This document shows, piece by piece, positions 1-64,000 of a stretch of DNA of 64,000 bases (its first letter is position 1; the number at the start of each line of letters is the position of its first letter). Source of the DNA: Burkholderia sp. WP9 (GTDB lineage: Bacteria; Pseudomonadota; Gammaproteobacteria; Burkholderiales; Burkholderiaceae). Under the pieces are notes generated by a model that was not told the origin of the DNA, searched no databases, and saw only the letters and a program-made list of their open reading frames with translations. A program made the position numbers and the translations under genes. The stretch is taken from the NCBI RefSeq assembly GCF_900104795.1, contig NZ_FNTG01000001.1, positions 4,697,245 through 4,761,244 on the forward strand, read 5' to 3'.

Positions 1-52
1 GGGTTTTGTTTTTGGCCCGGCAGCAACGTCGCGTTCACCGCGCGGCGTCCCG

Positions 53-1900
53 TTACTGCTTGCGCAATTCGTTCGCCACGGTTTCGACAACTTCGCTCCA
101 CGCACCAGGTTGCGGCTGACGCACCAGTGTCGCGCCGGGATACCAGGGGCTGCGCGCCTCGCCGGCGAACCAGCGCCAGTCTGCCGCGAACGGCAGCATC
201 AACCAGAGCGGCTTGCGCAGCGCACCGGCCAGATGCGCGATAGAGGTATCGATCGACACCACCGCGTCGAGCCGTTCGATGATCGCAGCGGTGTCCGCGA
301 AGTCGCCGATGCGCTTGTCGAAGCGATGAATCGACGCCGCGCGCGGATGCGCGTCGAGTGCCATGCGCTCGTCGGCGCTCAACTCCGGTTGCAGCACGAT
401 CCAGTCGATGCCTTCGAGCGCGAACAGCGGATCGAGCGCGGCGAGCGGCATCGAACGTGTTTCATTCTGCTGGATGCGGCCCGACCATACGATGCCGATC
501 TTGCGTTTTGCCTGACCGCCGAGCGAGCCGCGCCATTTGCGGCTGTAGGCGGGCGGCACGCTGAGGTAAGGCGTGCGTGCGGGAATAGTGTCGTAGGTGG
601 TGCCGAGTGCGAGCGGCAGGCTCAGCAGCGGACATTGCAGATCAGCGGCGGGTCGTGGCGTGCCCTGAGCGATCAGCGTCACGCGCCAGGCTTGCGCGGC
701 AGGCGCCAGCAACGGCAGCAGTTGCGGTTGCACTTCGAGTATGACGCGCGCCGCGCGCTGCGTGGCGAGCGGGACGAAGCGCACGAATTGCAGCGTGTCG
801 CCGAACCCCTGCTCGGCATGGACCAGCAACGTATGCTGCGCGATCGGCTCGCCGTGCCAGCGCGGCAGCGTCTGGATCTCCGGCTGCGCCATGGTTTGCA
901 GACGCCACTCGTATTCCGGCAGTCCGCGCGCGAAATCGCGCATCGCGAGCCATGCGAGCGCGCGGTTCATGTGCGCGGAGGCGAGGTCGGGGCGCAGGCG
1001 CAGCGCCTGATCGAAAGCGCGCACGGCGGGACCATGCGCGCCCAGCGCCTGGTGCGCGGTGCCGAGACTCAGCCACGCTAGCGCGAATTGCGGATCGAGA
1101 CCGACCGCGCGCTCGAGATAGGGCAGCGCCTGCGCATGGCGTCCCAATGCCGCGAGCGCATTACCCATGCCGAAAATGGCCGGCGGCAGGTTCGGCTGCA
1201 AGGTCAGCGCCGCGCGGAACGATTCGACCGCTTCCGCATGGCGGCCGGTGGCGTCGAACGTATTGGCGAGGTTGAAGTGCGCGGCGACGAAGCGCGGCTC
1301 GGCCGTCAGCGCCGTCTGGAAACACGGGATCGCCTCTGCCGCGCGTCCGAGCGCGTTCAGCGACATGCCCATGTTGTTGAGCGCGCCGGCGTGGCCAGGA
1401 CGCAGCTCCAGCGTGCGCCTGAACGCGGCGATAGCTTCCGTGTGACGCCCGAGCGCGTGCAGCGCGTTGCCGAGGTTGTTGTGCGACGAGGCGTCGTTCG
1501 GTTGCAGGCGCAACGATTTTTCGAACGCGTCGGCGGCGTCTTCGTGACGGCCCGCCGCGGCGTAGGCGTTGCCCAGGTTGTAGTGCGCCATGGGGAACGA
1601 CGGCGCGAGCGTCAGCGCGTTGCGGAACTGTTCGATCGCGTCGTCGATCTGGCCGAGCGCCTTCAGCGCGTTGCCGAGGTTCAACTGCAGCGCGGCGTCT
1701 TCCGGGCGCAGGTTCACGGCGCGCCGGACGAGTTCGGCGGCTTCGGCGTGCTGACCCTGCTGGTGGCGTAGAACGCCCAGCAGGTGCAACGCATCGACGT
1801 GCGCGGGGTTGCCGTCGAGCGTCGCGCGGTAGCCGCGTTCGGCGTCTTCGAGGCGGCCGTCACGATGCGCCGCGAAAGCGCGGTCAAATACAGGTTGCAT
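53..1900 (-). CDS. TPR-repeat protein with glycosyltransferase-like C-terminal domain
   Basis: The first half is an array of about nine or more 34-residue tetratricopeptide repeats (recurring LG-A-LG-ALGR-A-A blocks), covering roughly residues 1-320 of 615. The C-terminal 250 residues resemble the GT9/heptosyltransferase-type domain fused to TPR arrays: HAEQGFGDTLQFVRF, then GIVWSGR, then VSIDTSIAHLAGAL near the end. No signal peptide or membrane segment is seen, so it is probably cytoplasmic. The frame is open to 1945, but the ATG at 1900 gives the usual MQPVF-type start; ATG 1915 is an alternative. Acceptor and sugar donor cannot be read from sequence. Transcribed divergently from the arsR-like gene. 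Certain as a gene, moderately sure of the transferase assignment. Confidence 0.8.
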   Translation of the reverse strand: MQPVFDRAFAAHRDGRLEDAERGYRATLDGNPAHVDALHLLGVLRHQQGQHAEAAELVRRAVNLRPEDAALQLNLGNALKALGQIDDAIEQFRNALTLAPSFPMAHYNLGNAYAAAGRHEDAADAFEKSLRLQPNDASSHNNLGNALHALGRHTEAIAAFRRTLELRPGHAGALNNMGMSLNALGRAAEAIPCFQTALTAEPRFVAAHFNLANTFDATGRHAEAVESFRAALTLQPNLPPAIFGMGNALAALGRHAQALPYLERAVGLDPQFALAWLSLGTAHQALGAHGPAVRAFDQALRLRPDLASAHMNRALAWLAMRDFARGLPEYEWRLQTMAQPEIQTLPRWHGEPIAQHTLLVHAEQGFGDTLQFVRFVPLATQRAARVILEVQPQLLPLLAPAAQAWRVTLIAQGTPRPAADLQCPLLSLPLALGTTYDTIPARTPYLSVPPAYSRKWRGSLGGQAKRKIGIVWSGRIQQNETRSMPLAALDPLFALEGIDWIVLQPELSADERMALDAHPRAASIHRFDKRIGDFADTAAIIERLDAVVSIDTSIAHLAGALRKPLWLMLPFAADWRWFAGEARSPWYPGATLVRQPQPGAWSEVVETVANELRKQ

Positions 1901-1967
1901 GACGGGGGATGGCATTCGGGTGAGGCAGAGGCCGCATTTTCCCACACTCGCCAGAGCGCGCTCCGAT

Positions 1968-2011
1968 TTGACCGGTTGTCCCGGTATCTATAATGTGTGA
2001 ACACGTGTTCA
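1968..2011 (+). promoter_or_regulatory. Promoter and palindromic operator of the arsR-CDF operon
   Basis: A perfect -10 (TATAAT, 1989-1994) lies 15 bases after TTGACC (1968-1973). A perfect 14-base palindrome TGAACACGTGTTCA (1998-2011) sits just downstream, over the expected transcription start. TGAACA/TGTTCA half-sites are typical of the SmtB/CzrA/ArsR family, so autoregulation by the downstream repressor is inferred. The position also shows that translation cannot start at the in-frame codon at 1993. Confidence 0.65.
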
Positions 2012-2037
2012 TATGTGCTTCCGAGCCGCCTTCCATC

Positions 2038-2397
2038 ATGGCTTCTTCCCTCGCTGCATCCACTTCGCTTACCGCCATCGACGATCGCCCGGCCGATACC
2101 ATCGTGCCGCTGGCCGACCTGTTTCGCCTGCTCGGCGACCCCACGCGGTTGCGCATCGTGCTGGCGTGTCTCGACGAGCGGCGCGCCGTCGGGGCGATCG
2201 CCGAGGCGCTGGGTTTGTCGTCGTCGCTGGTGAGCCATCATTTGCGGTTGCTGCGTGCGGCGCGAATCGTGCGTGCGCAGCGGCAGGGTAAGCAGGTCTT
2301 CTACCTCGCCGCCGATCGCCATATCAGCGCGATGCTGGCCGGGATGCTCACACACGTGGCCGAACCGGCCGGCAATGATTCTCTGGATCAGTCATGA
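2038..2397 (+). CDS. ArsR/SmtB-family metal-responsive repressor
   Basis: A 119-residue winged-helix protein with the ArsR signature: ADLFRLLGDPTRLRIVLACL, then the recognition region GLSSSLVSHHLRLLRAARIV and a beta-wing (RQGKQVFYLAADRHI). The C-terminal HISAML segment is where SmtB/CzrA-type proteins place alpha-5 metal ligands (Asp/His), fitting zinc, cobalt or nickel sensing; there is no CxC arsenic motif. The ATG at 2038 is chosen because the promoter and operator lie at 1968-2011. Its stop overlaps the next start (ATGA, 2394-2397), so it is translationally coupled to the exporter it most likely represses. The exact metal is not determined. Confidence 0.85.
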   Translation: MASSLAASTSLTAIDDRPADTIVPLADLFRLLGDPTRLRIVLACLDERRAVGAIAEALGLSSSLVSHHLRLLRAARIVRAQRQGKQVFYLAADRHISAMLAGMLTHVAEPAGNDSLDQS

Positions 2398-3518
2398 AGA
2401 AACCCGAAACCCCGAACGGAACTGCGGCGGATCAAGAGGACGCGCACGCGTCCACGCCGCTTGACCACGGCAACCACGATAGCCACGGCAACCACGGCAA
2501 CCACGGCAACCACGGCAACCACGGCAACCACGGCAACCACGGCAACCACGGCAACCACGGCAACCACGGCAACCACGGTCCCGCCAGCCATTCCCACAGT
2601 CACGGCCACGCCGGCCACCACCACGCTCACGCTCCGGTTGCCGGTCACGGCCGCGCGTTCGCCCTGGCGGTCGTGCTCAACATCGCGATCGTGGTGGCCC
2701 AGACGGTCTATGGCGTGCTCGCCCATTCCACCGCGCTGCTCGCCGACGCCGGCCACAACCTCTCCGATGTCCTCGGCCTGCTGCTCGCGTGGGGCGCCGC
2801 CTGGCTCGCTACGCGCAGGCCGTCGGCGCGCTACACGTTCGGTTACGGCAGCTCGTCGATCCTGGCCTCGCTCGTCAACGCCGGGCTGCTGCTGTTCGCG
2901 TGCGGCGTGATCGTCGCGGAAGCCATCGGGCGTCTGATCAATCCGGCGCCGGTGGCGGGGCTCGCCGTGTTCGTCGTGGCGATGGGCGGCGTGGTCATCA
3001 ACGGAATATCCGCGTGGCTTTTCATGCGCGGGCAGCAGGATGACCTGAACATCCGCGGCGCGTTCCTGCACATGGCGGCGGATGCCGGTATCTCGGCGGC
3101 GGTCGCCGTGAGCGGCCTCGTGATTCTCTATACCAACTGGACGTGGCTCGACCCGGTGATGAGCCTGCTCGTGGTGGCGGTCGTGGTGGCCGGCACCTGG
3201 AGCCTGCTGCGCGATTCGGTGCGCCTCGCGCTCGACGCCGTGCCGCCCGGCGTCGATCTGCAAGGCATCCGCGACTATCTGGCGGGGCAGCCGGGCGTCG
3301 TCGACGTTCACGATCTGCACGTGTGGGCGCTGTCCACGACCGGCAACGCGCTCAGCGCGCACTTGGTGATGCCGGCGGGCCATCCGGGCGACGAATCGCT
3401 CGACGGCATCGTTCTCACGCTACGCGAACGTTTTTCGATGCACCATGCGACGCTGCAAGTGGATCTTGGTACGACGCAGCATCGCTGCGCGATGGATCAT
3501 GCGCCGCACGCGCATTGA
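2394..3518 (+). CDS. Cation diffusion facilitator (CDF) metal exporter with His-rich N-terminus
   Basis: A 374-residue CDF/CzcD-type antiporter that would export Zn(II), Co(II) or related ions from the cytoplasm. The first 85 residues are an extreme Gly-Asn-His/His-rich tail, followed by six membrane spans. The paired metal-site motifs are visible: HNLSD in span 2 (LLADAGHNLSDVLG) and HMAAD in span 5 (FLHMAADAGISAAV). A cytoplasmic ferredoxin-like C-terminal domain begins near residue 280 (VDVHDLHVWALSTTGNALSAH) and ends in a His-containing tail. It overlaps the repressor gene by four bases, forming a two-gene metal-efflux operon. The N-terminal repeat is described separately. Confidence 0.92.
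   Translation: MKKPETPNGTAADQEDAHASTPLDHGNHDSHGNHGNHGNHGNHGNHGNHGNHGNHGNHGNHGPASHSHSHGHAGHHHAHAPVAGHGRAFALAVVLNIAIVVAQTVYGVLAHSTALLADAGHNLSDVLGLLLAWGAAWLATRRPSARYTFGYGSSSILASLVNAGLLLFACGVIVAEAIGRLINPAPVAGLAVFVVAMGGVVINGISAWLFMRGQQDDLNIRGAFLHMAADAGISAAVAVSGLVILYTNWTWLDPVMSLLVVAVVVAGTWSLLRDSVRLALDAVPPGVDLQGIRDYLAGQPGVVDVHDLHVWALSTTGNALSAHLVMPAGHPGDESLDGIVLTLRERFSMHHATLQVDLGTTQHRCAMDHAPHAH
2487..2576 (+). repeat. Ten tandem copies of a 9-bp unit encoding Gly-Asn-His
   Basis: GGCAACCAC is repeated ten times without mismatch, in frame, inside the N-terminal tail of the CDF exporter. One further copy sits at 2469-2477. A perfect 9-base repeat can change copy number by slippage without breaking the frame. 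Confidence 0.97.
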
Positions 3519-3705
3519 GGCTGACAGGAACGCGTTGCGAGGTCACGGCACGGGCAGAGCGCTGAAAGCAAGAAGCAGCCACGCCGAGCCCATGCTCGCT
3601 GCGCGCTTGATGCACTGCAACCGTCGTTGAGCAGGCGATCGTCGCGCCCCTAGCGGACTTCCTGGCGGCGTACACTAGAACGCATTGTTGTCTCCGGAGT
3701 TCCGC

Positions 3706-5430
3706 ATGGACGCTGCCGCAAACGATGCGTCGCCGGTGCTGATCGTCGGGGCGGGTCCGACTGGACTCGCCGCAGCGATGAGTCTGGCGCGTGCCCACAT
3801 CCCCGTGCGTGTGATCGACAAGGCCATGCAACCGAACCCGTATTCGCGGGCCATCGGCATTCAGGCGCGCACGCTCGAATTGCTCGAGCAGCATCGGCTG
3901 GTCGAGCCGTTTCTCGAGCTCGGCCATCGCGCGCGCATCGCCAATCTGTTTTCGAACGGCATGCGTCTCGCGCAGCTCGATTTCGATCCGCTGCATACAC
4001 GTTATCCGTATCTGCTGTTTCTCGATCAGTCCGTGACCGAGCGTCTGCTGACTGAGCATCTCGCCACATTCGGCGTGACGGTCGAGCGCGGCGTCGAACT
4101 GACGATGTTCGCGCAGGGCGCCGCCAGCCTTCAGGCGACATTGCGCCGCGCGGACGGTCACACGGAGACGATGCGCCCGTCGTACATGATCGCCGCCGAC
4201 GGCGCGCATAGCGTGATCCGTCACCGGCTGGGTTTGAGTTTCGAGGGCAAGACCCTGGAGCAGACTTTCCTGCTCGCCGACCTGCACGCCGAAACCGATT
4301 GGCCCGAAGACGAGTTTCATATCTTCGCGTCAGGCGAAGGCCTGGTCGCGCTGTTTCCGATGGGCCACGGCCGGCATCGTCTGATCGCGGATCATGCGAT
4401 CGAGCCAGCCGCCGTCGCCCCGACCGAGACGCCCGCGGTGTTGGGCGAGCCGCCGCTGAACAGCGTGCCGTCGCCGTCGCTCGCAGCATGCAAGGCGTTG
4501 ATCGCCCGGCGCGTGCGCGAGCGGGTCGACGTGTCGGATCTGGCGTGGTCTTCGTATTTCCATGTGAATAGCCGCATGGTGGATCGGCTGCGCGTCGGCC
4601 GCATCTTCCTCGCGGGCGACGCCGCGCACGTGCATAGCCCGGCCGGCGCGCAGGGCATGAACACTGGCATTCAGGAAGCGTTCAACCTCGGCTGGAAACT
4701 CGCGCGCGTTTTGAAAGGCGCGGCGCCGGACCGCCTGCTCGATACCTATCACCTCGAACGTCACCCGATCGAACGTGACGTGCTGCGGCAAACCGGTTTC
4801 ATCACGCAGATGGCAGAGGCCGATCACGGACCATTGAAGCTGCTGCGCGAACGGGTGATGCCGGTCCTTGCCGCGCTAGGTCCGCTGCGCGACGCCGCGC
4901 GCCTCACCATCAGCGAGTTGTCGATCCAGTACCGGCGCAGTCCGCTGACGCTCGAACGTGTACTCGACGGCGGACCACGCGCCGGCGAGCGCGCACCGGA
5001 CGCGCTGGTGCATGTGGTGGATGGACCACTGGGGCGTGCGCCCGGCGTGGGCTGCATTTTCGATCTGCACGATCCGGCGTTCTTCTCGCTGTTCCTGCTG
5101 GTGCCGCCGTTGCCCGTCGACGAAAAACCGCTCGATCCCGCGGCGAAACATGCGCCGCCGCCCGACCCGGAACTGGAGCGCGTGGCGGCGGAAGTCGAGA
5201 GATTGCTGCCGGGCGGAGTGCGCATCTGGCGCATCACGGATACCACTGGCGACGGCGGCCCGTCGCTGTCCGAATCGTATGGCCGAACGCGGCCGTCGTT
5301 CTATCTGGTGCGGCCGGACGGCTACATCAGCGCGCGCGGGCGCACCGGTTCCGATCTGCACGGTTTGCTGCGGCATTGCGAAGCCTGGTTCGCGGTGAGC
5401 GGGGAAATACCGGAGCAGGCGGCCCTGTGA
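3706..5430 (+). CDS. FAD-dependent aromatic-type monooxygenase
   Basis: A 574-residue class A flavoprotein hydroxylase of the PheA/TfdB/MhpA type, expected to use NAD(P)H and O2 to hydroxylate a phenolic or related ring. Visible motifs in order: Rossmann GxGxxG (VLIVGAGPTGLAAAMSLA), the DG motif (YMIAADGAHSVIRHRLG) near residue 170, and the GD motif (FLAGDAAHVHSPAGAQGMNT) near residue 300. The C-terminal 150 residues fit the thioredoxin-like domain of this family. The frame opens at TTG 3685, but ATG 3706 has GGAG seven bases upstream and is preferred. No catabolic genes flank it, so its substrate is unknown. Confidence 0.85.
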   Translation: MDAAANDASPVLIVGAGPTGLAAAMSLARAHIPVRVIDKAMQPNPYSRAIGIQARTLELLEQHRLVEPFLELGHRARIANLFSNGMRLAQLDFDPLHTRYPYLLFLDQSVTERLLTEHLATFGVTVERGVELTMFAQGAASLQATLRRADGHTETMRPSYMIAADGAHSVIRHRLGLSFEGKTLEQTFLLADLHAETDWPEDEFHIFASGEGLVALFPMGHGRHRLIADHAIEPAAVAPTETPAVLGEPPLNSVPSPSLAACKALIARRVRERVDVSDLAWSSYFHVNSRMVDRLRVGRIFLAGDAAHVHSPAGAQGMNTGIQEAFNLGWKLARVLKGAAPDRLLDTYHLERHPIERDVLRQTGFITQMAEADHGPLKLLRERVMPVLAALGPLRDAARLTISELSIQYRRSPLTLERVLDGGPRAGERAPDALVHVVDGPLGRAPGVGCIFDLHDPAFFSLFLLVPPLPVDEKPLDPAAKHAPPPDPELERVAAEVERLLPGGVRIWRITDTTGDGGPSLSESYGRTRPSFYLVRPDGYISARGRTGSDLHGLLRHCEAWFAVSGEIPEQAAL

Positions 5431-5483
5431 GCCGGGCCGCCTGAGTCGCGCGAGTCGCACGGACATTGAGCGCCGCGAGCGCG

Positions 5484-5535
5484 GCGCGGCTTACACCGTC
5501 GCGGGTGCGGCGCGGCTCACACCGTCGCGGGCGCG
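5484..5535. repeat. Two tandem copies of a 26-bp unit at the 3' end of fdsD
   Basis: Bases 5484-5509 and 5510-5535 match at 24 of 26 positions. The second copy contains the fdsD stop codon; the first lies just beyond it and is not in the same frame (period 26). It looks like a local duplication. Confidence 0.8.
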
Positions 5536-5768
5536 GCGGGCGTCAGTTGCGCGCGATGTTTGACGAGCGCTTCCCTGACGATACCCGACATCGGGATACC
5601 GCTCGCATCCGGTTCATCGAGCTCCGCGAGTAGAGCGCGGCGCATGCGCGGCTCCCAGAAGCGGCGAATATGGTCGGCGATGCCGGCGAGCGCTTCCTCG
5701 CGGTCCGGCATCGAATCGAAAAAGTCGCCGATCCGGTTGGCCATGTCGATCAGGTTCTGATTGTCCAT
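5517..5768 (-). CDS. fdsD: Formate dehydrogenase delta subunit
   Basis: An 83-residue acidic helical protein starting MDNQNLIDMANRIGDFF, the conserved start of FdsD, the small subunit found in soluble molybdenum NAD-dependent formate dehydrogenases and needed for full assembly or activity in related systems. An upstream GTG at 5780 overlaps the fdsA stop (GTGA), but the ATG at 5768 fits the family start. It is the last gene of the minus-strand fdsGBAD operon. In Cupriavidus a sulfurtransferase gene (fdsC) lies between fdsA and fdsD; it is absent here. The tail coincides with a 26-bp tandem duplication. Confidence 0.88.
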   Translation of the reverse strand: MDNQNLIDMANRIGDFFDSMPDREEALAGIADHIRRFWEPRMRRALLAELDEPDASGIPMSGIVREALVKHRAQLTPAAPATV

Positions 5769-5776
5769 GGCCGTCC

Positions 5777-8725
5777 TCACTTGCCCGATGTCGCGTTGGC
5801 CAGCTCACGCTGCTTCAGCAGGTCGAGCTGTTCGGTGTTGAAGCGCGAGTAGTCTTTCTGCCATTGCGACGGCTGTTCGACCGGCATCACCTGCACCGCG
5901 GTCACCTTGTATTCCGGACAGTTGGTCGCCCAGTCCGAGCTATCGGTGGTGATCACGTTCGCGCCCGATTCGGGGAAGTGGAACGTCGTATACACGACGC
6001 CCGGCTGCATGCGCTCGGTTATCTTCGCGCGCAGCACGGTTTGCCCCGCGCGCGATTCGATGCCCACCCAGTCGCCGGTTTTGATGCCGCGCTCTTCCGC
6101 ATCGTGCGGATGCAGTTCCAGTCGGTCCTCGTCGTGCCAGCGCGAGTTCTCGGTGCGGCGCGTCTGCGCGCCCACGTTGTACTGCGACAGGATGCGGCCC
6201 GTAGTGAGCAGCAGCGGGAATTTGCGCGTGACTTTCTCGGGCGTCGCGATGAACTTCGTAATCACGAACTTGCCCTTGCCGCGCACGAAGGTGTCGATGT
6301 GCATGGTCGGCGTACCGTCCGGCGCATTCTCGTTGCACGGCCACTGAATGCTGCCGAGTTCGTCGAGCTTTTTGTACGACACGCCGTGGAAAGTCGGCGT
6401 GAGACGCGCGATCTCGTCCATGATCTGCGACGGATGCGTGTAGTCCATTTCATAGCCGAGCGCGCGTGCGAGCATGACCGTGACTTCCCAGTCGGCGTAA
6501 CCCGGCACCGGCGGCATGACCTTGCGCACGCGCGAGATGCGCCTCTCCGCGTTGGTGAACGTGCCATCCTTTTCGAGGAACGACGAACCGGGCAGCAGCA
6601 CGTGCGCATACTTGGCGGTCTCGTTCAGGAAGATGTCCTGCACGACGATGCATTCCATCGCCGTCAGCGCTGCGGATACGTGATGCGTATTCGGGTCCGA
6701 CTGGACGATGTCTTCACCCTGGCAATACAGACCCTTGAAGCTGCCGTGCACGGCAGCGTCGAACATGTTCGGAATGCGCAGGCCGGGTTCCGGTTGCAGC
6801 GTGACGTTCCAGGCCTCTTCGAACAGCGTGCGCGTGACCGTGTCGCTGATATGGCGATAGCCCGGCAGTTCGTGCGGGAACGAACCCATGTCGCAGGAAC
6901 CCTGCACGTTGTTCTGGCCGCGCAGCGGGTTCACGCCCACACCTTCGCGGCCGATGTTGCCCGTTGCCATGGCGAGGTTGGCGATGCCCATCACCATCGT
7001 CGAGCCTTGCGCGTGTTCGGTGACACCCAAGCCGTAATAGATCGCGGCGTTGCCGCCGGTCGCATAGATGCGGGCGGCTTCGCGCACGGATTGGGCCGGT
7101 ACGCCGGTCACCGCTTCGGTCGCTTCCGGCGCGTTTTCCGGCAGCGCGACGAAATCGCGCCATTGCTCGAACGCGCGCGTCTCACAACGCTCGGCAACGA
7201 ATGCATCGTTGAGCAGGCCTTCGGTGACGATCACATGCGCCAGCGCATTCACGATGGCCACGTTGGTGCCGGGCCGCAATTGCAGATGATGCGACGCCTT
7301 CACGTGCGCCGTGTCAACGATATCGATGCGGCGCGGGTCCACCACGATCAGCTTCGCGCCTTCGCGCACACGGCGCTTCAGACGCGAGCCGAACACCGGA
7401 TGGCCGTCGGTCGGATTCGCGCCGATCACCATGATCACGTCGGCTTTATCGACGGAGGCAAAAGTCTGCGTGCCCGCCGATTCACCGAGCGTGGCTTTCA
7501 GCCCGTAGCCAGTCGGCGAATGACACACCCGCGCGCAGGTGTCGACGTTGTTGTTGCCGAACGCGGCGCGCACGAGCTTTTGCACCAGATACGTTTCTTC
7601 GTTCGTGCAACGCGACGACGTAATGCCGCCGATCGAATCGCGGCCGTGCTTCGCCTGAATGCGGCGGAATTCCGACGCCGCATACGTAAGCGCTTCTTCC
7701 CAACTCACTTCGCGCCACGGATCGGTGATCTTCGCGCGGATCATCGGCTTGGTGATGCGGTCCTTGTGCGTAGCGTAGCCCCACGCGAAACGGCCCTTCA
7801 CGCAAGCGTGGCCTTCGTTGGCCTGGCCGTTCTTGTGCGGCACCATCCGCACGACCTGGTTGCCCTTCATCTCGGCCTTGAATGAGCAGCCGACGCCGCA
7901 ATACGCGCACGTGGTGACGACCGAGTGTTCGGCCTGGCCCAGCATGATCACGGTCTTTTCCTGCAAGGTCGCGGTCGGGCACGCGGCCACGCACGCGCCG
8001 CACGACACGCATTCCGATTCCATGAACGGCACGTCTTCGCTGGCGGCCACGCGCGACTCGAAACCGCGTCCGGCGATGGTCAGCGCGAAAGTGCCTTGCG
8101 TTTCTTCGCACGCGCGCACGCAGCGATTACAGACGATGCATTTCGACGGGTCGTAGGTGAAGTAGGGGTTCGACTCGTCTTTCTTGTCCTTCAAGTGATT
8201 CGCGCCGTCGAAGCCGTAGCGCACTTCGCGCAGGCCCGTGACGCCCGCCATGTCCTGCAGTTCGCAGTCGCCGTTGGCGGGGCAGGTGAGGCAGTCGAGC
8301 GGGTGATCGGAGATGTACAACTCCATCACGTTGCGGCGCAGCGACTGCAAACGATCGGTTTGCGTGCGGACCTTCATGCCGGCTTCGACCGGCGTCGTGC
8401 ATGAAGCGGGATAACCGCGCTTGCCTTCGATTTCCACGAGACACAAACGGCACGAGCCGAACGGCTCCAGCGAATCCGTCGCGCAGAGCTTCGGCACGTT
8501 GACTCCCGCTTCGACGGCGGCGCGCATCACAGAGGTGCCGGCGGGAACGGTGACGGACTGGCCGTCGATTTCCAGCGTGACGTCGATGTCGGCGTGCCGC
8601 TCGGGCGTGCCGAAATCGGTGTCGTCGAAGAACGAACGGGGCGCACGCTGCTGCAGGGCTTGCGATTTACACGCGCAGTTGCCTGAGCCGCAGCCGCCAG
8701 TGGGAGAGTTGAGCACGTCGGACAT
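5777..8725 (-). CDS. fdsA: NAD-dependent formate dehydrogenase alpha (catalytic) subunit
   Basis: A 982-residue bis-MGD molybdoenzyme subunit that oxidises formate to CO2. Domains in order: N-terminal [2Fe-2S] ferredoxin-like domain (FGSCRLCLVEIEGKRGYPAS, about residues 80-110), His/Cys cluster region, two [4Fe-4S] sites (CIVCNRCVRACEE and CVSCGACVAACP), a further 4Fe-4S site (CAYCGVGCSFKAEM) heading the molybdopterin domain, and the catalytic Cys in ARVCHSPTGYG near residue 408. The C-terminal MGD-binding domain follows (TTGRILSQYNVGAQTRRTEN). Length and order match the FdsA/Rhodobacter family. It lies between fdsB and fdsD on the same strand and would be a cytoplasmic complex passing electrons through FdsG and FdsB to NAD+. 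Confidence 0.97.
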   Translation of the reverse strand: MSDVLNSPTGGCGSGNCACKSQALQQRAPRSFFDDTDFGTPERHADIDVTLEIDGQSVTVPAGTSVMRAAVEAGVNVPKLCATDSLEPFGSCRLCLVEIEGKRGYPASCTTPVEAGMKVRTQTDRLQSLRRNVMELYISDHPLDCLTCPANGDCELQDMAGVTGLREVRYGFDGANHLKDKKDESNPYFTYDPSKCIVCNRCVRACEETQGTFALTIAGRGFESRVAASEDVPFMESECVSCGACVAACPTATLQEKTVIMLGQAEHSVVTTCAYCGVGCSFKAEMKGNQVVRMVPHKNGQANEGHACVKGRFAWGYATHKDRITKPMIRAKITDPWREVSWEEALTYAASEFRRIQAKHGRDSIGGITSSRCTNEETYLVQKLVRAAFGNNNVDTCARVCHSPTGYGLKATLGESAGTQTFASVDKADVIMVIGANPTDGHPVFGSRLKRRVREGAKLIVVDPRRIDIVDTAHVKASHHLQLRPGTNVAIVNALAHVIVTEGLLNDAFVAERCETRAFEQWRDFVALPENAPEATEAVTGVPAQSVREAARIYATGGNAAIYYGLGVTEHAQGSTMVMGIANLAMATGNIGREGVGVNPLRGQNNVQGSCDMGSFPHELPGYRHISDTVTRTLFEEAWNVTLQPEPGLRIPNMFDAAVHGSFKGLYCQGEDIVQSDPNTHHVSAALTAMECIVVQDIFLNETAKYAHVLLPGSSFLEKDGTFTNAERRISRVRKVMPPVPGYADWEVTVMLARALGYEMDYTHPSQIMDEIARLTPTFHGVSYKKLDELGSIQWPCNENAPDGTPTMHIDTFVRGKGKFVITKFIATPEKVTRKFPLLLTTGRILSQYNVGAQTRRTENSRWHDEDRLELHPHDAEERGIKTGDWVGIESRAGQTVLRAKITERMQPGVVYTTFHFPESGANVITTDSSDWATNCPEYKVTAVQVMPVEQPSQWQKDYSRFNTEQLDLLKQRELANATSGK

Positions 8726-8740
8726 GGTTTGGCTCCTGGG

Positions 8741-10306
8741 TCAGGCCGCTTTCGGCGCGTGTTCAGACACGTTGGCGAGACCGAAGTCTTCGGGGAAATG
8801 ATCGAGCGCGGACAGCACCGGGAACGGCGTCATGCCGCCCATCGCGCAGAGCGAACCGGACACCATCGTGTCGCACAGATCGCGCAGCAACTGCACTTGC
8901 CGGGTGGACGTATCGCCGTTGCGAATCCGGCCTATGACTTCGACGCCGCGCGTCGAGCCGATCCGGCACGGTGTGCATTTGCCGCATGATTCGAGGGCGC
9001 AGAAGTGCATGGCGTACTGCGCGAGTTCGGCCAGATTCGACGTGTCGTCATGCACGACGAGGCCGCCGTGGCCCACGACCGCGCCGACTGCCGCATACGC
9101 TTCGTAGTCCATGGGAATGTCCCACTGGCTTTCCGGCAGATACGTGCCGAGCGGGCCGCCCACCTGCACCGCGCGAGCGGGCCGGCCGCTCGCCGTGCCG
9201 CCGCCGAAGTCATAGAGCAATTCGCGCAGCGTCACGCCGAACGCGAGTTCGACGAGGCCGCCTTGCTTGACGTTGCCCGCGAGCTGGAACGGCAGCGTGC
9301 CGCGCGAACGGCCCATGCCGAAGTCTTTGTAGAACGCCGCGCCGCGCGCGAAGATGATCGGCACCGTGGCGAGCGTGATCACGTTGTTGATCACGGTCGG
9401 TTGGCCGAAAAGGCCGACGAGCGCCGGCACTGGCGGCTTGGCGCGCACGATGCCGCGCTTGCCTTCGAGCGATTCGAGCAGCGCCGTTTCCTCGCCGCAT
9501 ACGTATGCGCCGGCGCCTTTCGCGACGAACAGCTCGAAGCGATGCGCCGTCGAGCCGAGCACGCTATCGCCGAGCCAGCCGGCGGCGCGTGCTTTGGCGA
9601 TAGCGGCTTCGAGCGTCGCGATCGAATGCGGATACTCGCTGCGCACGTAAATATGGCCCACCGTCGCGCCCGTCACGACACCGGCGATGATCATCCCTTC
9701 GATCAGCACGTACGGATCGCTTTCCATCACGAGGCGATCGGAGAAGGTGCCGGAATCGCCTTCGTCCGCATTGCAGACGATGTACTTCTGCGCCGCTTTC
9801 GCGCCGCGCACCGTGCGCCATTTGATGCCGGCCGGGAAGGCTGCACCGCCGCGGCCGCGCAGGCCGGATTCGATCAATGCTTCGCAGGCGGCGTCGCCGT
9901 CGGTCTGCAGCGCCTGGCGCAAGCCTTCGAGGCCGCCGTGGGCGACGTAGTCGTCGATGGAAAGCGGGTCGGTGATGCCGATGCGCGCGAACGTCAGGCG
10001 CTGCTGCTTCTTCAGATACGGAATCTCGTCGACCACGCCGACTTGCTTTGCGTGCGCTCCGCCATCGAGCAAGCCTGCATCGAACAGCGCGGCGACGTCG
10101 CCTGCTTCGACGTTCGCGTAGCCGATGCGGCCTTCCGGTGTTTGAACTTCGACGAGCGGTTCGAGCCACAGCAGGCCGCGCGAACCGTTGCGAACCATTT
10201 CGACTTCGACGCCGCGGCGCGCGGCTTCGGCTTCGATCGCCTGAGCGAGCGCGTCGGCGCCGAGCGCCAGTGCCGACGAATCACGGGGAACGTAGATGCG
10301 CGTCAT
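8741..10306 (-). CDS. fdsB: NAD-dependent formate dehydrogenase beta (diaphorase) subunit
   Basis: A 521-residue NuoF-like flavoprotein that takes electrons from FdsA and reduces NAD+. The N-terminal 130 residues are a thioredoxin-like (NuoE-type) domain. Then come the NADH/FMN site (SGLRGRGGAAFPAGIKW), the FMN motif (CNADEGDSGTFSDR) and the C-terminal [4Fe-4S] motif (ESCGKCTPCRIG). The frame is open to 10429, but the ATG at 10306 overlaps the fdsG stop (ATGA) and gives the standard MTRIYVP start. Ends 15 bases before fdsA. Confidence 0.96.
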   Translation of the reverse strand: MTRIYVPRDSSALALGADALAQAIEAEAARRGVEVEMVRNGSRGLLWLEPLVEVQTPEGRIGYANVEAGDVAALFDAGLLDGGAHAKQVGVVDEIPYLKKQQRLTFARIGITDPLSIDDYVAHGGLEGLRQALQTDGDAACEALIESGLRGRGGAAFPAGIKWRTVRGAKAAQKYIVCNADEGDSGTFSDRLVMESDPYVLIEGMIIAGVVTGATVGHIYVRSEYPHSIATLEAAIAKARAAGWLGDSVLGSTAHRFELFVAKGAGAYVCGEETALLESLEGKRGIVRAKPPVPALVGLFGQPTVINNVITLATVPIIFARGAAFYKDFGMGRSRGTLPFQLAGNVKQGGLVELAFGVTLRELLYDFGGGTASGRPARAVQVGGPLGTYLPESQWDIPMDYEAYAAVGAVVGHGGLVVHDDTSNLAELAQYAMHFCALESCGKCTPCRIGSTRGVEVIGRIRNGDTSTRQVQLLRDLCDTMVSGSLCAMGGMTPFPVLSALDHFPEDFGLANVSEHAPKAA

Positions 10307-10788
10307 GCCGTCACCTCCACGCACTTGTTGGCGGCCGCGAATATCGCGTCGAACTTTTGCGGCGTGACCTTGGCGTGCAAGGTGCCGTTGAGCATGAGTG
10401 CCGGCGACAGTGCGCATTGCCCGAGGCAATACACCGATTCCAGCTCCACCGTCGCGCCGTGCTCATGTTCGGCGTCGAAGCGGCAGCCGGTGTGCGATTC
10501 GATATGCCGGGCCAGCGCTTCGGTGCCCATGCTGCGGCAGGCTTCCGCGCGGCACAGTTGCACCGTGACCTGTGCGGCCGGCTGCGTGCGGAAATGGTGG
10601 TAGTAGGTGATGACGCCGTGCACTTCCGCGCGCGACAGGTTCATGGCGAGCGCGAGCGGCGCGACCGTAGCGGGCGGTACGTAACCGAGTTCGTCCTGAA
10701 TCGCGTGCAAGACGGCTAGCAGCGATCTGCCCGGCTGCGCGTGACGCAGCACGAGCTGATCCGGCGCGATGGCGATGGAATCGTCCAA
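10303..10788 (-). CDS. fdsG: NAD-dependent formate dehydrogenase gamma subunit (NuoE-like)
   Basis: A 161-residue [2Fe-2S] thioredoxin-fold protein. The cluster cysteines are visible in LCRAEACRSMG and YCLGQCALSPA. First gene of the operon and coupled to fdsB by an ATGA overlap. Start choice: an ATG at 10818 opens the frame, but a strong purine tract (GGAGGAG on the minus strand, 10796-10802) sits seven bases before the TTG at 10788, and starting there gives MDDSIAIAPDQL, the normal length. The TTG start is therefore preferred and is notable for the first gene of a multi-subunit complex. Confidence 0.93.
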   Translation of the reverse strand: MDDSIAIAPDQLVLRHAQPGRSLLAVLHAIQDELGYVPPATVAPLALAMNLSRAEVHGVITYYHHFRTQPAAQVTVQLCRAEACRSMGTEALARHIESHTGCRFDAEHEHGATVELESVYCLGQCALSPALMLNGTLHAKVTPQKFDAIFAAANKCVEVTA

Positions 10789-10806
10789 GTGGTGGCTCCT
10801 CCAAAG

Positions 10807-10925
10807 GCATATATGCACTTGTCATTCATAATGCGTGCACTTATGCTTCGTATATTCGATATGGGATAGCCGAACAATAGGCGGCTGATTCGGCTGGCGC
10901 AATAGGAAAGAGTTGAGCATATATG
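10807..10925. promoter_or_regulatory. Divergent fds / regulator control region with repeated AT palindromes
   Basis: The region holds GCATATATGC (10807-10816, perfect palindrome) and GCATATATG (10917-10925, overlapping the regulator's start codon). Between them is an inverted repeat CATAA-N9-TTATG (10827-10845), and TGCACTT occurs twice, 22 bases apart (10814-10820 and 10836-10842). These are candidate binding sites for the divergently encoded regulator; which is the true operator is not known. Confidence 0.5.
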
Positions 10926-12002
10926 ATCAGAATCGAGTGCCAGGCGCAGTTGGTGGTGAAGGGCCCGGATGGCCGCGAGGCAAGCCTGTCGGACGTCGTG
11001 CCGTTGCTCGCGCTGGTGGATGAGTCCGGCAGCATCGCGCAGGCGGCGACGCTTAAGGGTTTGTCCTACCGTCATGCGTGGGGTTTGCTGCGCAGCATCG
11101 AGGAGCGTTTGGGCGGTCCGCTGATCGCCAAGGAGCGAGGCCGCGGCTCGGTGCTATCCGAACTCGGGCAAGCCGTATTGCGTGCGCAGCGTCTGTGCGG
11201 CGAAAGGCTCGATGGCAACATGCAGGCGCTTGCCAGCGAAGTGGCGAGCGATCTGAACCGCTGGCTCGCGCCGCCCGCCGACGACGTGCGCATCTTCGCG
11301 TCGCATGGTTATGCCGTGGCCGCACTCGTCACGGCGCTGGTCGCGAACGATCTTCCGGTCGACATCAAGTATCGCGACAGCGCGGATGCGGTGAGCGCGC
11401 TTGCGCGCGGCGAATGCGATCTGGCTGGCTTTCATGTGCCGCGCGGTGAGTTTCGCGCGGCATGCGCCGATGCGTACCGGCGCTGGCTCGATCCGCAGCG
11501 TCACGTGCTCGTGCATCTCACGCGACGCAAACAGGGGCTCTTTCTGAGCAAGGGCAATCCGCGCGGAATCACGGGCCTGGGCGATCTGGCGCGCGACGAC
11601 ATTCGCTTCGTCAACCGGCAGCCCGGCTCCGGCACGCGCATGTTGCTGGATCTCGCACTACGCAACGTCGGGGTGGATCCGGATCGGGTGAATGGTTATG
11701 CGTCGGCCGAACTCACGCATTCGGCGATTGCGGCGTTCGTTGCGAGCGGCATGGCGGATGTGGGCTTTGGTGTGGAGCCCGCAGCGCATCACTTCGGCCT
11801 CGACTTCATCCCGGTCGTCGACGAAGACTATTACTTTGCCTGCGACCGCGCGCGCCTCGAGCGTGCGCCGCTTGCGACCGTGATCGGTCTGCTGCGCGGC
11901 AGCGCGTTTCGTCATAGCGTCGATCAGCTCGAAGGCTATGACCCGCAAGACTGCGGCAGGGTGGTGGAACTGGAAGAGGGTCTCGGCGAAGCCGTGGCGT
12001 AA
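10923..12002 (+). CDS. ModE-type HTH regulator with periplasmic-binding-protein-like sensor domain
   Basis: A 359-residue regulator divergent from the formate dehydrogenase operon. The N-terminal winged helix resembles ModE (LLALVDESGSIAQAATLKGL then SYRHAWGLLRSIEERLGGPL). From about residue 120 there is a PBP-like domain of the type found in molybdopterin-linked regulators (RFVNRQPGSGTRMLLDLAL, then MADVGFGVEPAAHHFGLDF). By position it probably controls fdsGBAD, the role given to FdsR in Cupriavidus. The ligand could be molybdate, a molybdopterin-related signal or formate; the sequence does not decide. ATG 10923 lies inside a GCATATATG box. Confidence 0.82.
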   Translation: MIRIECQAQLVVKGPDGREASLSDVVPLLALVDESGSIAQAATLKGLSYRHAWGLLRSIEERLGGPLIAKERGRGSVLSELGQAVLRAQRLCGERLDGNMQALASEVASDLNRWLAPPADDVRIFASHGYAVAALVTALVANDLPVDIKYRDSADAVSALARGECDLAGFHVPRGEFRAACADAYRRWLDPQRHVLVHLTRRKQGLFLSKGNPRGITGLGDLARDDIRFVNRQPGSGTRMLLDLALRNVGVDPDRVNGYASAELTHSAIAAFVASGMADVGFGVEPAAHHFGLDFIPVVDEDYYFACDRARLERAPLATVIGLLRGSAFRHSVDQLEGYDPQDCGRVVELEEGLGEAVA

Positions 12003-12110
12003 GCCGCCGTAAACATCGGGCTGTGTTCGGCGCTGCGTATGGCGTCCGTTTGGGATACTCTTTAAGCTTCCGCTTCCGCCTTAACCGCGCGTTATGTCGC
12101 GCCGATCTCT

Positions 12111-12377
12111 ATGAACGTTATTTTTCACGCATGTGCTGCCGTGGCAACGGCTGGTGTGCTGCTCGCCACCGCTTCGGTTGCTGTTGCGCAGAATTCGCCG
12201 GGTGTTCCAGGCGGTATCCTGCAAGACCAGTTTCGTCTTGCCGAGCATCCGCAAATGCCGTTTGCCGCGTCGGCTCCCTCGGACAAATATCAGAGCAGTA
12301 AAAAATCGGCGATGCGCAAGCGCGGCGATATGGGTGATCCGAATGGCTGCAATCTGCAGTGTCCCAAAGACGAATAA
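12111..12377 (+). CDS. Small exported protein of unknown function
   Basis: An 88-residue product with a clear signal peptide (hydrophobic stretch about residues 8-23, cleavage after SVAVAQ). The mature peptide is about 60 residues, Lys/Ser-rich (SDKYQSSKKSAMRKRGD), ending with two cysteines in GCNLQCPKDE that could form one disulfide. I do not recognise the family. There is no clear Shine-Dalgarno. A GC hairpin (about 12402-12425, GCCGG/CCGGC) follows the stop. The neighbours are a regulator on the same strand and a convergent exported protein, so it is probably monocistronic. Confidence 0.6.
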   Translation: MNVIFHACAAVATAGVLLATASVAVAQNSPGVPGGILQDQFRLAEHPQMPFAASAPSDKYQSSKKSAMRKRGDMGDPNGCNLQCPKDE

Positions 12378-12511
12378 GCGGATACGCGAGTCCGTTGGTT
12401 GTGCAACGCCGGCGTTCTGCCGGCGTCTTTCGCTGGGTCTCCAGGTTCAGGTTTAGCCCGGCGTTGCGGTTGCCGTTGCCGTTGCCTTTGCCTTCACCCT
12501 GTGGCGGATGC

Positions 12512-12871
12512 TCAGGGTTTGGCCGTGTGCCACATGTCCTTGAAGCCGTCTCCCTTCATATCTCCCGCCTGCTTGTCCGCCGCGAAGCGATAGAGCGGGT
12601 GCCCTTTGTACGCCCATTGGTGTTTGCCGTCGGCGGCGGCAATTAGCGTCCACTCGCCGGACGGTTTGTCCGACGCGCTGGCCGTGGCTGCCGGCCAATT
12701 GTTCAGGCAGCCGCCAGTGCAGGTGCTCACGCCGGGCGTGGTGTCTTTGTCGAAGGTGTAGAGCGTCATGCCGTCCGCCGTGACGAAACGCCCGTCGACG
12801 ACTTTTGGCACTTCGGCGAAAGCGCTTTGTTGCAGTGCGAGGAGGGCGAGGCAGAAAAGGGTTTTGCGCAT
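12512..12871 (-). CDS. Secreted repeat protein of the COG4315 (YxxxD) family
   Basis: A 119-residue exported protein with a signal peptide cleaved near SAFA. The mature part carries the family hallmarks: a repeated aromatic-acidic motif (MTLYTFDKDTTPG and HPLYRFAADKQAGD), a conserved CTGGCLNNWPA with two cysteines, and a terminal WHTAKP. The family is widespread in proteobacterial periplasms; its function is not established. The DNA just after the stop holds a GTTGCC-rich stretch (about 12464-12494) with no clear role. Confidence 0.82.
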   Translation of the reverse strand: MRKTLFCLALLALQQSAFAEVPKVVDGRFVTADGMTLYTFDKDTTPGVSTCTGGCLNNWPAATASASDKPSGEWTLIAAADGKHQWAYKGHPLYRFAADKQAGDMKGDGFKDMWHTAKP

Positions 12872-13040
12872 GATGTCGGCTCCTGATCTTGGTGTTGGTT
12901 TCGCGCGAAACGCGGCGTGCGCGCGCGTGAGGAATAAACGATCGAGCGGATGCGTTTATTCCAAACGTTTCTTCGCATGGGGAGCGGGAGCGGCAAGGGG
13001 TGGCGAACCAGTCGAGCAGGACGGACGCGGCGGGCAACAA

Positions 13041-13074
13041 AAAACCCGCAAGCAGCAGGCCGCTTACGGGTTTT
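13041..13074 (-). terminator. Leftward intrinsic terminator, probably the original ssrA terminator
   Basis: AAAACCCGCAAGC (13041-13053) pairs with GCTTACGGGTTTT (13062-13074). The helix is unbroken only in the minus-strand RNA, where the single mismatch becomes a U-G wobble, and a U-rich tract follows on that strand. No leftward gene lies to its right until the mobile element, which suggests it served ssrA before the element was inserted. Confidence 0.6.
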
Positions 13075-13109
13075 CGGTGAGACTTGAATGTACTGCCTGA
13101 AACGTGTTC

Positions 13110-13133
13110 TGGTTGCGGCGGCGGCAACCGAAT
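13110..13133. other. Imperfect copy of the tmRNA 3' end (candidate attachment site remnant)
   Basis: Bases 13110-13133 match 19 of 24 positions of the tmRNA 3' end at 22541-22564, in the same orientation. The segment is also a small hairpin (GGTTGC/GCAACC). It may mark the left junction of the element, but five mismatches are more than a recent crossover would leave. Confidence 0.35.
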
Positions 13134-13186
13134 TTCACCCGCTATGCCATGTCTGGTAAGGATTCTGCAGTTTAACTAGTGTTGGA

Positions 13187-13205
13187 TACCACCGAAAATA
13201 CCACC
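13187..13205 (+). repeat. Left integrase arm-type sites
   Basis: TACCACC occurs twice in direct orientation (13187-13193 and 13199-13205), 12 bases apart. The 17-mer spanning them recurs exactly at 22410-22426 beside the integrase gene. Spacing near one helical turn and presence at both ends fit arm-binding sites of a P4-type integrase. Confidence 0.6.
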
Positions 13206-13370
13206 AAAAATGGTGTGCTACCCCATTTTTTTGCCAACGTGTTACGGCGCGTTCCAGAGTGTTCCGGCTGTGCTGAAGCCCTAGCTGCCGGCCGACAGGT
13301 GAAATCGGGCTGACTCACCGCCTGTGGATAACCATCACCGGAGACGGCTAATCCGCAGGGTCATTAAATA

Positions 13371-13470
13371 CCCTCACCCTACATTTGAGGATACCCCTCA
13401 CCTCAAAAGTGGGGAAACCCTCCCCCCAGAAACGAGGCATAGAGATTACATAAATAAAAAAACATAGATG
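13371..13470. repeat. Iteron-like repeats beside an AT-rich stretch (candidate origin)
   Basis: A 26-base segment (13371-13396, CCCTCACC...GAGGATACCC) matches 23 of 26 bases, in inverted orientation, to 15038-15063 inside the initiator-like gene. A second, shorter CCCCTCACCTCA unit follows at 13394-13405. Immediately to the right is an A/T-rich run (about 13440-13470, with ATAAATAAAAAAACATAG), the layout of an initiator-bound origin with an unwinding region. Operator function for the same protein is the alternative. Confidence 0.45.
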
Positions 13471-13477
13471 AGGTAAC

Positions 13478-13521
13478 AGATAGGCGCAGCTACGCTGCTT
13501 CGTCGGCTTCGCCGCCTATCT
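13478..13521. other. Folded DNA/RNA element: outer stem with two inner hairpins
   Basis: AGATAGGCG (13478-13486) pairs perfectly with CGCCTATCT (13513-13521). Inside are two perfect small hairpins, CAGC-TAC-GCTG (13487-13497) and CGGC-TTC-GCCG (13504-13514), the second competing with the outer stem for two bases. The role is unknown; it lies between the iteron-like repeats and alpA. Confidence 0.5.
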
Positions 13522-13740
13522 TCCTTCCCCAAAATTTCTAGAAATCAGCGATCAGGAAAAGCGCTGGCACACGTCGACATCGACATCGGAGAGGCTGGCG
13601 GCTTTCCTTCCCTGATAGCCTGCCTATTTGTTAGGCGCAAACGTCGCGCGGTGCACTTCGCCATCGCTCATACTTCCAACTGTTCCAGCGAGTTGTGCGA
13701 ATTGGTTGCACGCGCTGGCCTTTACTGGAGAAAGGGAAGT

Positions 13741-13950
13741 ATGACCACCAAGATTCTGCGCCGCCGCGAAGTACAGCAAATCATCGGCCTTTCGTGCAGC
13801 TTCATTTACGCGTCAATGAACCGGGGCACATTCCCGGCCCCCGTTCGCTTGGGGCCTAAATCGGTGGGCTGGCGCAAAGAAGACGTTGATGCATGGCTGG
13901 CGGCGCGCGAGACGTGCCAGTACATGGGTACGAAGGCGGCAGTGCAGTGA
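13741..13950 (+). CDS. alpA: AlpA-family helix-turn-helix regulator
   Basis: A 69-residue MerR-like HTH protein of the AlpA/phage excisionase type (MTTKILRRREVQQIIGLS, then FPAPVRLGPKSVGWRKEDVD). AlpA proteins activate integrase/excision or late genes in P4-like and PICI elements. The ATG at 13741 follows an AGAAAGGGAAG purine tract; a longer frame from 13651 has no comparable signal. It is the first gene of the rightward cluster. Its TGA overlaps GTG 13947 of the following frame. Confidence 0.88.
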   Translation: MTTKILRRREVQQIIGLSCSFIYASMNRGTFPAPVRLGPKSVGWRKEDVDAWLAARETCQYMGTKAAVQ

Positions 13951-13985
13951 TCGGCCCGGCAATGGCGGCGCGTGCAAAAAATGTG

Positions 13986-14015
13986 TTGATGACTAGCCGC
14001 CAGCGCCCGTATACT
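13986..14015 (+). promoter_or_regulatory. Promoter of the antisense-RNA / immunity operon
   Basis: TTGATG (13986-13991), an 18-base spacer and TATACT (14010-14015) form a good sigma70-like promoter. The predicted start, about 14022, coincides with the first base of a perfect 7-bp hairpin (TCAGCCG/CGGCTGA, 14022-14041). This is the position expected for the P4 PLE-type promoter. Confidence 0.6.
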
Positions 14016-14060
14016 TTCCACTCAGCCGAAACAACGGCTGACGAGATTGGCGTCTCGATC

Positions 14061-14100
14061 AACGTAGGCGGACAAGCCGCCAGCAATGCGGCTATTTTTT
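14061..14100 (+). terminator. Target box A with mutually exclusive antiterminator and terminator hairpins
   Basis: Box A, AACGTAGGC (14061-14069), runs into GGCGG (14067-14071), which can pair with CCGCC (14077-14081). The overlapping AGCCGC (14075-14080) can instead pair with GCGGCT (14088-14093), followed by TATTTTTT: an intrinsic terminator. Both stems need 14077-14080, so only one can form. Pairing of box A by the antisense RNA would block the first hairpin and favour termination. Confidence 0.6.
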
Positions 14101-14130
14101 CGTCCGTCGCGCCTTTGCACGTCTTCTATG

Positions 14131-14195
14131 GGCGGGCCTTGGCGGGGGAGCCTTCGGGCTCGCCGGTGCCTACGTTCCGGTACGCCAACCCCGTC
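14131..14195 (+). ncRNA. C4/CI-type antisense immunity RNA (candidate)
   Basis: Predicted three-stem RNA. The outer stem is TTGGCG (14139-14144) with CGCCAA (14183-14188). It encloses a UUCG tetraloop hairpin (GAGCC-TTCG-GGCTC, 14148-14161) and a CCGG/CCGG hairpin (14163-14180). The loop of the second is TGCCTACGTT, which displays box B (GCCTACGTT, 14168-14176). Box B is complementary over nine bases to box A (14061-14069) and over eight to box C (14244-14251). This A-B-C layout and junction fold match P4 CI / P1 C4 antisense RNAs, which are processed from the leader and silence the operon in trans. Exact ends are not determinable. Confidence 0.65.
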
Positions 14196-14243
14196 ATGCG
14201 CCCGCTCACCCCGATTGGCGTCGGAAAGCGGGCTTCCACTATC

Positions 14244-14254
14244 AACGTAGGAGG
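14244..14254 (+). promoter_or_regulatory. Target box C overlapping a strong Shine-Dalgarno
   Basis: AACGTAGG (14244-14251, complement of box B) overlaps AGGAGG (14249-14254), which lies seven bases before ATG 14262. Pairing with the antisense RNA would hide this ribosome binding site. Confidence 0.6.
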
Positions 14255-14261
14255 CCGCTAT

Positions 14262-14444
14262 ATGCGCCCTGTATCCGCTCGCACTGAGCAAACCCTTTCC
14301 CCTACTGAGCTGGCAAACCGCGCCTTGCGCGCCGCTGCGCTCGCCCCTACGGTCTTCGACGCGCTGGACATTTGCGCCGATGCGCTTCAAGCGCTCGCCG
14401 CGCTGGCCGTAGTCGTTCCGATGGAGGGTGCGCGCCATGTTTAA
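14262..14444 (+). CDS. Small antisense-controlled protein in the immunity operon (Icd/Ash-like position)
   Basis: A 60-residue mainly helical peptide (MRPVSARTEQTLSPTELANR...). The ATG at 14262 has a canonical AGGAGG seven bases upstream, overlapping box C. The same frame is open back to GTG 13947, which overlaps the alpA stop. That 165-residue reading contains a motif (FYGRALAG...NPVMRPLT) resembling the Phage_ASH / Icd-like family often annotated at such loci, but it reads through the terminator and structured RNA, so the shorter start is preferred. By analogy with P1 icd and P4 genes under CI RNA, its expression would be toxic or derepressing when immunity is lifted; this is inference. Confidence 0.5.
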   Translation: MRPVSARTEQTLSPTELANRALRAAALAPTVFDALDICADALQALAALAVVVPMEGARHV

Positions 14445-14694
14445 ACGCAATGAGATCGCACTGAGCGCCGACGATGTTGCGGCAATGCTCGACCATGCGG
14501 CTGAGAGTTTCGGAAAGCTGGCGGCCCTGAATGCCGCTATTGCCGAGCTGGCTGCGCAGCCCAAATTAGCCCGCGACCTCGCGCGCACGGCACATGAGCT
14601 GGCGGAGGGGCTGGCGGAGGGCTTTGGCGACTTCAGGCGCGAATACGACGCCGCGCATGCCGCCAGCAGTGAGCAAGGGGCGGCAGCGGTATGA
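14437..14694 (+). CDS. Small acidic helical protein, function unknown
   Basis: An 85-residue product starting MFKRNEIALSADDVAAMLDH. Rich in Ala/Glu/Leu and predicted all-helical, possibly a short coiled coil (AAESFGKLAALNAAIAELAA). No family recognised. The start overlaps the preceding stop by eight bases and its own stop overlaps the next start (ATGA, 14691-14694), so it is translated within the same operon as the initiator-like gene. Confidence 0.65.
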   Translation: MFKRNEIALSADDVAAMLDHAAESFGKLAALNAAIAELAAQPKLARDLARTAHELAEGLAEGFGDFRREYDAAHAASSEQGAAAV

Positions 14695-15440
14695 CGGACA
14701 AGAAAGAAACCAAGGGGACATGGCTCACCCCGGCGCTTATGGGTGAGATTGAGGCACGGCGTGCAAGTCACATCGAAGTTGCGTTTCTGGCAGACGTTCT
14801 CGCCCTTCAAACGAAGGAGCGCGGCTGCTTTCGGCTAAACAAGGCATTTGGTGATCGGCACGGCGTTAGCACCAAGCGCGCGAGCGCCATCATTAGCGAT
14901 CTGGCGGCGCGTGGATATATCGTGGTTGAGACGATCCGAAACGCTGCCGGGCAGGTAGAGGAACGTCAGATCTGGCTGGGGCCGAAATTCCCGTTGGATG
15001 GATCTGAACGTACCGCAGCCGGAGAGACTACCCGCAAGGGTATCCTCAAAAGTGAGGTGAGGGGCGCGCCGACAGTCGAAAGCGTCGGGAAAGACCATGC
15101 GCCCGCGGTCGACCAGACCGCAGAAAAATGTGGCTTGCATGAAGGAGGCGAGCAGCCGCAGGCGTCGACACAGGTGCCGCCGCAGCGCAAAGCCGAGCTG
15201 GCGCGCGTCACGAAGTCGACGGCATCGCCGCTCGCAGATCCCGCCGCCGCCTTTCACGCTGCTATGGCTGGCCGCGCCGTCGACGAGCCGATAGCGGTTG
15301 ATCCGCCGTCGCCAGTGCGCGCAGAAGATGAAGATTTGCCTTTTGGCGACGATCCGCTTGACGATTACACCAAGGCCCAGATCGCGTATCACTCAATGAA
15401 CCGGGCAGCGCAATCGGCGCGATGGAGTGCCCATGGCTGA
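14691..15440 (+). CDS. Winged-helix protein, probable replication initiator (O-like)
   Basis: A 249-residue protein. Residues 10-95 form a winged-helix domain (VAFLADVLALQTKERGCFRL, NKAFGDRHGVSTKRASAIIS, then DLAARGYIVVETIRNAAG), like phage replication initiators. The remainder is a polar, Pro/Ala/Glu-rich linker and acidic tail (EDEDLPFGDDPLDD), a plausible partner-binding arm. An iteron-like 26-base repeat shared with the left control region lies inside this gene (15038-15063), as the lambda origin lies inside gene O. The next gene resembles a helicase-loader protein. Initiator function is inferred; a regulator is the alternative. Confidence 0.6.
   Translation: MTDKKETKGTWLTPALMGEIEARRASHIEVAFLADVLALQTKERGCFRLNKAFGDRHGVSTKRASAIISDLAARGYIVVETIRNAAGQVEERQIWLGPKFPLDGSERTAAGETTRKGILKSEVRGAPTVESVGKDHAPAVDQTAEKCGLHEGGEQPQASTQVPPQRKAELARVTKSTASPLADPAAAFHAAMAGRAVDEPIAVDPPSPVRAEDEDLPFGDDPLDDYTKAQIAYHSMNRAAQSARWSAHG
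15038..15063 (-). repeat. Internal copy of the iteron-like repeat
   Basis: In reverse orientation this segment matches 23 of 26 bases of 13371-13396. It also contains a local inverted repeat, CCTCA-AAAG-TGAGG (15044-15057), a likely binding site for a dimeric protein. Confidence 0.6.
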
Positions 15441-15927
15441 GAACAAATTCACTCCGCAGTCAGTCGGGCAATTCGTTTTTGGCGAGCTGCGTGCGATGTA
15501 TGGCGCGGCAGCGCATCGCCGCTTCGAAGTCGGTGTGACGAACCAAGCTGGCGAGGATCTGGGAGTGTTGGAGGCGATGGCGGTGTGGGGGCGGTGGCTG
15601 ATGCGCCCTGACGTGACAAAGAATGTCGTGCGCGACGCCCTGCGCAAGTGCGTCGACGTGAATCCGAAGTGGGCACCGACGCTGCCGGAATTCATGGCGC
15701 TGGTGCTGGCAGAGATCCGAAAACGGGCGGCGCGGCTGGAGCGTGAAGCGGCTGCGTGCTTCGAAGAGCGGCAGGAAGGTACGCCGGAAGCGCGTCAGGC
15801 TGAATTCGACGCCATGCGGGCGATCCTGAAAGCGGCGCAGGTTCCGAAGCGTCGACCGGGCAGGCCGATAAAGGCGCAGCCATCCCAATCTAGCCTGCTG
15901 GCGGGCTTCGACGAGTCGACTAGGTAG
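15433..15927 (+). CDS. Phage replication protein P-like (helicase loader candidate)
   Basis: A 164-residue protein with the layout of lambda P-type proteins: an N-terminal helical region with FGELRAMYGAAAHRRFEVG, a central W-containing segment (LEAMAVWGRWLMRPDVTKNV), and the PxxPTLPEF motif as KWAPTLPEFMALVLAEIRKR. The C-terminus is basic (PKRRPGRPIK). The ATG at 15433 overlaps the preceding stop (TGA 15438-15440) and follows GGAG at 15424. With the upstream winged-helix gene it would form an O/P-like replication pair. The sequence match is by eye and modest. Confidence 0.5.
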   Translation: MAENKFTPQSVGQFVFGELRAMYGAAAHRRFEVGVTNQAGEDLGVLEAMAVWGRWLMRPDVTKNVVRDALRKCVDVNPKWAPTLPEFMALVLAEIRKRAARLEREAAACFEERQEGTPEARQAEFDAMRAILKAAQVPKRRPGRPIKAQPSQSSLLAGFDESTR

Positions 15928-16077
15928 CGGCATAGGAAGGATTTAGGCAGGACCGCCACAAGTCTTTTATAGGGTCGATCCCTTAGAAAGGCAATCATAA
16001 GGATTTAAGGCATACACGAAAGCAGGCTTCGAACAGAGGGGGCGACGCCGCTGCGCGCGGCGAGGCGGTACGGCGGT

Positions 16078-16218
16078 GTGGCTGGGCGCAGTTTGCAGAG
16101 GGGGAAAGCCGCTATCGACGTTCTGATCGACCGCGGCTCGATTGTGGGCGTCGACCAGGTGCGCGACGGACACATCGTGACCATCTATCGAATCAACCAG
16201 ACTACACAGGGCGAGTAA
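16078..16218 (+). CDS. Possible small ORF, 46 residues
   Basis: GTG 16078 begins a 46-residue frame (MAGRSLQRGKAAIDVLIDRG..., ending NQTTQGE). Its stop overlaps the next start (TAATG, 16216-16220), typical of coupled phage genes, and the second half has protein-like composition. No family is recognised and the start is uncertain. It may be the tail of a truncated larger gene. The sequence from 15928 to 16077 shows nothing coding that I can support. Confidence 0.35.
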   Translation: MAGRSLQRGKAAIDVLIDRGSIVGVDQVRDGHIVTIYRINQTTQGE

Positions 16219-16409
16219 TGCAAGAAATCGAACGACAAGAGGCAGTTACCCCATCGACCATCACTGGCGGCGGCGTGCATTTTTCAGCGGCTGCAATGCG
16301 CGCGCTGGTGCGCTACGCAGGCCGGGCAGGCGTTGCCGAATCGGCGGCATGGCTGGCGCATCGCTGGCGGTGCTGGATCACGCAGGGAGCCGTGATGGTG
16401 AGCCGGTAA
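16218..16409 (+). CDS. Small ORF, 63 residues, function unknown
   Basis: Starts MQEIERQEAVTPSTITGGGV with a TAATG overlap to the preceding small ORF. The first 44 residues look coding; the last 19 (WLAHRWRCWITQGAVMVSR) are Trp/Arg-rich and less convincing. The overlapping frame from 16349 looks better there, so a frameshift or an overlapping gene pair is likely. Confidence 0.4.
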   Translation: MQEIERQEAVTPSTITGGGVHFSAAAMRALVRYAGRAGVAESAAWLAHRWRCWITQGAVMVSR

Positions 16410-16516
16410 GCGTGGAGGCTGTGGCGCGAGCTGTGGCCGCTGTAGAGGGTGGCAATCACGAACCCGCGGCGAAGGTGAGCGCGAATCTGATGGAACTGAT
16501 TGCAGAGGCGGAGTAA
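16349..16516 (+). CDS. Small overlapping ORF, 55 residues
   Basis: ATG 16349 opens a 55-residue frame (MAGASLAVLDHAGSRDGEPV..., ending ANLMELIAEAE) of normal helical composition. It overlaps the end of the 63-residue ORF and ends in TAATG, where the next ORF starts. Either a separate small gene or the continuation of 16218 after a frameshift. Confidence 0.4.
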   Translation: MAGASLAVLDHAGSRDGEPVSVEAVARAVAAVEGGNHEPAAKVSANLMELIAEAE

Positions 16517-17012
16517 TGCAAGCGATTAATCAAGCAGAGAGCGCGCAATCGGGCGCATCACGCGACGCCGCGGCGATCAATCAGACGATCCGCCGTGTGG
16601 TCGGCGATCACACGGGGCTGGTGCATGAGTTCACGCGCCCGGCTGGCGTGACATGGGTGGAGTTTTCCGATAAGGCCGCAGGCTGGCGAAGTCGGCGGCG
16701 CGGTTCGCCATGCTGCTGCATATGGTCGAAGGTGGCGATGGTCCGGTAACGGATAAGGCTATGGATGCCGCTATATCTGCCTTCGAGGCGCGCGCAAGGC
16801 AGACAGGCCGCGCGCCTGCCGCCGTGGCACCGGGGGCCGCTCAGGCGCTTTTCACGCGCATCACGGCTGGCGAGCTGGAGGAAGGATTCTCTGCAATGGA
16901 CGTGGTGGAGCGCAAATGGGCTGGTCTGCGTGATAGCGAGCTGGTGCGCGAGGCGCTGGGGGGAACTGGTGGCTTGCGGCTGGCTAGTTGCTGGTCGGGC
17001 GAAGGGATATGA
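16516..17012 (+). pseudogene. Frameshifted remnant of a replication-type (DUF3987-like) protein
   Basis: Two frames complement each other. Frame 1 from ATG 16516 is protein-like to about 16680 (GVTWVEFSDKAAG), then turns into Arg/Cys-rich noise. Frame 2, open just after a TAA at about 16675, reads LAKSAARFAMLLHMVEG and continues to 17012. Joined, VTWVEFSDKA...AKSAARFAMLLHMVEG resembles the C-terminus of DUF3987/YfjI primase-helicase proteins (WxEF...K...AARxAxLLHxxEG). A frameshift near 16680 and loss of the N-terminal part would explain this. The family match is tentative. Confidence 0.45.
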
Positions 17013-17417
17013 CAAGCTCCGCTATCGACTCAGTCGGGCAGCGGCTGGCGAATAGGCGCTGCTGGCGGTTTGACCGATGAAAAGCGGCGGCGCGCAATGG
17101 CTGTGCGGCGCACGGCTAACACTTGAGAAAGCGCTGGAAGAAAAGTGCCAAAAAACGCGGGGAAATACGCATACCCGCGAGTAAAGGCGGCCAGCGCGGC
17201 GGGTAGAACGTCGCGACCCTCTGTTAGCCATCCCGTAGAATGCCGCCAGAGGTTGAGAAACAACGAAGCGTTCCGGTTAATTCCAGTTAGTTCAACTAAT
17301 TGAGTTTCATCGAAGCGCAATGCTTCCCATCTGGCGCAGAAGCTGGCTGGGTGTTCTCAAGTGGTGATCGCATGGTGCTGTCGCCGCATCGTTTAAACGT
17401 ACTAGGGGTAATGGCAT
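17013..17417. other. Intergenic region before the capsid gene
   Basis: About 400 bases with no supported gene. It contains a 13-base palindrome TTAGTTCAACTAA (17287-17299), extendable to 17 bases with one mismatch (CAG...TTG), which could be a phage-type operator or promoter element for the capsid gene. Nothing else stands out. Confidence 0.4.
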
Positions 17418-18746
17418 ATGGCTCGCAATTCCATCGCAGCATCGGCAGTTCGTAACGCAGCAGCCGCACAGGCAGCATTCGCCAAGACCGGCAAAATCCA
17501 GCGCGGCATGTTCGCTGTGCGCGCGGAAGCTGGCTTGGGCGAAATCAAGTCGATGATTCAGGGCGTGAATACGTCTTTCACCGAGTTCAAGGCGAAGAAC
17601 AATGAACGCGTCGACGGCATCGCCGCTGACGTGGAAGCCATCATGGCCGGTATGGACAAGATGGCGGTTCAGATGGCTGGCGGCGTGGGCAATACCAAGG
17701 CAATGGGCGCGGACACTGACGAAGCGCAGCCCGTCCACGCTTCGACCGGCCTCCGTGGCTCGCAAATCGGCGCGTTCTATCGCCAACGCGCTCAAGCATC
17801 GGCTGGCGGCGCGTTCGGCCCGCGCGCCAATTTCGGTATTGCGGACTTCATTCGCGGCGCTGCTGGTATGTCGGGCGTGAGCGAGGGCGTGCGCGCGGCT
17901 CTGTCGGAAGGCGTGGGCACGGACGGCGGCTACGCGGTGCCGGACGCGGTAATGCCCACGATTCTGGATGCGATGGTAAGCGCATCGGCGGTGCTGGCCG
18001 CTGGCGCGAGCATCCTGCCGCTTGGCGCTGCAAAGAGCGTGACCATTCCGGCTGTGGATCAACTGCCGAAACCGGCATGGCGCAACGAGAATGACCCGCT
18101 GGCAACCGGCGGTCCGACTTTCCGCCCCGTGACGGCTACGCCGCGTTCGCTCGCAATCGTGGTGCCGATCAGCCGTGAATTGCTGGCCGATGCCGTGGAT
18201 ATGGACCGCGCCGTGCGCCAAGCGCTCGCGCAAGCGTTCGCCAAGGCATTCGACCGCGCCGCGTTGGTTGGCTCCGGTACGGCTCCCGAGCCGTTGGGCC
18301 TGTACGGCATGACGAACGTACAGAAGATCAAGCAAACCGGCTCCGCGTTCGCGTATGCCGACATGCTGGCCGCGTATCAAGCGCAACTGGACGCGGACGC
18401 ACCCGCGCCTACGTCGATCATCATGGCTCCGCGCACGCTGACCGGCCTTGCTGGTCTGGTCGATACGCTTGGTCAACCGCTCAACGCTCCGGCTCTGCTG
18501 GATGGCGTGGTGCGCCGTCCGTCCACTGGCGTTCCGACCAACCTTGGCGATGGCGCTAACGAGTCGCTGGCGTTTATCGGCAACTTCAACACGGTCCAAT
18601 TCGTGATGCGCGAAAACTTCAATGTTCGCCTGCTGCCGGAGTTACCGGGTTCGAACGGTCAACTTGCGTTCATCGCTCACGCGCGTTTCGACGTGGTGGC
18701 GAACTACCCGCAAGCAATCACGGTGATCGAAGGCGTTACGAGCTAA
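17418..18746 (+). CDS. HK97-fold phage major capsid protein
   Basis: A 442-residue protein of the HK97 major capsid family. Residues 1-115 look like a scaffolding delta-domain (helical; SMIQGVNTSFTEFKAKNNER, VDGIAADVEAIMAGMDKMAV). The capsid core follows (EGVGTDGGYAVPDAVMPTIL), with a P-domain segment (VVPISRELLADAVDMDRAVR) and a C-terminal GNFNTVQFVMRENFNVRLLP ending VVANYPQAITVIEG. The start follows AGGGGTA nine bases upstream. No prohead protease, portal or large terminase gene lies in the element, so capsid maturation and packaging would need a helper phage or unidentified factors. Confidence 0.9.
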   Translation: MARNSIAASAVRNAAAAQAAFAKTGKIQRGMFAVRAEAGLGEIKSMIQGVNTSFTEFKAKNNERVDGIAADVEAIMAGMDKMAVQMAGGVGNTKAMGADTDEAQPVHASTGLRGSQIGAFYRQRAQASAGGAFGPRANFGIADFIRGAAGMSGVSEGVRAALSEGVGTDGGYAVPDAVMPTILDAMVSASAVLAAGASILPLGAAKSVTIPAVDQLPKPAWRNENDPLATGGPTFRPVTATPRSLAIVVPISRELLADAVDMDRAVRQALAQAFAKAFDRAALVGSGTAPEPLGLYGMTNVQKIKQTGSAFAYADMLAAYQAQLDADAPAPTSIIMAPRTLTGLAGLVDTLGQPLNAPALLDGVVRRPSTGVPTNLGDGANESLAFIGNFNTVQFVMRENFNVRLLPELPGSNGQLAFIAHARFDVVANYPQAITVIEGVTS

Positions 18747-19070
18747 CGCATGCCGCCGCCGTGCTGCCGTGTCGGCGATGTGCTGGCCCGGTGGCGCGCT
18801 AGTAAAGCCAGTCCGCGAGTGTTGCGCGGCGTCGCGCTGTGGCGCGTCTCCGTGCGCCCCAGCGGGTTGCCCAAAAAATGGGCAGGGGGGAGTCAAAAGT
18901 TTTTTGGCCTTCGCGCCCGAGACCGACCGATCCCGCACGCGCAGAAAAAAAAGCCGTTTTGAGCGTTTTTTCAAATGGCGAAGCGGCGCGGGCTGGCGCA
19001 ATCCCTGCGCTGGCGCGCGTTTCGGGCATGATTGGCCCGGAATCAAAATCAAATGACAGGAGGATGGTGC
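18747..19070. other. Non-coding interval with homopolymer blocks and a hairpin (candidate packaging site)
   Basis: A perfect inverted repeat TGCCCA-AAAAA-TGGGCA (18868-18884) is followed at once by GGGGGG (18885-18890), then CAAAAGTTTTTTGG (18894-18907), a run of eight A (about 18947) and TTTTTT (about 18970). Frames crossing it are low-complexity. Such stretches just upstream of small terminase-like genes can be cos sites; that is a hypothesis here. Confidence 0.35.
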
Positions 19071-19376
19071 ATGGCCGGAGCGAAAGGCCGCTCAGGCGGC
19101 GCACGGCGCGGGGCCGGGCGGCCACGTAAAGAGCCAATGCTGCCCGAGCCGCTGCCCGATATGGAAGCGCGCGAGCTAGTGCGCGAAATCTCGCTGGGTC
19201 GGATTGACCCTACGGACAAGCAATTGAAGGCCGCGCTGGCGCTGATGGGTGACGACACAAAGCGTGTGTTGGGCGCGGGCAAGAAAGACGCGAAGAATGA
19301 GGCAGCGAAGACCGCCGCATCGAAGTTCGGCGCAGCACCACCGCCGCCACGCATGGTAGTGAACAACGGAAGGTAA
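19071..19376 (+). CDS. Small phage protein, terminase-small-subunit-like N-terminus
   Basis: A 101-residue basic protein starting MAGAKGRSGGARRGAGRPRK, the Gly/Arg-rich start (SGGxRxGAGRxxK) common in phage proteins near or within small terminase subunits. The middle (MEARELVREISLGRIDPTDK) could be helix-turn-helix-like, followed by a basic tail ending PPPPRMVVNNGR. ATG 19071 follows a strong AGGAGG; an upstream ATG at 19032 lacks one. Too short for a full P27-type small terminase, so the assignment is tentative. Confidence 0.5.
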   Translation: MAGAKGRSGGARRGAGRPRKEPMLPEPLPDMEARELVREISLGRIDPTDKQLKAALALMGDDTKRVLGAGKKDAKNEAAKTAASKFGAAPPPPRMVVNNGR

Positions 19377-19377
19377 C

Positions 19378-19842
19378 ATGGCAACTCGAAAGAAGAAGGC
19401 GACGCAGGAAACCCAATCGGGCGACCCGAAAGCGTTTCTACTGGCGGTGACAAACGATACGAGCGCCGAGCTGGCGCACCGCATGGAGGCCGGGAGCATT
19501 CTGCTGGCCGACGACGCCGACGAGGCCGCTGCGACCGGCGGGCGCAGAAGGCTCGTAGAAATGATGAATGACCCGCTGATCGCGCAGGCGCGCCGCGTGG
19601 AGGCCGCAACCCTCGCGATGGCGATTGATGCCGCCGGTGCCAAGCTGACAGGCGATCCGGCCCGCCGCGCCGCGCTGCTGGCGACGATGAACGACACCGG
19701 CGCTCCGCTGGAGAACCGGATCAAGGCCGCGAATCTCCTGCTCGACGACGCGAACCGACCGCGAGCGCTCCAGCTTCTAGCTATGAGACCGCCGCGCAAT
19801 GCGTTGAACCGGCCATTCGAGGCCGACGAGCTTATCGATTAA
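19378..19842 (+). CDS. Three-repeat helical protein of unknown function
   Basis: A 154-residue protein with three related blocks of about 38-41 residues, each carrying L-x4-ND-x6-R-x2-A-x-x-L. The Asn-Asp pairs are at residues 26-27, 64-65 and 105-106 (AVTNDTSAELAHRMEAG, EMMNDPLIAQARRVEAA, ATMNDTGAPLENRIKAA). This looks like a small HEAT/ARM-style solenoid. It begins one base after the stop of the terminase-like gene and ends the capsid operon, followed by a terminator. Function unknown; a packaging or redirecting role is speculation. Confidence 0.65.
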   Translation: MATRKKKATQETQSGDPKAFLLAVTNDTSAELAHRMEAGSILLADDADEAAATGGRRRLVEMMNDPLIAQARRVEAATLAMAIDAAGAKLTGDPARRAALLATMNDTGAPLENRIKAANLLLDDANRPRALQLLAMRPPRNALNRPFEADELID

Positions 19843-20142
19843 GCCGCTGCCGCAAGGTGGCGCGCGCCCGTGCCAGCCGGGAATCCTTCGGGACGTTGCT
19901 GGATGGGGATAAGCACATGAGTGCCCCACATACGGAAAAACCTGTGCAGTCTGCGACTCGGAACCGCCGGATTCTGTTCCGCTGGCCCGCCGAGGGCGCA
20001 GACAGGGCGGGCCGCCGGAGCAATCCGCGCGGCCCGTTTTCATGTGTGCGTGCCCTTGTGTCAGCCATCTTCAGTGATAGGCGGGCCGTTCCTTGAAAAT
20101 GCGACGGCTCGCACGCACCAGAGGGCAATGCGCCGCGCAGTT
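19843..20142. other. Convergent intergenic region without a supported gene
   Basis: Three hundred bases between the rightward capsid operon and the leftward HTH/integrase side. They contain the terminator at 20008-20040. GATGGGGATAAG (19900-19911) is repeated at 20176-20187 within the 3' part of the HTH gene, possibly the remnant of a duplicated gene end. Confidence 0.45.
20008..20040 (+). terminator. Intrinsic terminator of the capsid operon
   Basis: CGGGCCGC (20008-20015) pairs perfectly with GCGGCCCG (20029-20036), followed by TTTT. It ends the rightward transcript of the capsid and accessory genes. Confidence 0.7.
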
Positions 20143-20355
20143 TTAGGCGGGTTGAAGGGCAGCGTCGACTTGCTCGATGGGGATAAGGCCGCACTTGTTG
20201 AGCTTGAACGTCCCGTGCGTGACCATCTTGCTAACCGTCCAGCGGCTCAGTCCCAGCATCTCTGCGGCTTGCTGCATCGTGACTTGTGACGGTCGAGGAC
20301 GGCGCGCGCTGAAAAGCTCGAATGCCTTTATGATTGTTTTCATTTCGTCGTTCAT
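20143..20355 (-). CDS. Excisionase-type helix-turn-helix protein
   Basis: A 70-residue MerR-like HTH of the excisionase/AlpA type (VTMQQAAEMLGLSRWTVSKM, then VTHGTFKLNKCGLIPIEQVD). The minus-strand start ATG 20355 follows GGGGAAGG. It is the third gene on the integrase side, after DUF2971 and int, and may act as recombination directionality factor or as a regulator counterpart to AlpA. Confidence 0.78.
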   Translation of the reverse strand: MNDEMKTIIKAFELFSARRPRPSQVTMQQAAEMLGLSRWTVSKMVTHGTFKLNKCGLIPIEQVDAALQPA

Positions 20356-20400
20356 ATTGCCTTCCCCATCTCTTGCGTTTAAATGGTTTGCCGAGATGTT

Positions 20401-21066
20401 CTACGGCATGAGAGACAGCGACGGCGCATCCCTTCTGCGTACAATCCGAAACGACTGGAATGCTGGCCGAGCGTGAAAGAGATCGATGCTTTTGCTAGTG
20501 TGGCCGATAAGCTTGGCGAGCTGCTCCACGTTCGCAGTACATCGATGGCCTAGTATTACCTCGCGTAGCGTAAAGTGCGGGGCAAAATTCAGAAAATACA
20601 GGCCGCTTTCCGGCTGCCGATCGTTCAGCCCAGCAAAAAAGCGCCACTCGCGTTCGTATGCCCAATCCTTAAACTTCGTCGTTAAAATGGCGCGCATCTG
20701 CGGCTCGTTCAGTAGCTCGCCTCTGCCGATATGCTCCAGCAGACCGTTCAAGCGACGAGGTTCGTATTTGACTTGGTATGCTTCAGCGTCGGTAACATCG
20801 AAGCCGAGGCATACGCCCTTGTGCTTCGCCCCGTAATGCGCCCACATGACAGGGCTGTCCCAAGTTTTGCTGGTGCACAGCATCCCAACAGACTGCGACA
20901 GATGGCCGTGCAGAACCCGGTAGAGGTGCCGTGCGCGCCTCTCGCCTACCCAAGCGCCCATCAGTTCGAAGGGATCGTTGGCTTCAGGAACGGTCGAAAG
21001 TTTTAACCGCTTCTCTGCCAGAATGCGTTCAGCATACTCAAGCTGGGTGAGGTAATAGAGGCGCAT
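20401..21066 (-). CDS. DUF2971 family protein (accessory cargo)
   Basis: A 221-residue protein with the DUF2971 signatures: an N-terminal LYYLTQLEYAERILAEKRLK and VPEANDPFEL, then MWAHYGAKHKGVCLGFD and the ERE-type motif KFKDWAYEREWRFFAG. No signal peptide or membrane segment. The biochemical role of the family is unknown to me; members are often seen in accessory and mobile regions. Base composition is visibly less GC-biased than the host genes around it. It lies between int and an HTH gene, the usual cargo position in satellites, so a role in phage competition is possible but unproven. Confidence 0.82.
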   Translation of the reverse strand: MRLYYLTQLEYAERILAEKRLKLSTVPEANDPFELMGAWVGERRARHLYRVLHGHLSQSVGMLCTSKTWDSPVMWAHYGAKHKGVCLGFDVTDAEAYQVKYEPRRLNGLLEHIGRGELLNEPQMRAILTTKFKDWAYEREWRFFAGLNDRQPESGLYFLNFAPHFTLREVILGHRCTANVEQLAKLIGHTSKSIDLFHARPAFQSFRIVRRRDAPSLSLMP

Positions 21067-21120
21067 TGTCGTTTTGTCGTTGTGATCACAGGAGCTGTTA
21101 CCGCCTGAATTGTGCGAACG

Positions 21121-22377
21121 TTAGCCGCCCTTCGCAACATTGGCGCTGATCGGAATGACCTGCGCCCCCACCTTGAGCTGATCGAGATAGTCCGCCCACT
21201 TCTGCATCATTTCCCTGCGCTGGGGAAGATGAGCGGTTCGGTTGTAGGCGCGCCCGAGCGGGTCTTTCACGGCGTGCGCGAGCTGGGCTTCGACAATTGA
21301 GGCAGGTACGTCCAGAACCTCATCAAGGATCGTCCGAGCCATCGCCCGGAAGCCGTGGCCTGTCATGGTATCCCCATCGTACCCGAGCCGCCGCAGCGCA
21401 CCGTTGACCGTGTTGTCCGACATGGGGCGGTCTTTCGTGCGGACGCTGGGGAACACGAGCCGTCCGGTGCCAGTAAGTGCGTGTAGCTCGCGCAGGATGC
21501 TGATGGCCTGAGACGACAGCGGAACGATGTGCGCACCGCCCGCCGCTTTGCCTTGCTTAGTGCGCTTCATCCGACCACTTGGAATCTCCCATGTGCCGCC
21601 GTCTAGGTCGAATTCGGTCCATTCAGCGGCGCGCAGTTCGCCGGGTCGCTGGAATAGTAGGGGGGCGAGTTTGAGCGCGCACGCTACTGGAAAGGTGCCC
21701 GTGTACCCATCCATCGCACGTAGCAGTTCTGCAACCTGTTTTGGATCGGTGATGGCTGCCATGTGTTCGACTTGCACGGGCGGCAATGCGCCCCGGAGGT
21801 CGGCGGTAATGTCGCGCTGGGCGCGCCCGGTCGCCACGGCATAGCGGCATGCCTGCCCGATGTTGGCATGGAGCCGGTGAGCAGTTTCGAGTGCGCCGCG
21901 CTTCTCGACCCGGCGCAGCACATCGAGCACATCGGGCGGAGCGAGGTCGGCCATAGGCTTGCCACCGATCCACGGGAAGGCGTCTACCTCCAAGCGGCGC
22001 AAGATGCGCTCGCCGTGGCCTTCCGACCATGTAGGCGCGTACTTGGCGTGCCACTCACGGGCGATGGCCTCGAACGAATTTTCAGCGTTGAGGCGCTGGG
22101 TGCGTTTCTCCGCCTTCTTCGATTCGCCCGGATCGATGCCCGCCGCCAGCTTCTCGCGGGCATCATCGCGCTTCTTGCGAGCTGCTGCCAGCGGCACGTC
22201 CGGGTAGACGCCGAGCGCCAGCGTCTTGTCTTTCCCGTTGAACCGGTAGTTCATGCGCCAGTACTTCGCTCCTGACTGGACGATCTGGAGGTACATACGC
22301 CCGCCGTCCGACAAGCGGTTGCCGGTGCCGTCCGGGTTATAGCGGGCGTTCCTGATCTGGGTATCGGTGAGCGGCAT
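21121..22377 (-). CDS. int: P4-type tyrosine recombinase (integrase)
   Basis: A 418-residue integrase with an N-terminal arm-binding (DUF4102-type) domain (MPLTDTQIRNARYNPDGTGN and YRFNGKDKTLALGVYPDVPL), a SAM-like core-binding domain around residues 110-190, and the catalytic domain. Catalytic residues seen: Arg in LLFQRPGELRAAEW, His-x-x-Arg in GHGFRAMARTIL, a His in LAHAVKDPLG and the Tyr nucleophile in RAYNRTAHLPQRREMM. Upstream in-frame Met 22425 would run through the arm-type sites; 22377 gives the family start. It lies beside the ssrA 3' end, a classic target for this family. Confidence 0.95.
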   Translation of the reverse strand: MPLTDTQIRNARYNPDGTGNRLSDGGRMYLQIVQSGAKYWRMNYRFNGKDKTLALGVYPDVPLAAARKKRDDAREKLAAGIDPGESKKAEKRTQRLNAENSFEAIAREWHAKYAPTWSEGHGERILRRLEVDAFPWIGGKPMADLAPPDVLDVLRRVEKRGALETAHRLHANIGQACRYAVATGRAQRDITADLRGALPPVQVEHMAAITDPKQVAELLRAMDGYTGTFPVACALKLAPLLFQRPGELRAAEWTEFDLDGGTWEIPSGRMKRTKQGKAAGGAHIVPLSSQAISILRELHALTGTGRLVFPSVRTKDRPMSDNTVNGALRRLGYDGDTMTGHGFRAMARTILDEVLDVPASIVEAQLAHAVKDPLGRAYNRTAHLPQRREMMQKWADYLDQLKVGAQVIPISANVAKGG

Positions 22378-22393
22378 GGTGGTATCGGGTGTC

Positions 22394-22436
22394 GGTGGTA
22401 TAGCGAATGCCACCGAAAATACCACCCGATACCACC
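22394..22436. repeat. Right integrase arm-type sites
   Basis: TACCACC-type heptamers occur at 22394-22400 (inverted), 22408-22414 (TGCCACC), 22420-22426 and 22430-22436. The 17-mer at 22410-22426 repeats the left-end sequence at 13189-13205. The cluster lies directly upstream of int, so occupancy could also repress int. Confidence 0.6.
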
Positions 22437-22473
22437 GGTTGTCTACGGAATAGGCTGGAACGTACTGGAAAGA

Positions 22474-22508
22474 AAAAACCCGCGAAGCCTTGAGCTATCG
22501 CGGGTTTC
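22474..22508 (-). terminator. Leftward intrinsic terminator after tmRNA
   Basis: AACCCGCGA (22477-22485) pairs with TCGCGGGTT (22498-22506), with a U-rich tract on the minus-strand side (22469-22478). It ends the ssrA transcript. Because the element's integrase lies just beyond, this terminator may have been brought in by the element. Confidence 0.75.
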
Positions 22509-22540
22509 TGTACTTCCTCGGAACATCGTGGAAGGGTATT

Positions 22541-22910
22541 TGGTGGAGGCGGCGGGAATCGAACCCGCGTCCAGAAGCACTCTACGACCAGTTCTACATG
22601 TTTAGTTCTGTCATTTGATTTAACCGTAGCGACGCGGACGAACACGCTGCACTACGGCGATTCACTAGATTTTCGACCCGGATGTCGTGACACCACCAAG
22701 GCTTAACTGACGTATATGACCTCTGTCGGTATTGCTACCGGTCTTGCGACTCTAGCCCGTCAGTAAACTAGGCAGAGGACGGCGGCCCTTAGGCTGCCAG
22801 TGCGAACGTATCGTCGTTTGCAGTTACGTTTTTCCCATTGATTAACGAGGTGACGGGTCCTCGACATGCCCTAGCCGCTTCGCAACCCCTGTCGAAACCA
22901 GGTCGCCCCC
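22541..22910 (-). ncRNA. ssrA: Transfer-messenger RNA (tmRNA)
   Basis: About 370 nt on the minus strand. The 5' end GGGGGCGACC (rc of 22901-22910) pairs with the 3' acceptor strand, and the 3' end carries a T-arm (GGTTCGATTCC type) ending in encoded CCA at 22541-22543. The resume frame at 22789-22821 encodes ANDDTFALAA then TAA, preceded by the expected GTAACT-type region. tmRNA rescues stalled ribosomes with SmpB. Its 3' end is the insertion point of the neighbouring element; the tRNA-like end appears intact. Confidence 0.95.
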
Positions 22911-22924
22911 GCGGTTCGTTGCTC

Positions 22925-22954
22925 AAAATAGATGAGCCAGCGTAGATTTTACAA
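22925..22954 (-). promoter_or_regulatory. Candidate ssrA promoter
   Basis: On the minus strand TTGTAA (22949-22954) and TATTTT (22925-22930) are 18 bases apart, placing a start a few bases upstream of the mature tmRNA 5' end. Confidence 0.45.
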
Positions 22955-23034
22955 TAGATTGACGGCCACGTCCTGACTCATTGACGCGGCCCGCGCAATG
23001 GCGCCCGGGCTTGGCCGGGCCGGGCGGCCATGCT

Positions 23035-23748
23035 TCAGCCGAGGTCGCGCAACAGTCTCTGCAATTCAGCCGGCGATTGGACAACGTGTTGCGCGTGCCA
23101 TTGCGTCGGCGGAATGTCGTTGCCGCAGTAGCCGTACGCTGCCGCGATGGTCCTCATGCCGGCGGCGAAACCCGCCTGCACGTCGCGCAGATCGTCGCCA
23201 ACGTAGACGACGCGTTCCGGCACCACGTCCAGTTCCCGTGCGGCGTGCAGCAAAGGCGCCGGGTGCGGTTTCGAGTGGGGAGTCGTGTCGCCGCTGACGA
23301 TGCAGCCGGCGCGCTCTTCCAGTCCCAGTTGCGCGATCAGCGGTTCGGTGAGCCTCGCAACCTTGTTGGTGACGATGCCCCAGAGCACGCCACGGGCGTC
23401 GAGTTCGTCGAGAATTTCCGGAATGCCCGGAAACAGCGTGGTCTCGATACACAGGTCCGCTTCGTAGTTGGCGAGGAATTCCTCGCGCAGCGACGCGAAC
23501 TCGTGATGTTCGGGGCCGATCCCGAACGCCCCACCGATCAGCCCGCGCGCGCCCGCAGACGCCAGTGGGCGCAGATCTTCGAGCGGCACCATCTCGAGCC
23601 CGCGATCGTGGCGCATCTTGTTGACGGCGGCCGCGAGGTCGGGCGCCGTGTCGGCTAGCGTGCCGTCGAGGTCGAACAGCACAGCCATGCAAAGACCGAG
23701 TGCGTCTTCGTTGTCTTCGCGTTGGGGCAGGGGTGTGGGATCGCTCAT
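23035..23748 (-). CDS. gph: Phosphoglycolate phosphatase (HAD family)
   Basis: A 237-residue HAD hydrolase that dephosphorylates 2-phosphoglycolate formed during DNA repair and oxygenase side reactions. Motif I is AVLFDLDGTLADTAPD, motif II is in WGIVTNKVARLTEP, motif III lysine is in TPHSKPHPAPLLHAA and motif IV is YVGDDLRDVQAGFAAGM. The cap domain lies between motifs I and II. The first 20 residues are an extension; MAVLFDLDG is an alternative start. Ends 30 bases after ubiG on the same strand, a common pairing. Confidence 0.9.
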   Translation of the reverse strand: MSDPTPLPQREDNEDALGLCMAVLFDLDGTLADTAPDLAAAVNKMRHDRGLEMVPLEDLRPLASAGARGLIGGAFGIGPEHHEFASLREEFLANYEADLCIETTLFPGIPEILDELDARGVLWGIVTNKVARLTEPLIAQLGLEERAGCIVSGDTTPHSKPHPAPLLHAARELDVVPERVVYVGDDLRDVQAGFAAGMRTIAAAYGYCGNDIPPTQWHAQHVVQSPAELQRLLRDLG

Positions 23749-23778
23749 TGATTCGTAAGTCCGGCAGGTCGGGGCGGA

Positions 23779-24477
23779 TCAGACGTCGCGCCGGCAGGCG
23801 AGCATGTAGTTCACACTCGTGTCGGCGGACAGCGTGAAATGCTTGCTGAGCGGGTTATAGACGATGCCTTTGATATCCGCCGTGCGCAGGTTGGCAGCGC
23901 GCACGAAGCTCGCCAACTCCGAAGGGCGAATGAAGCGCGCGTAGTCGTGCGTGCCCTTGGGCAGCATGCGCGCGATGTACTCGGCGCCGATCACGGCGAA
24001 CAGGTATGACTTCACGTTGCGGTTCAGCGTGGAAAAGAACACCCAGCCGCCCGGTTTCACCAGCGTCTTGCACGCTTCGACGATGGCGGCGGGCTGAGGC
24101 ACGTGCTCCAGCATTTCCATGCAGGTTACGACGTCGTACTTGCCCGGTTCGCGGGCGGCGAGCGCCTCAGCGGCGATTTCTTCGTAATCGACGGTTACAC
24201 CGCTTTCAAGGCTGTGAAGATCGGCCACGCCCAACGCCTGGGTCGACAGGTCGATCCCCTTGACGTGCGCGCCCAGACCGGCCATCGACTCGGACAAAAT
24301 GCCGCCGCCACAGCCGATATCGAGCACGGTTTTGCCGGCAAGATGCGCGTGCGCGTCGATCCAGCTCAGGCGAATCGGATTGAGCTCGTGCAGTGGCTTG
24401 AATTCGGCATTCGGGTCCCACCAACGATGTGCAAGGTCGCTAAATTTCTGCAGTTCGTGGGGATCGGCGTTGGTCAT
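23779..24477 (-). CDS. ubiG: Ubiquinone biosynthesis O-methyltransferase
   Basis: A 232-residue SAM-dependent methyltransferase catalysing both O-methylations in ubiquinone synthesis. Visible: the N-terminal [20 protein letters not shown] signature, SAM-binding [20 protein letters not shown], and post-motif [12 protein letters not shown] with [16 protein letters not shown]. The open frame extends to 24762, but ATG 24477 ([10 protein letters not shown]) gives the family start. Upstream of gph on the minus strand, probably cotranscribed. Confidence 0.96.
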
Positions 24478-24626
24478 GGCGGAAGCTGCCTCGAAGAAAG
24501 CGGTGAGCGGGCGCTCGAGGATAAACCCGGAGTATATAGGTCGAGGGACGAGGCGGCAAAATGCCGCCCCGTCGAGGTTCGGCCGGGTGCGCGCAGACGG
24601 GGGCGAGCAGGCGGCCGGACATAAAA

Positions 24627-24650
24627 AAAGCCCCGCCGAAGCGGGGCTTT
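24627..24650 (-). terminator. Intrinsic terminator of the ompA-family gene
   Basis: AAAGCCCCGC (24627-24636) pairs with GCGGGGCTTT (24641-24650) around CGAA, with seven T on the minus strand side. It lies just after the ompA-like stop at 24672. Confidence 0.9.
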
Positions 24651-24671
24651 GATACTGCGGTAACGCGCAGC

Positions 24672-25319
24672 TTATTGCTTCGAAGTACCGACAACTTCGA
24701 CTTCCACGCGACGATCCGGTGCGAGGCAGGCGATGAGTTGCTTGTGGTTCTTCTGGTTGCAACCGGTCGTGACCGGGTTGCGCTTGCCCTTGCCTTCCGT
24801 ATAGATACGGTTGGATTCGATGCCCTTGCTGACCAGGTATGCCTTCACAGCTTGAGCGCGGCGCAGCGACAGACGGTCGTTGTACTTGTCCGAACCGATG
24901 CGGTCCGTGTAACCCGTTGCGACGACGACTTCCAGGTTCAGCGCGCCGATCTTCGATGCCAGATCGTCCAGCTTTTCCTTGCCGGCCGGCTTCAGGATTG
25001 CCTTGTCGAAGTCGAACAGAGCGTCAGCTTGATACGTAATCTTTTGGCTCGTGATAGCCGGTGCAGGTGCGACCGGAGCCGGCGGGGTCGGAGCCTGGGC
25101 AACCAGGGCGCCATCGCACTTTGCGTTGGCCGTTGCCGGCGTCCAGAATGCATCGCGCCAGCAAAGCTCGTTCGTGCCGTTCATCCACACGTATTCGCCG
25201 GTACCATTCACCCAGTTGTCGTTCGTGGCTTGTCGCGACGCCGGCACCGATTGCGCCATGGCGGATGCAGCCATAACTGCGGTAGCTGCAATGAACGCGA
25301 GCTTTGAAAGTTTATTCAT
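24672..25319 (-). CDS. OmpA-family outer membrane protein
   Basis: A 215-residue exported protein with a signal peptide ending ASAMA. The N-terminal ~75 mature residues ([20 protein letters not shown]...) are too short for an eight-stranded barrel. Residues ~90-215 are an OmpA C-terminal peptidoglycan-binding domain: [20 protein letters not shown], then [16 protein letters not shown] and [11 protein letters not shown], with two cysteines ([13 protein letters not shown]). It therefore links the envelope to peptidoglycan. It has its own strong terminator and a leader with a long inverted repeat, consistent with an abundant monocistronic protein. Confidence 0.9.
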
Positions 25320-25805
25320 ATTTCTCCTCTCGAAATTGAGATTACCGCAGGTTTACTGCGAGCCTGTTGACGAAGACAAGTCATACATTGCTCGAAGTAT
25401 AACATCGGTGTAGAACAAAAAACGTGCTGTGTAGACTTCGAGCAGTGTCTAACTCTTTGTGCGTTGGCATTTTGCCATATCGTTCCCTTCCAACGATAAA
25501 AAAATCTGCCCCCCATCAAATCACCCTCCAATTGTGGTGCATGCGCAACAGAAGCAATCGCCCGGAGGGGCCGCCAGTCATGGCTCAGCGGCGAATTGCC
25601 CCACGCACGAATCGAGCCTGCTCTCTCTCAAAAATGGAGCGTTGAGGTGGGCTTCGCATTCACTGCCTAATAGGTATACGTACCTTCGTCGGGAGCGGAT
25701 TCGCGGCATGTTAGAATCGCGTGATGCGTTGCGTCTGCAATGCTTACGCGAAGACGCGGCGAATTGCAGTTAAGCCGTCGTCTTGGCACGTAAAAGATAC
25801 GGATA
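25320..25805. other. Divergent ompA-family / gyrA intergenic region
   Basis: About 490 bases without a supported gene. The left part is the ompA-family leader and promoter zone with the inverted repeat at 25385-25448. The right part leads to gyrA, with a possible -10 TAGAAT at 25712-25717 but no clear -35. Confidence 0.5.
25385..25448. promoter_or_regulatory. 14-bp inverted repeat around the ompA-family promoter
   Basis: ACATTGCTCGAAGT (25385-25398) and ACTTCGAGCAGTGT (25435-25448) are inverted copies with 13 of 14 matches. A TATACT -10-like hexamer on the minus strand (25396-25401) overlaps the left arm. A dimeric regulator site or mRNA leader stem are both possible. Confidence 0.45.
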
Positions 25806-28454
<2,649 letters not shown>

Positions 28455-28577
28455 TTCGTGTCTGCGTCTTACAGTCTCAGTGATTGGTTGAAAGCTGCGC
28501 CGGGAATAATGGCGTGTCGGGCTGATACGTGTCCCGCGCAGCTTGCTGTTCAAGTTCATTTCTATTAGGGAGTAATG

Positions 28578-29180
28578 ATGCAAAAACGATTCAAACAACT
28601 GATGTTGCTGGCTGCCCTCGTGCCGACCTTCGCTATGGCTCAAGCGCTTCAGAGCCCGGCTCCGGCGGCTCCGGCTGCTGCCGCGGCACCGGTTGATCCG
28701 GCCAAGCAGGCTGCAATCAAGGACCTGTTGGACGCCATCGACGCGCAAAAGCTCGTCGGCGCGATCGGCAACAGCGCCCAGATGCAAGCCAAGCAGCTGG
28801 TTCCGGCAATCCTGTCGGACGCACTGAGCGAAAACAAGACGATGACGGACAAGCAGAAGCAGGCTTCCGTCCCGACGCTGCAAAAGAACGCAGTGCCGAA
28901 GCTGGTTGACGGCGCAGGCCAGGTGTTCGCAACGGACTCGTTCCGTCAGGACGCCATGCAAGCTCAGTACGACGCGTACGCGAAGTACTACAGCACGTCG
29001 GAAATCAAGGATCTGACGACGTTCTACAAGAGCCCGACCGGCCGCAAGTTCATCCAGGTGCAAGACCAGGTTGGCCGCGACGTCGTGAACGGCTTGATGC
29101 AAAAGTACATGCCGCAATCGATCAAGGCAACGCGTGACCAGGCCGACAAGGAAGTCGCGTCGGTCAAGCCGGCCAAGTAA
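28578..29180 (+). CDS. Exported DUF2059 domain protein
   Basis: A 200-residue exported protein: signal peptide MQKRFKQLMLLAALVPTFAM, an Ala/Pro-rich linker, then the helical DUF2059 domain (QYDAYAKYYSTSEIKDLTTF, then YKSPTGRKFIQVQDQV). The family is periplasmic and of unknown function. AGGGAG (28567-28572) is better spaced for ATG 28578 than for ATG 28575. It follows gyrA by 120 bases, as commonly seen in Burkholderiales, with its own terminator. Confidence 0.85.
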   Translation: MQKRFKQLMLLAALVPTFAMAQALQSPAPAAPAAAAAPVDPAKQAAIKDLLDAIDAQKLVGAIGNSAQMQAKQLVPAILSDALSENKTMTDKQKQASVPTLQKNAVPKLVDGAGQVFATDSFRQDAMQAQYDAYAKYYSTSEIKDLTTFYKSPTGRKFIQVQDQVGRDVVNGLMQKYMPQSIKATRDQADKEVASVKPAK

Positions 29181-29503
29181 GCTCAAGGTCGAAAGGCTGC
29201 GCTGATATCGCGCCAGCCGCCTCCCGATAGAGCCGCCTCATAGACTGGATGGCGCACGGGGTTTGGCGGCTTGGCGGTGACAATGCGATAATGGCCGTTT
29301 GCGCACACGCGCAGACGGCCATTTTCTTTTTTGGCGCGAAATGGTTTGAAGCCCGCGGTCCGCTACCCGCGGCCTGAAACCCGCGTCAGAAAATTGCGCC
29401 GGCAAAATCGCGTTGTCAGTTGACGGTCATTGTCGGCCCGGCTGCCAACGTCGCCGATTTTTGCGCGATCTTCGTTTTTCGCGCCTGCTTCCAGGATCTC
29501 ACG
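29181..29503. other. Intergenic region before serC
   Basis: It holds the DUF2059 terminator (29290-29332) and then about 170 bases of serC leader. The serC frame stays open back to 29420 but has no supported start there. No other feature is seen. Confidence 0.5.
29290..29332 (+). terminator. Intrinsic terminator of the DUF2059 gene
   Basis: AATGGCCGT (29290-29298) pairs with ACGGCCATT (29315-29323), extended by TGCGC/GCGCA inside and followed by a T-rich tract (TTCTTTTTT). Confidence 0.85.
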
Positions 29504-30586
29504 ATGCGCGTCTTTAATTTCTCCGCCGGCCCTGCGGCCATGCCCGAAGAAGTGCTGCGTCAAGCCGCCGACGAAATGCTCGATTGGCAAGGCAGCGGCA
29601 TGAGCGTGATGGAAATGAGCCATCGCGGGAAAGAGTTCATGTCGATCCACGAGGAAGCGCTCGTCGATCTGCGCGACCTGCTCGAGGTGCCGGCGAGCCA
29701 TCGCATTCTGTTCCTGCAAGGCGGCGGTCTCGGCGAGAACGCAATCGTGCCGATGAATCTGATGGGCGCGAAGCCGCGCGCGGATTTCGTCGTGACGGGT
29801 TCCTGGTCGCAGAAGTCGTTCAAGGAAGCGCAGAAGTACGGCACCGTGCATCTGGCGGCGAGCGGCCAGACGGCCGAGGGTTTTACCCGCGCGCCCGCGC
29901 GCTCCGAATGGCAACTGTCGGACGACCCGGCTTACGTGCATCTATGCACGAACGAGACGATCCACGGCGTCGAGACGTTCGAGATTCCCGATCTCGGCGA
30001 TATTCCGCTGGTGGCGGACGCCTCGTCGCATATCCTGTCGCGTCCCATGGACATCGCCAAATACGGCGTGCTGTTTGGCGGCGCGCAGAAGAACATCGGT
30101 ATGGCCGGCGTGACGGTGGTGGTCGTGCGCGAAGACATGCTGGATCGTGCGCTGCCGATCTGCCCGTCGGCGTTCGAATGGAAGACCGTCGCCGAGAACA
30201 ATTCGATGTACAACACACCGCCCACTTACGCGATCTACATCGCCGGGCTGGTGTTCAAGTGGTTGAAGAAGCAGGGCGGCCTTGCCGCGATGGAAGCACG
30301 TAATCTCGAAAAGTCGAAGCTGCTGTACGACGCGATCGACTCGAGCAGCTTCTATCTGAACAAGGTCGAACACGGCTCGCGCTCGCGGATGAACGTCCCG
30401 TTCTTCCTCGCCGACGAGTCCCGCAACGAAGATTTCCTGGCCGGCGCGAAAGCGCGGGGAATGGTGCAGCTAAAGGGCCACAAGTCCGTCGGCGGCATGC
30501 GGGCGTCGATTTATAACGCCGTCCCGCTCGAGGGCGTCAAAGCGCTTGTCGAATACATGAAGGAATTCGAACAGCGCAGCGCCTGA
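29504..30586 (+). CDS. serC: Phosphoserine aminotransferase
   Basis: A 360-residue class V PLP aminotransferase converting 3-phosphohydroxypyruvate to phosphoserine, and serving pyridoxine synthesis. Start [20 protein letters not shown] at ATG 29504. The PLP lysine is in [13 protein letters not shown]. The substrate-site HRGKEF near the N-terminus and the C-terminal [20 protein letters not shown] are characteristic. First gene of the serC-pheA-hisC-tyrA-aroA-cmk-rpsA-ihfB block. Confidence 0.97.
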
Positions 30587-30656
30587 GTCATCAGGGCGCG
30601 CGCATCCTTTCCAGCACGCATTTGTGCAGCAGCTACCGGCAGGGCCGTTTTCACGC

Positions 30657-31739
30657 ATGGACGACGAACTCAATACCCGACTCAAGCCTCTTCGCGAACG
30701 CATCGACGCCCTCGACGCGCAGTTGATCGCGCTCCTCAATCAACGCGCCGCGGTGGCGCTCGAGGTGGGCGAAGTCAAGAAGCATTTCAACGCGCCGGTG
30801 TTCAGGCCGGAGCGCGAACAGCAGGTGATCGCGCGTCTGCAGGACATGAGCGAAGGGCCACTCGCGAGCGAGCATATCAGTGCGATCTGGCGCGAGATCA
30901 TGGCCGCGAGCCGCGCGCTCGAGAAGACCATCAAGGCCGCTTACCTCGGCCCGGTCGGCACCTACAGCGAGCAGGCGATGCACGAGTACTTCGGTCAGTC
31001 GATCGAAGGCTTGCCGTGTCCGTCGATCGACGAAGTGTTTCGCTCGGTCGAAGCGGGCGCCGCGGAATTCGGCGTCGTGCCGGTCGAGAATTCGACCGAA
31101 GGCGCGGTGTCGCGCACGCTCGATCTGCTGCTGCAAACGCAACTCACGATCGGCGGCGAACTGGCTTTGCCGATTCATCATAATTTGTTGACGCTAAACG
31201 GCGACCTCACCGGCGTGACGCGTGTTTGCGCGCACGCGCAGGCGCTCGCCCAATGCCAGCGTTGGCTGTCGACCAACGCGCCGCATCTGGAGCGCAAGGC
31301 GGTGTCGAGCAACGCGGAAGCGGCACGCATGGCCGCTGAAGATCCGACCGTGGCGGCGATCGCCGGCGATCGCGCTGCGACTCACTACGGCCTGCAGGTA
31401 GCGTATGCGCTGATCCAGGACGATCCGCACAACCGCACGCGCTTCGTGATGATCGGCAAGCAGCCCGCTGGCCCGAGCGGACACGACCAGACTTCGCTGA
31501 TCGTTTCCGTGCAGAACGAGCCCGGCGCCGTGTTCAAGCTGCTGGAGCCGCTGGCGCGTCACAGCGTATCGATGACGCGCTTCGAATCGCGACCGGCGCG
31601 CGTCGGCACGTGGGAGTACTACTTCTATATCGACGTCGAAGGTCATCGCGACGATCCGGCGGTTGCCGCCGCGCTCGCCGAACTCGGCGAGAAGGCTGCA
31701 TTCCTGAAAATTCTGGGCTCGTATCCGCGCGCCCACTGA
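30657..31739 (+). CDS. pheA: Bifunctional chorismate mutase / prephenate dehydratase (P-protein)
   Basis: A 360-residue protein. Residues 1-90 are an AroQ-type chorismate mutase (LRERIDALDAQLIALLNQRA). Then comes the prephenate dehydratase domain (AYLGPVGTYSEQAMHEYFG; catalytic VVPVENSTEGAVSRTLDLLL; NRTRFVMIG), and a C-terminal ACT domain for phenylalanine feedback (TSLIVSVQNEPGAVFKLLEP, then MTRFESRPARVGTWEYYF). ATG 30657 (MDDELNTRLKPLRERID) is the family start. Confidence 0.97.
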   Translation: MDDELNTRLKPLRERIDALDAQLIALLNQRAAVALEVGEVKKHFNAPVFRPEREQQVIARLQDMSEGPLASEHISAIWREIMAASRALEKTIKAAYLGPVGTYSEQAMHEYFGQSIEGLPCPSIDEVFRSVEAGAAEFGVVPVENSTEGAVSRTLDLLLQTQLTIGGELALPIHHNLLTLNGDLTGVTRVCAHAQALAQCQRWLSTNAPHLERKAVSSNAEAARMAAEDPTVAAIAGDRAATHYGLQVAYALIQDDPHNRTRFVMIGKQPAGPSGHDQTSLIVSVQNEPGAVFKLLEPLARHSVSMTRFESRPARVGTWEYYFYIDVEGHRDDPAVAAALAELGEKAAFLKILGSYPRAH

Positions 31740-31817
31740 AGCTACTCAAGCGGCGGTCCGCAGCATCCGGGCGCGCCAGCCGCACATTCAATTACTCATA
31801 GTCGTTCGGAGAGTCTC

Positions 31818-32930
31818 ATGACAGCGTCTTTCGGTCCTTCCTACGTTCGCGCTATTGCGCCTTACATCGCAGGCAAACCGATTTCGGAAGTGGCCCGCGA
31901 GTTCGGTCTGGACGAAGCGACCATCGTGAAACTCGCGTCGAACGAGAATCCGCTCGGCATGCCGGAGTCGGCGCAGCGTGCCATGGCGCAGGCCGCCAGC
32001 GAACTGGGCCGCTACCCGGATGCCAATGCGTTCGAGCTGAAAACTGCGCTGAGCGAGCGCTATGGCGTGCCGGCCGACTGGATCACGCTTGGCAACGGCA
32101 GTAACGACATCCTCGAAATCGCGGCGCATGCCTTTGTGGAAAAGGGCCAGTCGATCGTCTATGCACAGTACTCGTTCGCGGTTTACGCGTTGGCGACACA
32201 AGGCTTGGGTGCTCGTGCGATCGTCGTGCCGGCCGTCAAATACGGTCACGATCTCGACGCGATGCTCGCCGCGATCACCGACGACACGCGCCTGATCTTC
32301 GTCGCCAACCCGAACAACCCGACCGGCACGTTCATCGAAGGCGCGAAGCTCGAGGCGTTTCTCGACAAGGTGCCGCGCAACGTGGTCGTGGTGCTCGACG
32401 AGGCGTACACGGAGTATCTGCCGGAAGAGAAGCGCTACGACTCGATCGCGTGGGTGCGCCGCTATCCGAATCTGCTGGTGTCGCGCACGTTTTCGAAGGC
32501 GTTCGGCCTGGCGGGTTTGCGCGTGGGTTTCGCGATCGCACAGCCCGAGTTGACCGACCTGCTGAATCGTCTGCGTCAGCCGTTCAATGTGAACACGCTG
32601 GCGCAAGCCGCGGCGATCGCTGCACTGAATGACAAGGCGTTTCTGGAAAAGAGCGCCGCGTTGAACGCGCAAGGCTATCGCCGTCTGACCGAAGCGTTCG
32701 ACAAGCTCGGTCTGGAATATGTGCCGTCGGATGGCAACTTCGTGCTGGTGCGTGTCGGCAACGACGACGCAGCCGGCAATCGCGTCAACCTGGCGTTGCT
32801 GAAGCAGGGCGTGATCGTGCGTCCGGTCGGCAACTACGGTTTGCCGCAATGGCTGCGCATCACGATCGGCCTGCCGGAAGAAAACGAAGCATTCATCGCG
32901 GCGCTCGAAAAAACGCTCGCCACCGCGTAA
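31818..32930 (+). CDS. hisC: Histidinol-phosphate aminotransferase (aromatic aminotransferase context)
   Basis: A 370-residue class I/II PLP aminotransferase. Motifs: LASNENPLGMP near the start, FVANPNNPTGTFI, VLDEAYTEYL, and the PLP lysine in SRTFSKAFGLAGLRVGF. GGAGAG precedes ATG 31818. Inserted between pheA and tyrA, it probably also transaminates aromatic keto acids; in Burkholderiales a second hisC is usually found in the his operon. Confidence 0.94.
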   Translation: MTASFGPSYVRAIAPYIAGKPISEVAREFGLDEATIVKLASNENPLGMPESAQRAMAQAASELGRYPDANAFELKTALSERYGVPADWITLGNGSNDILEIAAHAFVEKGQSIVYAQYSFAVYALATQGLGARAIVVPAVKYGHDLDAMLAAITDDTRLIFVANPNNPTGTFIEGAKLEAFLDKVPRNVVVVLDEAYTEYLPEEKRYDSIAWVRRYPNLLVSRTFSKAFGLAGLRVGFAIAQPELTDLLNRLRQPFNVNTLAQAAAIAALNDKAFLEKSAALNAQGYRRLTEAFDKLGLEYVPSDGNFVLVRVGNDDAAGNRVNLALLKQGVIVRPVGNYGLPQWLRITIGLPEENEAFIAALEKTLATA

Positions 32931-32982
32931 GCGGTAACCCTTGACCCGCGCGCCTCGTCGGCACGACAGGCGCGCTCAATCT

Positions 32983-33924
32983 GTGACCGACGTGGCCGCG
33001 TTTTCTTTTAACAAGCTGGTAATTTTCGGTGTCGGCCTGATCGGCGGATCGCTCGCGCGCGCGTTGCGCGAGCGGGGCGAGACCGAGGGCGCGCGCAAGG
33101 TGATTGGCGTCGGACGTTCGTCTGCGTCGACCGAGCGTGCGCTGGAACTGGGCGTGATCGACGGCTCGGCGGCGCTAAATGACGACACTTCACTGCGAGA
33201 AGCGTTGTCCGGCGCCGACTTCGTGCTGCTGGCCGCGCCGGTCGCGCAAACGCATCCGCTGCTCGAGCGCATCGCCCCGTTTCTCGATGCGGCCACGATC
33301 ATCACCGACGCCGGCAGCACCAAGTCGGACGTGGTCGCTGCTGCCCGTGCTGCGCTCGGCGCGCGTATCGGCCAGTTCGTGCCGGGGCATCCGATTGCCG
33401 GCCGCGAGGCAAGCGGCGTGGATGCCGCGTTGCCTGACTTGTATGTGGGCCGCAATGTCGTGTTGTGCCCGCTGCCTGAGAACGCGTCGGCAGACGTGGA
33501 GCGCGTCGCGGCCATGTGGCGGGCCACCGGCGCGCTGGTGCGCAATATGACACCTGAGCAGCACGACCGCGTGTTCGCGTCGGTCAGCCATTTGCCGCAC
33601 GTGCTCTCGTTCGCGCTGGTCGAGCAGATTCTCAATTCGCCCGATGCCGCGCTGAAATTCTCGTTCGCGGCGGGCGGTTTCCGCGACTTCACGCGGATTG
33701 CCGCGTCGAGCCCGGAAATGTGGCGTGACGTGTGCGTGGCCAATCGCGTTGCGCTGCTCGACGAACTCGACGCCTATACGGCCGTGCTCGCGCGCCTGCG
33801 CGCGGCGATCGAAGCCGCTGACGGCGCCGCCCTCGAAAGCGTGTTCGCGCGCTCGCGCGTGGCGCGTACCGAATGGCAGGAACAGCGCGCTGCCGGCGTC
33901 GCCAATAGCGACGCGTCGAAATAA
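32983..33924 (+). CDS. tyrA: Prephenate/arogenate dehydrogenase
   Basis: A 313-residue NAD(P)-dependent dehydrogenase of tyrosine synthesis. N-terminal Rossmann motif [28 protein letters not shown] loop, substrate region [14 protein letters not shown], and the helical dimerisation domain with [23 protein letters not shown] 32983 gives MTDVAAFSF; the frame is open from TTG 32941 but that extension is Arg-rich and atypical. Between hisC and aroA. Confidence 0.93.
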
Positions 33925-33943
33925 CCGGAAACTGGACTCAATC

Positions 33944-35248
33944 ATGGAATTCCTCGATCTCGGACCGTTCTCCCGCGCGTCCGGCACGATTCGTCTGCCA
34001 GGTTCGAAGAGCATCTCGAACCGGGTGCTGCTGCTCGCGGCGCTCGCCGAAGGCGAAACGACGATCACGAACCTGCTCGACTCCGACGACACCCGCGTGA
34101 TGCTCGACGCGCTCGAAAAACTCGGCGTGCGTCTGAGGCGCGACGGCGACACCTGCGTCGTGGCGGGCACGCGCGGCGCATTCACGGCGCGCACGGCCGA
34201 CCTGTTTCTCGGCAACGCCGGCACGGCAGTGCGTCCGCTGACGGCGGCGCTGGCGGTCAATGGTGGCGACTATCGAATTCACGGCGTGCCGCGCATGCAC
34301 GAACGGCCGATCGGCGATCTGGTCGACGGCCTGCGCCAGCTCGGCGCGAAGATCGATTACGAAGAGAACGAAGGCTATCCGCCGCTGCGGATTCGCCCCG
34401 GGCAGATCAACGCCGACGCGCCGATCACCGTGCGTGGCGACGTGTCGAGCCAGTTCCTGACGTCGCTTCTCATGACGCTGCCGCTGCTGCGCACCGAAAG
34501 CGGCGTGAGCACCGTGCAGGTGGACGGCGAACTGATCTCGAAGCCGTACATCGAGATCACCATCAAGCTGATGGAGCGCTTCGGCATCAAGGTCGAGCGC
34601 AATGGCTGGCATCAGTTCATCGTGCCGGCGGGGCAGCGGTATCAGTCGCCGGGCACGATCATGGTGGAGGGCGATGCGTCGTCCGCTTCGTACTTTCTCG
34701 CGGCCGGCGCCCTCGGCGGCGGGCCGTTGAGAGTGGAGGGCGTTGGCCGCGCGAGCATTCAGGGCGACGTCGGCTTTGCCGATGCGCTGATCAGGATGGG
34801 CGCGAACCTGCAGATGGGCGACGACTGGATCGAAGTGCGCGGCGTCGGTCACGACAACGGCAAGCTCGAGCCGATCGACATGGACTGCAATCTGATTCCC
34901 GACGCTGCCATGACGATTGCCGTCGCGGCCCTGTTCGCCGACGGCGCGACCACGCTGCGCAATATCGCCAGCTGGCGCGTGAAGGAAACCGACCGGCTCG
35001 CCGCGATGGCGACCGAACTGCGCAAGGTCGGCGCCAAAGTGCAGGAGGGCGAGGACTTCATCGTCATCGAACCGCCTGAAAAGCTGATCCCGAACGCCGC
35101 CATCGACACCTACGACGATCACCGCATGGCCATGTGCTTTTCGCTGGTGAGTCTCGGCGGCGTGCCGGTGCGGATCAACGACCCGAAGTGCGTCGGCAAG
35201 ACCTTTCCCGATTATTTCGAGCGCTTCATTGCGCTTGCTCAACCCTGA
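33944..35248 (+). CDS. aroA: 5-enolpyruvylshikimate-3-phosphate synthase
   Basis: A 434-residue EPSP synthase joining shikimate-3-phosphate and PEP. Family motifs: [40 protein letters not shown], and the C-terminal [20 protein letters not shown] and [17 protein letters not shown]. The LGNAGTAxRPL motif is the class I (glyphosate-sensitive) type. ATG 33944 follows tyrA by 19 bases. Confidence 0.98.
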
Positions 35249-35283
35249 TTCGACCCCGAATCGACCGACGTGCGACTTTTTCG

Positions 35284-35970
35284 ATGAAACCGACCCGTCC
35301 CTTTCACCAGACGCCCGTCATTACGATCGACGGCCCGAGTGCCTCCGGCAAAGGCACCGTGGCCGCGCTGGTTGCCGCAAGCCTCGGCTTCCACTTGCTG
35401 GACAGCGGCGCGCTGTACCGTCTCGCCGCGCTCGCCAGCCTGCGCTACAACATTGCGGCGCACGATGCCGACGCGCTGACGAAGCTGATCGACGATCTGC
35501 ATATCACTTTTCGCGAAGGGCTGGCGCAGCTCGACGGTGTCGATGTATCGGCCGAGATTCGCGCCGAGGAAGTCGGCAGCCGCGCCTCGGCGATCGCTGT
35601 GCACGCGCCGGTGCGTACCGCGCTGGTGGCGCGCCAGCGGGCTTTTCGTAAGGAACCGGGGCTGGTTGCCGACGGCCGCGACATGGGCACCGTGATCTTC
35701 CAGGACGCCGTGCTGAAGGTGTTCATGACCGCCAGCGTGGAGGCCCGCGCGGCGCGCCGGCATAAGCAATTGATCCAAAAAGGATTTTCTGCTAATATAC
35801 ATGACTTGCTCCGGGATTTGCGTGAGCGCGACGAGCGCGACAGTCAGCGCGTAGCCGCGCCACTCAAGCCTGCAGCGGATGCAAAGCTGCTTGATACCTC
35901 CGCATTGTCGGTCGACCAGGCGGTCGAGCAGGTGGTGCAATGGTATGAAGCTTTGGTCCCGCATGCCTGA
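35284..35970 (+). CDS. cmk: Cytidylate kinase
   Basis: A 228-residue NMP kinase phosphorylating CMP/dCMP. P-loop [20 protein letters not shown], substrate region [14 protein letters not shown] and [20 protein letters not shown], and the lid with [10 protein letters not shown]. The region coding for [16 protein letters not shown] is unusually A/T-rich for this genome and contains a good internal promoter for rpsA (separate entry). Lies between aroA and rpsA, the order conserved in many proteobacteria. Confidence 0.97.
35770..35798 (+). promoter_or_regulatory. Promoter inside cmk for rpsA
   Basis: TTGATC (35770-35775), a 17-base spacer and TAATAT (35793-35798) lie in an A/T-rich island within cmk, about 350 bases before rpsA. 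rpsA transcription from within cmk is known in E. coli. Confidence 0.55.
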
Positions 35971-36029
35971 TGAAAGTGCGAGTTGTGCTTCAGGTGTGGG
36001 CGCAGTAGAAGTCCGTTGTCAGTAGGTGT

Positions 36030-36046
36030 TTCGCGATCGTCGCGAA
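36030..36046 (+). promoter_or_regulatory. Hairpin in the rpsA leader
   Basis: TTCGCGA-TCG-TCGCGAA is a perfect 7-bp stem with a 3-base loop, about 105 bases before rpsA. S1 autoregulates through leader structure in E. coli, so a regulatory role is possible. Confidence 0.35.
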
Positions 36047-36150
36047 GCTTGTATTAACCCTTTAACCCCGCGTGGCATTCGCACACTAGCCGTTATTGCT
36101 GACCATCCGGCCAGCCGGGCACCGCGAGAACCATGCAAATTTTGATTTTT

Positions 36151-37866
36151 ATGTCCGACCTGCAAACCTCTACCCCGAATACCGAATCTTTTGCGGCTCT
36201 GTTCGAAGAGTCGCTGACCAAGCAAGACATGCGCGCCGGCGAAGTGATCTCCGCCGAAGTCGTGCGTGTTGACCACAACTTCGTGGTCGTCAACGCTGGT
36301 CTCAAGTCCGAAGCCTACATCCCGCTCGAAGAGTTCCTGAACGACGCGGGCGAGGTAGAAGTGCAGGCGGGCGACTTCGTTTCCGTCGCGATCGACGCGC
36401 TGGAAAACGGCTATGGCGACACGATCCTGTCGCGCGACAAGGCGAAGCGCCTGGCTTCGTGGCTGTCGCTGGAAAAGGCTCTCGACAACAACGAACTCGT
36501 GACCGGCACGATCACGGGCAAGGTCAAGGGCGGCATGACCGTCATGGTCAACGGCATCCGCGCGTTCCTGCCGGGTTCGCTGGTTGACACGCGTCCGGTC
36601 AAGGACACGACCCCGTACGAAGGCAAGACGCTGGAATTCCGCGTCATCAAGCTCGACCGCAAGCGTAACAACGTCGTGCTGTCGCGTCGTGCCGTGATCG
36701 AAGCGACCCAAGGCGAAGAGCGCGCAAAGCTGCTCGAAACGCTGAAGGAAGGCGCGATCGTGGAAGGCGTGGTGAAGAACATCACCGATTACGGCGCGTT
36801 CGTGGACCTCGGCGGTATCGACGGCCTGCTGCACATCACCGACATCGCATGGCGTCGTGTTCGTCACCCGAGCGAAGTGCTGTCGGTTGGCCAGGAAGTC
36901 ACCGCGAAGATCCTCAAGTTCGACCAAGAGAAGAACCGAGTTTCGCTGGGCATCAAGCAACTGGGCGACGATCCGTGGGAAGGCATTTCGCGCCGTTACC
37001 CGTCGGGCACGCGCCTGTTCGGTAAGGTCACCAATATCACCGACTACGGCGCATTCGTCGAAGTCGAATCGGGCATCGAAGGCCTGGTTCACGTGTCGGA
37101 AATGGACTGGACGAACAAGAACGTTGCACCGTCGAAGGTTGTGCAACTGGGCGACGAAGTCGAAGTCATGGTTCTCGAAATCGACGAAGACCGCCGCCGT
37201 ATCAGCCTCGGCATGAAGCAATGCAAGCCGAACCCGTGGGACGACTTCAGCCGCAACTTCAAGAAGGGCGACAAGCTGCAAGGCGCGATCAAGTCGATCA
37301 CCGACTTCGGCGTCTTCATCGGTCTGCCGGGCGGCATCGACGGTCTGGTTCACCTGTCGGACCTGTCGTGGTCGGAAACGGGCGAAGAAGCAGTTCGCAA
37401 GTACAAGAAGGGCGACGAAGTGGAAGCGATCGTTCTCGGCATCGACGTCGAGAAGGAACGCATTTCGCTGGGCATCAAGCAGCTCGAAGGCGACCCGTTC
37501 AGCAACTTCGTTGCCATGAACGACAAGGGTTCGATCGTCGACGGCGTGGTCAAGTCGGTGGACGCGAAGGGTGCCGTGGTTCAGCTGTCGGCTGAAGTCG
37601 AAGGCTACCTGCGCGCTTCGGAAATCGCACAAGATCGCGTGGAAGATGCTCGCAACGTGCTGAAGGACGGCGACAAGGTCAACGCGATGATCATCAACAT
37701 CGATCGCAAGTCGCGTGGCATCAACCTGTCGATCAAGGCCAAGGATTCGGCTGAGCAACAGGAAGCGATCCGCGGCCTGGCTTCGTCGGACTCGAGCTCG
37801 GCTGCTACCGGCACGACGAACCTCGGCGCGCTGCTGAAGGCCAAGCTCGACGGCCAGAACCAGTAA
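36151..37866 (+). CDS. rpsA: 30S ribosomal protein S1
   Basis: A 571-residue protein with six S1/OB-fold repeats (for example [60 protein letters not shown]), the last two diverged. It binds mRNA at the 30S platform. Of the two in-frame starts, ATG 36151 ([10 protein letters not shown]) matches the family; ATG 36133 adds MQILIF. Neither has a strong Shine-Dalgarno, as is common for rpsA. Followed by ihfB. Confidence 0.98.
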
Positions 37867-37887
37867 GCCTGAGAGGTCTGCTGCAGT

Positions 37888-38211
37888 ATGACCAAATCGG
37901 AATTGGTCGCCCAGCTGGCTACGCGATTTCCGCAACTTGTTCTTAAAGATGCGGATTTCGCGGTGAAGACGATGCTTGATGCGATGTCGGAGGCGCTTGC
38001 CAACGGTCATCGCATCGAAATTCGTGGCTTCGGCAGCTTCGGCCTTAACCGCCGTCCCTCCCGCGTCGGGCGTAATCCGAAGTCGGGCGAGAAGGTGTTG
38101 GTACCTGAGAAGTACGTACCGCACTTCAAGCCGGGCAAGGAATTGCGCGAGCGGGTAGATCGTCGCGCGGGCGAGCCGCTGAAGGCCGAAGAGCCGGATG
38201 ACGACCTGTAA
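37888..38211 (+). CDS. ihfB: Integration host factor beta subunit
   Basis: A 107-residue HU/IHF family protein ([20 protein letters not shown]). The minor-groove-intercalating beta arm is visible as [20 protein letters not shown], preceded by [17 protein letters not shown]. The C-terminal PDDDL extension is Burkholderia-like. Directly follows rpsA, as in E. coli; GAGAGGT lies upstream of the ATG. Confidence 0.97.
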
Positions 38212-38282
38212 ATGCTTCGCTGTGTTATTTGCAGCGTGGCATGGGTAGCGTCAGCGGCCAAAGCCAGTCGGCAAAAGACCAG

Positions 38283-38310
38283 AAAAAGCGCCTTCGGGTG
38301 CTTTTTTTTT
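38283..38310 (+). terminator. Intrinsic terminator after ihfB
   Basis: AAAAAGCGCC (38283-38292) pairs, with wobbles, with GGGTGCTTTTT, and the T-run extends to nine bases (38302-38310). Confidence 0.85.
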
Positions 38311-38609
38311 GTCTGTACGTTTTGCACGTGCGGATTCACTTGGATCGACGTGCGATTGGCTGGTAGCGCCTCCCGCCGAGCCGTCTAAGCGCGTGACTAC
38401 CCAATCACCCAATCTCCGACTCTCCAGCGCGCGTAGCCGTTTGCGGCAAGATGTAGCACGATAAAGCCCCGTAAGCCCGTAATCCGCCAGTTCCTGCCCA
38501 GCCGCGAGGGCTTCAATTACAATACGGGTCACTTCGGCGCGGGCAACACCGTGGCGCGACGCGTCATCAAGCCGGCGTCACCCCGCAACTGCCGTCAAGA
38601 GACCTATAC

Positions 38610-38903
38610 ATGAAATTTATCGTCTGGCTGATCCGTGTGCTGGTGTTCGTGCTGCTGCTGGTGCTGGCGCTCTCCAACACACAACCTGCTACGCTGAATT
38701 TCCTCGCCGGCTACGCATGGTCGGCGCCGTTGATCCTGATCGGCCTCGCGTTCTTCGTGGTAGGGCTGCTGGCTGGGCTGGTGTCGTCGATGCCGGCCAT
38801 GGTGCGCTTGCGCATGGAAAACGGCCGGCTCAAACGCGAGTTGCGCGTGGCGCGCGAAACCCCGGTCGTGGTCGAACAGCCGCCCATGCCGCCGCTGATC
38901 TGA
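38610..38903 (+). CDS. lapA: LapA-domain inner membrane protein
   Basis: A 97-residue protein with two membrane spans (residues 3-20 and about 38-60) and a cytoplasmic helical tail rich in Arg/Glu (RLRMENGRLKRELRVARETP), ending in Pro-rich PPMPPLI. It matches LapA/YciS (DUF1049), which acts with LapB in controlling LPS synthesis. 67 bases upstream of lapB, same strand. Confidence 0.9.
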   Translation: MKFIVWLIRVLVFVLLLVLALSNTQPATLNFLAGYAWSAPLILIGLAFFVVGLLAGLVSSMPAMVRLRMENGRLKRELRVARETPVVVEQPPMPPLI

Positions 38904-38970
38904 ATTCCCTTCGCCGCGCGCATGAGCGCGGCTTTCCGTCTTCGCTTTCCCGCACATTTGCATTTATCGC

Positions 38971-40146
38971 ATGGATCTAGACTTCTGGTGGCTGCTTGTC
39001 ATACCCGTCGCTTTCGCGTTTGGCTGGATGGCTGCGCGCTACGACCTCAAGACGCTGCTGTCTGAAAGCGCCAACCTGCCGCGCTCGTATTTTCGCGGCC
39101 TGAATTTCCTGCTCAACGAGCAGCCGGACCAGGCGATCGACGCGTTCATCGAAGTGGTCAAGCTCGATCCGGAAACGGTCGAACTGCACTTCGCGCTGGG
39201 CAACCTGTTCCGTCGCCGCGGTGAAACGGATCGCGCGATTCGCGTGCATCAGAATCTGTTGAGCCGTGCCGACCTGCCGGTCAGCGAGCGCGATCATGCG
39301 CTCTATGAGTTGGGGCAGGATTTCCTGAAAGCGGGCTTGCTCGATCGCGCCGAAGAAACCTTCCGCTCGCTCGAAACCGGCGACTATGCGCTCGGCGCGC
39401 AGCGCGCGCTTCTCACCATCTACGAAATCGAGAAGGACTGGGTCAAGTCGATCGACACGGCCCGTCATCTGGAAACGATGGGTGCGGAGTCGCTCGACAA
39501 GGAAATCGCGCAGTTCCACTGCGAACTCGCGCAGGAAGCGCTGCAACAGAAGAAGCCCGACGAGGCCCGCCGTCAGCTCGGTTTCGCGTTGAAGGCGAAC
39601 CCGACCAATGTGCGCGCCACGATCCTGTTCGGCGACGTCGACGCGGCCGGCGGCGCGCCGGAAGCGGCGATCGCCCAATGGCGGCGGGTGGAGGAGCAGA
39701 ATCCGGCTTATCTGCCGCTGGTCGCGGAAAAGCTGATGAAGGCCTACGAGGCGCTCGGCCGTCCGCAAGATGGCGCCGATCTGCTCACCACGTGGGTGGA
39801 CCGCTATCCGACCAACGATCTGCTCGACGTGGCTTACCAGCACGTCGCATCGCTGCGCGGACCCGAGGCCGCGCATGCGCTGGCGCGCTCGCAAATGCAG
39901 AAGTCGCCAAATCTGGCGGGCATGACGCGGCTGCTCGAGGCGCAGGAAGCCGTCGCGGAAGAACCGCGCCGCAGCGAACTCGAACTGATGCGCACGCTGA
40001 TTCGCCAGCGCACCAAAAATCTGCCACGGTATACGTGCCAGAATTGCGGTTTCAGGGCGCGGCTTTTTTACTGGCAGTGCCCGGGTTGCAGCGGTTGGGA
40101 AACCTATGCGCCGCGCCGGGTCGAGCCGATCACCGCGTCGAACTGA
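38971..40146 (+). CDS. lapB: LPS assembly protein LapB (YciM)
   Basis: A 391-residue protein with an N-terminal membrane anchor (FWWLLVIPVAFAFGWMAARY), a cytoplasmic TPR array (about residues 35-340; SYFRGLNFLLNEQPDQAIDA is the first unit) and a C-terminal rubredoxin-like zinc knuckle (YTCQNCGFRARLFYWQCPGC). In E. coli LapB promotes FtsH-mediated degradation of LpxC. Paired with lapA. Confidence 0.95.
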   Translation: MDLDFWWLLVIPVAFAFGWMAARYDLKTLLSESANLPRSYFRGLNFLLNEQPDQAIDAFIEVVKLDPETVELHFALGNLFRRRGETDRAIRVHQNLLSRADLPVSERDHALYELGQDFLKAGLLDRAEETFRSLETGDYALGAQRALLTIYEIEKDWVKSIDTARHLETMGAESLDKEIAQFHCELAQEALQQKKPDEARRQLGFALKANPTNVRATILFGDVDAAGGAPEAAIAQWRRVEEQNPAYLPLVAEKLMKAYEALGRPQDGADLLTTWVDRYPTNDLLDVAYQHVASLRGPEAAHALARSQMQKSPNLAGMTRLLEAQEAVAEEPRRSELELMRTLIRQRTKNLPRYTCQNCGFRARLFYWQCPGCSGWETYAPRRVEPITASN

Positions 40147-40293
40147 CACGCGGGTGGTCACGCCGGGTCCAGCCACGCGCTCGCGCCGCGAATCCGCGCG
40201 TGGCAAGCGTCCCCGCGCGGGCGGATCTCGCAACCTGTTCATGACCGGCTTTATCGCCGGGAATCATCACCGGAACCTTCTACCGGAAAGCGT

Positions 40294-41697
40294 ATGAAAA
40301 TCACCATTATCGGCACGGGCTATGTGGGTCTCGTCACCGGCGCGTGCCTCGCCGAGATCGGCCACGACGTTTTCTGTCTGGACGTCGATCCGCGCAAGAT
40401 CGAAATCCTCAACAACGGCGGCGTGCCGATTCACGAGCCCGGCTTGCAGGAGATGATCGCCCGCACGCGCGCGGCGCGCCGCATCACGTTTTCCACGGAT
40501 GTCGAAGCCAGCGTCGCGCACGGCGACGTGCAGTTCATCGCCGTCGGCACGCCCCCGGACGAAGACGGTTCGGCCGATCTGCAATACGTGCTCGAAGCGG
40601 CCCGCAACATTGGCCGCACGATGAACGGCTTCAAGGTGATCGTCGACAAATCGACGGTACCGGTCGGCACCGCGCAGCGTGTGCGCGCGGTGGTCGAAGA
40701 AGAACTGGCCAAACGCGGACTCGCGGGCAGCGCGCAACATCGCTTCTCGGTGGTGTCCAATCCCGAATTCCTGAAGGAAGGCGCGGCGGTCGACGACTTC
40801 ATGCGCCCCGACCGCATCGTGATCGGCCTGGATGAAGACGAAGCCGGCCTGCGCGCGCGCGAACTGATGAAGCGTCTGTACGCGCCGTTCAACCGCAATC
40901 ACGAACGCACGCTCTACATGGACGTGCGCTCGGCCGAATTCACCAAATACGCCGCCAATGCGATGCTCGCCACGCGCATCTCGTTCATGAACGAAATGTC
41001 GAATCTGGCGGACCGCGTCGGCGCGGATATCGAAGCGGTGCGCCGCGGCATCGGCTCCGATCCGCGCATCGGCTATCACTTCCTGTATGCCGGTTGCGGC
41101 TACGGCGGCTCGTGTTTCCCGAAAGACGTCCAGGCGCTGATCCGCACGGCTAGCGAGAGCGGCCACAATCTGCGCATCCTCGAAGCGGTCGAGGAAGTGA
41201 ACGACAAGCAGAAAGACGTGCTGGTGCATAAGATCACGGCCAAGCTCGGCGATGATCTGAGCGGTCGCATATTCGCCGTGTGGGGTCTTGCGTTCAAGCC
41301 GAATACCGACGACATGCGCGAGGCGCCGAGCCGTCGCCTGATCGCGGAACTGCTCGCGCGCGGCGCCCACGTGCGTGCGTACGATCCGGTTGCGGTGACC
41401 GAAGCGCGCCGCGTGTTCGCGATGGATCTGCATGACGTGCCGGACCAGTTCGCGCGTCTCACCTTCGCTGGCACGCAGGACGAAACGTTGACGGACGCCG
41501 ACGCGCTCGTGATCGTGACCGAATGGAAAGAATTCAAGAGCCCGGATTTCGTGCATCTGAAATCGGTGCTGAAGTCGCCGCTGATTTTCGACGGACGCAA
41601 CCTGTACGAACCGGACGCGATGACCGAACTCGGCATCGACTATCACTCGATTGGACGCCCTTATGCCCAACCCTCTGAACTTCCGGCCAATGCCTGA
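40294..41697 (+). CDS. ugd: UDP-glucose 6-dehydrogenase
   Basis: A 467-residue enzyme oxidising UDP-glucose to UDP-glucuronate for LPS or capsule sugars. N-terminal NAD motif [28 protein letters not shown] region, NPEFLKEG, and the catalytic cysteine in [16 protein letters not shown]. The second Rossmann domain is visible around [17 protein letters not shown]. In Burkholderia this product also feeds aminoarabinose modification of lipid A. Its end overlaps the possible starts of the next gene. Confidence 0.96.
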
Positions 41698-42670
41698 GAC
41701 CGTGCCCGGCGCCATCCCGTCCACGCCCGCGCCGCAGCTCACCGTCGTGCCGCGCGAACAGCTCGCCGCGGCGCGCGTGCTGGTGGTGGGCGACGTCATG
41801 CTCGATCGCTACTGGTTCGGCGACGTGAATCGCATTTCGCCGGAAGCGCCGGTGCCGGTCGTGCACGTGCAGCGTCAGGAAGACCGCTTGGGCGGCGCGG
41901 CGAACGTCGCGCGCAACGCGGTTGCGCTCGGCGCTCAAGCAGGCTTGCTATGCGTGGTCGGCCATGACGAACCTGGCGAGCGCATCGTGCAGTTGCTGAA
42001 CGAAAGCGGCGTGAAGCCCTATCTCGAGCGTGACCCGGCGCTTCTCACCACGATCAAGCTGCGTGTGCTGTCGCGCCAGCAACAGCTGCTGCGCGTCGAC
42101 TTCGAAAACTCGCCGGCGCACGAAGTGCTGCTCGCCGGTCTCGCACGATTCGACGAACTGCTGCCGTCGCACGACGTGATCCTGATGTCCGACTACGCGA
42201 AGGGCGGCCTGACCCACGTCACGCAGATGATCGCGAAGGCGCATGCGGCGGGCAAGCCGGTGCTGGTCGATCCGAAGGGCGACGACTGGGAACGCTATCG
42301 TGGCGCGACGCTGATCACGCCGAACCGCGCCGAATTGCGCGAGGTGATTGGCCAGTGGAAATCGGAAGAAGATCTGCTCGCGCGCGTGACGAAACTGCGC
42401 ACCGATCTTCAGTTCAAGGCGTTGCTGCTGACGCGCTCGGAAGAGGGCATGACGCTCTTCTCGGACGACGGCGTCCTGCACGCATCGGCGGTCGCACGCG
42501 AAGTGTATGATGTCTCGGGCGCGGGCGACACCGTGATCGCCACGCTTGCCGCGATGCTCGGTGCGGGCCTCACGCTGGTCGAGGCGGTCGGGCTCGCGAA
42601 TCGCGCGGCCGGCATCGTGGTCGGCAAACTCGGCACTGCCACCGTCGACTACGACGAACTTTTTCATTGA
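41690..42670 (+). CDS. hldA: D-glycero-beta-D-manno-heptose-7-phosphate kinase
   Basis: A PfkB-family sugar kinase (326 residues from ATG 41690, which overlaps the ugd stop; 335 from ATG 41663). The N-terminal [20 protein letters not shown] and [12 protein letters not shown] are typical of RfaE domain I, and the catalytic GAGDT motif lies in [17 protein letters not shown]. It phosphorylates heptose-7-phosphate in ADP-heptose synthesis for LPS inner core. The adenylyltransferase half of E. coli HldE is absent, so a separate hldC is expected elsewhere. Confidence 0.94.
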
Positions 42671-42815
42671 TGCGGCCCGCCGGGTCCCTCGCCGTGCTTT
42701 TATCAACGGCGTGTAACAGGAACCCGCGCGGCGTCGACTGAACCTGTCGATCGGAGCGAGCGCACGGCGCTGACTCCGATCCCATGCCAAGCTCACTATC
42801 GCAGGATCATCAATC

Positions 42816-43808
42816 ATGACCCTCATCGTCACCGGCGCGGCCGGTTTTATCGGCAGCAATCTCGTGAAGGCGCTCAACGAGCGCGGTGAACAACGCATCA
42901 TCGCGGTCGACAATCTGACGCGCGCGGACAAATTCAAAAACCTCGTCGACTGCGAGATCGACGACTACCTCGACAAGACTGAGTTCGTCGAACGCTTCAA
43001 GCGCGGCGACTTCGGCAAGGTGCGCGCGATTTTCCACGAAGGCGCCTGCTCGGACACGATGGAAACCGACGGCCGCTACATGATGGACAACAACTTCCGC
43101 TACAGCCGCGAAGTGCTGGACGTCTGCCTCGCGCAGAACATCCAGTTCCTGTATGCGTCGTCGGCGGCAACGTATGGCGGCTCGAGCCGTTTCGTCGAAG
43201 AGCGCGAAGTCGAGCAGCCGCTGAACGTGTACGGCTACTCGAAGTTCCTGTTCGATCAGGTGATCCGCCGCGTGCTGCCCACCGCGAAAAGCCAGATTGC
43301 CGGCTTCCGTTATTTCAACGTCTACGGGCCGCGCGAAACGCATAAGGCGCGCATGGCGTCGGTGGCGTTCCACAACTTCAACCAGTTCCGCGCCGAGGGC
43401 AAGGTCAAGCTGTTCGGCGAATACAACGGCTATGCCGCGGGCGAACAGACGCGCGACTTCGTTTCGGTTGAAGACGTGGTGAAGGTCAACCTGTTCTTCT
43501 TCGACAATCCGGACAAATCGGGCATCTTCAATCTCGGCAGCGGCCGTGCGCAACCGTTCAACGACATTGCCAGCACGGTGGTCAACACGCTGCGCTCGCT
43601 CAACAACGAACCGGCGCTGTCGCTCGCGGATCAGGTGCAGCGCGGGCTGATCGAATACATTCCGTTCCCCGACGCCTTGCGCGGCAAGTACCAGTGCTTC
43701 ACGCAAGCGGATCAATCGAAGCTGCGCGCGGCCGGCTACGACGCGCCGTTCCTGAGTGTGCAGGAAGGTGTCGACCGTTATGTACGTTGGCTGTTCGGCC
43801 AGGTGTAA
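42816..43808 (+). CDS. hldD: ADP-L-glycero-D-manno-heptose 6-epimerase
   Basis: A 330-residue SDR epimerase (RfaD). N-terminal [20 protein letters not shown], the HldD-specific [20 protein letters not shown], catalytic Ser/Tyr-x3-Lys in ASSAATYGG and [10 protein letters not shown], and [28 protein letters not shown] precedes the ATG. It completes the ADP-heptose pathway with hldA. Confidence 0.97.
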
Positions 43809-43832
43809 ATAATTCGGATCCCTCTTTAAACT

Positions 43833-43883
43833 GGAATCTCCCGGTTGGTGATGGTCGCCAACCGGTTGTACGAGGGAGATTCC
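43833..43883 (+). promoter_or_regulatory. Leader hairpin that pairs with the Shine-Dalgarno of the ComEA-like gene
   Basis: GGAATCTCCC (43833-43842) is the exact reverse complement of GGGAGATTCC (43874-43883), which contains the Shine-Dalgarno and ends three bases before the ATG. An inner stem GGTTGG/CCAACC (43843-43848/43858-43863) stacks on it. No T-run follows, so it is not a terminator. Confidence 0.6.
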
Positions 43884-43885
43884 AT

Positions 43886-44251
43886 ATGTTTCGAAAAATT
43901 CTGGTTACCGCGGCCATGCTCGCCGCTTTTGGCCACGCTTATGCGGCGGTCGACGTCAACACGGCTAATGAGGATGCGCTGCGCGGCATCAAGGGCATCG
44001 GTCCTGCCAAAGCGAAAGCCATTCTCGACGAGCGTGCAGCGCATGGTCCGTTCAAGGACCCGGCCGATCTCGGCAAGCGCGTCAAAGGCATGGGCGGGCA
44101 TACCGTCGAGCGCCTGCAGGCGGAGGGTCTCGCTATCGGTCCGGCTGGCGCGGCTGCTAACCCGCAGGCTGCGGCGTCTGCACAGACCAAAGGCGCGGCC
44201 GCTGCGGCCAACACGCCGAAGAACAACGCCACGGTGGCGGTGAAGAAATAG
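43886..44251 (+). CDS. ComEA-like helix-hairpin-helix DNA-binding exported protein
   Basis: A 121-residue protein: signal peptide ending GHAYA, then two helix-hairpin-helix motifs (VDVNTANEDALRGIKGIGPA and DPADLGKRVKGMGGHTVERL), followed by an Ala-rich low-complexity tail with a basic end (NATVAVKK). It matches ComEA-type periplasmic DNA-binding proteins that pull DNA in during natural transformation. ATG 43886 lies just after GAGGGAGA, which is buried in a perfect hairpin. Followed by a terminator at 44372. Confidence 0.88.
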   Translation: MFRKILVTAAMLAAFGHAYAAVDVNTANEDALRGIKGIGPAKAKAILDERAAHGPFKDPADLGKRVKGMGGHTVERLQAEGLAIGPAGAAANPQAAASAQTKGAAAAANTPKNNATVAVKK

Positions 44252-44371
44252 CCTCACGCGCAGCTGGCGCGCGGGCCTGCTGGGCCGTGCGGCGGCTGCG
44301 TCGCCCTGATTTTCCCTTCATGGTCGGAGTCGTCAAGAACGCTCCTTCAGCTGTCATGCAGATGACTGGCT

Positions 44372-44398
44372 CCCGCGGTTCTCAGCCGCGGGCTTTTT
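44372..44398 (+). terminator. Intrinsic terminator after the ComEA-like gene
   Basis: CCCGCGG (44372-44378) pairs with CCGCGGG (44386-44392), followed by CTTTTT. Confidence 0.8.
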
Positions 44399-44524
44399 GT
44401 GCTGCGTCGGCTCGCCGACGGGCGCCTGCATCCATGCGCTCAGAAGGGCCGCACGGCAGCCGCGTGCACGGTGGTTTAGAATCGATGGATTGAGACTTTG
44501 CGCGGCGACAGCACCAGAACCAAT

Positions 44525-45427
44525 ATGGCTTACAAAACGATTGAAGACACGATCGGCAATACGCCGCTCGTACAACTCGTCCGGCTCCCCGACGACGAGA
44601 TCCGCAGCCGCAATAACGTGATCCTTGCGAAGCTCGAGGGCAACAACCCCGCGGGCTCGGTGAAGGACCGCCCGGCGTTGTCGATGATCGCGAAAGCGGA
44701 AGCACGCGGGCGCATCAAGCCAGGTGACACGCTGATCGAATCGACCAGCGGCAACACCGGTATTGCGCTTGCCATGGCGGCCGCGATCCGTGGCTACAAA
44801 ATGGTCCTGATCATGCCGGAAGATCTGTCGGTGGAGCGCCGTCAGAGCATGGCCGCGTATGGCGCGCAGATCGTTCTCACGCCGGTCACGGGCGGCATGG
44901 AGTACGCACGCGATCTGGCCGAGCAGATGCAGCGCGAAGGCAAGGGCATCATCCTCGACCAGTTCGCCAATCCGGACAATCCGGCCGCGCACGTCGAAGG
45001 CACCGGCCCGGAAATCTGGCGCGACACCGAAGGGCGCATTACGCATTTCGTGTCGTCCATGGGTACGACCGGCACGATCATGGGCGTGTCCACCTATCTG
45101 AAAGAGCAGAACCAGGCTATCGAGATCATCGGTGCGCAACCCGAAGAGGGTTCGCGCATTCCGGGTATTCGCAAATGGCCGGAAGCCTATTTGCCGAAGA
45201 TTTTCGATCGTAGCCGGGTGGACCGCGTGGAGAATGTGAGCCAGGCCGCGGCTGAAGCCATGGCGCGCCGTATGGCGTCGGTGGAAGGCATCTTTGCCGG
45301 CATCTCGTCGGGCGGCGCGTGCGAAGTGGCGCTGCGCGTCGCACGGCAGGTCGAGAACGCGACGATCGTGTTCATTGTTTGCGACCGCGGTGACCGCTAT
45401 CTGTCGACGGGTGTGTTTCCTGCGTAA
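44525..45427 (+). CDS. cysM: Cysteine synthase B
   Basis: A 300-residue PLP enzyme making cysteine (or S-sulfocysteine) from O-acetylserine. N-terminal TIGNTPLVQL, PLP lysine in NPAGSVKDRPALSMI, the substrate loop STSGNTGIALAMAA, and the B-type GAQPEEGSRIPGIRKW with C-terminal CDRGDRYLSTGVF. ATG 44525 (MAYKTIEDTIG) is the family start. Convergent with mltB across a shared terminator. Confidence 0.96.
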   Translation: MAYKTIEDTIGNTPLVQLVRLPDDEIRSRNNVILAKLEGNNPAGSVKDRPALSMIAKAEARGRIKPGDTLIESTSGNTGIALAMAAAIRGYKMVLIMPEDLSVERRQSMAAYGAQIVLTPVTGGMEYARDLAEQMQREGKGIILDQFANPDNPAAHVEGTGPEIWRDTEGRITHFVSSMGTTGTIMGVSTYLKEQNQAIEIIGAQPEEGSRIPGIRKWPEAYLPKIFDRSRVDRVENVSQAAAEAMARRMASVEGIFAGISSGGACEVALRVARQVENATIVFIVCDRGDRYLSTGVFPA

Positions 45428-45456
45428 GCGCGTAGCCTGAAGCCGCTCGCGCAATG

Positions 45457-45492
45457 AAAAAGCGCCGGTTCAGAAGACCGGCGCTTTTTTTC
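45457..45492. terminator. Bidirectional terminator between cysM and mltB
   Basis: AAAAAGCGCCGGT (45457-45469) and ACCGGCGCTTTTT (45477-45489) form a perfect 13-bp stem with A- and T-runs on the two sides, suiting both convergent genes. Confidence 0.92.
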
Positions 45493-45535
45493 GTCTTGTG
45501 GCATTGCGGGACGCACCCGGCGCCCGCACCGCCAG

Positions 45536-46765
45536 CTATTGCGAGGCCGCAACCGGCGGCGCGGCGTTGTTGACGGCGTTGGTCGCGTCGCTTGCTTCCA
45601 TCTGCGCCTTGACCCGCTGGCCCAACTGATACACCGCGAGCGCGTAGAAGAAGCTGCGGTTATAGCGCGTCAGCACGTAGAAATTCTTCAAGCCCAGCAT
45701 GAACTCGGTGCCGCGTCCGGGCGAGGGCAGATCCACCACCGTGACCGGCGTGCCGGCTTCCGACGCGATGTCCACGCCCGGTTCGTTCAGCAGCAAGCCG
45801 GCGCGCAGCAATTGGTCGAGCGGCCAGTGCGGCTCCGGCTGGCCGTCGGCGGCCGCTTGCGCGACGCCCAGGCTGCCGGCGTCCGAGCCGATCTTCCACA
45901 CTACTGGCCGGCCGTTTTCCCAACCGTTCTGGCGCAGGTAATTCGCCACGCTGCCGATCGCATCCGCCTGGCTCGTGCGCAAGTCGATCTGCTTGTTGCC
46001 GTCGTAGCTCACCGCGTATTGCACGATGCTGCTCGGCAGGAACTGCGGAATGCCGATCGCGCCGGTGTAGGAACCCAGCACCGTGGTCGGATCGATCTGC
46101 GAGTCGCGTGTCCATACCAGGTAGTCTTCGAGATTCTTGCGGAAGGTCGCCTGGCGGTCCGCGCGATTAGCGGTGCCCGGATAGTCGAAGCTGAGCGTGG
46201 TCAGCGCGTCGAGCACGCGGAAATTGCCCATGAAGCGCCCATAGATCGTCTCCACGCCGATGATGCCGACGATCACTTCCGGCGGCACGCCGAACTCTTC
46301 ATAGGCGCGTTGCAGCGTAGCCTGATTCGCGCGCCAGAAGCGCACGCCGGCATTGATGCGGACCTGGTCGAGAAAGCGCGCCTGGTACACGCGCCAGTTC
46401 TTGACCGCGGGCGAAGGCGACGGCGTCACGAGCTTGACTGCCGTCGCCGAATAACTCACGCCGGCAAAGAGCGCGTGCAGCGCGGACTCGTCGAAGTCGT
46501 AACGCGCCACCATGTCGTTGATGAACGCATCGACATTGGGGTTGTTCGCGTAGCGCTGCGGGATGATCTCTTCTTCAAACGTTTGCCCTTGCGGCACAGC
46601 GGGTTGCGGCTGGCCTTGCGCGAGCAGCACCGATGGTTTCTTGCCGGCACTTTGCGCGATCGCGGGACTGGTTGCCATGATCATGCACGATGCGACGGAC
46701 AGTGCGGCGGCCATGGACGTGATGCGTAGCCGGTTTCGTGCAGACAGAGCAAGCTTGACGGTCAT
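45536..46765 (-). CDS. mltB: Membrane-bound lytic murein transglycosylase B
   Basis: A 409-residue exported peptidoglycan lyase. Hydrophobic signal region about residues 15-38 (AALSVASCMIMATSPAIA, with a cysteine, so a lipoprotein is possible, though the lipobox is not ideal). The catalytic glutamate lies in VIVGIIGVETIYGRFMGN, followed by SFDYPGTANRADRQATFRKN and GAIGIPQFLPSS. The C-terminal region (LKNFYVLTRYNRSFFYALAV) is diagnostic of MltB. Convergent with cysM. Confidence 0.95.
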   Translation of the reverse strand: MTVKLALSARNRLRITSMAAALSVASCMIMATSPAIAQSAGKKPSVLLAQGQPQPAVPQGQTFEEEIIPQRYANNPNVDAFINDMVARYDFDESALHALFAGVSYSATAVKLVTPSPSPAVKNWRVYQARFLDQVRINAGVRFWRANQATLQRAYEEFGVPPEVIVGIIGVETIYGRFMGNFRVLDALTTLSFDYPGTANRADRQATFRKNLEDYLVWTRDSQIDPTTVLGSYTGAIGIPQFLPSSIVQYAVSYDGNKQIDLRTSQADAIGSVANYLRQNGWENGRPVVWKIGSDAGSLGVAQAAADGQPEPHWPLDQLLRAGLLLNEPGVDIASEAGTPVTVVDLPSPGRGTEFMLGLKNFYVLTRYNRSFFYALAVYQLGQRVKAQMEASDATNAVNNAAPPVAASQ

Positions 46766-46973
46766 AGTGAGCTAAGGCGCGGTGCGCGGGAGACGAGGGA
46801 AGACGGGAAAAATCGATCGGGGCAGTATACCCGACGCCTCCCCGCAAAACTGTGCCTGACGCGTCACAGCCGCATCGTGTGGTAACTTGATGACTGTTGG
46901 CGCGCCGAGGGCGTGCGCCCCTGGATGGAGACATGCCGCACGCGTTCGAAACGCGTCGCCGCAGAAAAGAATC

Positions 46974-47897
46974 ATGGCAACTGGCTTTTATTCCCACCAC
47001 GACTGTCTGCTGCACGATATGGGGCAATGGCATCCCGAATGCCCCGCGCGCCTGCAGGCAATTGAAGACCAATTGATCGGAAGCCGCATCGATTCGCTGA
47101 TCGAGCGCGAGTTGGCGCCGCTCGCCGACGAAGCCGCGCTGCTGCGCGTGCATACGCAAGCCCACGTCGATTACATCCGCAGCCGCTCGCCCGCTGAAGG
47201 CACCGCCGAAATCGATCCCGATACGACGATGAACCCGCACACGTTGAAAGCCGCGCTGCGCGCGGCGGGCGCAGCGGTTGCCGCGACCGACGCGGTGATC
47301 GAAGGCCGCTACGACAATGCCTTCTGCAGCATCCGGCCGCCTGGCCACCACGCCGAACCGGCGCGCGCCATGGGCTTTTGCTTCTTCAACAATATCGCGA
47401 TCGCCGCGCGTCATGCGCTCGAAGTGCACGGCCTCTCGCGCGTCGCGATCATCGACTTCGACGTGCATCACGGCAACGGCACCGAGGCGGCCTTTTCGGG
47501 CGACTCGCGCGTGCTCATGTGCAGCTTCTTCCAGCATCCCTTCTACCCGTTCACCGGTGCCGACAACCATGCGCCCAACATGTGCAACGTGCCGATGCCG
47601 GCGCGTTCGAAAGGCATGGCGGTGCGCGAGGCGGTGGACATGCTGTGGCTGCCGCGCCTGCACGAGTTCAAACCGGAGATGGTGTTCATCTCGGCCGGCT
47701 TCGACGCGCATCGCGAGGACGACCTCGGCAACATGGGCCTTGTCGAAGACGATTACGCGTGGATCACCGATCAGATGCGCGAAATCGCGAAGCGCTATTC
47801 GCGCGGGCGCATCGTGAGCTGTCTCGAAGGCGGCTACAACCTGTCCGCGCTGGGTCGCAGCGTGGTCGCCCACGTGCGCTCGCTGGCCGGGATCTGA
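46974..47897 (+). CDS. Histone-deacetylase-family amidohydrolase
   Basis: A 307-residue zinc hydrolase of the HDAC/AcuC/acetylpolyamine amidohydrolase superfamily. Motifs: the tandem His in SIRPPGHHAEPARAMGFC, zinc ligands Asp and His in IIDFDVHHGNGTEAAF, the second Asp in ISAGFDAHREDDLGNM, and the catalytic glycine loop CLEGGYNLSALGRSV. Substrate not determinable; class II-like bacterial members deacetylate small amides or proteins. ATG 46974 is chosen; the frame upstream to 46887 lacks family similarity. Followed by an enoyl-CoA hydratase gene, same strand, 46 bases on. Confidence 0.92.
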   Translation: MATGFYSHHDCLLHDMGQWHPECPARLQAIEDQLIGSRIDSLIERELAPLADEAALLRVHTQAHVDYIRSRSPAEGTAEIDPDTTMNPHTLKAALRAAGAAVAATDAVIEGRYDNAFCSIRPPGHHAEPARAMGFCFFNNIAIAARHALEVHGLSRVAIIDFDVHHGNGTEAAFSGDSRVLMCSFFQHPFYPFTGADNHAPNMCNVPMPARSKGMAVREAVDMLWLPRLHEFKPEMVFISAGFDAHREDDLGNMGLVEDDYAWITDQMREIAKRYSRGRIVSCLEGGYNLSALGRSVVAHVRSLAGI

Positions 47898-47943
47898 GCC
47901 GTCGCGCGGCGCGCAGCGCCATCCACTCTATGAGGAGCGAGCC

Positions 47944-48753
47944 ATGAACGCCGATGCGCGCGACGCGTCACTGGTCGAGATCGAACATGGCGCGTACGGC
48001 GTGCCGGGCGTGGTGCGTGTGACGATGAACCGGCCCGATGCCTTTAACGCGCTCTCCGAAGCCTTGCTCGACGACCTGCAGACGGCATTGAGCGAGATCG
48101 GCCGCTCGGACGCGCGCGTGGTCGTGATCGCCGGCGCGGGCCGGGCGTTCTGCGCGGGACACGATCTGAAGGAAATGCGCGCCGCGCCTTCGCTGGCGTA
48201 CTACCAGGCGCTGTTCGCCCGCTGCACGAAGCTCATGATGACGATCCAGCGCTTGCCGCAACCGGTGATCGCGCGGGTGCAAGGCATTGCGACTGCGGCC
48301 GGTTGCCAGCTCGTCGCGATGTGCGATCTGGCGGTCGCGGCCGACACGGCCCGCTTTGCGGTTTCGGGCGTAAACCTCGGGCTCTTCTGCGCGACGCCTG
48401 CCGTGCCGCTGTCGCGCAACCTGTCGCGCAAGGCCGCGCTTGAATTGCTGCTCACCGGCGATTTCATCGACGCCGTGGGCGCGAGGCGGGAAGGGCTCGT
48501 GAACCGCGTCGTCCCCGCGGATGCGCTGGACGCGGAAATCGCACGGCTTGCCACCAGCATCTGCGCGAAACCCGTCGAAGCCGTGAGCGCCGGCAAAGGC
48601 CTCTTCTATCGCCAGTTGGAAATGGGAATCGAAGCGGCTTACCAGCTTGCCGGCCAGACGATGGCCTGCAATATGATGGATGAGTCGGCGCTGGAAGGCG
48701 TGCAGGCGTTTATCGACAAACGCCCGCCCGACTGGAAGCGTGACGCGGACTAG
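47944..48753 (+). CDS. Enoyl-CoA hydratase/isomerase family protein
   Basis: A 269-residue crotonase-fold protein. N-terminal VTMNRPDAFNALSEALLDDL, the oxyanion-hole motif GAGRAFCAGHDLKEMRA and the second motif ATAAGCQLVAMCDLAVAAD. The usual catalytic Glu pair of enoyl-CoA hydratase is not obvious (GVNLGLFCATPAVPLSR), a pattern closer to ECHDC3-like members, so the exact reaction is open. GAGGAGC precedes ATG 47944. Probably cotranscribed with the deacetylase-family gene. Confidence 0.88.
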   Translation: MNADARDASLVEIEHGAYGVPGVVRVTMNRPDAFNALSEALLDDLQTALSEIGRSDARVVVIAGAGRAFCAGHDLKEMRAAPSLAYYQALFARCTKLMMTIQRLPQPVIARVQGIATAAGCQLVAMCDLAVAADTARFAVSGVNLGLFCATPAVPLSRNLSRKAALELLLTGDFIDAVGARREGLVNRVVPADALDAEIARLATSICAKPVEAVSAGKGLFYRQLEMGIEAAYQLAGQTMACNMMDESALEGVQAFIDKRPPDWKRDAD

Positions 48754-48762
48754 CCGCGTCGA

Positions 48763-49668
48763 TCAGGCTCTCGCCACCAGCCGTTTTTCGATCCACTCGA
48801 TCAACGCCCCGATCACCCGGTCGCGGTCGATGTCGTTCATCGTCTCGTGATAGCTGCCTTCGTGCAGAGTGAGCGTCTTGTCCGGCGAGCCCGCGTGCTC
48901 ACCGAATTCGCGGCTGCCTTCGGGTTCGGTGAGCTTGTCGGCGGTGCCGTGATAGACCAGCAGCGGGACACGCAAGCCCGCGCGTCCGCGTTCGATGCGC
49001 GCCATCGCCAGTAACAGCTCCGCGCCGGTGCGTGCGGGAATCGCGCCGTGATGCACGAGCGGATCGTTGCGATTGGCGTTCACCACGGGTTGAAGGCGCG
49101 ATAACAACGCGGCGTCGATCTTCATCGCCGGGAAGCTCGGATAAAGACGGCTGATCACCTGGCTTAGCTTGAGCATCCAGCGCGGCACGTCGCGGCCAGG
49201 CGCCAGCGCCGGGCTCGACAGGATCAGGCCGTTCAGGCGCCGGCCGCTCGCTTCGAGGCGCTCGATCGCGTAGAGCGCGGCCACGGCGCCACCCATGCTG
49301 TGGCCCATCAGGAAGAGCGGGGCGCAGCTTTGCGCGGCGGCGTCGAGCAAAGCTTGCGCGTCCAGCAGATAGTCGTCGAAGCGCTTCACGTAGGCCCGCT
49401 TACCGGGCGCGTGGCCGTGGCCACGCAGATCGATCGCCACCAGTTCGACGCCGGCCGCATTCAGCCGCGCGGCCAGCGCCGCGTAACGCCCGGCGTGCTC
49501 GGCCAGCCCGTGGATCAGCGCCACGGTGGCGCGCGTCGGCGCGGCGGCCGGCCAGCGGTACAGCGGTAGTTCCACGCCGTCCCCGGTCGTGACCGACGAG
49601 CGTAGCGGCTCGCCGCTGTTCCGTTTGCCCGCGATGGGCCGCACCGTGTTGCTTGGAGATGTTTCCAT
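48763..49668 (-). CDS. Alpha/beta hydrolase, monoacylglycerol lipase / lysophospholipase type
   Basis: A 301-residue alpha/beta hydrolase. The oxyanion region is ALIHGLAEHAGRY, nucleophile elbow FLMGHSMGGAVAALYAIERL, and the acid and His of the triad fit VYHGTADKLTEPEG and HEGSYHETMND. This HGxxEHxxRY plus GHSMGG pattern is typical of the PldB/MGL group acting on monoacylglycerols or lysophospholipids. Convergent with the enoyl-CoA hydratase gene; no signal peptide. Confidence 0.9.
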   Translation of the reverse strand: METSPSNTVRPIAGKRNSGEPLRSSVTTGDGVELPLYRWPAAAPTRATVALIHGLAEHAGRYAALAARLNAAGVELVAIDLRGHGHAPGKRAYVKRFDDYLLDAQALLDAAAQSCAPLFLMGHSMGGAVAALYAIERLEASGRRLNGLILSSPALAPGRDVPRWMLKLSQVISRLYPSFPAMKIDAALLSRLQPVVNANRNDPLVHHGAIPARTGAELLLAMARIERGRAGLRVPLLVYHGTADKLTEPEGSREFGEHAGSPDKTLTLHEGSYHETMNDIDRDRVIGALIEWIEKRLVARA

Positions 49669-49845
49669 GGCTACCGCTTATCCTGATTTTGTTTCGCCCG
49701 ATCATAGTCGCAGCGGCCGTGCGCACGCGAGCACCTCGCACCGGGCGGGCCTCTAATTCCAACAGGTTATGAAAAGATCGTAATTGATTATTAAAGGGAA
49801 TGTCAGCGCTGCGGTAGAATTGCGGGCTCAAATCCCAATAAAAGC

Positions 49846-49906
49846 AACGGCGGCCGCTTGTCGGGAGCGCATCACGCTCGCCGACAACCTCCGCCGTTTC
49901 GTTTTT
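49846..49906 (+). promoter_or_regulatory. Long U-tailed leader hairpin immediately before metN
   Basis: Nested stems AACGGCGG/CCGCCGTT (49846-49853/49891-49898), TTGTCGG/CCGACAA (49858-49864/49881-49887) and GAGCG/CGCTC (49865-49869/49875-49879) close on loop CATCA. TCGTTTTT follows and ends three bases before ATG 49909. There is no Shine-Dalgarno between the hairpin and the start. It has the form of a terminator or attenuator. A possible promoter (TTAAAG 49791, TAGAAT 49815) would make this hairpin nearly the whole leader. Confidence 0.55.
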
Positions 49907-49908
49907 CC

Positions 49909-50943
49909 ATGATCGAAATACGCAATATCTCCCAGCGGTTCGCCGGGCCCCGGGGCTGGGTCGAGGCGCTGCACAACGTCAATCTGTCGATTCCGGCGGG
50001 TGAGGTTTTCGGCATCATCGGCCGCAGCGGCGCGGGCAAGAGTACGCTCGTGCGCACGCTCAACCTGCTGACACGCCCGAGCGAGGGCAATATCGTCGTC
50101 AACGGCCGCGACCTGACGACGCTGCCCGCCGCGCAATTGCGCGAGGCGCGCCGCGAGATCGGCATGATCTTCCAGCACTTCAATTTGCTGTCGTCGCGCA
50201 CCGTGTACGAAAACGTCGCGCTGCCGCTCGAACTCGCCGGCATGAAGCGCGATGAAATCGAAGCGAACGTGTTGCCGCTACTCGACCTGGTCGGCCTGTC
50301 GGCGCAGAAGGATCGTTATCCGGCGCAGATCAGTGGTGGTCAGAAGCAGCGCGTCGGCATCGCGCGGGCGCTGGCGAGCAAGCCGAAAGTGCTGCTCTCC
50401 GACGAAGCGACTTCCGCGCTCGATCCCGAAACCACGCGCGCGATTCTCGACCTGCTCAAGCGCATCAATCGCGAACTGAACCTGACGATCGTGCTGATCA
50501 CGCACCAGATGGACGTGATCAAGCAGGTTTGCGACCGCGTCGCCGTGCTGGATGCGGGCCGCGTGGTTGAAGAAGGCAAGGTCATCGACGTGTTCCTGCA
50601 ACCGCATCACGAAGTCACGCGCGCATTGATCGGCGACGTGATCGCGCAGGAATTGCCGCCCGCCATGAAGGCGCGTGTCGCCGAGCGTCTCAAGACAGGC
50701 AGCGGTCACTTGTTGCGACTCGCGTTCACCGGCTCCGGCGTCGATCAGCCGATCCTGTCGGAAACCATTCGCCGTTACGAACTCGACTTCAACATCCTGC
50801 ACGGCCAGATCGACGAGATCCAGGGGCAGGCGTTCGGCTCGCTCGCGGTGCTCGCGGGCGGTGAGCCGGCGAAAGTGGCGCAGGCGCTGACATATCTGCG
50901 TGAACAGGGTGTGGTGGTGGAGGAGCTGTCGTATGTTGAGTGA
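49909..50943 (+). CDS. metN: Methionine ABC transporter ATP-binding protein
   Basis: A 344-residue ABC ATPase. Walker [20 protein letters not shown]-loop [20 protein letters not shown], signature [16 protein letters not shown], Walker [21 protein letters not shown] and H-loop [18 protein letters not shown]. The C-terminal ~100 residues are the NIL domain ([20 protein letters not shown]), the methionine-binding regulatory domain of MetN. ATG 49909 is preceded by a long hairpin rather than a Shine-Dalgarno. Overlaps metI by 11 bases. Confidence 0.96.
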
Positions 50944-51586
50944 AATGTTGGACATGTTCGTCCAGTCGTTCTGGGAAACGCTCGTCATGGTGGGCATTTC
51001 CGGACTGGTCGGCGCTTTGGTGGGCTTGCCGCTCGGCGTGCTGCTGTATCTGACGGATCGCCAGGGCGTGCTGCAGAACATCGCGGTAAATCGCGTGATG
51101 GGCGTGATCGTGAATGCGGTTCGCTCGACGCCGTTCATCATCCTGCTCGTCGCCGTGATTCCGTTCACGCGCCTCGTGGTGGGTTCGTCGATCGGCACGG
51201 CGGCCGCCGTCGTGCCGCTGACGATCGCCGCCGCGCCGTTCATCGCGCGTCTGGTGGAGACTGCGTTGCGCGAAGTGGATCGCGGGCTGATCGAAGCCGC
51301 GCAGGCGATGGGCGCGACCACCAGCCAGATCGTCTTCAAAGTGTTGTTGCCGGAATCGCTGCCGGGCGTGGTCGCCGGCTTGACGATCACTTTCGTCTCG
51401 CTGGTCGGCTATTCGGCGATGGCCGGCGCGATCGGCGGCGGCGGTCTCGGCGATCTCGGCATTCGCTACGGGTATCAGCGTTTCCTGCCGGAAGTGATGT
51501 TGACGGTCGTGGTGATTCTGATCGTCTTCGTGCAGTTGGTGCAGTCGTTCGGGGATTGGCTCGTGCGTCGTTTGAGCCATAAGTAA
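50933..51586 (+). CDS. metI: Methionine ABC transporter permease
   Basis: A 217-residue inner membrane protein with five predicted spans and the EAA loop ([20 protein letters not shown]) that contacts MetN. N-terminal [21 protein letters not shown]-terminal [20 protein letters not shown]. Start ATG 50933 lies inside the end of metN, indicating coupling. Confidence 0.95.
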
Positions 51587-51621
51587 AACAACAATTTCGA
51601 ATAGGTTTGGAAAGGTCCATC

Positions 51622-52419
51622 ATGCAACGTCGTTTCATTCTCAAACTGGCTGCCGTGCTCGGCGCCACGTCCCTGTTCGCTGCCGGCGCGGCTCGCGCTG
51701 AAGATTCGATCAAGGTCGGCGTCACCGGCGGCCCGCACGCGCAGATCATGGAAGTCGTGAAGACGGTCGCGGCGAAGAACGGTCTGAACATCAAGATCGT
51801 CGAATTCTCGGATTACGTGCAGCCGAACGCCGCGCTCGCAGGCGGCGATCTGGACGCGAACAGCTACCAGCACGACCCGTATCTCGAGGCGCAGGTGAAG
51901 GATCGCGGCTACAAGCTGATCCGCATCGCCGATACGGTGACGTACCCGATGGGCATCTATTCGAAGAAAGTGAAGACGCTGGCCGAACTGCAGCCGGGCG
52001 CGAAGATCGCTGTGCCGAACGATCCGACCAACGGCGGCCGCGCGCTGCTGTTGCTGCAAAAGCAGGGCTTGCTGAAGCTGCGCGCCGACGCGGGCCTGAA
52101 GGCGACGCCGCTCGATATCGTCGAGAACCCGAAGAAGCTGAAGATCGTCGAACTCGACGCCGCGCAAATTCCGCGCTCGCTGAACGACGTGGACGCGGCC
52201 GCGATCAACACGAACTTCGCGATGGAAGCGGGTCTGAAGCCCAAGCAGGACGCCATCGCGATTGAAGATCCGAAGGGGCCTTACGTGAACATCATCGCGA
52301 TTCGCGAGGCGGACAAGAATAAGCCGTGGGTCGCCAAGCTGGTCGCGGCGTATCATTCGCCGGAAGTGAAGCAGTTTGTTGAAAGCAAATTCGGCGGGGC
52401 CGTGATCACCGCCTGGTGA
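51622..52419 (+). CDS. metQ: Methionine ABC transporter substrate-binding protein
   Basis: A 265-residue MetQ/NlpA-family binding protein with a signal peptide cleaved near AARA-ED. The family motifs are KVGVTGGPHAQIMEVVK, VEFSDYVQPNAALAGGDLDA NSYQHDPYLEAQ (split here), TYPMGIYSKK, and PNDPTNGGRALLLLQ. No lipobox cysteine is seen, so it may be soluble in the periplasm. Third gene of metNIQ; terminator at 52481. Confidence 0.95.
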   Translation: MQRRFILKLAAVLGATSLFAAGAARAEDSIKVGVTGGPHAQIMEVVKTVAAKNGLNIKIVEFSDYVQPNAALAGGDLDANSYQHDPYLEAQVKDRGYKLIRIADTVTYPMGIYSKKVKTLAELQPGAKIAVPNDPTNGGRALLLLQKQGLLKLRADAGLKATPLDIVENPKKLKIVELDAAQIPRSLNDVDAAAINTNFAMEAGLKPKQDAIAIEDPKGPYVNIIAIREADKNKPWVAKLVAAYHSPEVKQFVESKFGGAVITAW

Positions 52420-52480
52420 GCCGGCGGCCTGCAGAGCAAGCAAGATAAGACGGCAATGCAAAATTAGAGTCGTAAGTCGG

Positions 52481-52507
52481 AACCCGGGGTTGTCGCCCGG
52501 GTTTTTT
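52481..52507 (+). terminator. Intrinsic terminator of metNIQ
   Basis: AACCCGGG (52481-52488) pairs with CCCGGGTT (52496-52503), followed by TTTT. Confidence 0.9.
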
Positions 52508-52520
52508 CGAGATTAAAATA

Positions 52521-52532
52521 GAACGATCGTTC
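52521..52532. promoter_or_regulatory. Palindromic operator upstream of etfBA
   Basis: GAACGATCGTTC is a perfect 12-base palindrome, a form typical of TetR-family operators, about 125 bases before etfB. A TATAAT hexamer lies further down at 52611-52616, without a clear -35. Confidence 0.5.
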
Positions 52533-52656
52533 GATATTGCCGTCACGCCGCTGAGGAGCGATATCCTCCTGCTAGAGCGCCCGCGACAGGGCTGCCGCGA
52601 GGGCAGTCGTTATAATGTTCGTTGGGTTGACGTATTCGTAACTTTGGAGCGTGTGC

Positions 52657-53406
52657 ATGAAAATCCTGGTGCCAGTCAAGAGAGTGGTCGATTACAACGT
52701 GAAAGTTCGAGTCAAATCGGACGGCACGGGCGTCGACATCGCGAACGTGAAGATGTCGATGAATCCGTTCGACGAAATCGCGGTTGAAGAAGCGGTGCGC
52801 CTGCGTGAAGCGGGCGTGGCGACTGAAGTGATCGCCGTGTCGGCGGGTGTGACGCAGTCGCAGGAAACGCTGCGCACGGCGTTGGCGATCGGCGCGGATC
52901 GCGCGATCCTGATCGAATCTTCGGAAGAGCTGCAGCCGCTGGCCGTGGCCAAGCTGTTGAAGGCGCTGGTCGACAAGGAACAGCCGCAGCTTGTCATTCT
53001 CGGCAAGCAGGCGATCGACGACGATTCGAACCAGACCGGCCAGATGCTGGCTGCTTTGGCCGGGTTGCCGCAGGCGACGTTCGCCTCGAAGGTTGTCGTC
53101 GCTGACGGAAAGGCTACGGTGTCGCGTGAAGTGGACGGTGGCGCTGAAACGCTGTCGCTGACGCTGCCGGCAGTCATCACGACCGATCTGCGCCTGAACG
53201 AGCCGCGCTATGTGACGCTGCCGAACATCATGAAGGCGAAGAAGAAGCCGCTGGAAACCATCAAGCCGGAAGACCTGGGTGTCGACGTCACGCCGCGCCT
53301 GAAGACGCTGAAGGTTGTCGAGCCGCCGAAGCGCTCCGCCGGTGTGAAGGTGCCGGATGTGAAGACGCTGGTCGAGAAGCTGAAGACCGAAGCCAAGGTG
53401 CTGTGA
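52657..53406 (+). CDS. etfB: Electron transfer flavoprotein beta subunit
   Basis: A 249-residue EtfB ([20 protein letters not shown]). Contains the ETF-beta signature region [20 protein letters not shown] and C-terminal [20 protein letters not shown]. With EtfA it carries electrons from acyl-CoA dehydrogenases to ETF-ubiquinone oxidoreductase. GGAG lies upstream of ATG 52657. Followed at once by etfA. Confidence 0.97.
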
Positions 53407-53420
53407 GGGAGACAGAGCAA

Positions 53421-54356
53421 ATGACGAATCTGGTAATTGCAGAACACGACAACGCGTCGATCAAGGCCGCGACGCTGAACACGATCGCAGCGGCGCAGAA
53501 GATTGGTGGTGATATTCACGTGCTGGTCGCGGGCCACAACGCGCAGGCCGCAGCGGATGCGGCAGCGAAGATTGCAGGTGTTTCGAAGGTCCTGCTCGCC
53601 GACGCGCCGCAACTCGAAGCAGGTCTGGCAGAAAACGTCGAAGCAACGGTGCTGAACATCGCGAAGGACTACACGCACATCCTCGCTCCGGCAACGGCGT
53701 ACGGCAAGAACATCGCGCCGCGTATCGCCGCAAAGCTCGATGTCGCGCAGATCAGCGACATTACCGCAGTGGACAGCGCTGACACGTTCGAGCGCCCGAT
53801 CTACGCAGGCAACGCAATCGCAACGGTGCAATCGGCTGATCCGATCAAGGTCATCACAGTTCGCTCGACCGGTTTCGACGCTGTGGCAGCGGAAGGCGGC
53901 AGCGCAACGGTCGAGAAGATCGAAGCGGCGGCAGACAGCGGCATTTCGCAGTTCGTGAGCCGTGAAGTCACGAAGCTGGACCGTCCGGAACTGACGTCGG
54001 CGAAGATCATCGTTTCGGGCGGCCGCGGTTTGGGCAACGGCGAGAACTACACGAAGGTTCTCGAACCGCTGGCAGACAAGCTGAACGCAGCGCTGGGTGC
54101 ATCGCGTGCAGCAGTGGATGCGGGCTTTGTGCCGAACGACTACCAGGTGGGACAAACCGGCAAGATCGTCGCGCCGCAACTGTATGTCGCGGTCGGCATC
54201 TCGGGAGCGATCCAGCACCTGGCCGGCATGAAAGACAGCAAAGTGATCGTCGCGATCAACAAAGACCCGGAAGCGCCGATTTTCAGCGTCGCCGATTACG
54301 GTTTGGTGGGCGATCTGTTCACGGTCGTGCCGGAACTCGTTAGCGAGCTGGGCTAA
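53421..54356 (+). CDS. etfA: Electron transfer flavoprotein alpha subunit
   Basis: A 311-residue EtfA. N-terminal [23 protein letters not shown]-binding C-terminal motifs [20 protein letters not shown] and [28 protein letters not shown] precedes ATG 53421, 14 bases after the etfB stop. Forms the heterodimeric electron carrier for the acyl-CoA dehydrogenase encoded next. Confidence 0.97.
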
Positions 54357-54395
54357 GCGCCGAAGCGCCTTGTAAAAGGCGTCTGGCAACACGCG

Positions 54396-54433
54396 AAGGG
54401 CGCGGGACCGATCAAGTCCGGCGTCCTTTTTTT
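54396..54433 (+). terminator. Intrinsic terminator after etfA
   Basis: AAGGGCGCGGGAC (54396-54408) pairs at 11 of 13 positions with GTCCGGCGTCCTT (54416-54428), with a run of seven T. A smaller hairpin (GCGCCTT/AAGGCGT, about 54365-54382) precedes it. Confidence 0.75.
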
Positions 54434-54458
54434 ATATCAACGGCGGGAGGAGACGAAA

Positions 54459-56249
54459 ATGAGCTATACGGCACCCATCAAGGACATGCTGTTCGTGATG
54501 AAAGAACTGGCCGGTCTCGAAGACATCGCGACGCTGCCGGGCTTCGAAGACGCGAATCTCGACACCGCGCAGGCCGTGCTCGAAGAGTCGGCGAAACTGT
54601 GCGGCGAAGTGCTGGCGCCGCTGAATGTCGAAGGCGATCGCAATCCGAGCAGCTGGAAAGATGGCGTGGTCACCGCGACGCCTGGCTTCAAGGAAGCGTT
54701 TCGCCAGTTTGGCGTTGGCGGCTGGCAGGGCGTGCAACATCCCGTCGACTACGAAGGCCAGGGCCTGCCGAAGCTCATCGCCACCGCCTGTATCGAGATG
54801 CTGAACGCGTCGAACCTGTCGTTCGCGTTGTGCCCGCTGCTCACGGACGGCGCCATCGAGGCGCTGCTCACGGCGGGTAGCGAAGCGCAGAAACAGACCT
54901 ACGTGCCGAAGCTCATTTCCGGCGAATGGACCGGCACGATGAACCTGACCGAGCCGCAGGCCGGCTCCGATCTCGCGCTGGTGCGCACGCGCGCCGAGCC
55001 GCAGGGCGACGGTTCGTTCAAACTGTTCGGCACGAAGATTTTCATCACGTGGGGCGAGCACGACATGGCGAAGAATATCGCGCATCTCGTGCTGGCGCGC
55101 ACACCTGACGCACCGGAAGGCGTGAAGGGCATTTCGCTTTTCATCGTGCCCAAGTTTCTCGTCAACGAAGACGGCTCGCTCGGCGAGCGCAACGACGTGC
55201 ATTGCGTGTCGATCGAACACAAGCTCGGCATCAAGGCGAGCCCGACCGCGGTGCTGCAGTTCGGCGACCACGGCGGCGCGATCGGCCATCTGATCGGTGA
55301 AGAGAATCGCGGCCTCGAATACATGTTCATCATGATGAACGCGGCGCGCTTTGCGGTCGGCATGCAGGGCGTGGGTGTGTCGGATCGCGCTTACCAGAAG
55401 GCGGTGGCGTACGCGAAAGACCGTGTGCAAAGCCGTCCCGTGGATGGCTCGGCGAAGCAACCGGTCGCAATCATTCAGCATCCCGACGTACGCCGTATGC
55501 TCGCCACGATGCGGGGTCTGACTGAAGCCTCGCGCGCGCTGGCGTATGTGGCCGCGGCGCACTGCGACATCGCGCATCGCCATGCCGACGAAGCCACGCG
55601 CGCGGAACATCAGGCGATCTACGAATACCTCGTGCCGATCGTGAAGGGCTGGAGCACGGAGCTGTCGATCGATGTGACGAGCCTCGGCGTACAGGTGCAC
55701 GGCGGCATGGGCTTCATCGAGGAAACCGGCGCCGCGCAGTATTACCGCGACGCGCGGATTCTGCCGATCTATGAAGGCACGACCGCGATCCAGGCGAACG
55801 ATCTAATCGGCCGCAAGACCGTGCGCGACGGCGGCAAGGTGGCGAAGTCGCTGCTCGCCGGCGTGGCCGAAACGGTCGAAGCGCTCGGTGCGCAGCAGGG
55901 TCCGGCGTTCGAGTCGATGAAGAAATATCTTGCGCAGGGGCATCGCTCGTTGAGCACGGTGGTGGACTTTGTTGTCACCAATACGAAGAGCGATCCGAAC
56001 GCGGTGTTCGCGGGCAGCGTGCCGTATCTGAAGCTCGCTGGCATCGTGCTCGGCGGCTGGCAGATGGCGCGTGCGTTGCTCGTGGCAGCCGGGAAGCGTG
56101 ACGCAGATCCTTCGTTTTACGGTGCGAAGATCGCGACCGCGCAGTTCTACGCTGAGCACGTGCTGACGCTTGCGTCGGCGCTCGAGGCGTCGATTGTCAG
56201 CGCGAAGGGTGGGGAGAGTGTGCTGGCGCTGTCGGAAGATCAGTTCTGA
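54459..56249 (+). CDS. Long-type acyl-CoA dehydrogenase (DmdC/AcdA-like)
   Basis: A 596-residue acyl-CoA dehydrogenase with an extended C-terminus, like 3-methylmercaptopropionyl-CoA dehydrogenases and related enzymes. FAD/substrate motifs: GTMNLTEPQAGSDLALVRTR, FGTKIFITWGEHDMA, and the C-terminal VHGGMGFIEETGAAQYYRDA followed by ILPIYEGTTAIQANDLIGRK, where the catalytic Glu lies in YEGTT. Start follows GGGAGGAG. Placed after etfBA, its electron acceptor. Substrate not determined. Confidence 0.92.
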   Translation: MSYTAPIKDMLFVMKELAGLEDIATLPGFEDANLDTAQAVLEESAKLCGEVLAPLNVEGDRNPSSWKDGVVTATPGFKEAFRQFGVGGWQGVQHPVDYEGQGLPKLIATACIEMLNASNLSFALCPLLTDGAIEALLTAGSEAQKQTYVPKLISGEWTGTMNLTEPQAGSDLALVRTRAEPQGDGSFKLFGTKIFITWGEHDMAKNIAHLVLARTPDAPEGVKGISLFIVPKFLVNEDGSLGERNDVHCVSIEHKLGIKASPTAVLQFGDHGGAIGHLIGEENRGLEYMFIMMNAARFAVGMQGVGVSDRAYQKAVAYAKDRVQSRPVDGSAKQPVAIIQHPDVRRMLATMRGLTEASRALAYVAAAHCDIAHRHADEATRAEHQAIYEYLVPIVKGWSTELSIDVTSLGVQVHGGMGFIEETGAAQYYRDARILPIYEGTTAIQANDLIGRKTVRDGGKVAKSLLAGVAETVEALGAQQGPAFESMKKYLAQGHRSLSTVVDFVVTNTKSDPNAVFAGSVPYLKLAGIVLGGWQMARALLVAAGKRDADPSFYGAKIATAQFYAEHVLTLASALEASIVSAKGGESVLALSEDQF

Positions 56250-56280
56250 CGCTGCTTCTGCTTTTAAACCTCGCTTGAAA

Positions 56281-56315
56281 AAACAAACGGCGCCTCGAAA
56301 GGCGCCGTTTGTTTT
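56281..56315. terminator. Bidirectional terminator between the acyl-CoA dehydrogenase and dadA
   Basis: AAACAAACGGCGCCT (56281-56295) and AGGCGCCGTTTGTTT (56300-56314) form a perfect 15-bp stem with loop CGAA. Confidence 0.92.
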
Positions 56316-56374
56316 CGTCGCGCTGGTTTGTGAGTTACACACCCGCTCAACCGCTCGCGAAGCGTCGTTAAACC

Positions 56375-57661
56375 TCAGGCATAAGCCGGGCGATGCGCGC
56401 CGCCAATCTCGCCGAGATAGCGATGCACCGACAGGTCGTCTGCCTTGATGGCCGGTTGCTTGCCCGACATCACGTCGGCGAGCAGTTGGCCTGAGCCGCA
56501 CGACATCGTCCAGCCCAGCGTGCCGTGGCCCGTGTTCAGGAACAGATTCGCCACCGGCGTGCGGCCGACGATCGGCGTGCCGTCCGGCGTCATCGGGCGC
56601 AGACCGGTCCAGAAGGTAGCTTTCGACGTATCGCCGCCGCCCGGGAACAGGTCGTTCACGCACAGTTCCAGTGTTTCGCGACGCGCCTGGCGCAGCGATT
56701 TATCGAAGCCGACGATCTCGGCCATGCCGCCGACGCGAATCCGGTCGTCGAAACGCGTGATCGCAATCTTGTAGGTTTCGTCGAGCACGGTCGACACGGG
56801 TGCCGACGCTTCATTGACGATCGGCGCGGTAATCGAATACCCCTTGAGCGGATAGACCGGGATCTTGACGAGACCCGACAGGAACTGAGTCGAATACGAA
56901 CCCAATGCGACGACGAACGAATCGGCACGCACGAGTTCTTCGCCGCACTTCACGCCGGCGATGCGGTCGCCGGCCATGGCGAGCGCGTCGATCGGCGTGT
57001 TGTAGCGGAATTTGACGCCCAGTTGCTCGGCCAGCGCGGCGAGGCGCGTGGTGAACATCTGGCAGTCGCCGGTTTCATCGCCCGGCAGGCGCAGACCGCC
57101 GGTCAGCTTGTGGGACACCGCCGCGAGCGCCGGTTCCGCTTGCGCGAGTTCAGCGGACGAGAGCAGTTCGTACGGCACGTTAGCTTCCCGCAGTACGGCG
57201 ATGTCTTTCGCGGCGCCGTCGAACTGCTGCTGCGTGCGGAACACCTGCAGCGTGCCGCCGGTGCGGCCTTCGTACTGGATGCCGGTTTCGGCGCGCAGCG
57301 CTTGCAGGCAATCGCGGCTGTATTCGGCGAGGCGGACCATGCGGCCCTTGTTCACCGCATAGCGCGACGACGTGCAGTTTTGCAGCATCTGCCACATCCA
57401 TTGCAACTGGAATTGCGTGCCGTCGAGGCGGATCGCGAGCGGCGCGTGTTTCTGGAACATCCATTTGACGGCCTTCAGCGGCACGCCGGGCGCGGCCCAA
57501 GGCGACGCGTAGCCCGGCGAGATCTGACCGGCATTGGCGAAACTGGTTTCGAGCGCCGGGCCGGCCTCGCGATCGATAACGGTCACTTCATGACCGGCGC
57601 GCGCCAGGTAATACGCACTCGTCACCCCGACGACGCCACTGCCCAAAACGACGACTCGCAT
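56375..57661 (-). CDS. dadA: D-amino acid dehydrogenase small subunit
   Basis: A 428-residue FAD oxidoreductase that deaminates D-amino acids (D-alanine) to keto acids, feeding the respiratory chain. N-terminal [20 protein letters not shown] dinucleotide-binding motif, [20 protein letters not shown], and C-terminal [20 protein letters not shown] followed by [18 protein letters not shown]. Divergent from an Lrp-type regulator, the usual arrangement for dad control. Confidence 0.96.
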
Positions 57662-57757
57662 AGATGCTCCAGGATATTCAGATGAGGTCTGAGGGCGGTG
57701 CGCTCGTCGAGTCGTTGGAATTCGTTCGATTAACGAGGTGTAACGCGGATCGCCCAG

Positions 57758-57780
57758 TGTTAACCGCTATACTATTAACA
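57758..57780. promoter_or_regulatory. Inverted repeat in the dadA-lrp divergent region
   Basis: TGTTAA-N11-TTAACA (57758-57763/57775-57780) encloses a TATACT (57769-57774) that suits the rightward promoter. A likely site for the Lrp-type protein, from position alone. Confidence 0.45.
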
Positions 57781-57829
57781 GTCAGGCAGGTTTTGTTATT
57801 GTATTTTCAAGATTTTCAGCAAAAACATC

Positions 57830-58318
57830 ATGCGTACACAGCGCCAACCGGTCCGGGCTCTCGACAAACTCGATCACAAGATCCTGCGGCTCTTGCAGCA
57901 GGACGGCCGCATGGCCATGAAAGACCTGGCTGAGCAGGTTGGGTTGTCGGTGACGCCGTGCATCGAGCGCGTCAAGCGGATGGAGCGCGACGGCGTGATA
58001 ACCGGCTACCACGCGCGCGTGAACCCGGCGGAGTTGGGCGCGGCGCTGCTGGTGTTCGTCGAGATCACGTTGGATCACAAGAGCGGCAACATGTTCGACC
58101 AGTTCCGCCGCGAGGTGCAGAAGATTCCCGAAGTGCTGGAGTGCCACCTCGTGTCGGGCGACTTCGACTATCTGATCAAGGCGCGCATCGGCGAAATGGC
58201 CGATTACCGGAAGCTGCTCGGCGACATCCTGCTGCAATTGCCCGGCGCGGTGCAGTCGAAAAGCTACGTGGTGATGGAAGAGATCAAGGAAACGCTGACG
58301 ATCGCAGTCGGGGATTAG
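57830..58318 (+). CDS. lrp: Lrp/AsnC-family transcriptional regulator
   Basis: A 162-residue Lrp protein: N-terminal HTH (ALDKLDHKILRLLQQDGRMA, then VGLSVTPCIERVKRMERDGV) and a C-terminal RAM/AsnC ligand domain (VFVEITLDHKSGNMFDQFRR, then VLECHLVSGDFDYLIKAR). Divergent from dadA, so it probably activates D-amino acid catabolism in response to alanine or leucine; a wider Lrp role is possible. Confidence 0.93.
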   Translation: MRTQRQPVRALDKLDHKILRLLQQDGRMAMKDLAEQVGLSVTPCIERVKRMERDGVITGYHARVNPAELGAALLVFVEITLDHKSGNMFDQFRREVQKIPEVLECHLVSGDFDYLIKARIGEMADYRKLLGDILLQLPGAVQSKSYVVMEEIKETLTIAVGD

Positions 58319-58350
58319 ACAGCACGGCAAGCGCAAGACGGGGCTCGACA

Positions 58351-58394
58351 AACGGCGTAAATACTGTATATTTGTACAGGTATTTTACGCCGTT
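58351..58394 (+). promoter_or_regulatory. LexA box within a long inverted repeat
   Basis: CTGT-N8-ACAG (58364-58379; CTGTATATTTGTACAG) is an exact LexA consensus. It is centred in outer arms AACGGCGTAAATA (58351-58363) and TATTTTACGCCGTT (58381-58394). It lies 36 bases before the proposed start of the radical SAM gene. Confidence 0.75.
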
Positions 58395-58415
58395 TGTGCT
58401 TTGCGTTTTCTAGCC

Positions 58416-59561
58416 GTGACCGACTCCGACTCCGAACCCGTCAACGAATTTCCGATCGCGCCGCCCGCGCCTCGCAAGGGCCGCGGCGCGGTGACGAACC
58501 TGCAAGGCCGCTACGAAGTCGACCAGCGCGAAGCAGTGGACGACGGCTGGCTGTCAGCGGCGGAAGGCGACGACGAGCCGAAGGTCTTACGCACGCAAGT
58601 CTTCGAAGAGCGGGCCAAGACCATTCTTACGCGCAACGCATCGCCGGACATTCCGTTCGGCGTGTCGCTGAACCCGTATCGGGGCTGTGAGCACGGCTGT
58701 ATTTATTGCTTTGCGCGGCCCACGCACAGCTATTTGGGACTGTCTCCCGGGCTCGACTTCGAAAGCCGGATCTACGCTAAGGTCAACGCACCGGAGTTGC
58801 TCGAGCGGGAGTTGTCGAAGAAGTCCTATGTGCCGGAACCGATTGCGCTGGGCGTCAATACGGACGCCTGGCAGCCCGCCGAACGCGACTTGCGGCTCAC
58901 GCGCCGGGTGATCGAAGTGCTCAGCGAGCGGCATCATCCGTTCGCGGCGATCACCAAGTCGTCGCTGATCGAACGCGATCTCGATCTGCTAGCGCCTATG
59001 GCGGCGCGCGGGCAATTCATGGCGGCCATCACCATCACCACGCTCGACGCCGAGATCGCTCGCACGCTCGAACCGCGAGCGGCCACGCCGTCACGACGGC
59101 TGCGCACCATTCGCACGCTGAGTGAGGCGGGCATTCCGGTCGGCGTCAGCATCGCACCGGTGATTCCGTTCGTCACCGAACCGGACATGGAGCGTGTGCT
59201 GGAGGCCTGTGCGGAGGCCGGCGCAAGCAACGCGAGCTACATCGTGCTGCGTCTGCCGTGGGAAGTCGCGCCGCTATTCAAGGACTGGCTCGCGGCGCAT
59301 TTTCCCGATCGCGCCGAGCGGGTCATGGGCCGCGTGCGGGACATGCGGGGTGGGAAAGACTACGACTCGTGCTTCTCCACGCGAATGAAGGGAGAAGGCT
59401 TGTGGGCGGACCTGCTCAAGCAGCGATTCCAGAAAGCGGTGCGCCGCCTCGGCTTGAACCAGCGTGATCGCGGCATTCTGGATATGTCGCACTTTCGCCG
59501 GGCGGAAGCGCCGCGTGCCCATGAATCGGCGCGCGACGATCCTCAACTGGATCTTTTTTAA
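58416..59561 (+). CDS. Radical SAM protein of the PA0069 / spore-photoproduct-lyase-like family
   Basis: A 381-residue radical SAM enzyme. The cluster motif is GCEHGCIYCFARPTHSYLG (CxxxCxxC) near residue 90, preceded by IPFGVSLNPYRG. Other family blocks are ESRIYAKVNAPELLERELSK, LGVNTDAWQPAERDLRLTR and FAAITKSSLIERDLDLL. GTG 58416 (MTDSDSEPV) is preferred over TTG 58401; neither has a clear Shine-Dalgarno. A LexA box upstream implies SOS control, consistent with its P. aeruginosa relative PA0069 in the LexA regulon and with a DNA repair role. Confidence 0.9.
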   Translation: MTDSDSEPVNEFPIAPPAPRKGRGAVTNLQGRYEVDQREAVDDGWLSAAEGDDEPKVLRTQVFEERAKTILTRNASPDIPFGVSLNPYRGCEHGCIYCFARPTHSYLGLSPGLDFESRIYAKVNAPELLERELSKKSYVPEPIALGVNTDAWQPAERDLRLTRRVIEVLSERHHPFAAITKSSLIERDLDLLAPMAARGQFMAAITITTLDAEIARTLEPRAATPSRRLRTIRTLSEAGIPVGVSIAPVIPFVTEPDMERVLEACAEAGASNASYIVLRLPWEVAPLFKDWLAAHFPDRAERVMGRVRDMRGGKDYDSCFSTRMKGEGLWADLLKQRFQKAVRRLGLNQRDRGILDMSHFRRAEAPRAHESARDDPQLDLF

Positions 59562-59577
59562 CGCTGCATGAGGCGGA

Positions 59578-60045
59578 TCACTGCGAGAGTGCTTTGGCCG
59601 CCTGCACCTGACCTTCAAAGTAGGTCTGGAACGAGATGGCGAGCCCTGTCATCAACAGGAAGGCGCCGATCAACAGTGAAAAAATGACGACGAAGATGAC
59701 TGTCCAGCCAGAGCGGCTCTTGCGTTGGCTCTGGGCGTTGAATTGCGCGTCCCACTTTTCGTCCGGACGCAGCCCGTAGACGATCGCAGCGAGAAACGCG
59801 GCGAGCAGCGAAACCGCACCGGGAAACGCCAGCACCCAGCCGAGCATGGAAGCCCGTTCGCTGGCCACCACCAGCATGGCGCCTGGAATGCCGATCAGCG
59901 TACCGATCACGTGCGCCCAGCCGTAGATGTCGCGCGTGCCATACAGATAGAAGCGATGAGCGCCGAGGCAACCGAAGAAGAACGCCAGTGCGGCGGTAAT
60001 CGTCTTGGATCTGAAACGCGGGGAAGTCGAAGCTAGGGTGGACAT
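59578..60045 (-). CDS. TM2-domain membrane protein
   Basis: A 155-residue protein. The N-terminal TM2 domain carries the conserved FFFGCLGAHRFYLYGTRDIY and a second hydrophobic segment. The middle has a further span pair, and the C-terminal part has one more strong span (GWTVIFVVIFSLLIGAFLLM). At least four spans in all. Function unknown. ATG 60045 (MSTLASTSPRFRSK) is chosen; the frame runs open far upstream to 60765 but that part is Arg/Pro-rich and non-coding in appearance. Confidence 0.85.
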   Translation of the reverse strand: MSTLASTSPRFRSKTITAALAFFFGCLGAHRFYLYGTRDIYGWAHVIGTLIGIPGAMLVVASERASMLGWVLAFPGAVSLLAAFLAAIVYGLRPDEKWDAQFNAQSQRKSRSGWTVIFVVIFSLLIGAFLLMTGLAISFQTYFEGQVQAAKALSQ

Positions 60046-60117
60046 GTAGGCGAGGTCAGAGTGACAGGCGGTCGAAAGGAACGGCGCGCGGCTCGCGCGG
60101 ACCGACGCGCATTCTAC

Positions 60118-60149
60118 GCCCGCCACACGGCGCCGGTCACGTGGCGGGC
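60118..60149. other. GC-rich hairpin between the TM2 and sugar dehydrogenase genes
   Basis: GCCCGCCAC (60118-60126) is the exact reverse complement of GTGGCGGGC (60141-60149). No T-run follows. It may weakly terminate or be a chance GC palindrome. Confidence 0.3.
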
Positions 60150-60269
60150 GGCGCGGCGGTTTTGCGATAAATGCCGGAGTTAGTAGGGTTGCATCCGCGG
60201 GGCGGCTAGCTGGTTCGGAAGGGCGGCGGCGCTTCGGGCGCGCTGCGGCTGAATGTCGCTGACTGCTTG

Positions 60270-61454
60270 TTACGGCGCGGAGTAAGTGACGCGGTAAACC
60301 GCTCCGGCATAGTCGTCGCTGATCAGGAGGGAACCGTCGGGTAGGGGCAACACGTCGGCGGGACGGCCCCATACGGCCTCGCCGGGTTGCAGCCAGCCTT
60401 CCGCAAAGACTTCCTGGCGGGCGTTGCTGCCATCCGGGTCCGTGACGACATGCACGACGCGATAGCCAACCTTCTTGCTGCGATTCCACGAGCCGTGCTC
60501 GGCGACGAAAATCGTATTCCGGTAAGCGGGCGGAAACATCGAGCCGCTGTAAAAGCGCATGCCGAGCGCGGCGACGTGCGCACCGAGTTTGACCGTCGGC
60601 GGCGTGAACCCGCTGCACGGATGGTCCTTGCCGAACTCGGGATCGGGCGTGTTGCCGCCGTGGCAGTAGGGAAAACCGAAATCCATCCCGGCGCGCGGCG
60701 CGCGGTTGAGCTTGTCGTCCGGGACGTCGTCGCCTAGCAGGTCGCGGCCGTTGTCGGTGAACCACAGTTCATGCGTCACCGGATGCCACGCGAAACCGAC
60801 CGAATTGCGGATGCCGCGTGCGACGACTTCATAGTGGCTGCCGTCCGGGTTCATGCGGCCGATCAGGCCGAAACGGTCGCGGTCTTTCAGGCAGACGTTG
60901 CAGGGCGCGCCTTGCGGCACATATAGCTTGCCGTCCGGGCCGAAAGCGATGAATTTCCAGCCATGGTGCGTCTCCGTAGGCAAGGTGTCGATCACGACGG
61001 CAGGCTTGGGGGGATCGTTCAGGTGCGTGTCGATCGCATCGAAGCGAACAATTTTCGATACCGCCGAAACATAGAGCGCGCCATCGCGCCATGCCACGCC
61101 CGCCGGCGTTTCCAGCCCGGAAGCAATCACGTGGCGGGCTGTCACCTGCCCATTTTGCAATTCGAGCGCGTAGACGTGGCCGTCCAGACTGCCTATATAA
61201 AGAATGCCCTTCGGCGAGAGCGCCATGGCTCGCGCGCTCGGCACGGCGTCCGACAAGACATCGATGCGAAAGCCCGGCGGTAGTTTGATCCGCTCCACCG
61301 GCAGTGCGGCGAGCGCCGGCAGGGCAGTCGCGGCGAGCAAGACGGCTGCGCCCGTGTTCAGGGTCCTGCTTCGCAGAATGCGCGCCGAGCCGGCAAGTCG
61401 CGCAACGGTGCCAGGAAAATCGCGCAAAAACACAATGGGTGGCAGGAGTTTCAA
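60270..61454 (-). CDS. PQQ-type sugar (sorbosone/glucose) dehydrogenase family protein
   Basis: A 394-residue exported beta-propeller protein. The signal region has a hydrophobic segment at about residues 35-50 ending ALPALAALP. Propeller signatures: LPPGFRIDVLSDAVPSARAM, HHGWKFIAFGPDGKLYVPQG (with an NVC cysteine), RGIRNSVGFAWHPVTHELWF, TDNGRDLLGDDVPDDKLN and FVAEHGSWNRSKKVGYRVVH. Matches the soluble glucose/sorbosone dehydrogenase (COG2133) fold. Cofactor use (PQQ) is inferred from the family. Its true start may lie at an internal Met or Val, since the first 30 residues are Arg-rich. Confidence 0.88.
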   Translation of the reverse strand: MKLLPPIVFLRDFPGTVARLAGSARILRSRTLNTGAAVLLAATALPALAALPVERIKLPPGFRIDVLSDAVPSARAMALSPKGILYIGSLDGHVYALELQNGQVTARHVIASGLETPAGVAWRDGALYVSAVSKIVRFDAIDTHLNDPPKPAVVIDTLPTETHHGWKFIAFGPDGKLYVPQGAPCNVCLKDRDRFGLIGRMNPDGSHYEVVARGIRNSVGFAWHPVTHELWFTDNGRDLLGDDVPDDKLNRAPRAGMDFGFPYCHGGNTPDPEFGKDHPCSGFTPPTVKLGAHVAALGMRFYSGSMFPPAYRNTIFVAEHGSWNRSKKVGYRVVHVVTDPDGSNARQEVFAEGWLQPGEAVWGRPADVLPLPDGSLLISDDYAGAVYRVTYSAP

Positions 61455-61552
61455 GGGCGCTCCGTCAGGTAATTCGGGCGTTTCGGCGTGGTGCGAGGTC
61501 CCCGCCTGTCAGGCCGACGCAACCCCGTTGCTCAGTTTATCCCGGTAAGTGT

Positions 61553-61581
61553 TTGTTATGGCGTCGGTTTCCCGCTATAAT
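61553..61581 (+). promoter_or_regulatory. Promoter of the rpsP operon
   Basis: TTGTTA (61553-61558), a 17-base spacer and TATAAT (61576-61581) precede rpsP by about 45 bases. Confidence 0.8.
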
Positions 61582-61626
61582 CGCGTGTTTCAGTCGTTCC
61601 GAACCCCGGTTTTCAAGGATTCTAGT

Positions 61627-61881
61627 ATGGTCATCATCCGCTTGGCTCGTGGCGGCTCCAAGAAGCGCCCGTTCTACAACATCGTCGCAACCGATTCGCG
61701 TAACCGTCGTGACGGCCGCTTCATCGAGCGCGTTGGCTTCTACAACCCGGTCGCTACGAAGGGTGAGTCGCTGCGTATCGCTCAAGACCGCCTGACGTAC
61801 TGGCAAGGCGTTGGCGCACAACTGTCGCCGACCGTCGAGCGTCTCGTGAAGGAAGCTGCAAAGGCGCAGCCGGCTGCTTAA
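61627..61881 (+). CDS. rpsP: 30S ribosomal protein S16
   Basis: An 84-residue S16 ([20 protein letters not shown], then [20 protein letters not shown]). First gene of the conserved rpsP-rimM-trmD-rplS operon, with a strong promoter upstream. Confidence 0.98.
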
Positions 61882-62013
61882 TGGTAGCTAGCCTGCGTAT
61901 CGTCGTCGGTTCGTCCGGCGGCTCTCGCGGTTTGCGTGAGCGGCCCAATGAGCAGTCCGATGCGCGAGTTGTTTTGCTGAAGCAGGCGTCGAAGCTGGTA
62001 GCGAGGTTCTTTT

Positions 62014-62742
62014 ATGTCTGAGCGTGATTCCGGCAGTTCAGGTAGCGCCAAGGCAGTAGCCCCGCGCGCGAAGACGTCTGATCAGGCGCCGTTCGGTGCA
62101 TTCGTCCGTAAGCCGGTCGAAAATGCCGAGGGCAAGGCGAAAGCCAATGTTGCAAACGCCGGTTCTGGTGCAGCAGAAATGCGCATGGAAACGGTGGAAA
62201 GCTGGCCGGCCGATGCGGTCGAGGTCGGTGCAATCGTCGACGCTTACGGCCTCAAAGGCTGGGTCAAGGTAGCCGCGCATGCGGATGCCGGACATGGCGG
62301 CGACGCTTTGCTGAGCGCGAAGCGCTGGTGGCTGCTCAAAGGTCAGGAGCGCAAATCGGCGCCGTCGTTGCAAGCGAAAACGCATAGCGACAGTGTGGTG
62401 GCCCATCTGGGCGGCGTCACTGATCGCGACGTGGCGCTGGCACTGCGCGGCTCCCGCGTCTATATCAGCCGCAGCGAGTTTCCGGCTCTCGAAGTCGACG
62501 AATTCTACTGGGTCGACCTGCTCGGCCTGGATGTGGTGAATGTTGCCGGGGTCAATCTCGGCAAGGTTGCAGACATGATCGACAACGGTGCGCACTCGGT
62601 GATGCGTATCGAATATCCGGCTACCGACAAAAGCGGCAAGCCGGTCACCGGCGAGCGTTTGATCCCGTTCGTCGGCGTTTTTGTCAAAACGGTGGACCAG
62701 GCGGCGAAGCAGATCACTGTCGACTGGGAAGCCGATTATTAA
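62014..62742 (+). CDS. rimM: Ribosome maturation factor RimM
   Basis: A 242-residue 16S rRNA processing factor. Residues 1-65 are a Burkholderia-type low-complexity extension (Ala/Lys-rich). The RimM N-domain follows ([20 protein letters not shown]) and the PRC-barrel C-domain ([20 protein letters not shown], then [16 protein letters not shown]). It binds S19 in the 30S head. 131 bases after rpsP; directly upstream of trmD. Confidence 0.95.
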
Positions 62743-62766
62743 ATCATTCGCTGAATGGAGAGAGCG

Positions 62767-63534
62767 ATGCAGTTCGATGTCGTCACGCTCTTTCCTGACA
62801 TGTTTCGTGCGCTGACCGACTGGGGTATCACCAGTCGCGCGGCGAAACAGGAGCGCTACGGTTTGCGTACGTGGAATCCACGCGATTTCACGACCGACAA
62901 CTACCGCACAATCGACGATCGCCCGTACGGCGGCGGACCCGGCATGGTTATGCTGGCCAGGCCGCTGGAAGATGCGATCGGCGCGGCGAAAGCGGCGCAG
63001 GCGGAGCAGGGTATCGGCGCGTCGCGCGTCGTGATGATGTCGCCGCAAGGCGCCACGCTGAATCACGACCGTGTCATGCAGTTTGCGGCCGAACCCGGCT
63101 TGATCCTGTTGTGCGGGCGCTATGAAGCGATCGACCAGCGTTTGCTCGACCGTGTCGTCGACGAAGAAGTCAGCCTTGGCGACTTCGTGCTGTCTGGCGG
63201 AGAATTGCCGGCCATGGCGTTGATGGATGCCGTGGTGCGTCAGTTGCCCGGCGTGCTCAACGACTCGCAGTCTGCGGTGCAGGATAGTTTTGTCGACGTG
63301 CTGCTGGACTGCCCGCATTACACGCGCCCTGAGGAATACGACGGCGTGCGTGTGCCCGATGTGCTGCTCGGCGGCCATCATGCGGAGATCGAAGCATGGC
63401 GTCGGCGTGAAGCCTTGCGCAACACGTTGAACAAACGGCCGGATCTGATCGTGAAGGCCAGAAAGAACAAGATGTTGAGCCGTGCCGATGAGGCATGGCT
63501 TGCGAGTCTCGCGAAGGAAGAGTCGAAGGCGTAA
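62767..63534 (+). CDS. trmD: tRNA (guanine37-N1)-methyltransferase
   Basis: A 255-residue SPOUT methyltransferase. N-terminal [20 protein letters not shown], then [20 protein letters not shown], the knotted SAM site [20 protein letters not shown] and [20 protein letters not shown], then [23 protein letters not shown] 62767 is the family start; ATG 62755 adds four residues. Confidence 0.98.
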
Positions 63535-63564
63535 AGCCTTGGGTCTTTCAAGCGGACACCAGGC

Positions 63565-63590
63565 GGCGCCGCGCATGCGTGCACGGCGCC
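63565..63590 (+). promoter_or_regulatory. Hairpin in the trmD-rplS spacer
   Basis: GGCGCCG (63565-63571) pairs with CGGCGCC (63584-63590). It lies about 100 bases before rplS and could modulate differential expression of trmD and rplS; no T-run follows. Confidence 0.35.
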
Positions 63591-63691
63591 TGATGTGAAC
63601 CCATCCTCTATCGGGGCCGTAGCCGAGCGCAATAAGGAAACTTAGTGCAAGGCAGGTACGAACGCCGACAAGATGGACTTAGGAGTCAGTG

Positions 63692-64000
63692 ATGAATCTG
63701 ATTGCAAAACTCGAGCAGGAAGAAATCGCGCGCGCCCTCGGCGAGAAGACCATCCCCGAATTCGCTCCCGGCGATACGGTGATCGTCAGCGTGAACGTGG
63801 TTGAAGGTACGCGTAAGCGTGTTCAGGCTTACGAAGGCGTCGTGATCGCCAAGCGTAACCGTGGTCTGAATTCGTCGTTCATCGTCCGCAAGATTTCGTC
63901 GGGCGAAGGCGTCGAGCGTACGTTCCAGACGTACTCGCCGCTGCTGGCAAGCATCGTCGTCAAGCGTCGTGGTGACGTGCGCCGTGCGAAGCTGTACTAC
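63692..64000 (+). CDS. rplS: 50S ribosomal protein L19 (partial, runs off the window)
   Basis: The first 103 codons of L19: [20 protein letters not shown], then [40 protein letters not shown] and [15 protein letters not shown] at the edge. AGGAG (63681-63685) precedes ATG 63692. Last gene of the rpsP operon. The remaining C-terminal residues lie beyond the window. Confidence 0.98.

Follow-up and report, generated by a model that had tools for sequence, protein, structure and literature searches.

A C4-type antisense RNA with target boxes in the leader and at a start site of a mobile element from a Paraburkholderia-type genome

Introduction

Does a single antisense RNA control a mobile element at two levels, by ending transcription in its own leader and by covering a start site further downstream? 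This question is raised by a locus in a 64,000-nucleotide window, the whole stretch of DNA that was analysed and to which all positions refer. An earlier, sequence-only reading of the window had noticed a three-stem RNA whose loop, called box B, is complementary to an upstream box A and a downstream box C, and had proposed an immunity circuit like those of satellite P4 (CI) and phage P1 (C4). The locus is well supported as encoding a C4-type antisense RNA that belongs to a mobile element, the genome being of Paraburkholderia type, and the pairing of its loop with both targets is, as judged from sequence comparison, specific to the locus. The part of the proposal that concerns termination is predicted more weakly.

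The C4 RNA and its two sets of boxes

A check against the Rfam C4 covariance model, proposed with the earlier reading, gave a full-length match (RF01695, model positions 1-87) at 14124-14213 of the forward strand, with 67.7 bits against a gathering score of 45. The three-stem RNA displaying box B is therefore the C4 fold, the paired part of which spans 14129-14208 in the Rfam alignment, with a GG motif at the 5' end of the outer stem. For the C4 family, the expected product of RNase P processing is an RNA of about 77 nt. The small RNA first envisaged at about 14131-14195 is too short to hold the paired fold.

A search for exact, non-overlapping Watson-Crick complements of at least 8 nt within 13986-14264 returned boxes A, B and C alone, placed as originally described and with complementarities of 9 and 8 nt. 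These correspond to the b1, b' and b2 boxes of the C4 family. The inventory was incomplete, since a second set had been missed: the a' segment of C4 and its two exact complements, a1, which precedes b1, and a2, which sits between C4 and b2. The elements of the RNA and its targets, all on the forward strand, are the following.

14042-14057, forward strand: hairpin CGAGA/TCTCG, the loop of which holds most of a1 (sequence and fold)
14047-14053, forward strand: target box a1 (TTGGCGT), exact complement of a'
14061-14069, forward strand: target box b1, formerly box A, AACGTAGGC, a locus-specific 9-nt complement of b'
14124-14213, forward strand: C4 antisense RNA (RF01695)
14168-14176, forward strand: b' loop of C4, formerly box B, GCCTACGTT, assigned by complementarity and cross-locus comparison
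14182-14188, forward strand: a' segment of C4 (ACGCCAA), assigned by sequence and cross-locus counts of the a boxes
14215-14221, forward strand: target box a2 (TTGGCGT), exact complement of a'
14244-14251, forward strand: target box b2, formerly box C, AACGTAGG, an 8-nt complement of b' overlapping the Shine-Dalgarno sequence
14249-14254, forward strand: Shine-Dalgarno sequence AGGAGG
14262-14444, forward strand: 60-aa open reading frame (ORF), placed like icd in P1 and like a short ORF that follows C4 in P4, with 14 homologues at E<=1e-3

The AGGAGG overlapped by b2 ends 7 nt before the ATG at 14262, exactly as had been read from the sequence for box C. Read in this way, the layout of the locus is a1b1, C4 with a' and b', then a2b2, as annotated in phage P1. 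Three traits of the C4 family were found together here, namely a model score above the gathering score, a' and b' with a1b1 upstream, and a2b2 downstream with b2 on a ribosome-binding site.

Covariation of loops and targets across the genus

Of 144 genomes of the genus, among them that of the window, 101 gave a match when searched with RF01695. The sample analysed comprised 138 C4 loci, nine from this genome and the 129 best-scoring among the matches listed; one listed match near a contig end was left out. The 138 loci include kin and are not independent, their distinct loops numbering 97, and their loops were delimited by pattern, imperfectly so in L025, L036 and L016. The last of these, having no readable heptamer, was left out of the a-box counts, which therefore refer to 137 loci.

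Covariation in homologues was evident for both targets. The locus's own a1 was present in 129 of 137 loci, as against 64 of 15,390 mismatched pairings (leaders with a different a'), and its own a2 in 59 of 137, as against none of the 15,390. For the loop, each locus's own b' was ranked against other loops with G-U pairs allowed, and a rank within the top 5% was taken as specific. For the own leader, this rank was reached by the own loop in 54 of 59 a2-bearing loci and in 69 of the 79 others, the fit falling outside the top 5% in 15 of 138. For the start-site region the corresponding counts were 59/59 and 2/79, the classes being defined by a2 and hence independently of the loop. Among the other loops that differ from the window's, none (0%) pairs with its leader as well as its own does, and 1.5% fit its start-site region as well; a relative with a loop identical to the window's (L109) was excluded from this cross-loop comparison. 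The predicted pairing of the window's loop with leader and start site is thus locus-specific, and where a genome has several C4 copies, the variable loops follow the cis targets of their own locus. Covariation of both box sets supports, as anatomy, the claim that one RNA has a termination target and a translation target.

Two classes of C4 locus

Are both targets always present? A run of at least four T before C4 was found in all 59 loci with a2 and in 5/78 of those without it. The loci without a2 (79 of 138, for example L004, L005 and L092) keep the leader boxes, and most also have no T-run; in those examined by eye, a hairpin lacking a T-run was seen. The box a1 is kept in 76 of 78 of them, and from this count together with 129/137 overall, a1b1 alone seems to be under selection. 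No clear downstream target was detected within 700 bases of the loci without a2: the a box occurred in 2/78 own against 127/4,446 cross comparisons, and loop matches of at least 8 nt in about 14% of own against 13% of cross comparisons (at least 9 nt, 6% against 3%). The window belongs to the first class, with a2 and a T-run, and so, by the reading of their sequences, do P1 and P4.

The genome of the window carries nine C4 RNAs (L001-L008 and L016), and in eight of the nine the best fit to the leader is that of the locus's own loop. The exception is L006, whose leader is fitted slightly better by the loop of L008 than by its own, and cross-immunity between these two loci is predicted from the loop fit. 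Among the loci of this genome without a2, the next ORF has 150-154 residues in 5/7 cases, alike by eye, and a short frame follows in the other two. One copy of the 150-154-residue ORF was scanned and gave no Pfam match, nor did four ORFs following C4 in relatives.

A co-resident C4 locus, L009, was observed on a contig (C6) of 9,893 bases. This contig has an exact 448-base terminal repeat and is therefore probably a circle of 9.4 kb, a phage-plasmid or satellite; it carries genes of the ParA, RepL, AlpA, Ogr/Delta, portal and resolvase families.

The two architectures and the nine co-resident C4 RNAs are by-products of this analysis and possibly new. No description of two C4 architectures turned up in the searches made of open-licence papers. 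It is tempting to regard C4 immunity in the genus as a large specificity code with two architectures, a reading to which we give a little less than an even chance. The first class would combine a leader target, a T-rich terminator and a start-site target. The second, larger in the sample, would have a leader target, mostly without a T-rich terminator, and no downstream target, so that its action would have to take another route, through the leader alone. Matched loops would let many members share a cell, and terminated a1b1 leaders could sponge C4.

Predicted promoter, leader and terminator

How might the leader respond to C4? The following features, upstream of the RNA, bear on this question.

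13986-14015, forward strand: sigma-70-like promoter TTGATG-18-TATACT, 9/12, with 0.1 expected in shuffles
14022-14098, forward strand: isrK-like leader RNA (RF01394), 49.6 bits, E 1e-9
14067-14081, forward strand: possible antiterminator, GGCGG (14067-14071) with CCGCC (14077-14081), overlapping b1, from sequence and a partition-function test
14075-14100, forward strand: intrinsic terminator-like site, a stem at 14075-14093 followed by ATTTTTT, with 0.5 expected by chance

Among the 59 loci with a2, 37 have a best promoter-like pair whose -10 element ends 101-110 bases ahead of C4. The leader lies just under the isrK gathering score of 50 bits, and no match to the c4-a1b1 motif (RF03163) was found in the window at E<=0.5.

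The termination switch was examined by partition-function folding with the boxes kept unpaired, on leaders cut at the T-run and so not folded cotranscriptionally. The sample comprised 42 of the 59 loci with a2; both leader boxes were present in 44, two of which had no stem. With a1 and b1 both blocked, the terminator stem had a mean probability of 0.86 instead of 0.57, as compared with 0.64 for random blocks of equal size, in a set where the stem seems misassigned in L064 and L081 (probability 0). Blocking b1 alone gave 0.86 and a1 alone 0.55, so that b1 explains the whole gain. The gain exceeded 0.1 in 19 of the 42 loci and was 0.1 or less in 23, and 19% of random placements, which could overlap b1, matched the real boxes. 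In the window, blocking the boxes brought the probability from 0.76 in the free leader to 0.96, a rise that was equalled by 4 of 20 random placements. These values indicate that the antiterminator is a minority fold in the window. The arm pairing GGCGG with CCGCC, which box A had been said to overlap, can be read in the sequence, yet folding predicts another structure to dominate; release of the terminator by pairing at box A is modestly favoured in direction over the 42 loci and only weakly predicted at this locus.

The likeness of the leader to isrK suggests another role for it, in which the terminated leader, running from 14022 to about 14100 with a1 and b1, would act in trans, pairing with C4 or opening the readthrough mRNA, so that its net effect would be to lift repression and not merely to signal an early end of transcription. 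Short IsrK RNA of Gifsy-1 activates translation of a readthrough mRNA, according to a passage of PMC4825925, where inactivation of the downstream CI-like RNA STnc1160 through binding by IsrK is also discussed as a possibility. In the window, however, the isrK match is below the gathering score, and according to PMC4825925 IsrK was not offset by constitutive STnc1160, with which the arrest of growth was more pronounced. An activator or sponge of this kind is conceivable here, if on the unlikely side.

The weakness of the in silico switch at this locus would also suit control by translation alone, as described for P1, with a2b2 at the start site as the sole functional target and with a1b1 and the terminator as by-products or as means of tuning the C4 supply. 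The P1 record, too, labels a1 and b1 as 'putative' and gives the role 'repression of icd ant translation' for a2 and b2. The retention of a1 across the sampled loci, those lacking a2 included, argues against this reading, which we judge unlikely.

Downstream ORFs and the surrounding element

It had been expected that the stretch would be annotated as an Icd/Ash-like protein. Among the homologues of the 60-aa ORF, every named one is called a hypothetical or uncharacterized protein, and wherever a genus is given it is Paraburkholderia or Burkholderia. No family match to the ORF was found in Pfam, PHROG or NCBIfam, and no near relative among phage records. An Icd/Ash identity was rejected both for this ORF and for an overlapping 183-codon frame, neither having a Pfam, PHROGs or NCBIfam match. 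Likewise, no Icd/Ant family of these three collections was detected in the ORFs at 14262-14444, 14437-14694, 14691-15440, 15427-15927 and 16218-16409.

In several relatives (for example L017, L053 and L057), the first ORFs after b2 were seen by eye to begin alike, with M-R-x-x-x-ARPEQ, and then to diverge, as if coding parts had been exchanged behind a control region that stays constant. A PE[QF] motif occurs early in 21/52 of the ORFs after b2, their starts having been picked mechanically and some of them wrongly, and no conclusion is drawn from this count.

Two further features belong to the element that carries the C4 locus.

13741-13950, forward strand: AlpA-family regulator gene just upstream of the locus (PF05930, E 3.1e-16)
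19867-19951, forward strand: Proteo-phage-1 RNA (RF03044), with a score of 45.7 bits where the cut-off is 42

The element also contains a major capsid protein gene (17418-18746), terminase small-subunit-like ORFs and a DUF2971 ORF, and the region 17418-22425 resembles a capsid-bearing satellite. The integrase gene adjoins a tmRNA gene. Within 11000-21000, the 3' end of the tmRNA was found to share no exact repeat of at least 12 bases with the element, and near-matches of 14/16 bases at 13117 and about 8055 were not convincing as an attachment site. Among phage records, one near relative of 13600-16600 was found, Bordetella phage vB_BaM-IFTN8 (OM293957.1). A match of 146 bases with 70.7% identity places its positions 29874-30011 opposite window positions 14087-14232, the C4 stretch; nothing is annotated there, and the likeness suggests that this phage, too, probably encodes a C4 RNA.

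Proposed mechanism and significance

Considering the fold, the boxes and their covariation together, the locus is very probably a cis-encoded immunity module of the C4/CI type. The promoter at 13986-14015 would drive the leader, C4 and the operon of the element. C4 would be cut out of the operon transcript by RNase P, as a passage of PMC5320573 describes for P1/P7. Its a' and b' segments would then pair jointly with a1b1 in the nascent leader, removing an arm of the antiterminator and favouring the terminator at 14075-14100. They would also pair with a2b2, b2 covering the Shine-Dalgarno sequence and blocking translation of the 60-aa ORF; transcription of the rest of the operon would probably be blocked as a result, by polarity. 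This would keep the resident element silent and shut off any newcomer that has identical boxes.

What does such a module mean for the genus? It provides a candidate immunity determinant for a Paraburkholderia-type mobile element. With a co-resident set of C4 RNAs, incompatibility between elements would be predictable from about nine bases and is testable. For Acinetobacter, many C4 copies in one genome are described in part of PMC5320573, which raises the question whether such copies are host-co-opted or still immunity devices, and the tracking of targets by loops bears on this question. That the multi-copy loops drifted because they now regulate host genes, one of two roles that PMC5320573 proposes for the numerous C4-like RNAs in Acinetobacter baumannii, is highly improbable here, for the variable loops find their matching boxes within the same locus, as self-immunity predicts.

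Comparison with known systems

How closely does the immunity module resemble those of P1 and P4? Translational repression leading to Rho-dependent termination is reportedly the mode of action of P1 C4, a finding attributed to Biere et al. and the year 1992. P1 matches the C4 model with 68.8 bits, and its record annotates a1, b1, C4, a2 and b2. As in the window, a1b1 lies upstream of C4 and a2b2 downstream, with b2 just before icd, to which the 60-aa ORF of the window corresponds by position, and a T-rich hairpin was seen by eye between b1 and C4. Unlike P1 immI (c4-icd-ant), the window has no Icd/Ant family among the ORFs tested after C4, and its element differs from P1/P7 in carrying AlpA, capsid and integrase genes. 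A passage of PMC5320573 describes for the C4 RNA of P1/P7 that b' occludes ribosome-binding sites and that a' gives specificity, in addition to RNase P processing.

In the P4 CI system, a CI-dependent intrinsic terminator, t1, lies between the promoter and cI. Its dependence on CI RNA and seqA is said to have been established by Briani et al. in 2000. The window has a hairpin and T-run between the predicted promoter and C4, where folding supports such a switch weakly. P4 CI scores 74.9 bits with the C4 model, and the P4 leader 60.8 bits with the isrK model. By eye, P4 has a box before a T-rich hairpin, then CI, then a box on the Shine-Dalgarno sequence of a short ORF. A regulator/excisionase gene lies upstream, as the AlpA gene does in the window. 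The P4 boxes (seqA, seqB and seqC) differ in sequence from those of the window, and therefore no cross-immunity between the two would be expected. Pairing of CI with seqA upstream and seqC downstream leads to termination, as described in part of PMC4825925.

The IsrK RNA of Gifsy-1 is likened to the window by its leader and differs in its role, reported in a portion of PMC4825925 as activation in trans. The c4-a1b1 motif, listed in part of Weinberg 2010 (PMC2864571) and described in Rfam by 'a1, b1 targets of C4 antisense RNA', is below its cut-off even in P4 (44.1 against 46.7 bits).

Overall, the logic first proposed for the locus does match that of P4 CI and P1 C4, on the evidence of the P1 annotation and of the P4 sequence examined by eye, and so closely that most of the novelty is removed. 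The dual-target logic was already known, because the P1 and P4 C4/CI systems have it; the joint targeting of termination and translation, as far as sequence comparison supports it, is an anatomy rather than a new logic, and the novelty is limited accordingly. Next to P1 C4 and P4 CI, the locus adds one more member to the C4 family.
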